From: Verrucomicrobiales bacterium
GTDB lineage: Bacteria > Verrucomicrobiota > Verrucomicrobiia > Verrucomicrobiales > DEV007
Reading direction: 5' to 3'
NCBI GenBank assembly: GCA_002726915.1
Contig: PBSY01000016.1
Coordinates: 1 to 50,150, forward strand
Length of the DNA stretch: 50,150 bases
The notes under the pieces were generated by a model. The model was not told where the DNA came from. It made no database searches and saw only the letters and a list, made by a program, of their open reading frames with translations. Position numbers and translations under genes: made by a program. Position 1 is the stretch's first letter, and every line of letters begins with the position of its first letter. Positions 1 through 50,150 of this stretch are shown piece by piece.

Positions 1-408
1 TTGGTGGTCTTCTTCGTCGGTTAGGATGTAGTCGCTGTCGTTGAGGATTTCCTCGGTCACAGCGTAGACTGGCTTACCTGAGCGGGCGAGACGAACGAGA
101 ATATCCCCCATTTTTCCTTCTAGCATGAGACCATTGTAAAAGACCATATTGGCGGACTGCATGGTCTTAACGTCGGTGCTGGTTGGTTTGTAAAGGTGGG
201 GATCAACCCCTTCACCAATGATTCCAGAAACCTCTGCATTGTCTCCGGCAACTAAAGACACAATGTCCGCTATCATTCCGACGGTTGCAGCGACGGTGTA
301 CGGGCTAGCAGGGCCTTCTAATGTGGCCGTCGAATCATTCTTGGCGCAGGAGGCGAGGCAAATTGCGAATCCTGCGAGGAAGGTCAGTAAGTTACTTTTG
401 GGCGTCAT
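1..408 (-). CDS. Mn/Zn ABC transporter substrate-binding lipoprotein (TroA/ZnuA/MntA-like), C-terminus cut off
   Basis: Extracytoplasmic solute-binding protein of a divalent-metal ABC importer. It would capture Mn or Zn and deliver it to the membrane permease. Reading leftward from the ATG at 408, the frame is open for 136 codons to the window edge, so the C-terminal half is missing. Residues 1-20 form a signal peptide ending in a lipobox (Leu18-Ala-Ser-Cys21), so the mature protein is lipid-anchored. A TVGMIADIV segment and the sequence around DPHLYKPT (residues 69-76) are typical of the cluster A-I family. His71 should be the first metal ligand; the other ligands lie outside the window. It is divergent from a DtxR/MntR-type regulator, which supports metal uptake under metal-responsive control. 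Mn and Zn cannot be told apart from this fragment. Confidence 0.85.
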   Translation of the reverse strand, partial: MTPKSNLLTFLAGFAICLASCAKNDSTATLEGPASPYTVAATVGMIADIVSLVAGDNAEVSGIIGEGVDPHLYKPTSTDVKTMQSANMVFYNGLMLEGKMGDILVRLARSGKPVYAVTEEILNDSDYILTDEEDHQ

Positions 409-410
409 AG

Positions 411-468
411 TTGAGCTCTCAAGGTAGAGATATTGAACTATGTCGTTGCGGCTACTTGAGTAGTCAAG
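411..468. promoter_or_regulatory. Candidate metal-regulator operator region
   Basis: The short gap between the divergent metal-binding lipoprotein and the DtxR-type regulator holds several small dyads: TTGAG-CT-CTCAA (411-422), and the overlapping CTACT-TG-AGTAG (452-463) and CTTGA-GTAG-TCAAG (455-468). DtxR/MntR proteins bind short interrupted palindromes in such gaps, so these are plausible operators. They do not match a consensus I can recall with certainty. Confidence 0.4.
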
Positions 469-515
469 ATAAAAGAGTTGGTAAAACAAGAAAAGGTTGA
501 TACATTTGAATCACA

Positions 516-1175
516 ATGGCGTCGAGTACGGTTGAAAACTATCTAAAAGCGATACTCCACTTGGAGGGACCGTCCGGTTCAACCACTGTTGGGGAGATAG
601 CGAAGGACCTTGGTGTGACACCGGGTACGGTGACCATCATGATGAAGCAGCTAGGCGAGCAGGGGCTGGTGAATTACCAGCCACGCAAAAGTCTTTGTCT
701 GATGCCGTCAGGCAGAAAGGCAGCCCTTAAGGTGGTCAGACGTCATCGTCTTATCGAGTTGTTTTTGGTCCAGATCATGAAGTTTGACTGGTCTGAAGTC
801 CACGAGGAGGCCGAGATCTTGGAACACGTTGTGTCCGATCGCCTTTTGGGACAAATCGATAAGATGTTGGGCGAACCGACGCATGATCCTCACGGCGATC
901 CGATCCCTGATCGCGACGGCAATTTGGCCATAGTTCATGCTACATCGCTTGCTGAGGTTGAGGCCGGCGAATACAGGGTTGTGCGGGTTTCGGATGACAA
1001 TTCGGATCTGCTAGGTTGGCTTGATGAGAATGGATTGACCATTGGAAAAAAGTTTGCGCTGACTCACCCCAATCAGGCTGCCGGAGTGCTTGAAATTGAC
1101 CGGGGCAGTGGCGACAACATCCAACTTGGTGTCCATGTTGCCGAGCAGGTTTACGTTGAGTCGCTTAACTCCTAG
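516..1175 (+). CDS. DtxR/MntR-family metal-dependent transcriptional regulator
   Basis: Cytoplasmic metal-sensing DNA-binding repressor, 219 aa. Residues 1-65 form the winged helix-turn-helix (TVGEIAKDLGVTPGTVTIMMKQL is the helix-turn-helix region, split here for description at residues 24-46). Residues 68-120 form the dimerisation and metal-binding helices, and about 145-215 an SH3/FeoA-like C-terminal domain. By alignment to DtxR from memory, the ancillary-site ligands His77, Glu81 and His96 are present, and the primary site has Glu100, Glu103 and His104. The first-helix ligand (Asp8 in Bacillus MntR, Met10 in DtxR) is Asn8 here, so metal preference is uncertain. It is divergent from a Mn/Zn-binding lipoprotein gene, its likely target. 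Only a weak AAAAGG precedes the start. Confidence 0.88.
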   Translation: MASSTVENYLKAILHLEGPSGSTTVGEIAKDLGVTPGTVTIMMKQLGEQGLVNYQPRKSLCLMPSGRKAALKVVRRHRLIELFLVQIMKFDWSEVHEEAEILEHVVSDRLLGQIDKMLGEPTHDPHGDPIPDRDGNLAIVHATSLAEVEAGEYRVVRVSDDNSDLLGWLDENGLTIGKKFALTHPNQAAGVLEIDRGSGDNIQLGVHVAEQVYVESLNS

Positions 1176-1389
1176 TCATCAGACGAAAAAGTCGGGGTGG
1201 AGGTTGTAGCGTTTTTTTCGCTCTACACGAATTCTTGGTGTCAGAAATGAATCGATGGGTGCTTTATAATTTAGCCCCAGCGGCTCCTTGATCGGTGTTC
1301 TATTGGCCAAGTTTGCTGTTCCAATCACCCGTAAATAAGGTCGGTTGTTTTCGGGTGGTGTTTAAGGGTTGATGAGGATTTTTCCTTGC

Positions 1390-1425
1390 GAAAGGGCGGA
1401 AATCAACCAAGGTAGACGCCCTTTC
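1390..1425. repeat. 9-bp inverted repeat just upstream of tRNA-Ser
   Basis: GAAAGGGCG at 1390-1398 and its exact complement CGCCCTTTC at 1417-1425, with an 18-nt spacer, end 15 bp before the tRNA. The 1176-1440 gap otherwise shows no gene and no convincing promoter; a TATAAT at 1265-1270 lacks a matching -35 box. The dyad could be a terminator stem of the upstream regulator, a processing structure, or a trace of an integration event at the tRNA. Confidence 0.5.
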
Positions 1426-1440
1426 CGTTCAAGGATTTAA

Positions 1441-1530
1441 GGACAGATGTCTGAGTGGTTTAAGGAGCACGCTTGGAAAGCGTGTGTAGGGGAAACTCTA
1501 CCGTGGGTTCGAATCCCACTCTGTCCGCCA
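1441..1530 (+). tRNA. tRNA-Ser(GGA)
   Basis: Acceptor stem GGACAGA pairs with TCTGTCC, followed by discriminator G and an encoded CCA at 1528-1530. The anticodon loop TTGGAAA, closed by a CACGC/GCGTG stem, gives anticodon GGA, reading UCC/UCU serine codons. The long variable arm (around 1485-1502) is the hallmark of a class II serine tRNA. The T arm contains GGTTCGAATCC. The 3' end is duplicated about 120 bp downstream. Confidence 0.96.
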
Positions 1531-1634
1531 TTCATCAAGACCGGGGTTCAAACCTGTGGGTCGACTACGAGGGAGCGCCAAGCGACTGGGAAGAGCTGCC
1601 AAAGTGAAATGCGAAAACGTTGCGCGACGCAGAT

Positions 1635-1654
1635 AATCCCACTCTGTCTGCCAT
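1635..1654 (+). repeat. Partial copy of the tRNA-Ser 3' end (att-like direct repeat)
   Basis: The 20 bases at 1635-1654 match the last part of tRNA-Ser (1512-1531) with one mismatch. They cover half the T arm, the acceptor strand and the GCCA end. Direct repeats of tRNA 3' ends usually mark an integration site or its scar. The 103 bp between the copies hold no recognisable gene but include a T-arm-like GGTTCAAACC near 1545-1556, so a decayed tandem tRNA copy is another explanation. Confidence 0.7.
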
Positions 1655-1831
1655 CACAATAACCAACAAGTTGTGAACGTTATCTGGTAAGTGTGAAAAA
1701 GCCAGCGGTCACAAATTTCGATTCGTGTTGTGTTCCGAGTTGGCGTTCTCAGATCGTGCGCCCCCCCTCTACTTGTTCGCGCCGAGTTTTTGGTAGGCAC
1801 TAGGTGGGGGGTATGTGACCGTGATTGCCAA

Positions 1832-4800
1832 ATGAGGGAGTTATTTGCGATAGGGTGCGGCGCCAGCCTCCTACTTTGTCTCGTCTCAGTGGCTCAGGAG
1901 TCGAAAGAAAGTGACGTGATCGGCAGTGAGCAGGTGGCGGAAGTGATGCGTAGCTTTGAAGGGCGGGGGACCTTGGCCGACGGTTCTGAACCCACTCCTC
2001 CGATGGCGGCTTCAGATCGTTTGATCCCTCGCGATGACATTCAAATTGATCTGGTTTTGGCAGAGCCTCAGATCGAGCAACCCTTGTCACTCGCCTGGGA
2101 TTCGAAGGGGAGGCTTTGGGTGGTGCAGTATCGTCAATATCAGTTTCCGGCAGGGCTGAAGATTGTTGAATATGACAATTACCTGCGAGCCAGATTCGAT
2201 AAAGTCCCTTTGCCGCCACCCGACGGAGTGCGCGGCGCTGATGTGATTTCAGTATTTGAAGATACCAATGGTGACGGAAAACTGGATTCCAAGAAGGACG
2301 TCGTTGCCGGTCTGAATATCGCGACTTCCGTAGCGATCGGCGCCGGGGGTCTTTGGGTCGCGAATCCGCCTTATCTCCTGTTCTATCCTGATAGCGATGG
2401 TGACGACGTTCCGGACAGTGATCCTATCGTAAAACTGTCTGGATTTGGGATCGAAGATACGCACTCGGTAATGAATAGTCTAACGTGGGGGCCGGATGGG
2501 TGGCTCTATGGCGCGAATGGCAGCACAACGACGGGAAAAGTAGAGAGTCCGGCGACAGGGGAAGTGGTTGAATGGCAGGGCCAGATGATCTGGCGGTTTC
2601 ATCCCGAAACGGAGGAGTTTGAAATCTATGCCGAAGGGGGAGGAAACACCTTCAGTCTTGATATCGATGCCAAGGGGCATGTCTTTTCAGGAACAAATAA
2701 CGGTAAGACCCGGGGAATGTTTTACCCGCAGGGAAGCTATGGAAAGAAGTCTTGGGGTAAGCACGGGCCGCTCACTAATCCCTATGCGTTTGGCTATTTT
2801 CATCACATGGCTCACGATGGAGACGACCGACGATTCGCGCAGGCCTTCACGATAGAGGAAGGGGGCTTGTTCGAGGCAGAGACAGCGGGACGGATTATTG
2901 CACCGAATTCCCTCCACAACGTGGTTTGGTCGAGTCGGCTCGAGAGGAATGGATCGACCTATCAAACGATTGACGAAACCAACCTCGTCGAGACGGACGA
3001 TCGCTGGTTCCGCCCGGTATACGCCGGCCTGGGGCCTGATGGCGCTGTATACCTTGCCGATTGGTATGACACTCGTTTGAGTCATGTTAGTCCGACTGAT
3101 GACTGGCACAAGTCGAGCGGGCGTGTTTATCGGTTGCTACCGAAAGGGGCGAAGGCCGAGTATGTGGAGGGTGACCTTCGCGATAAGTCAGCGGAAGAAC
3201 TGGTTGATTTGCTTTCTCATCGGAACCGTTCGGTGAGAAGACGCGCCCTCCTCGAATTGGGTTGGAGTCACGATCAAAGTATCAGACCGCGCCTCGAAAC
3301 ACTTGTAGAGGAGAGTAGGGGGCAGGTCTCACTTGAGGCTCTGTGGGCGTTGAATCTTCTGGGAGTCCTAGATGAAGATCGATTGGCAGGGTGGCTTACC
3401 CACGAAGACCCTGACATTCGCCGATGGTGTGTGCGATTGGCCGGTGACCGGCGGTCTTCCGCCGCGGTTTTAAAAGAACCGCTAAAGGCCCTATCAGAGA
3501 ACGAACCGGATATCCAAGTGAGAGTGCAATTGGCGGCGTCTGCGAAGCGGCTTTCTTCTGGTCTGGCGTTGCCCGTTATCGATGGACTGCTTAGGCACAA
3601 AGATGACCTTGAGGATTTGCATCAACCTTTAATGATTTGGTGGGCTCTGGAAGCTCACGCCGAGACGGGGCGCGATGAACTTCTTGAATGGGTCGAAGGG
3701 AGTGATGCTTGGGATCGGATACTCTTTCGAAACGAAATAGCGGGTCGACTCATGCGGCGTTACGCAATGAGTGGGAACCCGCAAGATCTCACCAGTTGTG
3801 AACGACTTCTTGCAACGGCCCCCGATGAAAAAGCACAGAGCGACCTGTTGGATGCGTTGCAGTTGGCCTACGAGGGGGTGACAATGCCGGAGTTGCCGGA
3901 TGGACTATCGGAGGCACTGGAAGCATACGCTGCTGACCTTGGCGAAAACGGTCTCGTGATTCGATTACGGAATGGAGACAAAGCAGCGATCCCGGGTGCC
4001 TTGAAAGCAGTGACGAACCCTTCGTCGGCTACGGGGGTTCGAACTGAACTGATACGTCAACTGGGCGAAGTCGACGATGTTGATGTGGTGCCGACGCTCT
4101 TCAAACTCTTCGGCGTCAATGAAGTCAGCGCGGTGAAGCGCGTGGCGCTGCAGACTCTGGCGAGATTTGACGATGTGAGGGTAGCCGAAGGAATCATCAA
4201 GCGATATGGATCCACGCTGCCTGATGAACACGGGATTCGCGCCATGGCCGAACGAGTTCTTGCCAGTAGGGAAGACTGGGCAGCCATGATGATGGATCAG
4301 GTTGATCGAGCGGTGATTAAAAATCGTGATGTGTCACCTGAGGTGGTGATGTTGTTGATGCAACATCAAAATCCATCGTTGGCAAGGAGGGTTGAGCATC
4401 ATTGGCCCGGGATTGTTGCCGGAGGCGGGGGTGTCGACTTGGCGGCGGAGTCAGAGAGGATCAGGGGCATTTTGCGAGAAGGAGACGGAGAACCCTCGGC
4501 AGGCAAGGTCATCTATTCGACCCGCTGTGCGAGTTGTCATCAGTTGTTCGACGAGGGCAGGGAGATTGGGCCGGAGTTGACTGGATACGAGCGACAGAAC
4601 CTCGACTTCTGGATCCACGCCATGGTGAATCCAAGCCTTGAGTTGAGGGAGGGCTACCTGAATTATGTTGCCCTGATGAAGGATGGTCGAACTGTCATGG
4701 GATTGATGAAGGAACAGAACCCCAAGACAGTTTCCCTGCGGGATATGAACGGTGAAGTGGAAGTCTTGAATCGTGGTGGAATGGAGAGCCTGACCGCGTC

Positions 4801-4888
4801 GCCTATGTCGCTGATGCCACCCGCGTTGCTGCAAGATTTAGATCCTCAACAGTTGCGCGATTTTTTTGCTTACCTGACAAAGCCTTGA
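1832..4888 (+). CDS. Secreted PVC-type cytochrome c with beta-propeller and HEAT-like repeats
   Basis: Large secreted redox protein (1018 aa from this start) of the planctomycete/verrucomicrobial 'membrane-bound dehydrogenase' type. These are thought to oxidise sugars or similar substrates outside the cytoplasm and pass electrons to a c-type heme, but no member's reaction is firmly assigned here. The ATG at 1832 gives a clean signal peptide (MRELFAIGCGASLLLC...). An upstream in-frame ATG at 1730 would add 34 non-secretory residues. Residues about 50-450 look like a beta-propeller (SLAWDSKGRLWVVQY, LTWGPDGWLYGANG, GLGPDGAVYLADW) with two acidic Ca-type loops, DTNGDGKLD and PDSDGDDVPDSD. A helical-repeat region runs to about 870. 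The single heme motif CASCH is at 899-903, followed by the conserved C-terminal module common in these proteins. Confidence 0.85.
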   Translation: MRELFAIGCGASLLLCLVSVAQESKESDVIGSEQVAEVMRSFEGRGTLADGSEPTPPMAASDRLIPRDDIQIDLVLAEPQIEQPLSLAWDSKGRLWVVQYRQYQFPAGLKIVEYDNYLRARFDKVPLPPPDGVRGADVISVFEDTNGDGKLDSKKDVVAGLNIATSVAIGAGGLWVANPPYLLFYPDSDGDDVPDSDPIVKLSGFGIEDTHSVMNSLTWGPDGWLYGANGSTTTGKVESPATGEVVEWQGQMIWRFHPETEEFEIYAEGGGNTFSLDIDAKGHVFSGTNNGKTRGMFYPQGSYGKKSWGKHGPLTNPYAFGYFHHMAHDGDDRRFAQAFTIEEGGLFEAETAGRIIAPNSLHNVVWSSRLERNGSTYQTIDETNLVETDDRWFRPVYAGLGPDGAVYLADWYDTRLSHVSPTDDWHKSSGRVYRLLPKGAKAEYVEGDLRDKSAEELVDLLSHRNRSVRRRALLELGWSHDQSIRPRLETLVEESRGQVSLEALWALNLLGVLDEDRLAGWLTHEDPDIRRWCVRLAGDRRSSAAVLKEPLKALSENEPDIQVRVQLAASAKRLSSGLALPVIDGLLRHKDDLEDLHQPLMIWWALEAHAETGRDELLEWVEGSDAWDRILFRNEIAGRLMRRYAMSGNPQDLTSCERLLATAPDEKAQSDLLDALQLAYEGVTMPELPDGLSEALEAYAADLGENGLVIRLRNGDKAAIPGALKAVTNPSSATGVRTELIRQLGEVDDVDVVPTLFKLFGVNEVSAVKRVALQTLARFDDVRVAEGIIKRYGSTLPDEHGIRAMAERVLASREDWAAMMMDQVDRAVIKNRDVSPEVVMLLMQHQNPSLARRVEHHWPGIVAGGGGVDLAAESERIRGILREGDGEPSAGKVIYSTRCASCHQLFDEGREIGPELTGYERQNLDFWIHAMVNPSLELREGYLNYVALMKDGRTVMGLMKEQNPKTVSLRDMNGEVEVLNRGGMESLTASPMSLMPPALLQDLDPQQLRDFFAYLTKP

Positions 4889-6148
4889 TCAATCTGGAAG
4901 CTCGCTGATCGGAGTGCCTCCGGGAGCGTCATTCTGTTCGTTGATCAAGTCGATGCCATGTTGAACCCGTTGCTCCATGTCCCGGGTCAACGAACTCACC
5001 GCGCCTCGTAGCTTTCCTCCAGCCTGTTCGAGGTAGTCGGAAACATCGAGGGGGGAATGAAGGTGGGCGTATCCTCGTCTTGGGCCGGTACGGGGCATCA
5101 ATTTGGAGTAAAAATCCTCAGCGATGCGCTCAACAGTTTCATCGAATCGATCAACAGTCGGCTTTTCAAAGAGATAGGGCGTCAAGTAGCCGTGGATTCG
5201 AAAAGCAAGGATCGCTTTATTTGAAAGCGCATCGATATCCTCACAAACATGCTCGCCGGATCCGCTTGTCTTCATCTGGTGGATGGTGGAGCGGATGCGA
5301 CGAATACGATCGACCAGTGGCTGATCAGGCTTGGCTTCAAGGTTAAGATTTGATTCCAGATCGGATACCAAGTCGTTAGCAAACAACTTGAGCGCTCCGG
5401 CCAATTCCTCTGGATTGGCATCAACGGTGACTCCGAAACCATGGGCGGCAAGGTAGTCTCTGACGATGTGAGCGCCAAGACTGGTGACGGCGCCGATTGG
5501 ATCAACTCCTGGGGTGTAGGTGTGGCCGCTTGCTCTGCCTAGTTGGACGAGTCGTTTGGTGACTGTGTCACGAGGCAGAGTGAGGTGTGAAAACTTCAGG
5601 CTGATCGGGATGACCTTGACTGGGGTATTCTTCAATTTCTTTTGAGCTTGCAAGGCGATGAAGGCAGTTCCGTCGAGAAAAGGTGTCGCGCGATCGTTGG
5701 TAAGATACACGTTCCCTTCCGGGAAAATGTTGAGAGCGAAATCCCCGTTGCTGATCACTCCGCTCGCAGCGGCCATCGCCTTTCTGTCGCTGCCTTCACG
5801 GTCGATGGAAAAATTCCCAAGCCTCTGCATGGCCCAAGCGGCAAATTTTCTTCGAAGAAATACATCATAAGCGGCCATGAAGCAGGACGGAATTCCTAAT
5901 CGGTGATGAATTTCGGTGACGACTTGGGGATCGCTGTGGCTCGGGTGATTAAAGACAAAAACGATTCTCTCACCGCGAGATAAACAGTCTTGAGTGGCCT
6001 CGGTCTCTCCTTGGATTTTCAACTCCTTGATAAGGTGGTTTGATCCCGGAACCACCCAACGCTGATTGAGCTTTCGTCCCAGCCAGATGAGTGGTGGGCT
6101 TGGTTTCGCTTCAAAGAACTGATAAGGGGCATCAGAGAATTCAAGCAT
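4889..6148 (-). CDS. PlsC-like 1-acylglycerol-phosphate acyltransferase family protein
   Basis: Probable membrane-associated lipid acyltransferase, 419 aa. The acyltransferase signature HX4D is visible as NHPSHSD (His68-Asp73), and the substrate-binding block as FPEGN with following acidic residues. The C-terminal 150 residues are predominantly helical and not part of the usual PlsC domain, making it longer than a typical 240-aa PlsC. The start at 6148 is chosen because GGAGG lies 13 nt upstream; a longer frame to 6274 would run into the neighbouring gene. The acyl donor and acceptor cannot be read from sequence. Its stop lies directly against the stop of the convergent cytochrome gene. Confidence 0.82.
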   Translation of the reverse strand: MLEFSDAPYQFFEAKPSPPLIWLGRKLNQRWVVPGSNHLIKELKIQGETEATQDCLSRGERIVFVFNHPSHSDPQVVTEIHHRLGIPSCFMAAYDVFLRRKFAAWAMQRLGNFSIDREGSDRKAMAAASGVISNGDFALNIFPEGNVYLTNDRATPFLDGTAFIALQAQKKLKNTPVKVIPISLKFSHLTLPRDTVTKRLVQLGRASGHTYTPGVDPIGAVTSLGAHIVRDYLAAHGFGVTVDANPEELAGALKLFANDLVSDLESNLNLEAKPDQPLVDRIRRIRSTIHQMKTSGSGEHVCEDIDALSNKAILAFRIHGYLTPYLFEKPTVDRFDETVERIAEDFYSKLMPRTGPRRGYAHLHSPLDVSDYLEQAGGKLRGAVSSLTRDMEQRVQHGIDLINEQNDAPGGTPISELPD

Positions 6149-6197
6149 GCCGTTAGGATACCTCCAGCATTGCGGTTGAAGCAATGACAGAGTGACT

Positions 6198-6947
6198 CTA
6201 CTTCGGCCGTGGGAACAGATCCCGATGGAGACGGTAGACGCGTTCCAGTTCAGCGATCGGAGTGGGATGGTCATCGACTCGCACGTCGCGGAAGCGATCG
6301 CTCACGCCTCCGTAGCCCCAGTTACTGCGAACGATTAGGAGAGAAGCGGACTGTCGTCCTCGCTGATCCCCGCCGGCTTCCTGGCCAGCAGCGAGTGCAG
6401 CAAGGAGCCGCTCAGCCAAGACTCCCTTCGCATTTTCGAAAGCTTCGGTCATGGCCTCAATGACCTCGGGGCCGGCGAGGATGTTGCCTTGCACCGCGTA
6501 GTTCTCGCCGGTCTTTCCTCCAGCCCACTCGTGGCAATCAGCCCCTGTGAAGCTAGCGGCATCTCCGTTGGCGCTGATCACTCCGACCTGCCGGGTGGAT
6601 TTGAGAGGGTCGTCACGTGTCAGGAGTTCGATGGTGGCTGCGGCATCGAGGTCGGATTCAAAGGCGAGAAGGCCAAGAGGCCCATATCCGGTATTCGCGT
6701 AGGATTGGGTCGCAACCGCTCCGACTCCCGCTTTGGCGAAAGGAACAATAGCGCCGACCCCGACGATCTTTGATTGAACGGCGACACCGATCTCACCGGT
6801 TTCGGGATCGATCGCGACAATAGAAAAAGTCGCGACAGGTTTAGTCTCGCTAGATCTTGCGCTTGCTGTGAAGAGAACGCTTGCGAGAAGAAATACAGAG
6901 GTTGCTGTGTTGCTGATTCTCTGGCGCGATAGGGGGCTTGATACCAT
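6198..6947 (-). CDS. Secreted DUF1028 family protein (Ntn-hydrolase-like fold)
   Basis: A 249-aa exported protein matching the DUF1028 family throughout: ATFSIVAIDPETGEIGVAV at the mature N-terminus, VGAIVPFAKAGVGAVATQ, SFTGADCHEWAGGKTGENY, and ...AQGNIL-type AVQGNILAGPEVIEAM. DUF1028 proteins resemble Ntn hydrolases but have no settled reaction. The start at 6947 gives a hydrophobic signal segment (ATSVFLLASVLFTASA). A GTG at 6992 would add 15 residues before it. It is followed by the acyltransferase on the same strand (49-bp gap) and is divergent from a sulfatase. Confidence 0.85.
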   Translation of the reverse strand: MVSSPLSRQRISNTATSVFLLASVLFTASARSSETKPVATFSIVAIDPETGEIGVAVQSKIVGVGAIVPFAKAGVGAVATQSYANTGYGPLGLLAFESDLDAAATIELLTRDDPLKSTRQVGVISANGDAASFTGADCHEWAGGKTGENYAVQGNILAGPEVIEAMTEAFENAKGVLAERLLAALAAGQEAGGDQRGRQSASLLIVRSNWGYGGVSDRFRDVRVDDHPTPIAELERVYRLHRDLFPRPK

Positions 6948-7001
6948 GAGTTGAACTATTAGTCTTGAAACGTTCGATTTAGTCAACGACACAAGCCTGC
7001 T

Positions 7002-8471
7002 ATGCTACTCATAAAACATTGTTTAATCATTTGCGTTGCGACGATAAGCCTGATCGCGAGTGCAGCCGACAAACCTAACATTCTCATGATCGCAATCGAC
7101 GATCAGAATGATTGGATCGGATTCATGGGGGGGCACCCCAATGCCAAGACTCCTCATATAGACTCACTCGCTGCGACCGGTACTGCGTTTACAAACGCGC
7201 ATTGCCAGTCACCACTCTGCAATCCTTCCCGGACCAGCCTCATGGTTTCTAAGCGGCCCGGCTCGACCGGAATTTACGGGTTGCAGCCTTGGTTCCGCGA
7301 TGTTTCTGAGCTAGCAGATCTCGAAACCCTTCCTCAATTTTTTATGAGGCAAGGCTACAAGACATACACGGCAGGTAAAATCTATCATGGCAGATACGGT
7401 AGAGAAGGCGGTGAATGGGACGTTGTTGGGCCGGGAGCAAGCGGGAAACCCTTTCCTCCGAAAAAACTGGTGAATACTCCTCAACCTCACAGGCTGGTGG
7501 ATTGGGGAACCTTCGATCACAAGGATGAGGAAAAGGGGGACTGGCTCGTGGCTGACTGGACCGAGCAGCAACTCGACAAGATGCCCAAGGACGAGCCTTT
7601 TTTTATGGCGTGCGGATTTTTCCTGCCTCATGTGCCGTGTTATGCCACTCAGAAGTGGTTTGATATGCACCCCGAGGAAACCACTCAGCTTCCTCTCATC
7701 AAGCGCGACGACAGGAAGGACACGCCGAGGTTTTCCTGGTATATCCACTGGAGTTTGCCGGAGCCGCGTCTTGAGTTTCTTGAAGATACCGGAGAGTGGA
7801 TGAACCTCACCCGCTCTTATCTCGCCTGCACGACTTTTGTCGACAGTCAGGTGAAACGAGTTCTCGATGCCCTAGACCGTAATGGACTCCGCGACAATAC
7901 GATCATTGTGTTGTGGTCCGATCATGGGTGGCACATTGGGGAGAAGGAGATCACCGGAAAGAACACCCTGTGGGATGATGGAACGCGCGTTCCGCTTTTA
8001 TTCGCCGGGCCTGGAGTCGAGGCGGGTCAGGTCTGCGCTAAGCCGGCTGAACTGCTCGACGTCTATCCGACATTGGTTGACTTGATCGGAGCCGAGAAGA
8101 CTGATCAGCTCGAGGGAAATTCGCTCCTTCCTCAGCTGCATGACGCCTCAGCAGAGCGGATCCAACCGGCAATCACGACCCACAACGCTGGAAACCATGG
8201 CATCCGATCGGAGAAATGGAGATACATCGTTTATGCCGATGGATCAGAGGAACTCTACAACATGGTGGAAGATCCTAACGAATGGACTAACTTGGCCGCT
8301 AATCCGGAGTATGCGGATGTCATCGCTGAACATAAAAAATTCGTTCCCCAATCGGATTTGCCGCCTGCACCCAACAGTGCGGCACGTGTCCTGATCTATG
8401 ATAACGGCAGGGTAAACTGGGAGGGTAAAGACATCCCTAAGGGAGCACCAATTCCAGAGATCACCCGATAA
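7002..8471 (+). CDS. Secreted sulfatase, iduronate-2-sulfatase-like
   Basis: Type I sulfatase of 489 aa that should hydrolyse sulfate esters on sugars or polysaccharides outside the cytoplasm. A signal peptide (residues 1-21) precedes DKPNILMIAIDDQND, where the Asp pair binds Ca. The formylglycine motif is CNPSR, with Cys73 as the residue to be converted. LWSDHGWHIGEK (second half of the metal site) and KNTLWDDGTRVPLLF are also typical. The spacing resembles iduronate-2-sulfatases (S1_7-like), though the substrate is inferred only by family. The PhnA-like gene starts 5 bp after its stop, suggesting cotranscription. Activity needs a formylglycine-generating enzyme or anSME, and no functional one is evident in this window. 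Confidence 0.93.
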   Translation: MLLIKHCLIICVATISLIASAADKPNILMIAIDDQNDWIGFMGGHPNAKTPHIDSLAATGTAFTNAHCQSPLCNPSRTSLMVSKRPGSTGIYGLQPWFRDVSELADLETLPQFFMRQGYKTYTAGKIYHGRYGREGGEWDVVGPGASGKPFPPKKLVNTPQPHRLVDWGTFDHKDEEKGDWLVADWTEQQLDKMPKDEPFFMACGFFLPHVPCYATQKWFDMHPEETTQLPLIKRDDRKDTPRFSWYIHWSLPEPRLEFLEDTGEWMNLTRSYLACTTFVDSQVKRVLDALDRNGLRDNTIIVLWSDHGWHIGEKEITGKNTLWDDGTRVPLLFAGPGVEAGQVCAKPAELLDVYPTLVDLIGAEKTDQLEGNSLLPQLHDASAERIQPAITTHNAGNHGIRSEKWRYIVYADGSEELYNMVEDPNEWTNLAANPEYADVIAEHKKFVPQSDLPPAPNSAARVLIYDNGRVNWEGKDIPKGAPIPEITR

Positions 8472-8476
8472 GCTAA

Positions 8477-8878
8477 ATGGCAAAGGGGAGGGAAGTCCAC
8501 CTTGCGCGCGTCGCAGCCTTGCAGTGTTTCGGAAAGGATCTCGCTCGTCGCTCTAAATCGAAGTGTGAGCTGTGCGAGAGGGCCGGAGAAGCACTCAGTA
8601 TTGTTGAAGTGCCGCCCATATTTTGTGAGCCCGCCTACGAACGCTGCGTCATGCTCTGTGAAAGTTGTCGCCTAGCGGTCGAAGATCAAAAGCGATTTTC
8701 ACCGGGCGAGCAGTGGCGATTCCTCGCTCAATCGGTCTGGAGCGAACTTCCCGCAGTGCAGGTCTTAGCGGGGCGTCTTTTGAAGCGCATAGAGGCGAGC
8801 GAAGCATGGGCGAGGGAAGCGCTTGAGAGTGTTTACATGGAAGAAGACGTAGAAATTTGGGTAACAGAGGCCGAGTGA
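8477..8878 (+). CDS. PhnA-like zinc-ribbon family protein
   Basis: Small (133 aa) cytoplasmic protein resembling the PhnA/YjdM family. It contains GKDLARRSKSKCELC followed by VEVPP and then LCESC, giving two CxxC pairs (KCELC, LCESC) likely to bind zinc. The middle and C-terminal parts (QWRFLAQSVWSELPAVQV, RLLKRIE..AWAREALE) also match the family pattern as I recall it. The biochemical role of PhnA is unsettled; it is not a proven phosphonatase. The start lies 5 bp after the sulfatase stop, so translation is probably coupled. Confidence 0.75.
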   Translation: MAKGREVHLARVAALQCFGKDLARRSKSKCELCERAGEALSIVEVPPIFCEPAYERCVMLCESCRLAVEDQKRFSPGEQWRFLAQSVWSELPAVQVLAGRLLKRIEASEAWAREALESVYMEEDVEIWVTEAE

Positions 8879-8892
8879 GCAGTTATTCCTTG

Positions 8893-9495
8893 ATGATGCG
8901 CCCGCGGATGCCCCTCCTCCTAGCCTCGTTTCTCCTATCAACTCAGGTGCAGGCATTAGATTACGTCGAAGATGTCCTTCCCATTATGCGGGAACATTGT
9001 TGGAAGTGTCACAGTAATGAAAATCAGGTTAAAGGCAGCCTCGCGCTGGACGATATCGATGAAGTGCGGGACTATCAGATAGGGAAATATAATATCATCC
9101 GACCAGGTAATCCGGAGGGAAGTAATTTCCTGGAGGTGTTGAAGCTGGATTCCAGTCATTCTGACTTCATGCCGAGGAAAGGAGAGTCGCTTCCTGAAAG
9201 GCAAATCACTGTGATCGAAAACTGGATCAAACTAGGGGCGGTGGTCGACTCAGAGAATCCAGCCGAGGATGAAAAAGAGTGGTTGTCTGATACGCCGACC
9301 ACAGGCGTTGCTTTGCTGCAAAAATATGTGACCTGGACCAGTTCGGACGGAAAAGCGGTCGAAGCTCGATTCCATTCTCTCAGTGGAGAAGCTGTGAAGA
9401 TCGTGATGAAGGATGGGCGCAGTTTTACGATTCCTTTCTCACGGCTCGATTCTGATAGTGTTGAGCAGGCGAAGAAACTTGCTGGTGCTAGATAA
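8893..9495 (+). CDS. Secreted planctomycete-type cytochrome c with SHD1-like domain
   Basis: Exported 200-aa protein. After a signal peptide (residues 1-21) comes a PSCyt1-type c-heme domain with CWKCH (Cys36, Cys39, His40) and the characteristic DFMPRKGE and LPERQITVIENWIKLGA segments. The C-terminal 60 residues (YVTWTSSDGKAVEARFHSL, DGRSFTIPFSRLDSDS) resemble the SLA1-homology SHD1 domain often attached to PVC secreted proteins. The ATG at 8893 is preferred. An in-frame TTG at 8857 overlaps the upstream gene and places charged residues ahead of the signal peptide. It lies 14 bp after the PhnA-like gene and probably in the same transcript as the sulfatase. Confidence 0.82.
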   Translation: MMRPRMPLLLASFLLSTQVQALDYVEDVLPIMREHCWKCHSNENQVKGSLALDDIDEVRDYQIGKYNIIRPGNPEGSNFLEVLKLDSSHSDFMPRKGESLPERQITVIENWIKLGAVVDSENPAEDEKEWLSDTPTTGVALLQKYVTWTSSDGKAVEARFHSLSGEAVKIVMKDGRSFTIPFSRLDSDSVEQAKKLAGAR

Positions 9496-9689
9496 TAAAA
9501 CTATTGCCAGCCTAGCCTGTAAAATTCACATAGTGAAATTGGTGGCGATCGTTGCGAGGAGGAGTATTTCGATACATGTGACTACGCCGTTGGCGAGAAG
9601 TTATGCCTTGGCGGGGACTCTACATTTATGCCTGTAGCTGCCATCTCACGATGCTTTACAAGACGCGGGGGGCGAGTTAAAGAACGGTG

Positions 9690-11138
9690 ATGCATCGAAT
9701 TCACCAAGCTCTAATTATCCTCTTAAGCGTGACTGGTCCGGCCGCTTATGCCGAGAAACCAAATATATTATTCATCTTCTCTGATGACCAGTGCTACGAG
9801 ACAATTCGAGCACACGGTTACACGGATATCGATACTCCAAATCTGGATCGACTGGTTGGAGACGGGACTACCTTCAGTCACGCATACAATATGGGGAGCT
9901 GGTCTGGGGCCGTCTGCGTTGCGAGTCGACATATGCTCAACACTGGAACGTTTGTTTGGAGAGCACAAAAGATCTCCGACAATATAGGGAAGGCAAAACC
10001 CACCCATGAAGGGATTCCTAACTTTCCTGCCGAGAATCTGATGTGGTCGCAGTTAATGAAATCCGGCGGCTACAACACCTATTTCACCGGGAAATGGCAT
10101 GTGAAAGCGAATGCCGAGGAGATTTTCGACGTGGCTCGCCATATTCGTCCAGGCATGCCGAATCAGACCCCGGAGGGATATAATCGTCCCATTCAGGGGC
10201 AGCCTGATCCCTGGAGCCCCTACGACGAATCTTTCGAAGGGTTTTGGAAAGGGGGAGTTCATTGGAGCGAGATTGTAGCTGACGATGCCATCGAGTTCTT
10301 TGAGATGGAGCAAGATAAGGAGGAACCCTTTTTCATGTATATCGCCTTCAACGCTCCTCACGATCCGCGGCAAGCGCCCAAGGAATATATTGACCGATAC
10401 CCCCTCGATCGCATCGAGGTGCCTGAAAACTTTCTGCCTGAATATCCGTATAAAGATCAAATCGATAACAGCGAAAAACTGCGCGATGAAAAGTTGGCTC
10501 CCTTTCCCCGAAGTGAGTTTGCTGTGCAGGTCCATCGGCAAGAGTATTATGCCATCATCACGCATATGGATGAGCAGATCGGCCGTATTCTCGATGCACT
10601 GGAAGCGAGTGGTGAGATCGACAACACCTATGTCTTCTATTCGTCAGATCACGGATTGTCAGTAGGGCACCACGGACTCATTGGAAAACAGAACCTGTTC
10701 GACCACAGCGTGCGAGTTCCGCTTATTGTGAGCGGTCCCAATATCGAAAAAGGGAAGACCTCAAACGCTCCGGTGTATCTGCAAGACATCATGACGACCT
10801 CGCTGGAGTTGGGTGGAGTTCCTGTTCCCGATCACGTTGAGTTTCAGTCTTTGATGCCGGTCGTGGAGGGGCAATCGAATGGCTATGATTCGATCTATGG
10901 GGCCTATTTAAAAAGTCAGCGCAGTGTAGTGAAAGATCATTTCAAGCTTGTTCTCTATCCCAACGTCCCCAAGGTGCTTCTCTTCGACCTCAATGCCGAT
11001 CCACTGGAAATGAATGATATTTCCGCCGAGAATCCCGAGAAAATTCGATATCTGTTCAAGGAATTTCAGAAACTGCAGGAAGATACCGACGACGAACTTG
11101 ACCTGACTGAGAGTTTTCCTGACTTGGCCAAAGGGTGA
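9690..11138 (+). CDS. Secreted sulfatase with variant CxASR active-site motif
   Basis: Type I sulfatase, 482 aa. Signal peptide to about residue 21, then EKPNILFIFSDDQCYETI with the metal-binding Asp pair. The formylglycine site reads CVASR (Cys76), with Ala where most sulfatases have Pro; Ala is tolerated in a minority of prokaryotic sulfatases. Other conserved elements are YFTGKWHVK, FFMYIAFNAPHDPRQ, YSSDHGLSVGHHGLIGKQ and SVRVPLIVSGP. The substrate is unknown. The ATG at 9690 is preferred over the GTG three bases earlier. The 194-bp gap upstream holds no gene, so it may have its own promoter. A strong terminator follows at 11190. Confidence 0.92.
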   Translation: MHRIHQALIILLSVTGPAAYAEKPNILFIFSDDQCYETIRAHGYTDIDTPNLDRLVGDGTTFSHAYNMGSWSGAVCVASRHMLNTGTFVWRAQKISDNIGKAKPTHEGIPNFPAENLMWSQLMKSGGYNTYFTGKWHVKANAEEIFDVARHIRPGMPNQTPEGYNRPIQGQPDPWSPYDESFEGFWKGGVHWSEIVADDAIEFFEMEQDKEEPFFMYIAFNAPHDPRQAPKEYIDRYPLDRIEVPENFLPEYPYKDQIDNSEKLRDEKLAPFPRSEFAVQVHRQEYYAIITHMDEQIGRILDALEASGEIDNTYVFYSSDHGLSVGHHGLIGKQNLFDHSVRVPLIVSGPNIEKGKTSNAPVYLQDIMTTSLELGGVPVPDHVEFQSLMPVVEGQSNGYDSIYGAYLKSQRSVVKDHFKLVLYPNVPKVLLFDLNADPLEMNDISAENPEKIRYLFKEFQKLQEDTDDELDLTESFPDLAKG

Positions 11139-11189
11139 TAGGAGGAAAGTTAACAGAATTCAACGGAGGTGAGATCTCCTTCCGAGTTA

Positions 11190-11217
11190 GGGCAGCCGAT
11201 GAAGGCTGCCCTTTTTT
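11190..11217 (+). terminator. Rho-independent terminator after the sulfatase
   Basis: A perfect 8-bp stem GGGCAGCC/GGCTGCCC with loop GATGAA is followed by six T. It ends the sulfatase transcript and isolates the downstream signalling operon. The rest of the 11139-11465 gap is AT-rich and probably contains the operon promoter; I see no convincing -35/-10 pair. Confidence 0.92.
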
Positions 11218-11407
11218 GTGAGCGCGATCAATGGTGTGGGAGAGGATCTAGGAATCTTAGAGAAAGACACTCTAGAACATAGAGAACCGCATTAAAACGA
11301 TTTTAGAATCGGTAAGCCGTTGAGCGGTAGTCAGTTAAAATATGATATGCTTTAATTCAAAGGCATAAGCGGCCGGCTTTTTTTAAAAAGTTTGTTTATT
11401 TTTCTAA

Positions 11408-11436
11408 AATATTAAGCGATTTACTTGCTTAATATT
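11408..11436. promoter_or_regulatory. Perfect 10-bp dyad upstream of the signalling operon
   Basis: AATATTAAGC (11408-11417) and GCTTAATATT (11427-11436) are exact inverted repeats separated by 9 bp. The dyad centres about 44 bp before the ATG of the receiver-methyltransferase gene, inside AT-rich promoter-like DNA. The geometry suits a dimeric regulator's operator. A 5'-UTR hairpin is the alternative. No DNA-binding regulator is encoded in the operon itself. Confidence 0.55.
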
Positions 11437-11465
11437 AAGAATAGTTTAAAATTAATGAATCATTT

Positions 11466-13361
11466 ATGCGAAAAGTTTTCGAGCAGATGCGATTCATTAC
11501 CGACGATTTCAAAAATCAGGGAATGCGCGGCCTTTCGGTTGGGTCGGACTCGATTGTTGATGAGTTGGCTAACCTGACTGTTTTGGTAATTGACGACGAT
11601 CCGTCACTTGGACGTCTTATCGAACGGTCGATGGAAGACGATGCGAGGGTGCTTCAATGGTTTGATTTTCCGAAAGAGGGAGAGCTTGATCTTACAGGGG
11701 TTGACTTGGTGATGTTGGACTATGTCTTGCCAAGCCGAAATGGATTGGTGCGGCTTCAGGAAATCAGAAACGTTAGCGAGGATTTGCCGGTAATTTTTAT
11801 GACCGGATATGGCGATGGTAATATCGCTAGCAAGGCTATCGAACTTGGAGCGAGTGAGTATGTGGCGAAGCCTTTTGAGCCCGTTGTGTTGCGGCGGGTG
11901 GTAAACCGTCTTGTCAGGGCCAAAAGCGATACCGGACGATCAGAACCGCCGAAATTGCCAGGAGAGCAGAGGGCGAGAGTCTTTCAGGCTACTGACCAAA
12001 ACGGAGATTTTTTCGAAGCGCAGTTGGAGGCGTTTGAGGCGCGCTCTGCTGTTGTTCGAGTCGAAGGCGCAGGTCGCTTTGAGGTGGGCGACGTGCTCTC
12101 TGCAGCCAGTGTTCTTTTTGGTTCGTCAAAAATCGATTTCACGACGGGAAGAGTGGAGCAGGTAATTCCCGATGGCGATGAAGAGGTTTTAAAAGTCCAA
12201 CTAACTCGTGAATGGCTAGTGGTCGATCGTGACGAGAAAAAGCTCGAGAGTGTCTATTACTGCGTCCACTCAGAAAAAGGGGATCGTGACCGTGGAGAAC
12301 TTCCGGGTAATTTAAGGCTTGCGGCGATCGACCTTGCCGCCGTTTTTCGTGAGATTCATGATGACGTGACTGCGTTTGAAGTGTCGCTCGACCGTTACCC
12401 ACCCGCTGAAAGGGTTAAAGTCGAAGGGAAGTTCCTTAGTTATGCTAAGAAGACTCTATACCAGCGGCTGACCGAAGCGGTTATTCAATTTGAGGAGGCA
12501 TCTGAACTCGCGTGCTCAATGGGCTGCGAGGGAGCGTTTCAGGGCTTTTCCCGCAAACTGCTCTACCCCCACGTTCTTTCTTCGCCTTTTATGTCAAGAA
12601 TCGTAGAGCGACCTATCGGCGTGCCTGGGGATTTCGATATGCTTGGTCAGATTCTTGGGACACGGTTCCGTGGAGAGTCGCTTTTTGGCCGACTCATTAA
12701 TGAATGGATTTTGAGCAACCCTGCTACCGACGCTTATCGTCACCGCGTTCGATTGTTAGAAGATCACACGCGAGCTGTGGTGAAGGACTGTTCGTTCTCA
12801 GGTCGTAGAGCCAAAGTGATGAGTATGGCCAGTGGAGTTGCCTATGAAGTACAGCGCTATATGCAGAATCCAGAGCCAGAGTGCGAAGTCGAATTCACGC
12901 TCGTTGACTTCAGTGAGGACACCTTGGTTGAGGCGAGAAATCAATTCACAGGTCTCGGAGAGCTGCCGGAATCAGCATCGGTGAGTTTCGAACAAAGCTC
13001 CGTGATTGAATTGGCGAACAGTTCACGCAGCGGAGCCTCCACGGGAGGCGGTTGGGCTCCCGACGGAAAGTACGACGTCGTTTATTGTGCCGGGCTTTTT
13101 GATTACCTTTCCGACCGAATGGTGATCAGCGTTACCCGCTACCTTGACACTTTAGTCGCCGACGGTGGTGTATTACTAGTGAGTAATTATACGACGCAGA
13201 ATCCATTTGCTCACTTCATGGGGCTCGTTCTCGATTGGGAGCTGGTCTATCGAAGTGAAAGTCACTTCGACGGCCTGATGCGAAAGGCGCTCGGACAGGG
13301 CAATTATCAGCTCAAGACCGATAAAAACGGGGTTGAAGTCTACGGAATTGCCGGCCATTGA
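11466..13361 (+). CDS. Receiver-domain / PhcB-like SAM-dependent methyltransferase fusion
   Basis: A 631-aa cytoplasmic fusion. Residues 37-152 are a CheY-like receiver: acidic pocket Asp43-45, phospho-acceptor Asp85 (MLDYVLPSRNG), Thr113 and Lys135 (AKPFEP). Residues about 168-255 may be a PilZ-like barrel without its RxxxR or D/NxSxxG motif (weak). Residues about 290-631 match the PhcB-like methyltransferase family ('3-hydroxypalmitate methyl ester biosynthesis'): ERPIGVPGDFDML, RGESLFGRLINEWILSN, then a Rossmann methyltransferase with motif I VMSMASGVAYE (451-461), acidic Asp481 and DVVYCAGLFDYLSD. In Ralstonia, PhcB makes the quorum signal 3-OH-PAME/MAME. The next two genes resemble PhcS and PhcR. 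The product and the role of the receiver are inferred. There is no Shine-Dalgarno; Met20 is an alternative start. Confidence 0.78.
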   Translation: MRKVFEQMRFITDDFKNQGMRGLSVGSDSIVDELANLTVLVIDDDPSLGRLIERSMEDDARVLQWFDFPKEGELDLTGVDLVMLDYVLPSRNGLVRLQEIRNVSEDLPVIFMTGYGDGNIASKAIELGASEYVAKPFEPVVLRRVVNRLVRAKSDTGRSEPPKLPGEQRARVFQATDQNGDFFEAQLEAFEARSAVVRVEGAGRFEVGDVLSAASVLFGSSKIDFTTGRVEQVIPDGDEEVLKVQLTREWLVVDRDEKKLESVYYCVHSEKGDRDRGELPGNLRLAAIDLAAVFREIHDDVTAFEVSLDRYPPAERVKVEGKFLSYAKKTLYQRLTEAVIQFEEASELACSMGCEGAFQGFSRKLLYPHVLSSPFMSRIVERPIGVPGDFDMLGQILGTRFRGESLFGRLINEWILSNPATDAYRHRVRLLEDHTRAVVKDCSFSGRRAKVMSMASGVAYEVQRYMQNPEPECEVEFTLVDFSEDTLVEARNQFTGLGELPESASVSFEQSSVIELANSSRSGASTGGGWAPDGKYDVVYCAGLFDYLSDRMVISVTRYLDTLVADGGVLLVSNYTTQNPFAHFMGLVLDWELVYRSESHFDGLMRKALGQGNYQLKTDKNGVEVYGIAGH

Positions 13362-13371
13362 CCAAATTTTC

Positions 13372-13411
13372 TTATCTAATTTCCATAAAAATTAGATAAA
13401 CTGTATTTTTT
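13372..13411 (+). promoter_or_regulatory. Perfect 11-bp intercistronic hairpin followed by T-run
   Basis: TTATCTAATTT (13372-13382) and AAATTAGATAA (13389-13399) are exact complements around the loop CCATAA, with TTTTTT at 13406-13411. It sits between the receiver-methyltransferase and kinase genes, 20 bp before the kinase ATG. It could act as a weak terminator or attenuator setting the synthase:kinase ratio, a 3'-end stabiliser, or an operator. The AT-rich stem argues against strong termination. Confidence 0.55.
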
Positions 13412-13431
13412 GCGGTATCCTTCTCAAGTAG

Positions 13432-14922
13432 ATGCCACAAGAATCAATCATTGATTATCGTCCGTTTCAGTCGGAAGGCGAAGGTTTAGGCCTTTCCGCC
13501 TACGCTAAGAAGCGTCTCGCTGCCGAGAATAGGAGGAAGGTCATGAATTCGGTCCGTGCCCTGTCCTACATGGCTGCAATTGTGATTCCACTTTTTGCGG
13601 TTCTTGACTATTTTATGTATCAGGAACTCTTCGTTGATTTCCTTATTCTCCGTTTTATCTGCGTCGGATTCGTTCTGGGGGCGCTTTTCATGTGTGCTAG
13701 AACCCGTTTTGGCAAACGCTACTACCGACTGTTCACGGTGGTTATCCCTTTAATCCCAGCTTTTTTCATTGCCTTGATGATTTTCCTCTCGGCTGACGCT
13801 CAGACTACCTATTACGTTGGTATGTTGCTGTGTCTCGTTGTGATCGGATTCGTTTCTCACTGGACGTGTACTGAAGCTTTAATCGCTTCCGCGCTCGTTA
13901 TCCTGTTCTACTTCATAGCTATCTTCCCCGCGGTATTCAGTGGCGTTGATGCGCGAGGCAGTATCTACCTCCTGAGTAATTGTATTTTTGCAGTTGCCTA
14001 CGGGGGAGTGATTACGATCGGAACTTTCCTTCATCAGAAGATACGAATGAACGAGTTCGTTTCTCGGGAGAACGTCAGGAAACAGCAGGCGAAACTAGAG
14101 AATAAAAATAGCGAACTGGCACGCACTATGGGGGAGCTGCGTGAGACGGAGCATTTATTGATTCAATCAGAAAAAATGGCATCGCTCGGACAACTTAGTG
14201 CCGGGGTGATTCATGAGATTGGTAATCCGCTGAACTACTCAAATCAGGCTCTTTTCTTGCTTCGCAAACTCCTGCGCAGCGAAAATCAGAACACCAGAGT
14301 AGTTGAGGCAATTGATGATATTCAGGACAGCATGGATCGTATGAAGGAGATCGTTAGGGAATTGCGTGAATTTTCCCACAAGACTGGTGAAACGAAGGGT
14401 GATCATCTCATTAGCGATTCGGTTCAAATTGCACTGAGAATGCTTGGTAAAGAAATAGAATCCTCTCAGACGACGGTAACGACTGAGCTGGATAACGAAA
14501 TTCGAATCGAGGGATTAAAGAATCCGATCACGCAGGTTCTGATCAATCTGATTCACAATTCGATTCAGGCCATGGAATGCGACGATAGTGAAAACCCTAA
14601 TCGCGTCGAGCTCAAGGCGACCTCTGATGAAAGTAACGCACTTATCACCGTGCGAGATAACGGTCCGGGGATTGCGAGTGAAAATCTTAGCCGAATTTTC
14701 GATCCGTTCTATACCACCAAGGAGGCCGGTGAGGGGACGGGACTTGGGTTGAGTATCTGCTATCGAATCGTGGAATCCCACGGAGGCAAGATTTTAGTCG
14801 ATTCTCAAGTGGGTCAATATACTGAGTTCTCTATTTTCCTCCCGCTCGCGCAAACTCCGTCGCGGGCAGCTTTTCATCATTCCAAACCTATCCTCAGCGA
14901 ATATGGACAAAAAGTTTACTGA
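13432..14922 (+). CDS. Six-TM sensor histidine kinase, PhcS-like
   Basis: Inner-membrane sensor kinase of 496 aa. Six hydrophobic segments lie at about 43-62, 66-88, 99-120, 126-144, 147-170 and 178-200 with short loops, so the sensor is membrane-embedded. This is the layout of PhcS/LqsS/CqsS-type autoinducer kinases. A coiled coil (about 210-250) leads to the H-box GVIHEIGNPLNY with phospho-acceptor His261. The ATPase domain is intact: N-box LINLIHNSIQAM, G1 RDNGPGIA, F-box IFDPFYTTK, G2 GTGLGLS. It should autophosphorylate and transfer to a receiver domain; the flanking genes encode two. The signal is probably a hydrophobic molecule, inferred from topology and neighbour. Its last 20 bp overlap the next gene, implying translational coupling. 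Confidence 0.85.
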   Translation: MPQESIIDYRPFQSEGEGLGLSAYAKKRLAAENRRKVMNSVRALSYMAAIVIPLFAVLDYFMYQELFVDFLILRFICVGFVLGALFMCARTRFGKRYYRLFTVVIPLIPAFFIALMIFLSADAQTTYYVGMLLCLVVIGFVSHWTCTEALIASALVILFYFIAIFPAVFSGVDARGSIYLLSNCIFAVAYGGVITIGTFLHQKIRMNEFVSRENVRKQQAKLENKNSELARTMGELRETEHLLIQSEKMASLGQLSAGVIHEIGNPLNYSNQALFLLRKLLRSENQNTRVVEAIDDIQDSMDRMKEIVRELREFSHKTGETKGDHLISDSVQIALRMLGKEIESSQTTVTTELDNEIRIEGLKNPITQVLINLIHNSIQAMECDDSENPNRVELKATSDESNALITVRDNGPGIASENLSRIFDPFYTTKEAGEGTGLGLSICYRIVESHGGKILVDSQVGQYTEFSIFLPLAQTPSRAAFHHSKPILSEYGQKVY

Positions 14923-16135
14923 TTTTGGGATTCTCTACGTCGATGACGAAGAGAAATCCCTGAAGTATTTCGAAGCGATCTTCGAAGATGTGGCACCGAT
15001 TTACACCGCAACATCACCGGAAATAGGTTACCGGATATTCAAGGAGAACCACGAGAACATCGGATTGGTTTTGAGTGACAACAAGATGCCTAACGAGTCT
15101 GGGCTCAGTTTTCTTCAGCGCGTTCGTGAGGTGAATCCAAAACCACTGCGTTTTCTCGTCACCGCCTACGCTGAGCTTGATGTGGCAGTTGAAGCCCTGA
15201 ACAGCGGCCTTCTCTATTCATATTTGTCCAAGCCTTGGGATCCCAATGATCTTGAGCATCGAATGGTCAAAGCGATGAAGCATTTCGCCCTTTCGCGAGA
15301 GAGGGATCAGCTCATCTGCGAAAAGGCGGAAGTGTTCGATCAGTTGGTGATGGCTGACAAGGCTTCTAGCATAGGTATCCTTTCCGCCGGATTGAACCAC
15401 CACCTAAGAAATGCACTCACGGTGATGCGAACCTTCTACGATATGCTTCCCTACCAAATGGAGGAGGAGCTTGGGCGGGAACCCAAGGATTCTTCTTTCT
15501 GGTGCGACTACTACGGAGAAGTGGGGAGTCAGATCAAACGAATGACATCGATGCTCACCAACCTTTCTGAAGGAGCTAGAGCCAGTGTGTTAAAAGTTGA
15601 AGACGAGATTGATCTGCTTGAGGCGTTCAAAAAGGCGTCCGAGCTAACGCTGGGTAAAGATCTAGGAATCGAAGTCGACTTCCAAGTCAATGGTGTGATT
15701 CCCAGTATCGCAGGGGACGCTCAAAACATAAGTCAGATGGCGCGTCTGCTCTTTCAGGAATCTAAGTCTGCGGTCGGAAGCGAGGGGTCCATTGAAGTTC
15801 GCTTATCCAGTGGGTCCAGTGGTAATGTTCAGATCGTGATCGTTGACAGTGGCGATGCGATTGCTGAGGAAGATCTCAAGCACTTGTTTGATCCATTTTT
15901 CGTTCGTAACGAACGCCCTGAAGACCTTGGTACGAATCTTATGGCATGCTATCTCACGGTGTATCACCACGGTGGAACGATCAAAGCAAGACGCACTCGT
16001 GATGGTCGTAATGCAATCGAGATATCGCTACCGGTGAAGCCTCTTAGCGAGGAGCAGGCGCAACGTTCGCGGCGGGTATTGGACCAGTTTTCGGAGTTTG
16101 AAGTCACCAGCGGAAACATGGGATTGCCGGCCTAA
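14903..16135 (+). CDS. Receiver domain plus degenerate histidine-kinase module, PhcR-like
   Basis: Cytoplasmic 410-aa protein. Residues 5-125 are a receiver domain with Asp14/Asp15, phospho-acceptor Asp59 (LSDNKMPNESG), Thr87 and Lys110 (SKPWDP). Residues 140-395 resemble a histidine kinase, but key positions deviate. The H-box reads LNHHLRNAL (His166 followed by His instead of Glu). The N-box position reads LLFQESKSA without the Asn. G1 reads DSGDAI (second Gly lost), and G2 reads LGTNLMACY. It is therefore more likely a phospho-transfer or scaffold protein than an active kinase. A receiver with a C-terminal kinase module is the unusual layout of Ralstonia PhcR, which also follows phcS. There is no DNA-binding domain. 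Confidence 0.78.
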   Translation: MDKKFTDFGILYVDDEEKSLKYFEAIFEDVAPIYTATSPEIGYRIFKENHENIGLVLSDNKMPNESGLSFLQRVREVNPKPLRFLVTAYAELDVAVEALNSGLLYSYLSKPWDPNDLEHRMVKAMKHFALSRERDQLICEKAEVFDQLVMADKASSIGILSAGLNHHLRNALTVMRTFYDMLPYQMEEELGREPKDSSFWCDYYGEVGSQIKRMTSMLTNLSEGARASVLKVEDEIDLLEAFKKASELTLGKDLGIEVDFQVNGVIPSIAGDAQNISQMARLLFQESKSAVGSEGSIEVRLSSGSSGNVQIVIVDSGDAIAEEDLKHLFDPFFVRNERPEDLGTNLMACYLTVYHHGGTIKARRTRDGRNAIEISLPVKPLSEEQAQRSRRVLDQFSEFEVTSGNMGLPA

Positions 16136-16156
16136 TCGTGATATGGAAACGAAGAA

Positions 16157-16184
16157 GGCCTCTCCTGGTTGGACAGAAGAGGCC
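16157..16184 (-). terminator. Terminator hairpin between the convergent signalling operon and lsrF-like gene
   Basis: An 11-bp stem with one mismatch (16157-16167 against 16174-16184, GGCCTCT/AGAGGCC core, loop GTTGGA). Read on the minus strand it is followed by TTCTTCGTTT, so it best serves the lsrF-like transcript. It may also stop the signalling operon from the other side, where no T-run follows. Confidence 0.6.
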
Positions 16185-16209
16185 GACTGAAGCTGGTTAC
16201 CGCGCTGAG

Positions 16210-17097
16210 CTAGGAACACCCATTCCCGTTTTTGATCGTCTCGAAGAGGTCGAGGGCTTCGGCGGGCTTGAGACCGTCGTGAACAACTCCAGCGACCGCC
16301 TTAATCATAGCGAGAGGGGCGGCAGACTGAAAAACGTTTCGTCCCATATCAACACCAGCAGCACCGCACTGGATCGCGTTGTAGGCAAGCTCGAGAGCTT
16401 CGAGTTCAGGAAGTTTTTTACCGCCGGCGATGACCACTGGAACCGGAGTGCAGGCTACGACGTTCTCGAAACCTTCGGTGTAGTAGGTCTTTACAATACT
16501 GGCTCCGTTTTCGGCGCAGACACGGGAGGCAAGGCTGAAATAACGGGCATCACGAGCCATATCTTTTCCGACAGCAGTCACGCCCATGACGGGGATACTG
16601 TATTTGTTGCCAATATCAACCAGTCGGCTGATGTTAGCGATTGTTGATGCCTCGGTGGCCGCATCACCTACGGCGATCATTGCCGCCATTGCGGAAGCGT
16701 TCATTGAGATGGCCTCAGCCTCATCGAGCAATACGTTATGATTCATCTCTGTAAGAATCGTAGTGCCCGTGTCAGTGCGGAGACAGACCGGCTTGGTGTT
16801 GTCTGCGGGAATGCACGAACGGATCATTCCGCGTGTGCCCATGAGGCAGTCGGCGTGTTCTGCGAGGGGAGCGATGCTGAGGTCAATTCGCTCGAGACCT
16901 GAAGTTGGTCCCATAAGAAAGCCGTGGTCAAAGGCCAGCATTACGGTGCGACCCGATTTACGATTAAAGATCCGCGACATGCGGTTCTTGATGCCCCAGT
17001 CAGTGCTATTGATGCCCTTGAGGTAAAAGGAATCGGTATCAGCTGGTGTATTGAGGCCGAAGTTGTCTCCGTCTCTGATGTCGTCTAGGTCTGCCAT
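16210..17097 (-). CDS. lsrF: LsrF-like class I aldolase/thiolase
   Basis: A 295-aa TIM-barrel enzyme of the DhnA/FbaB class I aldolase family, strikingly similar along its whole length to Escherichia coli LsrF as I remember it. Shared stretches include MADLDDI at the start, SGLERIDLSIAPL, GKDMARDARYFSLA, VVIAGGKKLPE and GVDMGRN. The Schiff-base lysine falls at Lys203 (IVKTYY), the same number as in LsrF. In enterics LsrF transfers an acetyl group from phosphorylated autoinducer-2 breakdown product to CoA. No lsrK, lsrG, lsrR or transporter genes are nearby, so an AI-2 role here is uncertain; another sugar-phosphate aldol reaction is possible. It converges on the Phc-like operon. No Shine-Dalgarno is visible. 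Confidence 0.78.
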   Translation of the reverse strand: MADLDDIRDGDNFGLNTPADTDSFYLKGINSTDWGIKNRMSRIFNRKSGRTVMLAFDHGFLMGPTSGLERIDLSIAPLAEHADCLMGTRGMIRSCIPADNTKPVCLRTDTGTTILTEMNHNVLLDEAEAISMNASAMAAMIAVGDAATEASTIANISRLVDIGNKYSIPVMGVTAVGKDMARDARYFSLASRVCAENGASIVKTYYTEGFENVVACTPVPVVIAGGKKLPELEALELAYNAIQCGAAGVDMGRNVFQSAAPLAMIKAVAGVVHDGLKPAEALDLFETIKNGNGCS

Positions 17098-17256
17098 GAT
17101 AAATTTTAGTATGTTTTAAGGACTCTTTTTTTACATTCTGCTCATCGGGGGGTCAATGTCCGATTGAGCCGCCTTTGAGTCTCAATTTGGCTACTCTTTG
17201 TCCAGAATCCCAGTCTGGCGTGGCCTAGGGAGGGCAAGCCCGCCAAACTCGCTTCG

Positions 17257-18105
17257 CTAGAGGATTGTATCGATAAAGGCACGCGGGTTAAAAACTGAGA
17301 AGTCTTCCTCCTTTTCCCCGGTGCCAATGAATCGAGCGGGGACATCTAGTTCGTGCTTGATTGCGACGATGCTTCCGGCCTTGCCTGAGCCGTCTAGTTT
17401 GGTGACGATTACCCCGGTAAGATCGAGGGCTGTGCCGAACTCTTTCGTTTGTGAGAGAGCGTTGGAGCCTGTGGTTGCGTCGACCACAATCAAGCGCTCG
17501 TGGGGGGCTGTCTCGTCATTCTTGGCAAGAGTGCGGCTGATCTTTTTCAATTCCTCCATCAGGTTGTGACGGGTGTGCAAGCGGCCGGCGGTATCGCAGA
17601 TAAGGTAGTCTGCACCAGTCGAAATCGCCTTTTGGTGTGCGTCAAAGCAAACCGCTGATGGATCGCCCTGATATTGGGTGGTCACGATGGGAACATCCAC
17701 GCGTTCTGCCCAGATCTTGAGCTGCTCGATCGCAGCCGCCCGGAAGGTGTCGGCGGCGGCGAGAACTACGCTGCTACCGCGCGCCTTGAGAAATGAAGCC
17801 AGCTTGGCGACCGAAGTTGTCTTTCCCACTCCGTTGACACCGGCAACAAGGATAACTGTCGGCTTCCCGTCTTTTCGGGGTGAAGGAATTTCTATCGATT
17901 CATCTCCAATGATGGAGCTAATTTCTTTGCGACAAGCCTCGACAACCTTATCTGCGTCCGTGAGTCCCTTGGTTTCACGAAGTCTGTCCACTAAGTCGGT
18001 CGTCAGGCGGATACCTAAATCACCTGCGATAAGAGTCTCTTCCAAATCGTCCCAGTCGACCTCACTGCCTCGAAAGCGGTCGATGATATTCTTGAAAAGA
18101 CCCAT
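17257..18105 (-). CDS. ftsY: Signal recognition particle receptor FtsY
   Basis: SRP receptor GTPase, 282 aa, docking ribosome-nascent-chain/SRP complexes at the inner membrane. The N domain (1-75) is followed by the G domain with P-loop GVNGVGKTT (89-97), DTFRAAA, DTAGR, TKLDGSGKAG and the closing GTGEKEEDF/FNPRAFID. The acidic A domain of E. coli FtsY is absent; the protein starts directly with MGLFKNIIDRF, as in many short FtsYs where this helix binds lipid. It begins 6 bp after nusB, so the two are cotranscribed. Confidence 0.97.
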   Translation of the reverse strand: MGLFKNIIDRFRGSEVDWDDLEETLIAGDLGIRLTTDLVDRLRETKGLTDADKVVEACRKEISSIIGDESIEIPSPRKDGKPTVILVAGVNGVGKTTSVAKLASFLKARGSSVVLAAADTFRAAAIEQLKIWAERVDVPIVTTQYQGDPSAVCFDAHQKAISTGADYLICDTAGRLHTRHNLMEELKKISRTLAKNDETAPHERLIVVDATTGSNALSQTKEFGTALDLTGVIVTKLDGSGKAGSIVAIKHELDVPARFIGTGEKEEDFSVFNPRAFIDTIL

Positions 18106-18111
18106 CCTGAC

Positions 18112-18570
18112 TTAATTTTGGCTATTCTGAAAAATGCGATCGAGGATTCCGTTGATGAAAGAGGGGGAGTCCTCGTTGCCGAGGCGCTTCGCCACTTCAA
18201 TGGCCTCGTTGATGGCGGCTTGACCCGGAATGTGATCAGCGAAGAGAATTTCGTAGGTGCCAAGCCGGAGGATATTACGATCCACATTGGCGAGGCGCCC
18301 GAATGAGTAGTTTTCGAGGCTGTTTTCGATCACCTCGTCTATTAAAGTCAATTCGCGGGCGATGCCTTTGACGAGTTCTGTGGCAAAATCACGTGCGAAA
18401 GTTTTCGTCAAGCGAAGCTCCCAGAATTCTTCCAATTTCCCATCAGTAATCTCAGACTCTCCTTGAATTTCGTTACCGTAGAGAAATTGCACCGCCGCCT
18501 CGCGCCCGTCACGGCGAGGTGAGGGCGCTTTTTTCTTGGCGTTCTTCTTCCTGGAACTGGCTGAATCCAT
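18112..18570 (-). CDS. nusB: Transcription antitermination factor NusB
   Basis: RNA-binding helical protein (152 aa) that works with NusE at boxA in rRNA antitermination. The core begins RRDGREAAVQFLYG and ends with AINEAIEVAKRLGNEDSPSFINGILDRI, the standard NusB C-terminus; a lysine-rich 20-residue leader precedes it. The ATG at 18570 is chosen because GAGG lies 15 nt upstream and it gives normal length; an ATG at 18597 is an alternative. The 5' end overlaps the 3' end of apbE by 62 bp in another frame. ftsY follows after 6 bp. Confidence 0.95.
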   Translation of the reverse strand: MDSASSRKKNAKKKAPSPRRDGREAAVQFLYGNEIQGESEITDGKLEEFWELRLTKTFARDFATELVKGIARELTLIDEVIENSLENYSFGRLANVDRNILRLGTYEILFADHIPGQAAINEAIEVAKRLGNEDSPSFINGILDRIFQNSQN

Positions 18571-19576
18571 GGGATGTGATGGCGACCTCTTGACCATTGC
18601 GAAGGGCGACAATTCGGCATTCGATTTCTCGTTTATTCTCGATGAATTGCAAGCCTTCCTTTTCACCCAGCAGCGCGACTGTCGTAGCGTAAGCATCGGA
18701 AAGCATTGCGCTGGGGGCAATCACGCTAGCCGCGATTCCTTCGCTGATGCCAAGACCGGTATGGGTCGATACGATGTGGGAATAGCGGTTTCCATCGATT
18801 TCTACGTACTGCCTAGTATCGCCTGAGGTCGAGACTGCGGCCTTGTTGAGGTGGATGAAGATCGGTGGAAGGTGTTCGTTGATTCCCGCGACTGCTTCGA
18901 TTTGAACAGTCCAGTTTGGTTTCCCCGGAGGTGGGTCGCCGACAACAATATCACCGCTGGCGGCAACGAGAGCGCGTGGGAATCCCGACTCTTTCAGAAT
19001 ACCTAAAGCTTCGTCAGCAGCAACGCCTTTTGCGATGCCTCCAAGGTCGAAGAGCATTCCCTCGCTTAGCTTGGTTGCCGTGCGATCGAGGGGATCAAGC
19101 GAAAGCAGATGAAAGCCGGAGCGGGAGCGAGCGGCGATGATCTGGGCTTCGGTTGGAAGACGACGATTCTTTTTGCTCAACCGCCAGAGACGCACGAAAG
19201 GGCCGGCCGTAATATCAAAAGCACCCTCAGAATCGGCGGCAATGCCCTCAGCCTGTCGCAGAATATTGAAAAGATCAGCGCTCAAGGCGATTCGTTCGCC
19301 GACGGGAGCTTTGGCGAACTGGTTGATCTCTGATTCCGGCAAATAGTCGGAGCAGATCTGGTTGAGCGTTTCCACGCGAGCAAAAGCCTTCTTAAACGCC
19401 CTAGCGACGGCTTTGCCTTCTTTCTCCGGGGCATAAGTGCGCAGGGTGAACTCTGTGCCCATGTGGGGCTGAGATGCGGTATAGAGCCGCATATCCGCGG
19501 CTGCCGTTGCGGAGGAGAAGAGGATAAGAACACAAGAAAGACGGCCGAGAGGAACGGTCTTCCTAGAGGTCTTCAT
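18509..19576 (-). CDS. apbE: FAD:protein FMN transferase (ApbE)
   Basis: Exported flavin transferase, 355 aa, which attaches FMN covalently to Thr/Ser of target redox subunits using FAD. Signal peptide to about residue 26, then HMGTEFTLRTYA, EINQFAK, FDITAGPFVRLWR, DLGGIAKGVAADEAL and SGDIVVGDPPPGKPNW. The usual HIxDPRTG is HIVSTHTG here, and the metal-site segment is SDAYATTVALLG with the Asp retained. The likely FMN acceptor is not in the window. The gene lies between the cytochrome/FGE-domain gene and nusB, overlapping the latter. Confidence 0.92.
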   Translation of the reverse strand: MKTSRKTVPLGRLSCVLILFSSATAAADMRLYTASQPHMGTEFTLRTYAPEKEGKAVARAFKKAFARVETLNQICSDYLPESEINQFAKAPVGERIALSADLFNILRQAEGIAADSEGAFDITAGPFVRLWRLSKKNRRLPTEAQIIAARSRSGFHLLSLDPLDRTATKLSEGMLFDLGGIAKGVAADEALGILKESGFPRALVAASGDIVVGDPPPGKPNWTVQIEAVAGINEHLPPIFIHLNKAAVSTSGDTRQYVEIDGNRYSHIVSTHTGLGISEGIAASVIAPSAMLSDAYATTVALLGEKEGLQFIENKREIECRIVALRNGQEVAITSHGFSQFQEEERQEKSALTSP

Positions 19577-19606
19577 CTAATCTGAGTTTGTTGCCGAAGG
19601 ATGTGA

Positions 19607-21157
19607 TCAATCTCCGTTACGGCCGAGGTTCCAAAGCTCGTCCATTTTCTTTGCTTCGGGAACAGCAAGAGGTCGCACGACTCGGAAACCAAGCCAGTGT
19701 GCATCCGTGTGGTACCAGATAGACTTTGGCAACTGGGGGTCTTGGGTTTTCCAGCTTTCATCAGACCAGATACGGCGGGCAGAACGAAGTTCTTCTGGCG
19801 GATCATACCATGAACCTCCGCGGGCGATGCGCGGGTAGAGAGACGTGGGTATCGCGAGAGGATTCATATTGAGTTCCTCTTTTCGTGTACTGTAGGCGTC
19901 GGCGATGAACTGATCGAGAACCCACTCCATTACGTTGCCGTGCATGTCGTAGAGTCCCCACGGATTTGGCTTCTTGGTCCCTATTTTTTCGTAGCCAACG
20001 CGCACGGCTTCGGGATCCATGACTGCGTAGTCAGCGAGTTCTTCTTCGGGACAAGAGAACGGACCAGTCGTGCCAGCACGACAGGCGTATTCCCATTCGG
20101 CTTCGGTGGGTAGGCGATAGTAGTGACCTGTCTGGGCGCTGAGCCACTGACAATACTTGTTGGCAGCGTGCTGGGTCATGCAGATAGCGGGATAGCCATC
20201 GGTGCCCATGCCAAAACTCATCTCGGTATAGGGAGTTGTGGGGCTGGAGACAACATCGACGGAGAGGGCATCGGCAGGGATGCTTTCGGGAGAACCGTCT
20301 TTGTTCCGAGCAACGCCAGTGATCATAAAGGGCTCGTACTCGGCCCAAGTGACCTCAAATTTTCCCATCCAAAATGGTTCAACAGCAACGTTGTGCTGAG
20401 GCCCTTCATCTTCAAGGCGTCCAGTCTCGTTAGGGGGACTTCCCATGAGAAACTCACCTCCCTTGATTGGAACCATTTCGAACTTCACTCCTGTCTTCAA
20501 AACGGTCTCGGTGTATTCCTTCATTTGGTCCTCGGCAGTCACCGTCGATGTTTTGAGGATTTTTCCTCGGATGGTTTCAACGAGAGCCAAATTATCCCCG
20601 AGTTCGTCTTCGTCCTTTTTTGCGTCGTTGAGAGTGAATCCGTCAGGCCAGACCGATCCTTGCTCCACCCAGAGGCGAAGAAGTGTCTTTTCCTGCTTGC
20701 TGAATGGGCCTCCCTTACTCAGAAGGGGAAGGATATTGACCTTGAAATTCATTCGTGGTTGTTCAGATAGTACTGCGCCCTCAGGCCACGGTGCTCCTTG
20801 ATCGATCCAGTCGCGGATTACATTTTGTTGAGCTTCGGTGAGCGGTTTCTTGGGGGGCATGGCCTCTGGATCTTCCGGATCATCATAGTGGATAGTAGTC
20901 ATCCAGTAGACGGGACTGTCATTGCTGTCGCCGGGCCGAATCACATCTCTGCCATACGATTCACCGCCTTTGAAGGCAGCTTTCATAGTGCTCATGTCAT
21001 ACTCTGCGCCTTCATCATCGGCATCATCAGGGTTATGACACTGAAGGCAGGTGGCTTCGAAAAGCGGCTTCACCTCGCTCATAAAATCGACATTTTCCGC
21101 ACGGACGAATGACGCACTAACTACTACGGTCGCAAGAAGGATACTGAATTTTCGCAT
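19607..21157 (-). CDS. Secreted cytochrome c / FGE-sulfatase-domain fusion protein
   Basis: A 516-aa exported protein. After the signal peptide (1-20) is a planctomycete-type c-heme region with CLQCH (Cys37, Cys40, His41), DVIRPGDSNDSPVYW and AMPPKKPLTEAQQNVIRDWIDQG. A second, heme-less repeat follows around MNFKVNILPLLSKGG. The C-terminal 290 residues are an FGE-sulfatase (SUMF1-like) domain: FEMVPIKGGEFLMGS, YYRLPTEAEWEYACRAG, WGLYDMHGNVMEWV, RIARGGSWYD, GFRVVRP. The redox cysteine pair that true formylglycine-generating enzymes carry after the RGGSW block is absent, so it probably binds something rather than making formylglycine. Its partner and substrate are unknown. Confidence 0.85.
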   Translation of the reverse strand: MRKFSILLATVVVSASFVRAENVDFMSEVKPLFEATCLQCHNPDDADDEGAEYDMSTMKAAFKGGESYGRDVIRPGDSNDSPVYWMTTIHYDDPEDPEAMPPKKPLTEAQQNVIRDWIDQGAPWPEGAVLSEQPRMNFKVNILPLLSKGGPFSKQEKTLLRLWVEQGSVWPDGFTLNDAKKDEDELGDNLALVETIRGKILKTSTVTAEDQMKEYTETVLKTGVKFEMVPIKGGEFLMGSPPNETGRLEDEGPQHNVAVEPFWMGKFEVTWAEYEPFMITGVARNKDGSPESIPADALSVDVVSSPTTPYTEMSFGMGTDGYPAICMTQHAANKYCQWLSAQTGHYYRLPTEAEWEYACRAGTTGPFSCPEEELADYAVMDPEAVRVGYEKIGTKKPNPWGLYDMHGNVMEWVLDQFIADAYSTRKEELNMNPLAIPTSLYPRIARGGSWYDPPEELRSARRIWSDESWKTQDPQLPKSIWYHTDAHWLGFRVVRPLAVPEAKKMDELWNLGRNGD

Positions 21158-21303
21158 GATCGGGATCGAATCGGGCGTAAAAAACCACCGATTTTCCAGT
21201 ATTCAAGGTGCATGTTGAGGTGCTCAGGTCGGGCGCGTCTGCGGTTAATTCGGACAAGCTGCTGAATCAGTTGACCCAGACGATCATTACGTTTTGTTAA
21301 TTC

Positions 21304-22500
21304 GTGAAATTTAAATGTTTCTACATTTTCCTTATGGGACTGCTGACGCCTGTTTCCGGAATGACTCGGAATACGGAGCCAGTGACGGGCTTTCTCAGTA
21401 TCGGACCTCATGAATTGAGGATTGAGGCACTGGTTGAGATAGCAGCTTTTCGAGAAATTTGGGAGTTACCCGAAGCGGGGCTTGATGAGATCAGTCGAGA
21501 GGTAGTGATTTCTGAGGCGAGTGAGGCAATGATGGCAGGCTTCGATCTGATCGAGCCAAAACTTACTCATGAGGCAGGTGACCTCGACGCTCGTTTTATA
21601 ACGTTCGACGCGGAGAAGGGCTTTCTCGAAGATGAGCGGAAAGTAATACCGATCGAGGAGGCAGTGATTGGATTATCGTTGAGGTTCGATCGTTCTTTGA
21701 TTCAAGCTATCGAGCTCGATTGGCACTGGATGGGACCGGGACAAGACCGTGTCGCCATAGAAATTTCAAGTAGCGGCGAAGCTGCGGGGCGTTTCGTAAC
21801 TTCAGAGCAATCTAGGGTAACTTGGAAAAGCGAGGGTGGATCCAAGGCTACGCCTGAGAGCCCGGTGCCACCCGTAAAGCGAGTGGCTACCCTGCCATTT
21901 CAAAGTCTGAACGTTGCCGTGTTGTTATTCTTTATGATTGGTATTGTCGTCCTGCTTCGTAAAGGGATAAAGAGCTCTGCACGGGTTGCGTTGTTTTTTC
22001 TAGCTGGGGCGGTGATGCTCTTTGTGAGCCGGGTGGAAAGAGACTCGATTAAACCTCTTGCGGGAGAAGAGCTCGAAGATGCCGCCTACGGGCTCTTGAA
22101 GAATATTTACCGCGCATTTGAGTTTGGTCAGGAGTCGGCCATCTATGATGCCCTTGATAAAAGTATCGAGGGCGATCTTCTTGAGACGGTCTATCTTGAG
22201 ATAAGAGAATCACTCGAGCTTGAGAGTGTCGGCGGACCTCGAGTGCGAGTGTATGAAGTTGCCTTAAGAGAGTGTAAGTCTGTAAGCGTGGCTGGCAGCG
22301 ATGAGTTTTGGAGTGTAGCTGAATGGGTCACGATCGGTGAAGTGACCCATTGGGGGCACACCCACGAACGCACCAATAAATACGAGGCTCGACTTCGGTT
22401 GACACCCGTGGAGGATGTCTGGAAACTTAGTGGCCTCGAGTTACTAAGCGAAGAGAGAGAGCAGAAGGTTTCACGTAACAAGTCGGCTTCCAGCAAATGA
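21304..22500 (+). CDS. Unknown membrane-anchored exported protein, first gene of an ABC operon
   Basis: 398 aa, not recognised. It begins with GTG at 21304 and a short signal-like segment (KFKCFYIFLMGLLTPVSG). Residues about 25-200 form an acidic, probably beta-rich extracytoplasmic domain. Two hydrophobic helices lie near 203-222 and 227-246 (VAVLLFFMIGIVVLL, VALFFLAGAVMLFVS). The C-terminal 150 residues are soluble and end in a basic tail. Its stop overlaps the ATPase start by 4 bp (ATGA), so it is translated with the ABC transporter and is probably an accessory or substrate-handling partner. An ATG at 21334 is an alternative start. Confidence 0.6.
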   Translation: MKFKCFYIFLMGLLTPVSGMTRNTEPVTGFLSIGPHELRIEALVEIAAFREIWELPEAGLDEISREVVISEASEAMMAGFDLIEPKLTHEAGDLDARFITFDAEKGFLEDERKVIPIEEAVIGLSLRFDRSLIQAIELDWHWMGPGQDRVAIEISSSGEAAGRFVTSEQSRVTWKSEGGSKATPESPVPPVKRVATLPFQSLNVAVLLFFMIGIVVLLRKGIKSSARVALFFLAGAVMLFVSRVERDSIKPLAGEELEDAAYGLLKNIYRAFEFGQESAIYDALDKSIEGDLLETVYLEIRESLELESVGGPRVRVYEVALRECKSVSVAGSDEFWSVAEWVTIGEVTHWGHTHERTNKYEARLRLTPVEDVWKLSGLELLSEEREQKVSRNKSASSK

Positions 22501-23165
22501 TCCGGTGCGATAAGATTCGATTTGCCTACCCAAACGCGGCGTTTGATCTGCGGATTGATTCGCTCGAAGTCAGAAAGTCAGAAACCATTGCCGTCGTCGG
22601 GCCGAGTGGGTGCGGCAAAACAACGTTACTCAATTTGATTGCGGGAAACCTCCTTCCTCAGACCGGTACGATCTCGGTAGCTGATGTTGAGATCGGAAGT
22701 TTGAAGTTGGGAGAGCGTCAGAAGTTTCGCATTCAAAAAATCGGGATGATCTCCCAAAGCTTTGATCTATTGGATTACCTGACAGTGCGCGAAAATATCA
22801 CCCTACCGTATCGAGTCAGTGGAGCACTTAAAATGAATCGAGCGGTCAAGAAGGTTTGTGAAGCTATGGCCGAGAGAACAGGGATCGTTCAACACCTAGA
22901 GAAGTTGCCGGCTCAGCTTTCCACCGGTGAACGGCAGCGGGTGGCTGTTTGTCGGGGTCTTGTTAATCAGCCGGAACTCATTCTTGCGGATGAGCCGACT
23001 GGCAATCTTGATTCTGAGAATCAGGATCGAATCATTTCACTTCTTCTGGAAGAGGCATCGCGGATCGGAGCAACGGTGATGATGATCACTCATGAACGCG
23101 TGCTTTGCGATCGCTTCGATCGTAGTCTTGACCTTCTCGCTCTTAGACGGGAGGCCTCGAAATGA
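22497..23165 (+). CDS. ABC transporter ATP-binding protein (LolD/MacB type)
   Basis: A 222-aa nucleotide-binding subunit with Walker A GPSGCGKTT (35-43), Q-loop MISQSFDLLDYLT, signature LSTGERQRVA (one residue away from LSGGQ), Walker B LILADEPTGNLD and the H-loop His in MMITHE. Length and the GNLD context place it in the LolD/MacB/FtsE group that powers mechanotransmission permeases rather than ordinary transporters. ATGA overlaps join it to the genes on both sides, a tightly coupled three-gene operon. Confidence 0.93.
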   Translation: MIRCDKIRFAYPNAAFDLRIDSLEVRKSETIAVVGPSGCGKTTLLNLIAGNLLPQTGTISVADVEIGSLKLGERQKFRIQKIGMISQSFDLLDYLTVRENITLPYRVSGALKMNRAVKKVCEAMAERTGIVQHLEKLPAQLSTGERQRVAVCRGLVNQPELILADEPTGNLDSENQDRIISLLLEEASRIGATVMMITHERVLCDRFDRSLDLLALRREASK

Positions 23166-24346
23166 ACTGGAGTGGACTCGTCTTTTTGGGGTTTCGTTAC
23201 GTGGAGAGAAACCGCGGTAAGGTGGTGCTTCTGATAGCGGCGTTCACCCTCGTTTGGCTTCTGCCACTTTCAATCGGGTTGGTAGTTAAGCGTGCGGAAA
23301 CGGAGTTGAGGTCGCGGGCGATCGATACCCCCTTGCTTCTGGGGCATACTGGAAGTGCCTTGGAACTGACTTTTAATGGGCTCTATTTCACCAAGCCGGG
23401 AGTTACGACGCTTCCCTTCCGAGTTGTGGAAGATGTCTTCGATATGGAAATCGCCGAGGCGATTCCTCTTTACGCCAGATTTTTGGCATCGGGACATCGT
23501 ATTGTCGGGACGTCCCTAGACTATTTTAAATTCCGCGGGTTGGAATTGGCGGAGGGTCGAGCTCTCCTGCGCCTTGGGGAATGTGTAATCGGTGCAGGCG
23601 TGGCAGTCTCCGAGGGCTTGGGTGAGGGAGACTATTTGATCTCTTCTCCAGAGACGTTCTTTGATTTGGCGGGTGTCTACCCTCTTAAAATGCAAGTGGT
23701 AGGTGTTCTCGCTCCCGCGGATACTCCTGATGATAATGCGGTTTTCGTCGATCCGAAGACAGCGTGGATAATCGAAGGGCTTGGGCATGGTCATGTTGAT
23801 GCAAAAGACGCTCCTGCTGAGCAGCGGTTGGCCGCTTTGGATAACTCGGAGTCAGTCAACCTAAATGCCGCTGTTGTGTACTATAACGAGATCACTGAAG
23901 AGAACGCGACGAGTTTCCATTTTCACGGCGATACAGAGGACTATCCTCTAACTGCCGTGATTGTGCTCCCCGATTCGGTTAAGAGCCGGGCAATTATCAA
24001 AGGGCGCTACGCACCTAATGAGCAGCTACAATTGATTTCGCCTGAGGAAGAGATGGATGAGCTATTCGATACGGTATTCAACGTTCAGACACTGGTAGTC
24101 TGGCTTCTTGGACTGGTAGGGGCGGCCACACTTTTGATTGGAGGTCTTGTATTTCTCTTATCCTACCGATTAAGATGCGAAGAGTTCAGCCACCTGAGAC
24201 GCTTGGGCGCTGATGTTTGGACCCTTCGGGCACTTGTTGCTTTCGAAGCTGGATTTGTTATCGCTTTCAGCTTGCTCCTGAGTGGAGTTGGGCTGCTGGT
24301 GATTGATCAGATAGCTCCGGTGCTGATCGGGTCTCTACTCGGCTAG
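23162..24346 (+). CDS. MacB/LolC-like ABC permease
   Basis: A 394-aa inner-membrane permease of the FtsX-like type. One N-terminal helix (about 22-42), a large extracytoplasmic domain (about 45-300), then C-terminal helices (about 310-335 and 350-390). The periplasmic part has distinctive stretches, GHTGSALELTFNGLYF, VDPKTAWIIEGLGHGHVD and FHFHGDTEDYPLTAVIV, that are His-rich. I recall similar permeases next to metal-related genes in proteobacteria but cannot verify that. The substrate is unknown. The gene overlaps the upstream ATPase by 4 bp and the convergent downstream gene by 4 bp. Confidence 0.82.
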   Translation: MNWSGLVFLGFRYVERNRGKVVLLIAAFTLVWLLPLSIGLVVKRAETELRSRAIDTPLLLGHTGSALELTFNGLYFTKPGVTTLPFRVVEDVFDMEIAEAIPLYARFLASGHRIVGTSLDYFKFRGLELAEGRALLRLGECVIGAGVAVSEGLGEGDYLISSPETFFDLAGVYPLKMQVVGVLAPADTPDDNAVFVDPKTAWIIEGLGHGHVDAKDAPAEQRLAALDNSESVNLNAAVVYYNEITEENATSFHFHGDTEDYPLTAVIVLPDSVKSRAIIKGRYAPNEQLQLISPEEEMDELFDTVFNVQTLVVWLLGLVGAATLLIGGLVFLLSYRLRCEEFSHLRRLGADVWTLRALVAFEAGFVIAFSLLLSGVGLLVIDQIAPVLIGSLLG

Positions 24347-24885
24347 GATTGCCGGGGGCGATGTTGCTGGAGAGCCCTAGGTTTATCGAGAACCTCGCTG
24401 AGGATCAGTGCCGTCCTCAAGTGGTTTTGATTTCCGAGTATTGAGGCGAGAGAGCCAGTTTGAGAGGGGTTCTTTGATGGCTTCCTCCTTGCCCGCCTAA
24501 CCTCCGTGGCTAGCGGGGTTGAAGTTACTGGCTCAGGACTTTCTTGCGGCTGAGTGCTTGTCGGAGGGAGAGGGGGAGGACCGGAGGACTCTAGTTCAGG
24601 GGCCAGTTCTGGGTCCTCGTCGGCCGTTTTGATCTGTCTTTCAATCTCTCTGAAAATATCACGAAAGGTCTCGGGCTCTTTATCATTCCTGGCAGCAGCT
24701 TTCTCGCGTCGAGCGGAATAAGGGGATTCGTAAGCTGGTTCGGTGGTCCGACGCTCGCGCTGTTTTGCCTTTCGGTCTAAAGCGCGCTGGCGCCGGGTTG
24801 CAGACGCTTCCTGGATCCGGCCGCGAAGCCAGCTGATGAAAGCGATGAATATCATCGCTACATAGATCCATGGAATATCGTCCAT
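24343..24885 (-). CDS. Hypothetical membrane-anchored, proline-rich protein next to floA
   Basis: 180 aa, no recognised domain. An N-terminal transmembrane helix (residues 5-20, IPWIYVAMIFIAFISWL) is followed by a strongly basic stretch (RGRIQEASATRRQRALDRK and on), an acidic middle, a proline-rich run (SSGPPPLPPTSTQPQ) and a basic C-terminus. This looks like a cytosol-facing, largely disordered membrane tether. It begins 42 bp after floA on the same strand and is probably cotranscribed, so it may be a partner of the flotillin. Its 3' end overlaps the convergent permease by 4 bp. Confidence 0.6.
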   Translation of the reverse strand: MDDIPWIYVAMIFIAFISWLRGRIQEASATRRQRALDRKAKQRERRTTEPAYESPYSARREKAAARNDKEPETFRDIFREIERQIKTADEDPELAPELESSGPPPLPPTSTQPQESPEPVTSTPLATEVRRARRKPSKNPSQTGSLASILGNQNHLRTALILSEVLDKPRALQQHRPRQS

Positions 24886-24927
24886 AATTGGAAATGAAAG
24901 CGTCGGCTATTTCAGCGAGATTTGGTG

Positions 24928-25938
24928 TTAATCGTCAGCTCCGTCCTCCTCGTTGTCACTCACTTCGGTGGCAATGCTTTGGCGCATGTCAGTGTCAGCA
25001 ACGACATTGCGGTAGTTTGTGTAGTCCATCACGCCTAGATTTCCACTACGGAAAGCCTCAGCAATAGCCATGGGAACCTGAGCCTCGGATTCGACAAGCT
25101 TGGCTCGCATTTCCTGAGTACGGGCGGACATCTCCTGCTCGGTGGCAACAGCGGCAGCGCGTCGAACTTCTGCTTTTGCCTGAGCAACCTGTTTATCGGC
25201 TTCTGCCTGACTAGCCTGCAGGGTAGCTCCGATGTTTTGGCCAACATCCACGTCGGCGATATCAATGGAGAGGATTTCAAACTGCGTATTGGCATCGAGG
25301 CCTCTTTCGAGGACTCGGTGTGATATGTGGTCCGGATTCTCCAACACGTCTTTGTGGGACTGCGCCGAACCGATAGAAGTCACAATGCCTTCATTCACGC
25401 GTGCCACAATCGTCTCCTCGGTGGCCCCACCGACAAAACGGTCTAGGTTTGTCCTCACGGTGACTCGTGCACGTGCTCGAAGCTGGATTCCGTCGCGTGC
25501 GACGGCGTCGATTTTCTTACCGCCACCTGGACAGTCGATCACCGCTGGGTTGATGGAGGTGCGGACCGCCTCGAGGACGGTTTTTGTCGTTCCCTTAACG
25601 GCAAGGTCGATAGCGCAGGCACGGTCGAAAATTAGTGGAATAGCAGCCTTGTCAGCAGCAATCATTGAAAGGACAACATCGTCAACATGCCCGCCGGCCA
25701 AGTAGTGCGCTTCGAGTTGGTCAGTTGAGAAATCAAGACCGGCCTTAGCCGCGGTGATCCGGCTGTCGACAATCAATGAGGGCGGCACTTTACGAATCCA
25801 CATAGCAACAAGGTTGAGCAGTCCAACCGGGGCATTTGAGACGCGGGCGCGAATCCAGATACCGATAAATTTTGCCAACACTAGAAAGATGATGATGGCG
25901 ACCAATGCGATGATCCCGATAATGATAAAATCAGTCAT
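24928..25938 (-). CDS. floA: Flotillin-like protein FloA
   Basis: A 336-aa membrane-scaffolding protein (YqfA/UPF0365 family) that organises membrane microdomains in Bacillus. One N-terminal hydrophobic segment (4-26), the family-typical core [45 protein letters not shown] and [16 protein letters not shown], then an Ala/Glu-rich coiled coil ([20 protein letters not shown]..., about 245-295) for oligomerisation. The C-terminus is acidic (DNEEDGADD). No nfeD-like partner is adjacent; instead a basic, proline-rich membrane protein follows. Length is normal. Confidence 0.95.
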
Positions 25939-25985
25939 TTGTTAAGAGGGGGTGAGGATTGTTGATGTTTATGAAGTCGTAATTG

Positions 25986-27098
25986 TTATTGGGTTTCGAG
26001 AGCCTGCCTAAGGACTGGCTCAAACGCATTAGCTTGCCGGAGAAAACCAAGGTCGCTCGGATGCGAGCCGTCTGTGGCTCCCTCGGTATCATGACCGAGG
26101 AGATGGTCTCCTGCGAGATAAAAGAGATTCTCCACTCCCGAGATTACGAGTTTGTCATACGCTTGGACGAGAGCGCTACGACTTTTTTCGTGGTGGTCAC
26201 GGAGGCTCTTGAACAGCCATGAATTTGTGAAGGATCGGTCTTCGACCAGAATGATGGGAGTGCGAGGCCGAGCCTGTCGCAACTGTTTCACGAGCGGTTC
26301 GGTGCGCTCAGCGACTTGGTCCCCGTTCATATTCGGGAGGCAGTCGACAATGTAGACAGCCGCATCAAGTTCTGCTAGGAGGGCGCCTACTTCAGGGTCC
26401 ATCGTTCCGTTCCCGGCAAACCCAAGATTAATCACGGGTCGGTCGAAACGTCGTCCGAGGATGGCAACGTGAGACATTCCAGGGCGTGACGCGCAGGCTC
26501 CGTGGGTGATCGAAGTGCCATAAAAAACGATCGGCTTGTCTTTTCGTGGAGCGACCGGTAGGAACGATTTTCCTTTTGGAACTCCAAATGAAATGTCCAA
26601 AAGTGAGTTTCGCAAGGGGAAGTAGGCCATGTAGCTTCGCATTCCCGGATCGATTCCCGTGATCTTGTGAACCATTTTTACCCCGTTTGGTTTCGAGCAA
26701 CTGACCCATTTCCATGCTCCGTCTGAATCGAGAGCATAGAGGTCAACGCCGCTTACTCCTGTGGCAGGCATGTGGGGAAGTGCCAACGCTTTATTGCCCA
26801 ATGTATACTTAATACTTATTTCCGTAGCGTCGGTGTTAAAGCGACAAGCCATTCCCGCGCTTGTGCGGCTGAGATGCCAAACATGATTTCTTACGATCTT
26901 CTCGGCTTTAGCAGGAAGGCGGTCATAGTGAGATTTAAGCTCTTCGATGGGCCAGGGCCGTCCCTCAATGTGCAATTCACTGCCGTTGTGCCAGCTAATG
27001 CCCAACTCCTCCTCCTCAGTGAACGAACTCGATGGATAAAGAATTGTCGCTCCTGAGAGAATCAGGGGGAGTGCAGCGCAACGAAGACGGTTTTTCAT
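25986..27098 (-). CDS. Secreted SGNH/GDSL-type hydrolase with N-terminal accessory domain
   Basis: Exported esterase-like protein, 370 aa. The signal peptide is followed by an N-terminal beta-rich domain (about 25-175; GVSGVDLYALDSDGAW is GxDLY-like) and then the SGNH domain. Block I is FYGTSITHGA with the nucleophile Ser, block III Asn is in NLGFAGNG, and the terminal Asp/His pair is in DGSHPSDLG. These enzymes usually remove acyl groups from sugars or lipids; in this sulfatase-rich window a carbohydrate esterase role is plausible but unproven. The ATG at 27098 is preferred over a TTG at 27128 because it starts a normal signal peptide. Confidence 0.85.
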   Translation of the reverse strand: MKNRLRCAALPLILSGATILYPSSSFTEEEELGISWHNGSELHIEGRPWPIEELKSHYDRLPAKAEKIVRNHVWHLSRTSAGMACRFNTDATEISIKYTLGNKALALPHMPATGVSGVDLYALDSDGAWKWVSCSKPNGVKMVHKITGIDPGMRSYMAYFPLRNSLLDISFGVPKGKSFLPVAPRKDKPIVFYGTSITHGACASRPGMSHVAILGRRFDRPVINLGFAGNGTMDPEVGALLAELDAAVYIVDCLPNMNGDQVAERTEPLVKQLRQARPRTPIILVEDRSFTNSWLFKSLRDHHEKSRSALVQAYDKLVISGVENLFYLAGDHLLGHDTEGATDGSHPSDLGFLRQANAFEPVLRQALETQ

Positions 27099-27173
27099 TC
27101 CGGAGGGTCGAACAAACGAGCAGACCAATGGAGCGAAAGGTATCCCTCCGTCAACCGAGATTGGCGAATATCT

Positions 27174-28481
27174 TTACAACAATTCCGTTTCGAGCCACTG
27201 CAGGGCCTCGTCTCGACTTGTCAGTGTTCCCTCGAGCTGCAGATCCTGAGCACGACGCAGTATTTCGCTGTAGCGAGGACCGCTGGGAATATCTCGTTCG
27301 ATCAGATCGTGGCCAGTGATAATGGGAGGAGGAATGAGTGGCTCGGAGGCAAATTCTTCTGCTTTCGCTCTTAGGAAATGATAGTTCTCAAGATTTCCGT
27401 TACTGCTTTCGCAGTCAACCCGATGGAGTTCGAGCTCATCGCAAAAGGTTTCACGCGCCATGAAGCGCTTGAGCTTTGATGTCCGCATCCTCTGAACGTC
27501 TTTAAATGCCATATGATTGCTCACTCCAGCTTTTGTTGCATCAATTATGGCGTTCGAGTAGCGCAGTCGGCTGAGAATGGCTTCAGTCATTTCTGTGCCA
27601 AGCTTATCGTGCCCGTTGAAGCGAATGCGGTCCTCATCGGGATCATAGGAAAACGTCGCAGGTTTGCCGATGTCATGAAACAGAACAGAGAGGACAAGCG
27701 GCAGGCTGGCGTCGGAGGGAAGGAGGCTCACCATCAGGCGTGTGTGGACGAAGACGTCTCCTTCCGGATGCCATTGGGGTGGTTGTTCGCAGCCCTGTAG
27801 ATCAAGAATTTCTGGATAAATTGCCTTCATGAGGCCGCTTTTTGCGAGGAGGTCAAATCCTCGTAACCTGTTTTCGTGAACCCAGATGCGATCCAGTTCT
27901 TCACGGATTCGCTCCGGTGCGATTTGGGAGATGTTATCTGCCTCAGCCTGAATGGCTGACCATGTGGACTCTTCAATCTCAAAGTCGAGGACGGTGGCAA
28001 AGCGGATCGCTCTCAGGAGTCGCAAGTAGTCCTCGCCGAGACGCGCCGCTGGGTCGCCGATAGCCCTAATGATTTTCGATTCGATATCAGCTTTTCCCCC
28101 GACGTAGTCGATCAACTCTTCCTTCACAGGATCGTAGAAGAGTCCATTGATGGTGAAGTCCCGACGCCGAGCATCTTTTTTGGCAGTTGCGAAAGAGACC
28201 GATTCGGGGCGACGGCCGTCTCTGTAGTCTCCGTCCTCCCGGAAGGAAGCGATCTCGAAGTGTTGCCCGGCTCTTCTCACCAGAATTACTCCGAAATGTG
28301 CGCCGATCGTGTCACCTTCGGGAAAAAGCTCCAAAATCTGGTCGGGGCGGGCGCTAGTCGCAATATCAAAGTCCTTTGGCAGAACGGCGCGAAGAAAATC
28401 CCTAACGCAGCCTCCCGCGAAAAGTGCCTCGTATCCGGCTTCTTGGAGATTTTGAACGATTTCCTGAGCGGTGTCCTGCAT
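27174..28481 (-). CDS. cca: CCA tRNA nucleotidyltransferase / poly(A) polymerase family, with HD domain
   Basis: Nucleotidyltransferase of the class II pol-beta superfamily, 435 aa. The head domain has the GGCVRDFLR turn and the metal-binding DFDIATSA, followed by RRRDFTINGLFYD and LRLLRAIRFA. An HD domain with VLFHDIGKP (about residue 265) and FNGHDKLG follows, as in bacterial tRNA-CCA enzymes. It should add or repair the 3' CCA of tRNAs. That matters here because tRNA-Ala in this window lacks an encoded CCA. A poly(A) polymerase cannot be excluded from sequence alone. It starts 6 bp after the VanX-like gene, so the two are cotranscribed. Confidence 0.88.
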   Translation of the reverse strand: MQDTAQEIVQNLQEAGYEALFAGGCVRDFLRAVLPKDFDIATSARPDQILELFPEGDTIGAHFGVILVRRAGQHFEIASFREDGDYRDGRRPESVSFATAKKDARRRDFTINGLFYDPVKEELIDYVGGKADIESKIIRAIGDPAARLGEDYLRLLRAIRFATVLDFEIEESTWSAIQAEADNISQIAPERIREELDRIWVHENRLRGFDLLAKSGLMKAIYPEILDLQGCEQPPQWHPEGDVFVHTRLMVSLLPSDASLPLVLSVLFHDIGKPATFSYDPDEDRIRFNGHDKLGTEMTEAILSRLRYSNAIIDATKAGVSNHMAFKDVQRMRTSKLKRFMARETFCDELELHRVDCESSNGNLENYHFLRAKAEEFASEPLIPPPIITGHDLIERDIPSGPRYSEILRRAQDLQLEGTLTSRDEALQWLETELL

Positions 28482-28487
28482 AGAGCA

Positions 28488-29174
28488 TTAAGGCAAGCGA
28501 ATCCCCAAGTCTTCGGCACTAACTTTACGAACCCTGCCACTGACTTTCATATCGTCGAAGTGCCACCACTCAGACTTAATAGTTCGAAAGCCAACTTTTT
28601 TCATCGAGGTTTGGAGTAGGGTTAAGCGTTTGGCAACCTGTAAGTCCGCCCCTTGGTGATTCGAGGCTGCTCTGTCAGAGAATTCATCGAACGGAGTGGG
28701 CATCTTCACGGGAGTGCCATCGAGGTTCACCAATGTCACGTCTACCGAAACCCCGTAGCAATGCCACGAAAGCCCCTTGCTGGGTGGAACCACGAAGCGT
28801 GGGTCCTGAACTGCATTCCAGAGAGCGAGGTGTGCTTCAGGCGGACGCCAAGCGTCCCAAATCATTAGTGCATAACCAAGTGGCTTGAGCTCTGCGTTTA
28901 CCTTTTTTAGCTTTTCCGCTGTAGATTTGTGCAACAGGCATGGCATGTCTGATGGATAGATCGGTTTCCCGGTAGCAGAAGTAACCGCGTAGCGCAGGTC
29001 GATGTAGATGCTCGGGTCCACCTTCTCGACCGCTGCCAGATTGTAGCGCTTGGCAGCTCGGTAAACCGAGGCATGAGGCGCAGCTTTGAAAAGTTTAAAC
29101 TGGGCGCTAATTTCCTGCGGCAGGAAGACGGCCAAACCAATGAAAAACGCAGTTATGAGCGGAAAACGAATCAT
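28488..29174 (-). CDS. D-alanyl-D-alanine dipeptidase (VanX/DdpX family), exported
   Basis: Zinc dipeptidase of the M15D family, 228 aa from the ATG at 29174. Visible catalytic features are IWDAWRPPEAH (activating Arg), SWHCYGVSVDV (zinc ligands His and Asp in the SxHxxGxAxD motif) and SEWWHFDD (catalytic Glu and third ligand His). An N-terminal hydrophobic segment (PLITAFFIGLAVFLPQ) looks like a signal peptide, placing it in the periplasm, where it would recycle D-Ala-D-Ala from peptidoglycan. Nothing points to vancomycin resistance: no vanH, vanA or vanRS nearby. A frame extending to 29261 adds a non-secretory leader and is not favoured. Confidence 0.88.
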   Translation of the reverse strand: MIRFPLITAFFIGLAVFLPQEISAQFKLFKAAPHASVYRAAKRYNLAAVEKVDPSIYIDLRYAVTSATGKPIYPSDMPCLLHKSTAEKLKKVNAELKPLGYALMIWDAWRPPEAHLALWNAVQDPRFVVPPSKGLSWHCYGVSVDVTLVNLDGTPVKMPTPFDEFSDRAASNHQGADLQVAKRLTLLQTSMKKVGFRTIKSEWWHFDDMKVSGRVRKVSAEDLGIRLP

Positions 29175-29325
29175 GTGAGCCACGCGAATTAGACTAATGC
29201 TTTTGCAGCAAACCGCAACGAATCCTGCGAATTTCGAACTCCTAAGAAAATGACGAAGCACGGATGATGGAACTCCCTTCTGCCCAATCAGATGAAAGAT
29301 TGCCCTACGGCATCCTTACTCGAAA

Positions 29326-30645
29326 TTAGCCTTCATGGATCGTGTAGAACACAGTCTCACTGAAGAGGGGATCTCCGGAGGCAGAGGCTAGATTCTCACA
29401 GGAAACTTTGAGGACAACACCTTTTCCGATCTCGTCGGTCTTGAGGATCACTGTTTTTCCGTCTGATTCAATCACCGGAGTCACCTCTAAAGTCTTATTG
29501 AGCCCCCGAAAAGAGATTGAGTCTACAGAATAAAAAGTATTTATAACTGCCTGTTCACGACTGACTTCTTTCGAGAAATTAAGCACAACACCATCCTCCG
29601 CGACCGCTACCTTCTCGATTCGAAATTCATCATCGGGTATTTCGAGAGGAAAGAAGCCGTCGGGCCCGCCTCCGAGCAGCGATCCAGTGCTCATTTCCAC
29701 GACGGACTCGATGGGGGAGGGAGCTAGCGATCGGAGAAGGATGGCTCCCTGCCAGAGGTTTTCCTCCTTTTCCGGGACGACTTCAATCAGTTCTCTGGAG
29801 TCAGGACATGTTAAGATCAATTTCGTGACTCCTCCCTCGGTGAAAAAACAGATCTGGGTGGGCTCTTCCCCTCCGGTCAGTTCCGCCGGGATAAGGAGCG
29901 AGGGTAAAGTTCGGGGTAGACTCGCTTTGGCTGGCTCCTTAGCCTTTGAGCTGGATGAGTTGAGTTCTGTCAGTGAAATATAAAAGCCTTCGTTATAGTT
30001 TGGCATCGAAAGCCTAGCAGCTAATAGGCCGTTGGGGCCAATCGCGAAGGAGGAAATTAGAAGTTGGCTCTCAGTCACGGTCTCAAGTTCGTCTTGGTCT
30101 GGATGCCAAGCGACAAGTCGTGCTAGAGGCGTCTCACCATCTTCTGTTGCATGAGGAGAGAGGGCGAAGAGTAAGCGACCTCCAGCATCTGGAACTGGTC
30201 CGGCTGTGATCGTGACTCCCTGCTTGCGCCCTGGCCAGGTCCGGACGATTCCCTGGAAATAGTCGAGGTTCCCATCCCCGAGGGTATCGAAGGCCTGAGT
30301 CACCTCGAAGGGTGACGCAGTAACTAGAGAGTTGCCAGGGCCTAATCCCAGCGTCTTGAGAGCGTTAAGTTTTACTTTTGAGTAAAGCTCCCAACCAATC
30401 AGACTTAACCCCGGGGAGAACTTAGCGACTCCCGCTTGTCCTTCTTTGTTCAAGAAAAAGACGTTGGTGTTGTCGATCGGGGCGATCGCTTTAATGCTTG
30501 GCTTTATGTCCTGCTCGACGATTTCAACAAAAGGCCGCCGCTGGCTTAGTGGTGTATCAGCATCTAACGGATCAAATTCTTGTGCGAACCCGATTAGAAG
30601 CGTCACCCTAAATAAAGGGACAAAGATGAGAAGCCAACGCGCCAT
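29326..30645 (-). CDS. Hypothetical secreted beta-rich protein with C-terminal adhesion-type domain
   Basis: 439 aa, not assigned to a characterised family. A signal peptide (to about residue 22, WLLIFVPLFRVTLLIGFA) is followed by repeated beta-propeller-like segments (ISSFAIGPNGLLAARLSM, FDTLGDGNLDYFQGIVRTWPG). The C-terminal 100 residues (VEKVAVAEDGVVLNFSKEV to the end) resemble the beta-sandwich appended to PVC secreted cytochrome/propeller proteins. No heme motif is present. Its ATG shares one base with the TGA of the upstream gene (TGATG), so the two products are made together and probably form a pair. Confidence 0.6.
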   Translation of the reverse strand: MARWLLIFVPLFRVTLLIGFAQEFDPLDADTPLSQRRPFVEIVEQDIKPSIKAIAPIDNTNVFFLNKEGQAGVAKFSPGLSLIGWELYSKVKLNALKTLGLGPGNSLVTASPFEVTQAFDTLGDGNLDYFQGIVRTWPGRKQGVTITAGPVPDAGGRLLFALSPHATEDGETPLARLVAWHPDQDELETVTESQLLISSFAIGPNGLLAARLSMPNYNEGFYISLTELNSSSSKAKEPAKASLPRTLPSLLIPAELTGGEEPTQICFFTEGGVTKLILTCPDSRELIEVVPEKEENLWQGAILLRSLAPSPIESVVEMSTGSLLGGGPDGFFPLEIPDDEFRIEKVAVAEDGVVLNFSKEVSREQAVINTFYSVDSISFRGLNKTLEVTPVIESDGKTVILKTDEIGKGVVLKVSCENLASASGDPLFSETVFYTIHEG

Positions 30646-31388
30646 CAATCAGCCTCTTCGCGTTCGGATTTGGGCAGAAGATCGTAGGTTAGGACAACCT
30701 TCGCAGTATCTTCAACGGACACAGATAGGGTCTGGCCGTTCCAAGTGCCTGCACTGGCATCTGTAATCAGTGCTTTCCAGGATTCTGGGAAACGCAAGAG
30801 GATAGCGTTTTTCGGATCCTTAACGGTAAACCGGTGTTTCAAAATATATCCATCGCCTTCAAGCCAAAGGCGTTCCTCGACCTGCAGGGCGCCATGATTG
30901 TAGAGGAATTCTGGAATCCCGTCGACGATGCGAAATCCGAAGTAGAGTGGCTTTCCAAATGCCCCCAGCGAACCTGTGAGAGGATGATACCCTTCAGCCA
31001 AAAGAAGATAGGGTGATTTCGGTTGGTTCGGGATGCTCCGAGGAGAGGCCTCATCATTCGGTTCCGAGAGTTTCAAATCGACTACGCCAACAAGGCGGCA
31101 AGCGGTGGCATCCCAGATCAGAGTGTAGCCTCCACGCAGGGCCCCGATGGTGAAGGCGTCTTCTATATCATCGATGGTTTCATCAGGCCGCCGATAGGCT
31201 TCTAGGGCCGGTCCGTCTTCGAGGAAGTTCTTGAGAGAACGGCGCGAGATATCTAGGAGCAGCGGAACCGAGAGTGAAGACGGTGTCTCGACTTCGAGAC
31301 TGGGGGTCTCTTGAGCCCAGATGTGTCCTACTCCACAGCCAATTATCATGAGTGAGGTCAGAAGAATTTTTGGCCTGCTGCAGGTCAT
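30645..31388 (-). CDS. Hypothetical secreted protein, partner of the downstream propeller protein
   Basis: 247 aa with signal peptide (residues 1-25, ...SLMIIGCGVGHIWA). The mature protein is beta-rich and contains GGYTLIWDATACRLVGVVDL, which resembles a conserved stretch of large PVC secreted propeller/cytochrome proteins; I recognise no catalytic motif. Translation is coupled to the following gene by TGATG. The gene starts 17 bp after the yaaA stop, suggesting a yaaA-containing transcript, although the functional link is unclear. Confidence 0.6.
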   Translation of the reverse strand: MTCSRPKILLTSLMIIGCGVGHIWAQETPSLEVETPSSLSVPLLLDISRRSLKNFLEDGPALEAYRRPDETIDDIEDAFTIGALRGGYTLIWDATACRLVGVVDLKLSEPNDEASPRSIPNQPKSPYLLLAEGYHPLTGSLGAFGKPLYFGFRIVDGIPEFLYNHGALQVEERLWLEGDGYILKHRFTVKDPKNAILLRFPESWKALITDASAGTWNGQTLSVSVEDTAKVVLTYDLLPKSEREEAD

Positions 31389-31405
31389 TTCTTGGTTTGG
31401 GAGGC

Positions 31406-32188
31406 TCAGCTTACCGGAACTTTATCACGGGTGAAGACCCAGTTTGGCCCTTCACTCAATTCATTGTTAAAGCGATAGCCTGCGGCGTTGAATTGCTTGA
31501 GGTCATCGGTAGTTCTAACCTCATTCCTGATCATGAAATCACACATCATTCCGCGTGCTTTCTTCCCATAGAAGGTAATGAACTTGTAGACCCCATTCTT
31601 CAGATCCTTAAACTGTGGGGTAATGATTTCGCCCTTAATGTCGTCTTGCTGAAGAGCCGAGAAATACTCGTTCGAAGCCAAATTCACAAAAGTATTTGAG
31701 CCGGAGCTTTTGAGAGATTTGTTGATATTCTCAGTGAGTCGACCCGCCCAGAAAGTGTAGAGATTTTTTCCGGAAGCGTTCTCTAGTTGAGTCCCCATTT
31801 CCAGGCGGTATGGCTGCATTAGGTCGAGGGGACGAAGAACTCCGTATAAACCCGAAAGAATCCGAAGGTGCTTCTGAGCGTATCGAAGCTCGGATTTCCC
31901 GTAAGCGGAGGTTTCGAAGCCGCTGTAGACGTCGCCCTTGAAAGCGAATAGAGCCGCCCTAGCGTTGTCTTCGGTAAAAGGCTGCGACCACGCCTTGTAG
32001 CGCTCCAGATTCTCATCCGCAAGTTTCTCGCTTATGGTCATGAGTTCCCGAAGTTGGGGCTGAGTCTTTGCCTTGAGAACAGCGACGAGTTCAGAAGCCT
32101 CAGTCAAGAAAGCTGGCTGGGTGGGACAGTGACTGGGACATGACGAGTCGTAATCGAGAGTCTTGGCAGGAGAGATAACGGCTAACAT
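31406..32188 (-). CDS. yaaA: Peroxide stress protein YaaA (UPF0246)
   Basis: 260 aa, the normal family length. It starts MLAVISPAKTLDYDS and contains KAWSQPFTEDNARAALFAFKGDVYSG, YGVLRPLDLMQPYRLEMGT, NLASNEYFSAL and FYGKKARGMMCDFMI, all hallmark YaaA segments. E. coli YaaA binds DNA and limits free iron and oxidative damage during peroxide stress. The ATG at 32188 is chosen over an upstream start at 32260, which adds an unconserved leader. Tandem AT-rich repeats lie about 95 bp upstream and may be its control region. Confidence 0.95.
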   Translation of the reverse strand: MLAVISPAKTLDYDSSCPSHCPTQPAFLTEASELVAVLKAKTQPQLRELMTISEKLADENLERYKAWSQPFTEDNARAALFAFKGDVYSGFETSAYGKSELRYAQKHLRILSGLYGVLRPLDLMQPYRLEMGTQLENASGKNLYTFWAGRLTENINKSLKSSGSNTFVNLASNEYFSALQQDDIKGEIITPQFKDLKNGVYKFITFYGKKARGMMCDFMIRNEVRTTDDLKQFNAAGYRFNNELSEGPNWVFTRDKVPVS

Positions 32189-32281
32189 AGTCTTGAGGGG
32201 TGATGCTTTGCAGGTGGACGGACCCGAATGCAATTTCGCGATAGCTGACAATAATCTCACGAATGCTTCAAAATAAATTTT

Positions 32282-32330
32282 AATTTATTTAAACTTTGTT
32301 AAAATTTATTTAAACTTTGTTAAAATTTAT
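32282..32330. repeat. 21-bp tandem repeat, 2.3 copies, upstream of yaaA
   Basis: Two exact 21-bp copies (32282-32302, 32303-32323) plus 7 bp of a third. Each contains the dyad TTTAA-ACTTTG-TTAAA. A 21-bp period places the dyads two helical turns apart on the same DNA face. The location, about 95 bp upstream of yaaA (minus strand), suits tandem regulator sites or an AT-rich promoter element. Confidence 0.6.
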
Positions 32331-32532
32331 GGCCTCCTTAGTTTACGTGGGCCTTCCTTGAGTCGACAGCGGAGCGCTTTCGTTTCTTTTGATCGCTTGC
32401 GCTGGCCTGATGGCCGCGATCAGGCGGGTCAAACTAGACTTTAACCTTACTATGGCTCGCGAACGATGTTTTAAGCGGTCATTGCTGGATCGCTCTGGGT
32501 TGAATTGAGAATCCTGTGAACGTGATTGGAGC
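32331..32532. other. Gene-free segment between yaaA control region and dusB
   Basis: No credible gene. It contains a 7-bp inverted repeat GCCTGAT/ATCAGGC (32405-32411, 32419-32425) with a 7-nt loop but no T-run on either strand, so it is not a clear terminator for dusB, which ends at 32533. Confidence 0.5.
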
Positions 32533-33558
32533 TTAGGAGGGTGCTGTCATGCTGGGTTCTCGAGGTGCACGTTGCTCCTGCTGTTTCTTGAGATGGTCTG
32601 CGGCGATATCCTCAAGTTCACTCAAGGTTGCTACGGATGAAAAGCGGACGCGCAGTGCCTTCCCGCCCGGAAGGCCTTTGGAATAGGCCATAAGCCGCGA
32701 ACGAAGGGATTGCATAGCGAATTTTTCGTTTGGGAACTTTCCCCATTCAAGAAGCATTTTAGCGTGACGGAGAACGAGTTTCCATCGTTCCTCGGTGCTG
32801 ATTGCCTCGGGTTTTTCGCCGGTCTCCAGAAAATGCTTGGCGTCTCGGAACACCCATGGGTGTTGCATGGCTGATCGGCCAATCATTACCCCGCTAACTC
32901 CTGTTGTATCCCTGCGCTTCTTGACATCAGCACCGGAGTTAATGTCTCCGTTGCCAACGATTGGCACATTTACCGTTTGAGAGCATTCGTCTATGATGTC
33001 CCAATCAGCCTCTCCTGTGTAGCCTTGGGCCCGGGTGCGCCCGTGAATAGCAATGGTTTGCATACCGCATTCCTCGAGAATTCGGCATACCTCGGGGGCG
33101 TTAATCATCATTTGATCCCAACCAATTCGAATCTTGGCAGTTACTGGAACTTGATCGCCAACGCCCTTGGCAATTGACTCAGCGACCTGAGCAAGGACGG
33201 GGCAGTCCCTGAGCAGAGAGGAGCCCCCGTTTCGGGAAACGACCTTTTTTACTGGGCAGCCAAAATTAATATCGATGAAATCCGGCTGCTTCCAGTCGAT
33301 TATCTTTTTGGCAGCTTCCGCCATGCGCGGGCCATCTGCGCCGAAAAGTTGGACGCCGACTGGGCGTTGACCGTCTTCAAATTCCGTATAGACGCGGGTG
33401 CGCTCATCGGCTTGGATGATCCCCTCGGCTGAAACGAACTCAGTCACCATGACGTCTGCTCCCTGTTCCTTGCATATGCGACGAAACACGAGGTCGGTCA
33501 CTCCTGCCATCGGCGCAAGGAAGAGCGGAAATTTGTTGTCTTGGAACCAGGGGAGCAT
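32533..33558 (-). CDS. dusB: tRNA-dihydrouridine synthase (DusB type)
   Basis: A 341-aa FMN-dependent enzyme reducing uridines in the tRNA D-loop. The TIM barrel starts FPLFLAPMAGVTD. The catalytic Cys101 is in DINFGCPVKKV, the FMN/phosphate-binding elements are AIHGRTRAQGYTG and VPIVGNGDI, and the barrel ends with GVMIGRSAMQHPW; a helical tRNA-binding domain follows. The GCPVKKV and TGEADW contexts favour DusB over DusA or DusC. The gene stands alone, with AT-rich DNA upstream likely to hold its promoter. Confidence 0.95.
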   Translation of the reverse strand: MLPWFQDNKFPLFLAPMAGVTDLVFRRICKEQGADVMVTEFVSAEGIIQADERTRVYTEFEDGQRPVGVQLFGADGPRMAEAAKKIIDWKQPDFIDINFGCPVKKVVSRNGGSSLLRDCPVLAQVAESIAKGVGDQVPVTAKIRIGWDQMMINAPEVCRILEECGMQTIAIHGRTRAQGYTGEADWDIIDECSQTVNVPIVGNGDINSGADVKKRRDTTGVSGVMIGRSAMQHPWVFRDAKHFLETGEKPEAISTEERWKLVLRHAKMLLEWGKFPNEKFAMQSLRSRLMAYSKGLPGGKALRVRFSSVATLSELEDIAADHLKKQQEQRAPREPSMTAPS

Positions 33559-33964
33559 GCTAGAAGTGAAATCTTGTTGGGGCCTGGTAACTGGCTCAAA
33601 AGGTGAGCCTAATCGCGAAACGTTAATAGAGCAAAGATACGGAGGCGAAAACTCAAGTTTTTGCGAAGATTAGCGAATAAGCCGTGTAGTATAAAAATAA
33701 CATATAAGCATCTAATATACAATTATTTGTGGCGAATTAAGAATAATCATATGAGCCTTGTTGAACTTTGATCCACCGGCGGACTCTACCGATCAACTTC
33801 GTCGGTGACTGGGTGATTTTGACAATAGAAAGACGGGGGTAGGGGGCCGCGGCAACGTAGTTTCTAAGCCTCGATGACGGGGCAGGAAAAAGTTTCCCGA
33901 GAGTTTGTCCGATCGGGTTGTTGTTTCAGAAAGTTTGGCCTCGGGGAGCCGAATGGCTCTTCTC
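33559..33964. other. Gene-free gap with AT-rich promoter-like island
   Basis: The 406 bp between dusB and the radical SAM gene hold no credible gene. The part nearest dusB (about 33676-33745) is very AT-rich with several TATA-type words and probably carries the dusB promoter on the minus strand; no single -35/-10 pair stands out. A small hairpin GAGCC-GAAT-GGCTC (33946-33959) sits 5 bp after the radical SAM stop but lacks a T-run. Confidence 0.5.
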
Positions 33965-35236
33965 TCAATCACAAAGTGCCCGCGCCTTCGGCTTACCTCG
34001 AGCCAATTCTTTTTCAGCAGCCTTAGCATCGAGGTCATCGTAAGCACCGAAGTCGTTGAACCAAATTCTCTTGGCCCACCGATAGACGGGGTGCTTTTCA
34101 GGGATTTCTTCGCCGGTTGGCAGCCATTGACTGTTGCGTGGAGTCATGGCATCGAGTTCTGCGATCGCAGTTTTCCTGATGGTGGTATCTGTGGCCCCGT
34201 GTTTCACGACGAGGTCTTTAACAAGGTCAGGGCGTTCCAGAACGATGCACCCCCGAGTGTGGCTGGCAGCGGTTTCTCGGAAATCCTTCATAAAAGCCGA
34301 CTGAGTCAAGGTTTTGTATACTGAGCCATCGCGCACGTTTTCAGTCGCAAACTGGATGATAGGGCAGGGTTCGATGGCTCCAGTCGGCGAAATGTGGTGT
34401 GAAATGCCGTTAGCCATTGGGCAAAGGGCACGACCTTCGCCATCGTAGTAGGCATCAATAATTCCGAGCGGAAGTTTAGTGCGCATGGTGACAATGAAGT
34501 CCCGGACTCTGCGCGCCTGATCCGGTGTTAAAGCGAGGCCCTCGTTAGGTTGCGGGCCAACAGGGCGATAGGTGTGATACCAGGCGTAATGAACACCACG
34601 GTCAATGAGCTTCCTCAACCATTTTTCGGTAAGAAGGTCATCGATGTTGGTCTGACAAAGGCTCGTCGCTACACCTGTAAGCAGCCTATTATTTAGGCAG
34701 TTGTCGAGGCCCCTCAGGGTGCGGTTCAAAACATCTTTGCCTCCGCGACGTTCGTTCGCGACAATTTCAGTGCCTTCGATCGAAATAAGTGGCGTTGCGT
34801 TGCCGATCTGTCGCAGCTGCTTGGCCTTTTTTTCTGTGATCATTTGCCCGTTGGTGAAGACCTGAAAAAAACAGTCTGGGTGCTGAGCGAGGAAATCTAG
34901 CAGTTCGGGGTGCATGAAAGGCTCTCCGCCGAGGATGCCGAAGAAAGCGTTGCCATGAGCCTTGGCGTCATTGACGACTTTATTGAGTTCCTCGAGATTG
35001 AGGCTCTCGCGTGGCTTATCAACGTCGACCCAGCATCCCTGACAGCGCAGATTGCAGCTGTTGAGAATAGAGAGGTAGAGGAAGGGAGGGAAGTAGATCC
35101 CTTCTTTCATCCTCTTCTTGTAGAGGTTCACTGAGCGTATGCCCTTGACGCCGAAGTTCCACATGAACTTTCCGAGGTGGCGTTTGTCAGCGCTGCGCAT
35201 GATGCGAGCGGCATACTGGAGAGAGGGAACGATCAT
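33965..35236 (-). CDS. Radical SAM enzyme with SPASM-like C-terminal cysteines
   Basis: 423 aa. The CX3CX2C cluster motif is SCNLRCQGCW (Cys61, Cys65, Cys68), and the SAM-binding GGEP motif is at 103-107. The C-terminal half has extra cysteines in ALCPMANG, IEPCPII and RGCIVLE plus a terminal ALCD, arranged like an auxiliary iron-sulfur (SPASM/twitch) domain. It should generate a 5'-deoxyadenosyl radical for a modification, but I cannot name the substrate. The ATG at 35236 is chosen because the upstream frame is unconserved leader. A class I aldolase gene lies upstream on the same strand with a 125-bp gap, a possible pathway link. Confidence 0.82.
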   Translation of the reverse strand: MIVPSLQYAARIMRSADKRHLGKFMWNFGVKGIRSVNLYKKRMKEGIYFPPFLYLSILNSCNLRCQGCWVDVDKPRESLNLEELNKVVNDAKAHGNAFFGILGGEPFMHPELLDFLAQHPDCFFQVFTNGQMITEKKAKQLRQIGNATPLISIEGTEIVANERRGGKDVLNRTLRGLDNCLNNRLLTGVATSLCQTNIDDLLTEKWLRKLIDRGVHYAWYHTYRPVGPQPNEGLALTPDQARRVRDFIVTMRTKLPLGIIDAYYDGEGRALCPMANGISHHISPTGAIEPCPIIQFATENVRDGSVYKTLTQSAFMKDFRETAASHTRGCIVLERPDLVKDLVVKHGATDTTIRKTAIAELDAMTPRNSQWLPTGEEIPEKHPVYRWAKRIWFNDFGAYDDLDAKAAEKELARGKPKARALCD

Positions 35237-35361
35237 GGGAGCATTCGAGCCGAGGCTCGTTATTGAATACGGGGAAACCAACAAAAAGTCTACGCCAACC
35301 ACACAAAAGTAGACCGACCCCAAGTAATTTCACTGCTTTTACGGAGCGTAGATGCGCACCC

Positions 35362-36150
35362 TCAAAGAAGTTTCAGGGCAGAGTCGACCGAGGCTTCTTC
35401 GTGAACAATCGCGCTGATCGCTGCCGCAATTTTCGCGGGCTGAGCATGTTGGAAAATATTCCGGCCAACAGCGGTCCCGATCGCTCCCGCATCCATTGCC
35501 TTTTTAATCATAGCAAGCAGGGCTTTATCATCACCCATTGCTGCACCGCCGAGAACGATTACGGGAACGAAGCAGGATTCGACGATAGCTCGGAAATCGT
35601 CGACCGTCCCGTTGGCGGGGAAGGCAGTTTTTACGATGTCTGCACCGAGTTCCGCTGCGGCCCGGACGGTGAAACCGATATTTTCGACGGTGTAGTCATC
35701 CGGGCGCCCGATGCTGAAAGGCAATGCTTCCAAAATGATTGGGATATCGGTTTCCAGGCTTTCACTGATGAGTTCTGCTACCTCGCGGGCGTTGTCCGCT
35801 TCGTTCGGGTGGTGCGAGTAAAGCATGTTCATCATCGCTTGCGCGCCGACACTTAGAGCATCATCTGCCCCGTAGAGCCTGTAGCTGCCTTCGTCGACAT
35901 TCTCTCCGTAGACCGGTTTGTAGCAGTCGGTTCGCAGACAAACTCCTTTATCTCCAAACAGATCCGCAGCCGCCTTGGCGACACCAAGATTCACGACGAA
36001 TCCATCGACAAACGGATTGAGATCTTCAATGATCTCGAGTGGTTTCAATCCCGCCACTGGAATGACGCTACCGTGGTCGATTGGGAGGATGACAGTGCGT
36101 CCATCCGACTGAAGAAACTTGGAGAGATTTGAGGCGCGATCCATGAGCAT
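35362..36150 (-). CDS. DhnA/FbaB-type class I aldolase family protein
   Basis: A 262-aa TIM-barrel Schiff-base aldolase. The N-terminal TVILPIDHGSVIP carries the phosphate-site Asp, GADIVKTAFP carries the Schiff-base Lys174, and VIVLGGAAMGDD and GTAVGRNIFQH form the C-terminal phosphate-binding loops. Fructose-1,6-bisphosphate, 2-amino-3,7-dideoxy-heptulosonate-type and deoxyphosphate aldolases share these features, so the substrate is open. It is the second member of this superfamily in the window and is clearly different from the LsrF-like one. Two in-frame ATGs (36150, 36144) are equally possible starts. A tandem 18-bp repeat sits 51-86 bp upstream. Confidence 0.82.
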   Translation of the reverse strand: MLMDRASNLSKFLQSDGRTVILPIDHGSVIPVAGLKPLEIIEDLNPFVDGFVVNLGVAKAAADLFGDKGVCLRTDCYKPVYGENVDEGSYRLYGADDALSVGAQAMMNMLYSHHPNEADNAREVAELISESLETDIPIILEALPFSIGRPDDYTVENIGFTVRAAAELGADIVKTAFPANGTVDDFRAIVESCFVPVIVLGGAAMGDDKALLAMIKKAMDAGAIGTAVGRNIFQHAQPAKIAAAISAIVHEEASVDSALKLL

Positions 36151-36200
36151 GCAATGGAGCGTTCCTTTGGAACATTATCAAGCCACCTCGAGAGAAAATT

Positions 36201-36236
36201 CACTTACCCTTCGGTATACACTTACCCTTCGGTATA
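36201..36236. repeat. Exact tandem 18-bp repeat between the aldolase gene and tRNA-Ala
   Basis: CACTTACCCTTCGGTATA occurs twice without a gap (36201-36218, 36219-36236). On the minus strand each unit begins TATACC. The repeat lies in the aldolase leader and just beyond the tRNA-Ala 3' hairpin. It could be a double regulator site or a simple slippage duplication. Confidence 0.7.
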
Positions 36237-36239
36237 GTA

Positions 36240-36253
36240 GCCCCTATAGGGGC
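36240..36253 (-). terminator. Small GC hairpin after tRNA-Ala
   Basis: GCCCC-TATA-GGGGC forms a perfect 5-bp stem 5 nt beyond the tRNA 3' end. There is no T-run, so it is a weak terminator or a processing/stability element. Confidence 0.4.
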
Positions 36254-36258
36254 AAAAG

Positions 36259-36331
36259 TGGAGCATAGCGGATTTGAACCGCTGACCCCCTGCATGCCAT
36301 GCAGGTGCTCTACCAACTGAGCTAATGCCCC
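36259..36331 (-). tRNA. tRNA-Ala(GGC)
   Basis: On the minus strand the acceptor GGGGCAT pairs with ATGCTCC (one G-U), followed by discriminator A. The D arm contains AGCTCAGTTGGTAGAGC. The anticodon stem CCTGC/GCAGG closes the loop ATGGCAT, giving anticodon GGC (alanine). The T arm is GCGGTTCAAATCCGC. The CCA end is not encoded (the next bases are C, T), in contrast to tRNA-Ser in this window, so the tRNA depends on a CCA-adding enzyme. Confidence 0.96.
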
Positions 36332-36364
36332 TTTTTGCGGAAACCGCCAGACTGACGGGCGGTG

Positions 36365-36393
36365 ATTGTAGTTGAGAAACTGTTACCGGGCAA
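36365..36393 (-). promoter_or_regulatory. Sigma-70-type promoter for tRNA-Ala
   Basis: On the minus strand TTGCCC (36388-36393) and TACAAT (36365-36370) are spaced by exactly 17 bp, with the -10 box about 33 nt before the tRNA 5' end. The match is 4/6 and 5/6 to the consensus hexamers. The same DNA also forms TACCGG-GCAA-CCGGTA across the -35 box. Confidence 0.6.
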
Positions 36394-36698
36394 CCGGTAT
36401 TTTCATGATCGTGTTTTAAATCGCAGCGGTGCTAAAAGCTCAGATGACCAGATTTAAATGAGCTGAACGAGCCACCTGAGGGGAATGAAGACGACAATCA
36501 AAAGGTGTTTTGGTTTCGGCTCCTTAGCTTCTTAATGACATCTTCGCCATCATAGAGCTTATCTTCTACCATACATTAAATAGGGCGCGGCGAATGACTC
36601 AAAAACAGAAACAATCCTCGGAGGGCCTGCGGGACTTTTGCCGGCTAACTGCGATAAAAACAGTCGATATCTGTTCATGAAAAAATCGGAGGAAGGGG
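36394..36698. other. Gene-free gap between tRNA-Ala promoter and pyrC; weak pyrC terminator
   Basis: No credible gene. A 24-codon minus-strand frame starting at 36572 lacks support. Just after pyrC, on the minus strand, AACAG/CTGTT (36659-36663 with 36671-36675) forms a short stem followed by a T-run, a weak candidate terminator. Confidence 0.4.
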
Positions 36699-37796
36699 TC
36701 AGGCGATGGACCACGTCAGTTCGAGTTGCATACCGACAGGCAAGGGGACAACCGGGCCATCAGGTGTCTCATGCGTCACGCATGAGGATGGCGATTTGAC
36801 CAGTTCAAACGTCTCTTGTGTCGGCTGGAAGCCATAAAACGACGGGCCGTTACTGCATAGGAATCGAGTGAACGCTTCTCTGCCCTCGTCACTGAAAAGG
36901 TTGGCGCCTGCTTCCTCGAAAGCCATTGCATAAAGCTGAGGTGCACAGCCGCCTGTATAGCATCCAGCAGCGCAACCGCACTCTGTTGCTTTGGTGGTGT
37001 GCGGAGCGCTGTCGGTTCCGGCGAAAAACTTCGACTGTCCCGGAGTAAGTAGAGCTTTGCGCAGCTCTTCGCGGTCACGCTCAAACTTGACCATGGGCAG
37101 GCAATAGAGATGATACTTGAGGCCCTGAATTAGGTGACCAACTGTGTAGAGCAGGTGCTGCGGGGTAATGGTAGCGCCGATGTGATCGGGTGCTGAGGCG
37201 ACAAATTTCGCCGCCGTTGCGGTCGTGATATGCTCGCAAATGATGCGAAGATTGGGGTGCTCGTCGAGAATTCTTGGAATGCGATGAGTGTAAAATTCGG
37301 ACTCAGCTGTTTGCTTCTCGTCAAAATACTCCGCGCCATGCAGAGCGTGTTGTTCTCCGTGGATGCAAAGTGCAATCTGGTTTGCCTCCATCGCCTTGAA
37401 GACATCGCTGCCAATCCATTCATCCATGGGAATCCCGTAGTCGGCGTTGGTAGTGCCATGGGGTGGGTAGTATTTGGCTGCGCGAAGAAGGCCGGTGGCG
37501 GCTCCCTCGTCGATCATCGAAGGAGTCGTCTCAGCAGTCAGGTAAAGTGGAGTGATGAGGTGGTCAAAGGCCTCGGCCCCTGCTTCAAGTAATTCAGCCC
37601 GATAAGCCTCGATCGACCATGCGGAGTCAGACTTTGGTCCTGTCACGCGGGAAACAGGTGGCTTAGTATTCGGCATGGCCAGCGCACCTGCGCAGCCCAT
37701 TTGCAAATGATCTGATAGATAGATACCCACGTTCTCTCCCTGCCGGAAGTGGGTGTGGAGGTCATACCATTTTGGGATAGTCAGGGAGTGGGCCAT
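36699..37796 (-). CDS. pyrC: Dihydroorotase (PyrC, class II)
   Basis: Cytoplasmic zinc amidohydrolase, 365 aa, catalysing cyclisation of carbamoyl-aspartate to dihydroorotate in pyrimidine synthesis. The HxH metal ligands are His14 and His16 (DLHTHFR), and the carbamylated lysine is Lys108 (AAKYYPPHGTTN). His ligands are also in LCIHGE and ICEHITT, and the catalytic Asp is in FAGTDSAPHTT. This is the E. coli PyrC-like family. The ATG at 37796 gives the conserved N-terminus; a GTG at 37826 adds ten basic residues and is less likely. It is a single gene with no other pyr gene nearby. Confidence 0.96.
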   Translation of the reverse strand: MAHSLTIPKWYDLHTHFRQGENVGIYLSDHLQMGCAGALAMPNTKPPVSRVTGPKSDSAWSIEAYRAELLEAGAEAFDHLITPLYLTAETTPSMIDEGAATGLLRAAKYYPPHGTTNADYGIPMDEWIGSDVFKAMEANQIALCIHGEQHALHGAEYFDEKQTAESEFYTHRIPRILDEHPNLRIICEHITTATAAKFVASAPDHIGATITPQHLLYTVGHLIQGLKYHLYCLPMVKFERDREELRKALLTPGQSKFFAGTDSAPHTTKATECGCAAGCYTGGCAPQLYAMAFEEAGANLFSDEGREAFTRFLCSNGPSFYGFQPTQETFELVKSPSSCVTHETPDGPVVPLPVGMQLELTWSIA

Positions 37797-37884
37797 TAGG
37801 TCGCGTTTTCTTTTCGAAACACACACTGTATTGGCAACCCTTCAAGAAGAAGTTCCCTGTGATTCGCAAAGATAGAATAGGTCG

Positions 37885-39345
37885 TTAGAAGGACTTACCC
37901 ACTGTTTTTTTCTTTTGCCCTCTCTGTTGCTTTCCCGTCGTTTCGTCTAGCTGCTTACGATACCGTTCATATTCCCATCGTCCTAGAAACGTGGGAAAGT
38001 GTGGCTGATAAGCCTCGTCCTCGTGCCAGAAGCGCCGTTCAGGTTGAGCTGGATCAACTCGACCCCCCGGATAGTCTTTGCCGGCGACGGACTCTTCGAG
38101 CGAAGCATCAAATGCTTCGTATTTCGCGATCAGTTTCTTGGCAATGTTGGGTTTGGTATTGATGAGATTGGTGGTCTCATTCCGATCTTCGATAAGATCG
38201 TAAAGCTCATACTCACCTTTTTGACGAACGATCTTATAGCGGTCTCCGGTCAAGACCCCTCGACCAGAGTGACGAAATGGAAGGTAGCCGTTCCGTGTTT
38301 TCTGCTTCCCGTCAATGAGAGGCAGGAGGCTAAGGCCATCTTGTGGCTGCAGAAAGCTGTCGTCCGGAAGGTCAACGATCTCGGCGATCGTCGGAAACAT
38401 ATCAATCGTTCCCGCCGGGAAAGTAGTGGTGCGTTTTTTCGGGATTCTGTCGGGCCACTCTATAACTCCCGGCACTCTCAAGCCACCTTCATACATCGTG
38501 TTCTTGGAGCCACGAAGGCCTCCCATTGTTTCCGGACCGAACTTTGACAGCCCCCCATTGTCACTCGTGAACCATAGGAGGGTGTTGTCGGCGATGCCAA
38601 GTTCGCGAAGTCCTTTGCGCAGGGCTCCAACACTGCGATCCATAGCGACGATCTCACCATACTGATGCTGGTATTCCTCAGGGAGTTCTGCGAAAGGGGC
38701 ACGATCTTCGTCAGAAGCTTTCATGGGGTCATGGGGAGTGCCATACCAGATTACGGTGAATGTCGGTTTGTTACCTGCGTTGTCCTTAATGAACTTCAGT
38801 GCCTCTTCGACAACAACCTCTGAAGAGTCTCCTTCGAATTCCTCAAATTCGCCCATGCGACCAAGCAGTGGATCCATATCGAAGAAATTGGTGGTGGTGA
38901 GCCAGTGCTGAAATCCGAAGGCACCCGGATGATGAGAGTCGTCAGCCAGCACGGGAACGCCTGGTCCGCGGAGGCCATTGAGGTGCCATTTTCCGAAGTG
39001 TCCGGTGGCGTAGCCTGCGGAGCTCAGAGCTTGGGCAATTGTTTTTTCCTGCAAGCGGAGCGGATATCCGTGGGTCTGAACTCCCGTGCGATCGTTGCTG
39101 CGACCAGTCAAAACTGTCGCGCGACTCGGTGAACAGTTGGATGCTCCGGCATAGAAACGATCGAATCGAAGACCATTGGAAGCCATGGCATCCAAGTGTG
39201 GAGTTTTTAGGTGTGGATGACCATTGTAGCTGGTCTGGCCCCAACCCTGGTCATCCGCCATGACAAAGACAATGTGAGGAGGCTCGTCAGTGAAGGCGGG
39301 ACCTGAAAATAGAACAGTAAAAAGGAGGAAAATAGACGTTTTCAT
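37885..39345 (-). CDS. Secreted sulfatase (CSPSR type)
   Basis: Type I sulfatase, 486 aa. Signal peptide (1-19), then PHIVFVMADDQGWGQ with the metal Asp pair, the formylglycine site CSPSR (Cys71), GHFGKWHLNG, TVIWYGTPHDP, LLWFTSDNGGL and RVPGVIEWP. The C-terminus is unusual in ending with a basic tail (KQQRGQKKKTVGKSF). The substrate is not predictable beyond sulfated carbohydrate. It is divergent from a DUF1080 gene with only 39 bp between starts, so the two probably share a control region and a polysaccharide-degradation role. Confidence 0.93.
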   Translation of the reverse strand: MKTSIFLLFTVLFSGPAFTDEPPHIVFVMADDQGWGQTSYNGHPHLKTPHLDAMASNGLRFDRFYAGASNCSPSRATVLTGRSNDRTGVQTHGYPLRLQEKTIAQALSSAGYATGHFGKWHLNGLRGPGVPVLADDSHHPGAFGFQHWLTTTNFFDMDPLLGRMGEFEEFEGDSSEVVVEEALKFIKDNAGNKPTFTVIWYGTPHDPMKASDEDRAPFAELPEEYQHQYGEIVAMDRSVGALRKGLRELGIADNTLLWFTSDNGGLSKFGPETMGGLRGSKNTMYEGGLRVPGVIEWPDRIPKKRTTTFPAGTIDMFPTIAEIVDLPDDSFLQPQDGLSLLPLIDGKQKTRNGYLPFRHSGRGVLTGDRYKIVRQKGEYELYDLIEDRNETTNLINTKPNIAKKLIAKYEAFDASLEESVAGKDYPGGRVDPAQPERRFWHEDEAYQPHFPTFLGRWEYERYRKQLDETTGKQQRGQKKKTVGKSF

Positions 39346-39384
39346 GGCGTTGATTGAATCAGAAAAGAGTGTTATCCCAACTTA

Positions 39385-40104
39385 ATGAGATCATCGATGC
39401 ATTTTTTTGGCGCAATTTTTCTGGTTTCCAGTCTAACGCACTACGCTGTAGCCGACCATCATGGGAAGAAAAATAATACCCTGACTGCAAAGGAGAAAGC
39501 GGGTGAATGGCAACTGCTGTTCAATGGTAAGGACCTCTCTTCCTGGCGCAACTACATGCTTTCCCAATCTATGACTCAGGAAGTGAACGAGAAATGGAAG
39601 ATTGAAGGGGATGCGTTCACTCTCACGGGCAAAGGAGGGGGAGATATTATTACGAAGGAGCAGTATGGAGCATTTGAACTGAAACTCGACTTCAAGATCT
39701 CTCCTCAGGGTAATAGTGGGATTATGTTCCACGTCCAAGAGACCGAAGCCAAGGCCTGGCGTACTGGTCCAGAAATTCAGATTCAGGACAATGATCACGG
39801 GAAAGATCCTCAGAAAGCAGGGTGGCTCTATCAACTATACCGGGCGGATGTCGATGCAGCCAAGCCTGCTGGCGAATGGAATTCGGTCCATATCATCATA
39901 ACCCCCGAAAAGTGCGTTCACTATATGAACGGCACCAAATACTTCGAATACGTCAAGGGATCAGAGGACTGGAACAAGCGAGTCGCGGCGAGCAAGTTCT
40001 CAAAGTATGCGGATTTTGGGAAACCGACCGAGGGGCATATCTGTCTTCAAGACCACGGTAACGTCGTTCACTTTCAAAATGTGAAAGTTCGCCGTCTGGA
40101 TTAA
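39385..40104 (+). CDS. Secreted DUF1080 (3-keto-glycoside hydrolase-like) protein
   Basis: A 239-aa exported protein with signal peptide (to about residue 23) and a single DUF1080 jelly-roll domain: WQLLFNGKDLSSWRNY, GDIITKEQYGAFELKLDFK, GNSGIMFHVQE, TGPEIQIQDND, GEWNSVHIII and HICLQDHGNVVHFQNVKVR. Members hydrolyse 3-keto-glycosides in some Bacteroides and PVC pathways, and others act as carbohydrate-binding domains; which applies here is unknown. It is divergent from a sulfatase. A second ATG at 39397 is possible. Confidence 0.92.
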   Translation: MRSSMHFFGAIFLVSSLTHYAVADHHGKKNNTLTAKEKAGEWQLLFNGKDLSSWRNYMLSQSMTQEVNEKWKIEGDAFTLTGKGGGDIITKEQYGAFELKLDFKISPQGNSGIMFHVQETEAKAWRTGPEIQIQDNDHGKDPQKAGWLYQLYRADVDAAKPAGEWNSVHIIITPEKCVHYMNGTKYFEYVKGSEDWNKRVAASKFSKYADFGKPTEGHICLQDHGNVVHFQNVKVRRLD

Positions 40105-40447
40105 ATTTTCAGAGCTGAACTAAGTCATTTTTGCTCGACTTTGCTTTAGGCGACGGGTGTCGGCACTATGATTCCCGAGGGAGCTTAACATCGAGTCCTT
40201 TCTGTCACTACCCTCGAAAAAAGTCTTTAAATTGGCGTTGGCCTCGGAAAAGAGCTAGGAGCTTGCGGGGCATGGGTCCTTTGACACGGTTTAGGCAGCT
40301 TAGGAATGGGCGCGACGCGGATAATTTCTCTGGTCACTAATTCTTAGGTTGTGTCAGGATTTCTTTGGAACTTCAGGGGCTGAAGCAGGATCGCCGAAGC
40401 CTGGACGCTTGAAAAAATAGCTGAATGCACCTTCACTAATTAAGAAC
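40105..40447. other. Gene-free gap upstream of tlyA
   Basis: I see no credible coding sequence, RNA gene or strong terminator in these 343 bp. Short frames here lack family resemblance. Confidence 0.5.
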
Positions 40448-40476
40448 GGCAAATTGATCGAAACGATCGAGTTGCC
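40448..40476 (+). promoter_or_regulatory. Near-perfect 13-bp hairpin in the tlyA leader
   Basis: GGCAA...TTGCC outer stem and TTGATCG/CGATCGA inner stem form 12 pairs (one of them T-G) and one A-G mismatch around an AAA triloop, ending 10 bp before the tlyA ATG. There is no T-run, so termination is unlikely. Its position suits control of translation initiation or an operator dyad. Confidence 0.55.
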
Positions 40477-40486
40477 TTGAACCTAA

Positions 40487-41227
40487 ATGAGTAAGGAACG
40501 ACTTGATCAAGCATTGGCTCGCCGCGGACTCTCTGAATCCCGCGAAATGGCCAAGCGGCTCATTCTGGCTGGTGAAGTGAGGGTTGAAGGCATGGACGGG
40601 TTGCTGAAGCCAGGGAGCAAGGTCGAAGAAGACGCGCAGATTCTTGTCAAAAGTCGCCCGAAATTCGTCAGCCGTGGAGGTCTGAAGATTGAGAAAGCGT
40701 TGGATGAGTTCGGCATCGACGTTAGGGGAATGGTGGTATTGGATGCCGGTGCCTCAACTGGCGGTTTTACTGATTGCGTGCTACAGCGAGGGGCCACAAA
40801 AGTGTTCGCCTATGATGTTGGGAAGAACCAACTGGCTTGGAAGATCCGCAATGACGAGCGTGTGGTCTCCCGCGAAGGGATTAATATCCGCTACTTGCAG
40901 CCCGGTGATATCGGTGAAGAAGTTGATCTCGTCGTCATTGATGTATCATTTATCTCTTTAACTTTGATCTTACCTCGGGTATTTCAGGTATTGAAGCCGG
41001 ACGGAACAGTCATTTGTCTTATCAAGCCTCAGTTTGAGCTAAAAAAGGAGCAAATTGGTAAAGGAGGCATTGTCCGTGAACCTGAATTGCATGAAGAGGC
41101 AGTGGAAAAGATCTCTTCTTTCGTATGCGACGACCTCGGAAAAAGCTGGCATGGCCTGACACAGTCGCCTATCAGTGGAACAGACGGAAATATCGAATTT
41201 CTCGCATGGCTAAAGCACCCCGAGTAG
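40487..41227 (+). CDS. tlyA: TlyA family rRNA 2'-O-methyltransferase
   Basis: A 246-aa RNA methyltransferase with an N-terminal S4 RNA-binding domain (ERLDQALARRGLSESREMAKRL region, residues 4-25, and on to 60) and an FtsJ-type Rossmann domain. The SAM motif is LDAGASTGGFTDC, preceded by FVSRGGLKIEKALDEF, and DVSFISLTLILP follows. Mycobacterial TlyA methylates 16S and 23S rRNA cytidines; older 'hemolysin A' labels come from heterologous expression. The 3' end overlaps nadK by 22 bp, a common tlyA-nadK arrangement. Confidence 0.94.
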   Translation: MSKERLDQALARRGLSESREMAKRLILAGEVRVEGMDGLLKPGSKVEEDAQILVKSRPKFVSRGGLKIEKALDEFGIDVRGMVVLDAGASTGGFTDCVLQRGATKVFAYDVGKNQLAWKIRNDERVVSREGINIRYLQPGDIGEEVDLVVIDVSFISLTLILPRVFQVLKPDGTVICLIKPQFELKKEQIGKGGIVREPELHEEAVEKISSFVCDDLGKSWHGLTQSPISGTDGNIEFLAWLKHPE

Positions 41228-42075
41228 GCATTATCGCCAACCTGTCCAAATCTGGCGCCAAGGAATTGTTGGCGGATTTGTTGCTGCGTTTTGAAACGGC
41301 CAAGATCGAGGTGAGCCTCGATCTAAGGACGGCCGACCTTGCAGGGCAATCGGGTGGGCTCCAATTAGAGGAGTTCATCGAGGTGGTTGATGTGATCGTT
41401 GTCCTTGGTGGTGATGGCACGATTCTCTGGCTGCTAAGACAACTGCGGGAAAAGGTAAAGCCAATGGCCGCAATCAATACCGGAACGCTGGGATTCCTCA
41501 CTTGTGCCACTGAGGAGGAGAGCGGTAAACTCGTTAATGCTCTTGCGACGGGAGAATATCAGCAGACCGATCGGATCATTCTCTCGGGCAGTTTTCTCCT
41601 CAATGGAGAGAAGAGAGAAGAATTTGTCGCTCTCAATGAGGTAACCTTCTCTCGGGGAGTTGGTTCACGGGTTATCCATGTGGAAGCTTGGGTGAACGGG
41701 CGTATGGCAAATCGTTACACGGGTGATGGTCTCATCGTAGCGACCCCTACGGGCTCTACCGCTTACTCGCTATCTGCCGGCGGCCCTCTGGTGCAGCCCG
41801 GCGCTGATGTTTTTGTCGTCACTCCAATCTGTCCCCACACTCTTGCTGATCGACCATTGGTTGTGGGCGCCAGCAGTCAGGTCTCCCTAAAGGCTCCGGA
41901 ACAAAGGGATGATCTCGCTCTCTACGTCGATGGTCGGTTGTTAGTCGAGTTCTCCGATCCCGCCGAAGTCAAACTGGAGTTGGCAAGCTTTACCCTTCCG
42001 CTGATTTCCCTGCCTGATCAGGATTTCTACACCGTATTGCACCGCAAGATGGGGTGGGCCGGCAGTGCCATTTAG
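41206..42075 (+). CDS. nadK: NAD kinase
   Basis: Phosphorylates NAD to NADP; 289 aa. It has VLGGDGTILWLLR (GGDGT motif), GTLGFLT, LNEVTFSRG, the NE/D region and the PTGSTAYSLSAGGPLV block, then ICPHTLADRPLV. The ATG at 41206 starts RVGIIANLSK after four residues; the longer frame from 41125 lies within tlyA. It overlaps tlyA by 22 bp and the convergent Trm112-like gene by 4 bp. Confidence 0.96.
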   Translation: MAKAPRVGIIANLSKSGAKELLADLLLRFETAKIEVSLDLRTADLAGQSGGLQLEEFIEVVDVIVVLGGDGTILWLLRQLREKVKPMAAINTGTLGFLTCATEEESGKLVNALATGEYQQTDRIILSGSFLLNGEKREEFVALNEVTFSRGVGSRVIHVEAWVNGRMANRYTGDGLIVATPTGSTAYSLSAGGPLVQPGADVFVVTPICPHTLADRPLVVGASSQVSLKAPEQRDDLALYVDGRLLVEFSDPAEVKLELASFTLPLISLPDQDFYTVLHRKMGWAGSAI

Positions 42076-42287
42076 CCAGCCGAGGTTTCGCCTCTTTCAG
42101 GGACAAGATTAAGAAAGCCGTTTTCGACTGGGTAGGCTCGCTTTCGGTCCTTCGTAAGATAGGCGCCCTCTGGGAACTCGGCTTCAAAGCCTGAAAGTTC
42201 GTCACCTTCGGCAAAGTGAAGAGGCTGTTGCGTTACGGGGCAACGCAGCAACCTAGAGGTTTCGTGGGATAGCCCATGCTGACTCAT
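42072..42287 (-). CDS. Trm112-like small protein (UPF0434/YcaR type)
   Basis: 71 aa. LLRCPVTQQPLHF and KDRKRAYPVENGFLNLVPE match the Trm112-like zinc-finger family, whose eukaryotic member activates methyltransferases. The family's second zinc Cys (usually CPxC) is Thr here, so metal binding is doubtful. ATGA overlap with moeB upstream indicates coupled translation. The stop overlaps nadK convergently by 4 bp. Confidence 0.78.
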   Translation of the reverse strand: MSQHGLSHETSRLLRCPVTQQPLHFAEGDELSGFEAEFPEGAYLTKDRKRAYPVENGFLNLVPERGETSAG

Positions 42288-43447
42288 AAGACTTCGATAG
42301 TTGAATCAATGTCCTCAGCCCAAGCTGAGATGCCGCCTTTTACGTGGCAGGCGTTGGTGAAGCCGGATTCATTGAGAATGCTAAGCGCCTTAGCGCTGCG
42401 GCCGCCAGTCTTGCAGAGAACGACTATTTCGGCGCCAGGATCGAGTTCGCCAATCCTCTCTGACAGATCGCCTAGCGGGATGAAAATGGATTGTTCGATG
42501 TTTCCGATTTCAATCTCGGAAGGCTCGCGCACGTCGAGGAGGATAAAAGGACTAGGTTGATCCAACCGCGTCTTGAGTTGCTGAACATCAATTTCGAGAA
42601 GGTTTGGGGTGCTCATATTGCAGGCGAAGGTGATTTCTTTTAGCTCTTTAATGGTAGCGCGATCACCGCACACGGCGCACTCGGAATCACGTCTGAGCTT
42701 GATTTCACGGAAGCGGAAAGCTAGGGCATCGAAGTGGAGAAGACGACCTACTAAAGAGTCGCCAATCCCAAGGATCAACTTGATCGCTTCATTTGCTTGC
42801 AGACAGCCGACGATGCCCGGCAGTACGCCAAGGACTCCGCCTTCTGCACAGCTTGGTATTTGTCCCGGTTCGGGTGGCTCAGGAAAGAGGCAGCGGTAGC
42901 AGGGGCCGCCAAGATGAGATGCGAAGACTGAAACCTGGCCCTCGAATCGATAAATGGAGCCGTAAATGTTTGGTTTTCCTGTCAGGGTGGCCAGATCGTT
43001 CGTGAGGTAGCGGGTTGTGAAGTTGTCTGAGCCGTCAATAATAAGATCGTATGGTTCTGAGATTGCCTCAGCATTTTCGCTAGTCAGCGCTTCCTCGTAG
43101 GTAGTAACCTTTACTCCGGGATTGATGTGGGAGATACGTTCAGTCGCCGATTCTGTCTTAAGTCTGCCGACATCTTCAGTATCATGGAGTAATTGGCGTT
43201 GAAGGTTTGAAAATTCGACCCGATCAAAGTCAACCAATCCGATCTCGCCGATTCCGGCGGCGGCTAGGTACATCATGACAGGAGATCCAAGTCCTCCAGC
43301 TCCAACGCAAAGCACCTTAGCGGCTTTGAGGCGTTTTTGGCCCTCTATACCGACATCGGGGATGGTAAGGTGCCGGGCATATCTCTGTTTTTCTTCTCTC
43401 GATAAGCATTGGTCAGCGTAACGGTCTTGTGAGATCAGCGAAGGCAT
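42284..43447 (-). CDS. moeB: MoeB/ThiF-type E1 adenylyltransferase with C-terminal rhodanese domain
   Basis: 387 aa. The E1-like domain has VGAGGLGSPVMMYLAAAG (nucleotide loop), DFDRVEFSNLQRQLL and DGSDNFTTRYL, and Zn-binding CxxC pairs CYRC and CAVC. The C-terminal rhodanese domain has ILLDVREPSE and the active-site loop CKTGGRS. It adenylates the C-terminus of a MoaD/ThiS-like sulfur carrier and may also supply the persulfide, serving molybdopterin, thiamine or tRNA thiolation. No carrier gene is adjacent, so the pathway is open. The ATG at 43447 is preferred; a start at 43489 adds 14 residues. Confidence 0.88.
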   Translation of the reverse strand: MPSLISQDRYADQCLSREEKQRYARHLTIPDVGIEGQKRLKAAKVLCVGAGGLGSPVMMYLAAAGIGEIGLVDFDRVEFSNLQRQLLHDTEDVGRLKTESATERISHINPGVKVTTYEEALTSENAEAISEPYDLIIDGSDNFTTRYLTNDLATLTGKPNIYGSIYRFEGQVSVFASHLGGPCYRCLFPEPPEPGQIPSCAEGGVLGVLPGIVGCLQANEAIKLILGIGDSLVGRLLHFDALAFRFREIKLRRDSECAVCGDRATIKELKEITFACNMSTPNLLEIDVQQLKTRLDQPSPFILLDVREPSEIEIGNIEQSIFIPLGDLSERIGELDPGAEIVVLCKTGGRSAKALSILNESGFTNACHVKGGISAWAEDIDSTIEVL

Positions 43448-43567
43448 GCTTAAAAACTTTGGAAAACTTAGACAGAAAAATTTGAACACTTCGCTCTATT
43501 AAGCAACGAAAATTGGGCAATAATCCTGTTAGCTACGAAACTCGTCCGACAACAAATACTCAAATCC

Positions 43568-45094
43568 ATGAAAAGACACCTCAACCTCTTCTGTTCAATG
43601 GTTGTCCTGGCCAGCGTTCTTGCTCTCGGCCCGCAGGGCATCCAAGCCGAGACAATCAAATACTCGGAACTGGAAAAGAAGCTTTCGATCGACCGATCTC
43701 CGCTTGAATCAGTCGGTGCTGCACCCTCGAGTTACGCCCCAGCACTTGAAAATGTGATGCCCGCTGTTGTCACCATTTTGGCTAATAAATCAGTGCAACT
43801 CACAAACGCGCGGAACCCGATGCAGGAAGAGTTATTTCGACGGATGTTCCCAGATTTGCCCGATAACTTCTTTGAGCGTTTCGAAGAGGAGCAGGGCACG
43901 CCCGAGAGAAGTGAGGAAGGTCTTGGTTCGGGCGTAATCGTTTCACCTGACGGGTATATACTAACCAACGACCATGTCGTCGGCGCCGCCGACACTATTA
44001 CAGTTTCCCTCTCAACAAATAATAGGGAGTATAAAGCAACGCTGGTTGGAGCAGATCCTCGCACGGACGTGGCATTGATCAAGATTGACGCCGAGGGCTT
44101 GAAAGCGATCACGATCGGTGACAGCACAAACCTTCGTATTGGCGACGTTGCCCTAGCGGTTGGTAATCCGCTTGGTTTAGAGCAGACTGCTACCGTAGGG
44201 ATCATTAGTGGTCTGGGACGAAACGAATTGAACATTACCAACGGAGGTTATGAAAACTTCATCCAGACAGATGCGGCCATCAATCGTGGGAACTCCGGCG
44301 GTGCTCTCGTAGATGCAAATGGTCGACTTATTGGGATCAACACAGCTATCCAGTCGGGGTTCTCCGGGGGGAATATTGGAATCGGTTTTGCCATACCTGC
44401 TAATATGGCGCTAAACATTGTACAACGTCTTCTTGATGATGGCGGCGTAGTGAAGCGGGGATTCCTCGGAGTGTTCCTTCGTGAGCTTGATGGAAACTAC
44501 GCTAAAGCCCTTGGACGAAAAGACTCTTCCGGTGTTCTCGTCACTGAAGTTGGCGCAGATACCCCGGCAGAAGATGCGGGGATAAAGCCTGGCGACCTTA
44601 TTGTGGGCTACAATGGCAGAAAGGTTGATGATATGCAGACTCTGCGTCTTGATATTTCCAACACTAGCCCCGGCAAGGCAGTTGAGTTTGAACTAATCCG
44701 TAACGGCAAAGAACGTTCGCTTGACGTGGTGCTCGGCGATCTTGATTCCGACTCTAATTCTTTGGCTGGGGTTCAAGGAAGTAACCCCAAGCCAGATAAG
44801 CCCGAGGAGCTAATCGAAGGGGTGCGTATCAAAAATCTGGACGATGAAACCCGCGCCGCCCTAAGCCTCGATGACAGTGTTCTCGGTGTGATTGTCGAAA
44901 GCGTGAAGGACAACGCTTCAGCTGCTGAAGCTGGACTCCGTCCGGGGATGGTGATCACTCAGATCGATCAAAAGAACGTCAGTGATGTTACAGAAGCCTA
45001 CGATATCCTTGAAGATTTTGGTTCTGATGTGCTCCTTCTTCAGGTGTATGCGGCAGGTCGACGCGATATCCTAGCAGTCCCACTAACTCAATAG
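43568..45094 (+). CDS. Periplasmic serine protease, DegP/HtrA family
   Basis: A 508-aa protein-quality-control protease of the cell envelope. Signal peptide (1-27). The trypsin-like domain has the catalytic triad His136 (TNDHVVGA), Asp167 (RTDVALIKI) and Ser243 (RGNSGGAL), and is followed by two PDZ domains (about 295-385 and 415-505, SSGVLVTEVGADTPAEDAG and LGVIVESVKDNASAAEAG). A DegP/DegQ/MucD-like chaperone-protease is the best description; the exact paralogue cannot be set. It is divergent from moeB and transcribed alone. Confidence 0.94.
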   Translation: MKRHLNLFCSMVVLASVLALGPQGIQAETIKYSELEKKLSIDRSPLESVGAAPSSYAPALENVMPAVVTILANKSVQLTNARNPMQEELFRRMFPDLPDNFFERFEEEQGTPERSEEGLGSGVIVSPDGYILTNDHVVGAADTITVSLSTNNREYKATLVGADPRTDVALIKIDAEGLKAITIGDSTNLRIGDVALAVGNPLGLEQTATVGIISGLGRNELNITNGGYENFIQTDAAINRGNSGGALVDANGRLIGINTAIQSGFSGGNIGIGFAIPANMALNIVQRLLDDGGVVKRGFLGVFLRELDGNYAKALGRKDSSGVLVTEVGADTPAEDAGIKPGDLIVGYNGRKVDDMQTLRLDISNTSPGKAVEFELIRNGKERSLDVVLGDLDSDSNSLAGVQGSNPKPDKPEELIEGVRIKNLDDETRAALSLDDSVLGVIVESVKDNASAAEAGLRPGMVITQIDQKNVSDVTEAYDILEDFGSDVLLLQVYAAGRRDILAVPLTQ

Positions 45095-45255
45095 CCAAAA
45101 AATCCAATGAGCGTTGCTGATCCCGGCACGTTTGTATGGAATTGAAGATTGCGCTGCCCTGCGATCCGCGCCAGTTCGATACGAGAAAGGGCTATTCCCA
45201 CTGAGCTTCGCTGTTGAAGCGCCTCTGATGGTAGTGAGCGAGAGGAAGCGACTTT

Positions 45256-46971
45256 CTAGTCGCTCTCCGTATCTGGAATTTCTGCGAGGACCGAGCTAAT
45301 GTAGGGGAAGAGCTGTTTTTTGCGGCTGACTACACCTCGAAGATTAAAGAGGTGGGGATCCTTTTTCGGATATGAAATGCGGCTGCGTATGTCAGCGCTC
45401 GCCTCAATCAGAAGCAGGCTGTCACTCAGCGTGATATCCGTCACCATGAGGCATGCAAAGTCGAGCCTACGTTCTGCAACAAGGTTGCGAAGTTCCTCCT
45501 GCAGGGCATCTCGGCAAGGCCAAAAATAATCAAAGCCAATCTCCTCGACCTGAGAGATACTGAGTTTGTAGCCGTTCTCCTCAAACTCCTTTCGGTCAGA
45601 TCCGACAGCCTGCTTGATATCACTACCGCGCAGCACAGAGCCGGCAGCAAAGAATAACTCCTTGAATTTATCAACATCGATATCTGCAATCTTACTGGCC
45701 CAGGCTAAAATTTCTGCGTCGAGTTCGGTGGTGGTCGGTGAGGTAAGATTGAGTGTGTCGGAAATAATCCCGGCACAGATGCACAAGGCAGTGCTCTTGC
45801 CCGGTGAAAGTTTGTTTATGCGGAAAGAATTACCGACAATAGTACATGTTGATCCGACGGCAAGGTTGATGAATTGAACGGGTTCCTTAGTGACGAGATT
45901 CCCGCTGAGACGATGGTGATCCATCACCTCGATGATTTCCGCTTCATCAGCACCAGCGACCGCTTGCGAGAATTCGTTGTGATCAACGAGAACCAACTTT
46001 GGTCGGTCGGGGTTAACCAGGTCGGTTCTTGAGAAAACGCCAATCAGTTCTTTGGTCTCTGGGTCGCAAACGGGGAAGAGCGCCTGTTTGCGGAGTGACT
46101 TGATCTTTTCTTTGATGACTTGGAGGCGTACTTCTGGATAAAAATCTACATAGTCGTCTGATACGGCTCCGTGGATTGATCGAGCGCCTCGAATGAGCTG
46201 TGTAGTCGATGCAGTATCGTGATCAGTAACAATGATGGCTGTGTTAGCCGCCTTAGCAGCTGCAATAATGGCAGAGGATGGACTGAAGCCGCTCGTAATT
46301 ACGAGGCATCGCACACCGGCTTCCACGGCGTGGAGTTGAACGCCAACCCGGTCGCCCGTGATGATGATGAGTTGCTCTCTCGGGAATCGTGCGATCCGCT
46401 CAGACATAACAGGCTCAGACGAGCCGGCCACCATCATGAGGTAGTCTTTTTCTTCATCGCAGTATTCGGTCTCATTGACGAAGTCACCACCGAGAATTCG
46501 GCTGATGTTACGCGTCGACGCGTTGACTGTTCGTGCGTCTTCACCCTGTCCTGTTTCCGGAATGAGTAGAGCGAGCAGATCCTGAAGCGCCACCATGCCG
46601 ACTAGGGTGCCATTCTCGTCGGAGACGGGAAGGCTGCGATAGTTTAGCGCCGTCATTTGACGGTAGGCCTCGATCACTGTGTCGGTGACTTTCGCGGTAG
46701 AAACGTCACTTCTGCAGACATCTTCGGCGCGGAGATAAACATCGGGCATTAGTTTTGGGCGCCCAACTCCAGCCTGACCGAGAACCCATTCCGTGCGCTG
46801 GTTTGGAGGCCCGCAGCAAGCGGCTTCAGCGTCAGGAATGCGGGTTTGCCTCAGCAAATCGGCATAGGCAATTGCAGAGCAGATCGCGTCAGTATCTGGG
46901 TTTTTATGGCCGACGACCCAGGTGGGACGTTCTGGCCTGGGGGCGGACTCGCTATTGGATGGAGAACTCAC
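45256..46971 (-). CDS. Mn-dependent inorganic pyrophosphatase with CBS and DRTGG domains
   Basis: Family II (DHH) pyrophosphatase with a regulatory insert, 571 aa from a GTG at 46971. The N-terminal VVGHKNPDTDAICSAIAYADLL has the metal-binding His and Asp residues. Then a CBS motif (RQMTALNYRSLPVSDENGTLVGMV), a DRTGG-like domain, a second CBS motif (KQALFPVCDPETKELIGVF), LVDHNEFSQAV, and VMDHHR of the DHH core. A DHHA2 domain ends the protein. Such CBS-pyrophosphatases are inhibited by AMP/ADP and activated by ATP or diadenosine tetraphosphate in clostridia. The start is uncertain: no ATG precedes the domain and a TTG at 47058 is possible. Confidence 0.88.
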   Translation of the reverse strand: MSSPSNSESAPRPERPTWVVGHKNPDTDAICSAIAYADLLRQTRIPDAEAACCGPPNQRTEWVLGQAGVGRPKLMPDVYLRAEDVCRSDVSTAKVTDTVIEAYRQMTALNYRSLPVSDENGTLVGMVALQDLLALLIPETGQGEDARTVNASTRNISRILGGDFVNETEYCDEEKDYLMMVAGSSEPVMSERIARFPREQLIIITGDRVGVQLHAVEAGVRCLVITSGFSPSSAIIAAAKAANTAIIVTDHDTASTTQLIRGARSIHGAVSDDYVDFYPEVRLQVIKEKIKSLRKQALFPVCDPETKELIGVFSRTDLVNPDRPKLVLVDHNEFSQAVAGADEAEIIEVMDHHRLSGNLVTKEPVQFINLAVGSTCTIVGNSFRINKLSPGKSTALCICAGIISDTLNLTSPTTTELDAEILAWASKIADIDVDKFKELFFAAGSVLRGSDIKQAVGSDRKEFEENGYKLSISQVEEIGFDYFWPCRDALQEELRNLVAERRLDFACLMVTDITLSDSLLLIEASADIRSRISYPKKDPHLFNLRGVVSRKKQLFPYISSVLAEIPDTESD

Positions 46972-47067
46972 GCGGTAATGTTGACCAACTTGCCGTAGTT
47001 TCGACTGAAAAGTTGATGCTTCGCGGAGGCTGATACAACAACCGCAAAATCCGACCAATTTTGTGAT

Positions 47068-48444
47068 CTAGCGGTTCGGCGCCACATTCGTCTCCCATGC
47101 TTCATGGTTGAGTCTCAGCATGGCATAGATTGCACTTTGTCGGGGCGTCATTCCCTCCCCAAGCAGATTGTCTTTTTCGTGCGGATCGTCATCAAGATTG
47201 AAGAGCCATTCCGAGACCTGACCGTCGTTTTCATTTCGAATCCATTTCCATTTTCCGTTTCGGGTGGCGCTCCAGACCTGCGGTGATCGTTTTGCCCGCC
47301 AGTGGAGGCTACGCTCAATCAGGGATTCTCCGTCGAGGGCTAGGGTGAAGAGGTCTTCGCCATCGAGGTTAAGTTCACCGGTTTCGGTTCCGGCGGCCTC
47401 AAGAAAGCTTCTGGTTAGGTCCATGAGGCTACCAACTTGGTCTGAGGTGGAGCCAGCCGCGATTTTAGCTGGCCAGCGCACGAGAAGAGGCACGCGGATG
47501 CCGCCCTCAAAAAGCGTACCCTTGTAATCCCGCCACGGGGTGTTCAGCCCGGGCTTCATCGCACCGTGATCACTGGTAAACACAATCATGGTGTTGTCAG
47601 CGATTCCGACAGCCTCAATTCCTTCAAGAACTGCTCCGACAGATTGATCAAGGCTCTCCATCATTTTCAGATAGGTCTCCCGACTACCCTTTGTCCAATC
47701 TTTGGATGATGGCATCGTCCCATCGTCGTCTTTTGGACCCTGGAAAGGGAAGTGTGGCGCTGCGTGCGGCAGGTAGAGGAAAAACGGGGTATGTGGGTCG
47801 TTGCGGCGTTCGTTGAGATACTTGATAGCGTCCTCGGTGATGAGGTCGGTCGTGTAGCCTTCGCGGCTCTTGAGAATGTCACGGCCTGAGAGATAAACGT
47901 CAATATCGGACAACTCCCGGTGTCGGAAGTAGTCCACATTACCGCCAAGAAAACCAATGAACGTATCAAACCCTTGATCTAGCGGAGAGAATTTCTCCTC
48001 ATATCCTAAGTGCCACTTCCCGAAAATGGCGTTATGATAACCGGCCTTTTTTAGTTTGGGCGCTAGAACGGCGTGTGAAGGTGGAAGGCCGAGGTCACCG
48101 GCCTGTGCCAACCGGGTTGCGTCATCATAGCGGCCTACATTGCCAGTGCCAATGGCACATTCCATTCCGCCGACGCGCTGAGGGTAACGTCCGGTGAGAA
48201 AAGAAACCCGCGAAGGGGTGCACTCCGGCCCCATAGCATAGATGTTTGTGAACTTAATCCCTTCCTCGCCGATGCGGTCGATATTGGGTGTCTTGACGTC
48301 GGGAGCGCCGAAGCTCGAGAGGTCCGCATAGCCCATATCGTCAGCGACGATAAAGACTATATTCGGCGGTTGGGCCTTGAGGAGAGTGCTCGTCAGTAGG
48401 GTGAAGCCGAGGAAGGCAGAGGCGTGTAGTTGCCGTGCGAACAT
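47068..48444 (-). CDS. Secreted sulfatase (CTPSR type)
   Basis: Arylsulfatase-like protein, 458 aa. Signal peptide (to about residue 24), then PPNIVFIVADDMGYADL with the metal Asp pair, the formylglycine site CTPSR (Cys75) and the following FLTGRYPQRVGG. HNAIFGKWHLGYE, FFLYLPHAAPHFPF, IVFTSDHGAMKPGLN and GTLFEGGIRVPLLVRWPA are also standard. The substrate is unknown. It is the fourth sulfatase of the window, and the redoxin gene lies 47 bp upstream on the same strand. Confidence 0.94.
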   Translation of the reverse strand: MFARQLHASAFLGFTLLTSTLLKAQPPNIVFIVADDMGYADLSSFGAPDVKTPNIDRIGEEGIKFTNIYAMGPECTPSRVSFLTGRYPQRVGGMECAIGTGNVGRYDDATRLAQAGDLGLPPSHAVLAPKLKKAGYHNAIFGKWHLGYEEKFSPLDQGFDTFIGFLGGNVDYFRHRELSDIDVYLSGRDILKSREGYTTDLITEDAIKYLNERRNDPHTPFFLYLPHAAPHFPFQGPKDDDGTMPSSKDWTKGSRETYLKMMESLDQSVGAVLEGIEAVGIADNTMIVFTSDHGAMKPGLNTPWRDYKGTLFEGGIRVPLLVRWPAKIAAGSTSDQVGSLMDLTRSFLEAAGTETGELNLDGEDLFTLALDGESLIERSLHWRAKRSPQVWSATRNGKWKWIRNENDGQVSEWLFNLDDDPHEKDNLLGEGMTPRQSAIYAMLRLNHEAWETNVAPNR

Positions 48445-48491
48445 AACCAGGGGAATCTAAAAGAGGAGAAGGCGGTTGCGATCCTGAAATA

Positions 48492-49076
48492 TTAATCAAA
48501 ATAGTCGGGAGATTCTCCGGGCTTCCACTTGATGTTGCACCCGCTGCTGGGATACCACGGTTCGGGAGTTGGGCGGCTGGCGAGGAGGTCATCAACAGCT
48601 CCGCGAAGGTCGTCCCCGGTTGGGCTGCCTCCGCGGCCGGGGCGCGTAGCGTCGAATTGACCGGCGTAGGTCAATCGGCCATCCCCGTTGAATAGATAGA
48701 AGTCAGGTGTACACGCCGCCGCATAAGATTTGGCCACCATCTGGCTACCGTCGTAGAGATATGGAAACTCCCAACCACTCGATTGGGCAAATCTGACCAT
48801 ATTCTCGGGTGAATCGGCTGGATAGTTTTCGGCGTCATTGGAACTGATTGCGACAAAGCTGACGCCTCTCTTCTCGCATTCTTTGGCGAATGTGCCCAAG
48901 GCGTCTGCCAGATGGACCACAAAGGGGCAATGGTTGCAGACGAAGGCGACGATCAGGCCCATCCGGCCCTCAATGAGGCTGGATAGGGTGGTGGAGGTGC
49001 CTTTGCCGTCAGGTAGGGTGAAATCGGGCGCAGACTGCCCTGTTTTGAGGTGAAAGGTGGAGGGAACTTCGGCCAT
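48492..49076 (-). CDS. Thioredoxin-like/AhpC-TSA family redoxin
   Basis: A 194-aa cytoplasmic thiol protein. It has APDFTLPDGKG at the start, FVCNHCPFV with a CxxC pair (Cys47, Cys50) in the peroxiredoxin/thioredoxin active-site position, FVAISSNDAENYP, and the cis-Pro region AACTPDFYLFN. No signal peptide is visible. This NHCP subgroup is common in PVC and Bacteroidetes and is probably a thiol-disulfide oxidoreductase or peroxidase; the partner is unknown. The C-terminus carries a further Cys (SGCNIKW). Confidence 0.88.
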   Translation of the reverse strand: MAEVPSTFHLKTGQSAPDFTLPDGKGTSTTLSSLIEGRMGLIVAFVCNHCPFVVHLADALGTFAKECEKRGVSFVAISSNDAENYPADSPENMVRFAQSSGWEFPYLYDGSQMVAKSYAAACTPDFYLFNGDGRLTYAGQFDATRPGRGGSPTGDDLRGAVDDLLASRPTPEPWYPSSGCNIKWKPGESPDYFD

Positions 49077-49228
49077 GTTGGATGAGGATTTACAGAATTT
49101 TGAATTGGTTTACAAAACTTGAGCAGTCTGAGTTGACAATCAAGACTAAAGCGACTACTTGTCCCGCCCAGTTTTTGACACGGTTTCTCCAATTCGGAAA
49201 ACCCCAACAGACAAACACCTGGCTGGCT

Positions 49229-49717
49229 ATGGCAACTGTAGAAGTTATTTTAAAGGAAAAGATCGACGGACTCGGTGCGGAAGCGGATGTCGTTAAGGTA
49301 AAGCGTGGGTTTGCCCGAAACTTCCTCCTTCCACAGGATCGTGCTTATGAAGCGACTCCTGCTAATCTTCGTCACGTGGAGCAACTGAAAGCAGACCGTG
49401 CAAAACGCGAAGCTGATGAACTCGCCGACGCAGAGAATGCAGCGACCAAGCTCAAGAAGCTCCGCCTTTCCATTGAGCTATCCATCGGGCAGGGAGGTAA
49501 GGCTTTCGGTTCGGTCACTACTGCGGACATCGCCGATCTCATCAACGAGAAAAGCAAGTTGGGTGTTGACCGCCACCAGCTCAAGCTAAACAAGCCGATC
49601 AAATCCCTAGGAAGTTACGATATTCCCGTGAAGCTTCATGCTGACGTGGAAGCTTCTGTCACCTTGCGTGTTAAAGCGCCAGAGAGTGAAGAGTCCTCGG
49701 AAAAGGCCGCAGATTAA
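49229..49717 (+). CDS. rplI: 50S ribosomal protein L9
   Basis: 162 aa. The N-terminal rRNA-binding domain MATVEVILKEKIDGLGAEA...VKRGFARNFLLPQDRAYEAT matches the L9 signature, followed by a long helix (about 50-80) and the C-terminal domain with GKAFGSVTTADIADLI. A basic/acidic tail ends the protein. The ATG at 49229 is set by family alignment; no Shine-Dalgarno is visible. It is followed by a terminator and then dnaB, the conserved rplI-dnaB neighbourhood. Confidence 0.97.
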   Translation: MATVEVILKEKIDGLGAEADVVKVKRGFARNFLLPQDRAYEATPANLRHVEQLKADRAKREADELADAENAATKLKKLRLSIELSIGQGGKAFGSVTTADIADLINEKSKLGVDRHQLKLNKPIKSLGSYDIPVKLHADVEASVTLRVKAPESEESSEKAAD

Positions 49718-49767
49718 TCAGTGGAACAAAAAAGAGCGATTTTGAATCAAATCGCTTTGCGAAAGTC

Positions 49768-49804
49768 GGGCGCGTTGCTTAGATAGCAGCTGCGCCCTTT
49801 TTTT
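49768..49804 (+). terminator. Rho-independent terminator after rplI
   Basis: GGGCGC/GCGCCC stem extended by GTTGCT/AGCAGC with one bulge, a 5-nt loop and seven T. A second, AT-rich hairpin AGCGATTT/AAATCGCT lies just upstream (49735-49756). Together they separate rplI from dnaB. Confidence 0.92.
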
Positions 49805-49869
49805 ATGCCCAGTCATCATGATTGGAAATCGCAAGGGCTCCCGCATCCCTCAACATCAAACGTGTGCAA

Positions 49870-50150
49870 ATGCCTCATTTTGACAATCCTCCCTCATCCC
49901 CTTATTCGGGCTCAGAGTCCTCTGCCGTCTCCGAACCCTCATTTAAGAAAGGACCCGTTAATGAGGGAGGTAAAGGAAGCAAAGTAGAAAAGGGCTTCGG
50001 CAAGGCCGATTCAGCTCTGCGTTCGATGCCACTGAATGCTGATGCTGAGCGCGCCGCACTCAGTTGCATGCTTCTCGATCCGAGTGGGATCATTCCGAAG
50101 GCCATTGAGAAGATGTCGAGCCAGTTCTTTTATGTGCCGGCTCATCGTAT
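49870..50150 (+). CDS. dnaB: Replicative DNA helicase DnaB, N-terminal fragment
   Basis: An open frame of 93 codons running off the window end. After a 50-residue Ser/Gly/Lys-rich leader, PLNADAERAALSCMLLDPS and SQFFYVPAHR match the start of the DnaB N-terminal domain (usual PHNxEAEQxVLGxxL and FYxxxHR). DnaB is the hexameric helicase of the replication fork. The leader is longer than in E. coli and low in complexity. Position after rplI is the conserved order. The helicase domain lies outside the window. Confidence 0.85.
   Translation, partial: MPHFDNPPSSPYSGSESSAVSEPSFKKGPVNEGGKGSKVEKGFGKADSALRSMPLNADAERAALSCMLLDPSGIIPKAIEKMSSQFFYVPAHR

What the first reader, a model, noticed from the sequence alone, without database searches (positions are those of the whole stretch)
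11466..16135. Phc-like fatty-acid-ester quorum-sensing operon in a verrucomicrobial genome
Seen: three same-strand genes encode a PhcB-like methyltransferase, a six-TM histidine kinase and a receiver-plus-kinase protein, the last two overlapping by 20 bp. Known: Ralstonia phcBSR has this order and these domain types and makes and senses 3-hydroxy fatty acid methyl esters. Inference: this is a complete synthase-sensor-relay module in a phylum where I know of no described example.
Basis: partly seen in the sequence, partly recalled or inferred. Interest (0 to 1): 0.88.

Follow-up and report, generated by a model that had tools for sequence, protein, structure and literature searches.

The report
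Verrucomicrobial Phc-type operon, receiver-fused synthase
A three-gene cluster in an uncultured verrucomicrobial bacterium is a relative of the fatty-acid-ester signalling system known from Ralstonia, and its predicted signal-making enzyme carries its own phosphorylation switch, which suggests that the cell may tune signal production directly.

Summary
The three genes are real (11466-13361, 13432-14922, 14903-16135; the last two overlap by 20 bp). They are orthologues of the Burkholderiaceae phc operon: reciprocal best hits hold for the synthase, for the sensor's membrane domain and for the third gene's receiver. The kinase falls in a PhcS group (SH-aLRT 99, nine other kinases outside). Of 80 named synthase loci, mostly verrucomicrobial, 64 carry the kinase and receiver genes alongside.

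Gene 1 is a whole PhcB with an added N-terminal receiver domain whose phosphorylation residues are intact. Gene 3 is not PhcR: its receiver groups with PhcQ and its kinase region lacks the ATP-binding Asn. PhcR is absent from the operon and no clear PhcA orthologue was found.

Best reading: a PhcB-PhcS-PhcQ variant of quorum sensing in which the sensor kinase may feed back on the synthase through the fused receiver. Orthology is well supported; chemistry, signalling role and feedback are inferred. The open-literature searches listed no description of it. New variant of a known kind.

The parts
11466..13361 (+). gene 1: PhcB orthologue with an N-terminal receiver domain (631 aa)
11580..11903 (+). 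receiver domain of gene 1 (residues 39-146); D44, D85, T113, K135 present
   Evidence: residues kept in 14 of 14 receiver-bearing rows, window included
11976..12227 (+). beta-strand domain of gene 1 (residues about 171-254), homologous to PhcB's own N-terminal domain
   Evidence: profile match, probability 99.0, E 4.6e-18; strands in the model
12366..13358 (+). SAM-dependent methyltransferase part of gene 1 (residues 301-631)
13432..14922 (+). gene 2: PhcS orthologue, membrane sensor histidine kinase (496 aa), phospho-acceptor H261
13549..14019 (+). membrane sensor part of gene 2 (hydrophobic segments between residues 40 and 196)
   Evidence: hydropathy; homology to PhcS
14143..14853 (+). kinase core of gene 2 (residues 238-474)
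14903..16135 (+). gene 3: PhcQ-type receiver joined to a degenerate kinase region (410 aa)
14930..15262 (+). receiver domain of gene 3 (residues 10-120; D59)
15329..16042 (+). probable pseudokinase region of gene 3 (residues 143-380): H166 kept, N-box Asn replaced (E286)
11189..11212 (+). terminator-like hairpin with T-run between the upstream sulfatase gene and the operon
   Evidence: consensus scan; sequence
11408..11436 (.). inverted repeat in the leader of gene 1 (10-nt perfect arms, 9-nt spacer), possible operator
   Evidence: function not tested

Best explanation
This is a Phc-type cell-to-cell signalling module of the form PhcB-PhcS-PhcQ. Shown by sequence: gene 1 is an orthologue of the signal synthase PhcB with an added, residue-complete receiver domain; gene 2 is an orthologue of the sensor kinase PhcS; gene 3 carries a PhcQ-type receiver on a degenerate kinase. 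Inferred: gene 1 uses SAM to make a methyl ester of a (3-hydroxy) fatty acid; the ester builds up with cell density; it changes the phosphorylation of H261 in gene 2 through the membrane domain; the phosphoryl group passes to D85 of the synthase itself and to D59 of gene 3. Phosphorylation of the synthase's receiver adjusts signal production (direct feedback), and gene 3 passes the state on to a regulator that is unknown and probably not PhcA.
For: Burkholderiaceae PhcB finds one place in the whole window genome, gene 1 (E 1.6e-41), and gene 1's methyltransferase finds one place, PhcB, in each of 4 Burkholderiaceae genomes. PhcS's membrane region finds only gene 2 (E 4.8e-11); the reverse search is best at PhcS in 4 of 4. 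PhcQ's best place is gene 3 (E 3.6e-28, next 2.9e-10), reverse best at PhcQ in 4 of 4. PhcS group in the kinase tree: 98, 99 with nine outside kinases. Gene 1's middle region is PhcB's N-terminal domain. Synteny: 64 of 80 named loci. Receiver residues intact in 14 of 14 rows. [quoted passage not shown] PhcS hands phosphate to receivers (PMC11960443, passages).
Against: Product and ligand are unknown; even in Cupriavidus metallidurans 3-OH PAME could not be purified and a structural variant is suspected (PMC2864759, passages). Identity to PhcB is only about 31-35%, to the PhcS membrane region 25-29%. No PhcR in the operon and no clear PhcA orthologue. Receiver fusion is the minority form: 64 of 80 named loci show none (some are truncated). 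Other work places PhcQ downstream, acting through PhcA rather than on synthesis (PMC8578825, passages; PMC13320629, abstract start in a listing). Two receiver-fused synthases of one genome lack an adjacent kinase, as does L036.
Confidence: 0.6

Rival explanations
1. Not quorum sensing but a private fatty-acid or membrane sensor: the methyltransferase caps free or acyl-carrier-bound fatty acids and the membrane kinase monitors the pool inside the same cell, with no extracellular signal.
For: No export or uptake gene lies in the operon. Some family members sit beside lipid genes: a cyclopropane-fatty-acyl-phospholipid synthase gene upstream in Paraburkholderia graminis and a fatty acid desaturase gene near a distant relative in Deinococcus.
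Against: The orthologous operon is an established quorum-sensing system in Ralstonia (PMC8578825, PMC11960443, passages), and synthase plus sensor are kept together in most of the loci seen. The esters are described as volatile or diffusible, so no exporter is needed (PMC2842291, PMC2864759, passages).
Confidence: 0.2
2. The receiver on gene 1 does not control catalysis; it docks the synthase to the sensor kinase at the membrane, or acts as a phosphate sink that tunes the signal to gene 3.
For: The model shows a low-confidence, probably flexible linker between receiver and synthase (residues 155-168). Most named synthases lack the receiver (64 of 80 loci), so the enzyme does not need it. PhcR and PhcQ have been discussed in terms of relays or sinks (PMC8578825, passages).
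Against: The phosphorylation residues are kept in 14 of 14 rows although most rows are only 28-42% identical to the window protein, which argues against a pure anchor; a sink would need them too, so this does not exclude it.
Confidence: 0.3
3. A receiver-regulated methyltransferase of another substrate (not a fatty acid) that has kept the PhcS-type kinase as its controller.
For: Low identity to PhcB (31-35%), and wider relatives without a sensor kinase gene exist in Rhizobium and Deinococcus. The best fold match of the whole region, 3ocj, is an unassigned protein.
Against: In the methyltransferase tree those kinase-less relatives are long branches away from the operon-bearing group that holds PhcB; both PhcB domains are present and the sensor domain is PhcS-type.
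Confidence: 0.15

Closest known systems
phcBSRQ-phcA quorum sensing of Ralstonia and Cupriavidus
   Same: Orthologous synthase (both domains), orthologous membrane sensor kinase, orthologous PhcQ-type receiver, same gene order.
   Different: Receiver fused to the synthase; no PhcR gene; gene 3 has a degenerate kinase region where PhcQ has an unrelated-looking C-terminus; no clear PhcA orthologue.
Hybrid form of the same operon in other Verrucomicrobia (e.g. Prosthecobacter, Pelagicoccus, Pedosphaera loci)
   Same: Synthase, PhcS-type sensor and gene 3-type receiver in the same order.
   Different: Sensor is usually a hybrid of about 900 aa with an inserted kinase and receiver (47 of 75 loci with a sensor have one over 700 aa) and the synthase has no receiver. 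Verrucomicrobium sp. BvORR106 (L105) and L082 have both the hybrid sensor and a receiver-fused synthase.
Lqs (Legionella) and Cqs (Vibrio) hydroxyketone systems
   Same: General plan of a membrane kinase beside a small-molecule synthase (recalled).
   Different: LqsA and CqsA are PLP-dependent enzymes (recalled); gene 1 is a SAM methyltransferase. The membrane domains were not compared, as no reference sequence was fetched.

Membership tests
PhcB synthase family | Reciprocal best hit with PhcB in whole genomes | tested here: met
   (single hit each way; 4 of 4 genomes)
PhcB synthase family | Both PhcB domains, N-terminal and methyltransferase | tested here: met
PhcB synthase family | Makes a 3-hydroxy fatty acid methyl ester | not testable with these tools
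   needs LC-MS
PhcS sensor family | PhcS-type membrane domain, and kinase in the PhcS group | tested here: met
   His aligned with that of PhcS
PhcS sensor family | Senses a fatty-acid methyl ester | not testable with these tools
   needs a binding or phosphorylation assay
PhcQ (gene 3) | PhcQ-type receiver and linker | tested here: met
PhcQ (gene 3) | PhcQ-type C-terminal region | tested here: not met
   profile probability 0.9; the region is like a histidine kinase instead, so gene 3 is called PhcQ-type, not PhcQ
PhcR (gene 3) | Receiver in the PhcR group, and a kinase with the N-box Asn | tested here: not met
Complete phcBSRQ-phcA system | phcR between phcS and phcQ | tested here: not met
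   genes 2 and 3 overlap by 20 bp. One Burkholderiaceae locus (L198) also lacks it.
Complete phcBSRQ-phcA system | PhcA (LysR-type) orthologue in the genome | tested here: inconclusive
   three LysR proteins in an assembly 92% complete; best match to the Cupriavidus-group PhcA candidate 22.7% over 194 aa
Lqs/Cqs hydroxyketone systems | PLP-dependent (LqsA/CqsA-type) synthase | tested here: not met
   gene 1 shows receiver and methyltransferase domains only; feature recalled
Lqs/Cqs hydroxyketone systems | LqsS/CqsS-type membrane sensor domain | not tested
   no LqsS or CqsS reference sequence was fetched

The most novel reading that the evidence does not exclude
A quorum-sensing signal synthase that is itself a response regulator: the module's own sensor kinase phosphorylates the synthase, so that signal production is switched directly and without transcription, in a Phc-type system that is widespread in Verrucomicrobia.
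Probability: 0.4. Interest if true: 0.82.

Novelty: new variant of a known kind. Interest (0 to 1): 0.62.

Why it matters
Fatty-acid-ester quorum sensing is known to me only from Burkholderiaceae (recalled). The data here put an orthologous operon in many Verrucomicrobia, with single loci whose titles name a deltaproteobacterium (L098), a Bryobacteraceae member (L099), an Omnitrophota member (L106) and FCPU426 (L115). The literature searches listed no description of it there. If true, it gives a phylum whose cell-to-cell communication is little known a concrete, testable system. The part of the operon shared between the phyla is PhcB-PhcS-PhcQ, which fits the report that deleting phcQ matters more than deleting phcR (PMC8578825, abstract and passages). 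The receiver on the synthase makes the reported effect of PhcQ on signal production (PMC6989110) testable as direct phosphorylation control.

Tried and rejected

Rows dropped before counts: receiver tree 89 of the 173 receivers extracted; kinase trees 110 of 211 domains and 73 rows; methyltransferase tree 65 of 104. Dropped were copies of one locus fetched twice, a thinning of the verrucomicrobial loci, and some near-identical Burkholderiaceae rows. The trees were quick searches with SH-aLRT support only. Literature searches are of open-licence papers; two searches listed 15 of 62 and 10 of 58 papers.
Full report
OBSERVATION. The window carries three + strand genes at 11466-13361 (631 aa), 13432-14922 (496 aa) and 14903-16135 (410 aa), the last two overlapping by 20 bp. 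Pfam finds a receiver domain at the start of gene 1 (E 7.4e-18) before a methyltransferase domain that scores under its family's cut-off; HisKA and HATPase_c in gene 2; and a receiver with weaker kinase domains in gene 3. The genome (G000, 3.53 Mb, 102 contigs, 92% complete) holds a single match to the methyltransferase part. The nearest named relative is a metagenome-assembled Akkermansiaceae bacterium (UBA1506), 89% identical in the methyltransferase region. A terminator-like hairpin follows the upstream sulfatase gene, so the operon may have its own promoter between 11213 and 11465; this is a consensus match only.

WHAT THE REFERENCES ARE. PhcB-like loci were first met in Paraburkholderia (plasmid record; named loci L129 and L130) and Hydrogenophaga (L100). 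A search of Burkholderiaceae with the L129 protein found 54 of 249 genomes with a match; apart from the query's own genome, identities were 56-93%. Seven of these loci were read. Five (L194, L195, L196, L197, L200) show synthase (463-470 aa), membrane kinase, receiver-kinase and receiver protein (335-340 aa) in order; L199 has the same order with a more diverged receiver-kinase; L198 lacks the receiver-kinase. This is the published phcBSRQ order, and the sizes are close to the published PhcB 464-468, PhcR 368-374 and PhcQ 336-337 aa (PMC8578825, passages), apart from longer mechanical starts such as 449 aa in L197. One genome (G697) is of the Cupriavidus group by DNA; Cupriavidus metallidurans, three other Cupriavidus species and Ralstonia pickettii are reported to have all five phc genes (PMC2864759, passages). 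No named Ralstonia record was compared.

ORTHOLOGY. Synthase: PhcB of L194 finds one place in the window's genome (E 1.6e-41), and the window's methyltransferase finds one place, PhcB, in each of four Burkholderiaceae genomes (E 2e-44 to 5e-36). Sensor: the PhcS membrane region finds one place, gene 2 (E 4.8e-11); the reverse search is best at PhcS in 4 of 4 genomes, with a weaker second hit in one of them (E 8.5e-5). Third gene: PhcQ's best place is gene 3 (E 3.6e-28, next 2.9e-10), and gene 3's receiver plus linker is best at PhcQ in 4 of 4 genomes (E 5e-29 to 1e-26), the PhcR-position receivers following at 1e-17 to 2e-13 in three of them.

TREES. Kinase domains: the window kinase, its genus relatives, PhcS, and the last kinase of the hybrid verrucomicrobial sensors form one side of a branch (SH-aLRT 98; 99, where nine neighbouring kinases of other kinds were added and all fell outside). 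PhcR, the gene 3 kinase regions and the first kinase of the hybrids lie outside. Receivers: gene 3 relatives and PhcQ together (95), with PhcR outside; the alignment is short (133 columns), so this should be read with care. Methyltransferases: the 16 receiver-fused synthases of the genus form one group (99); Burkholderiaceae PhcB with one sequence titled Deltaproteobacteria form another (97); the Rhizobium, Deinococcus and Pseudanabaena relatives and two from the window's family are long branches outside.

THE UNUSUAL PARTS. (1) Gene 1 holds both PhcB domains with a receiver added in front. Its middle region matches the N-terminal domain of Burkholderiaceae PhcB at profile probability 99.0. 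The acidic pocket, phospho-acceptor, Thr and Lys (D44, D85, T113, K135) are kept in 14 of 14 receiver-bearing rows, the window included. The predicted structure (mean pLDDT 80.6, pTM 0.65) shows receiver, beta domain, helices and a methyltransferase fold, with a low-confidence linker at 155-168. Receiver-fused synthases occur in 16 of 80 named loci: 14 in the window's genus, plus Verrucomicrobium sp. BvORR106 (L105) and L082; a further distant case (L050) has no kinase gene next to it. (2) Gene 3's kinase region is degenerate: the N-box Asn is absent in 24 of 24 gene 3 rows (Glu or Asp in 22) but present in 3 of 3 PhcR; the phospho-acceptor His is kept in 21 of 24. It is a PhcQ-type receiver on a probable pseudokinase. 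Against a simple PhcQ label: its C-terminal region is like PhcR's by profile (98.9) and unlike PhcQ's (0.9). (3) Of 75 named loci with a sensor, 47 have one over 700 aa, a hybrid with an inserted kinase and receiver where read; the window's genus and some others have the simple form, as in Burkholderiaceae.

DISTRIBUTION. Family: 19 of 74 genomes, of which 15 of 33 in the same genus. Phylum, drawn evenly: 29 of 387, 22 of them strong (E 1.7e-76 or better). Operon: 12 of 15 genus loci and 64 of 80 named loci have kinase and receiver genes following (the sets overlap). Of the 16 misses, ten run into the end of the stretch held; six do not (L062, L065, L066, L116, L120, L132). Within the genus a sulfatase gene before and an LsrF-type aldolase gene after are each found in 7 of 15 loci, some of which are short contigs.

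MECHANISM. Shown: homology, gene order, intact phosphorylation residues, degenerate kinase. Known for orthologues: PhcB makes a methyl 3-hydroxy fatty acid; PhcS senses it, is phosphorylated on a His and is held to hand on to receivers (PMC11960443 and PMC8578825, passages). [quoted passage not shown] other work has PhcQ acting mainly through PhcA (PMC8578825; PMC13320629, abstract start in the listing). Inferred: in the window's genus the receiver on the synthase makes such control direct. The output is unknown. Pfam shows no DNA-binding domain in the three proteins, and of the three LysR proteins found in the genome the best match to the Cupriavidus-group PhcA candidate is 22.7% over 194 aa. 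That candidate is the LysR gene next to fur, as reported for C. metallidurans (PMC2864759).

LITERATURE. Searches for PhcB or PhcS with Verrucomicrobia, for 3-OH PAME and kinases with Verrucomicrobia, for phcBSRQ homologues across phyla, for fatty-acid methyl esters across phyla, and for autoinducer synthases with receiver domains listed no description of this system (titles and abstract starts only). Passages of one metagenome paper were read (PMC8792965): it lists PhcSRQ among two-component systems without tying it to Verrucomicrobia. The library holds open-licence papers only.

VERDICT. It is a new variant of a known kind. Whether it makes and senses an ester, and whether the synthase is controlled by phosphorylation, are open and directly testable.

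Noticed in passing
window 16210-17097 (-): The convergent downstream gene passes the NCBIfam cut-off for 3-hydroxy-5-phosphonooxypentane-2,4-dione thiolase (LsrF, an autoinducer-2 processing enzyme; 423.8 against 297 bits) and is found at 89-99% identity beside the operon in 7 of 15 genus loci. Whether the two are linked in function is unknown.
   Followed up: partly
window 13372-13399: Perfect inverted repeat (11-nt arms, 6-nt spacer) between genes 1 and 2, also in the close relative L054 (12-nt arms) and largely lost in L055.
   Followed up: partly
L046 and L047 (genome G018), L036: Receiver-fused synthases without a kinase gene next to them: one genome has two copies, one followed only by the gene 3 homologue. 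They may be served by a kinase elsewhere; the rest of these genomes was not searched for it.
   Followed up: partly
L068-L133: In most of these verrucomicrobial operons the sensor carries an extra kinase and receiver inserted between the membrane domain and the PhcS-type kinase; the inserted kinases and receivers each form one group.
   Followed up: partly
L098, L099, L106, L115: The operon, or its start before the contig ends, in contigs titled Deltaproteobacteria, Bryobacteraceae, Omnitrophota and FCPU426. Binning errors in these metagenome assemblies were not excluded.
   Followed up: no
L033 and L032: Distant methyltransferase relatives without an adjacent sensor kinase gene in Rhizobium etli (beside an EAL-domain gene) and Deinococcus (a fatty acid desaturase gene nearby), role unknown.
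   Followed up: no
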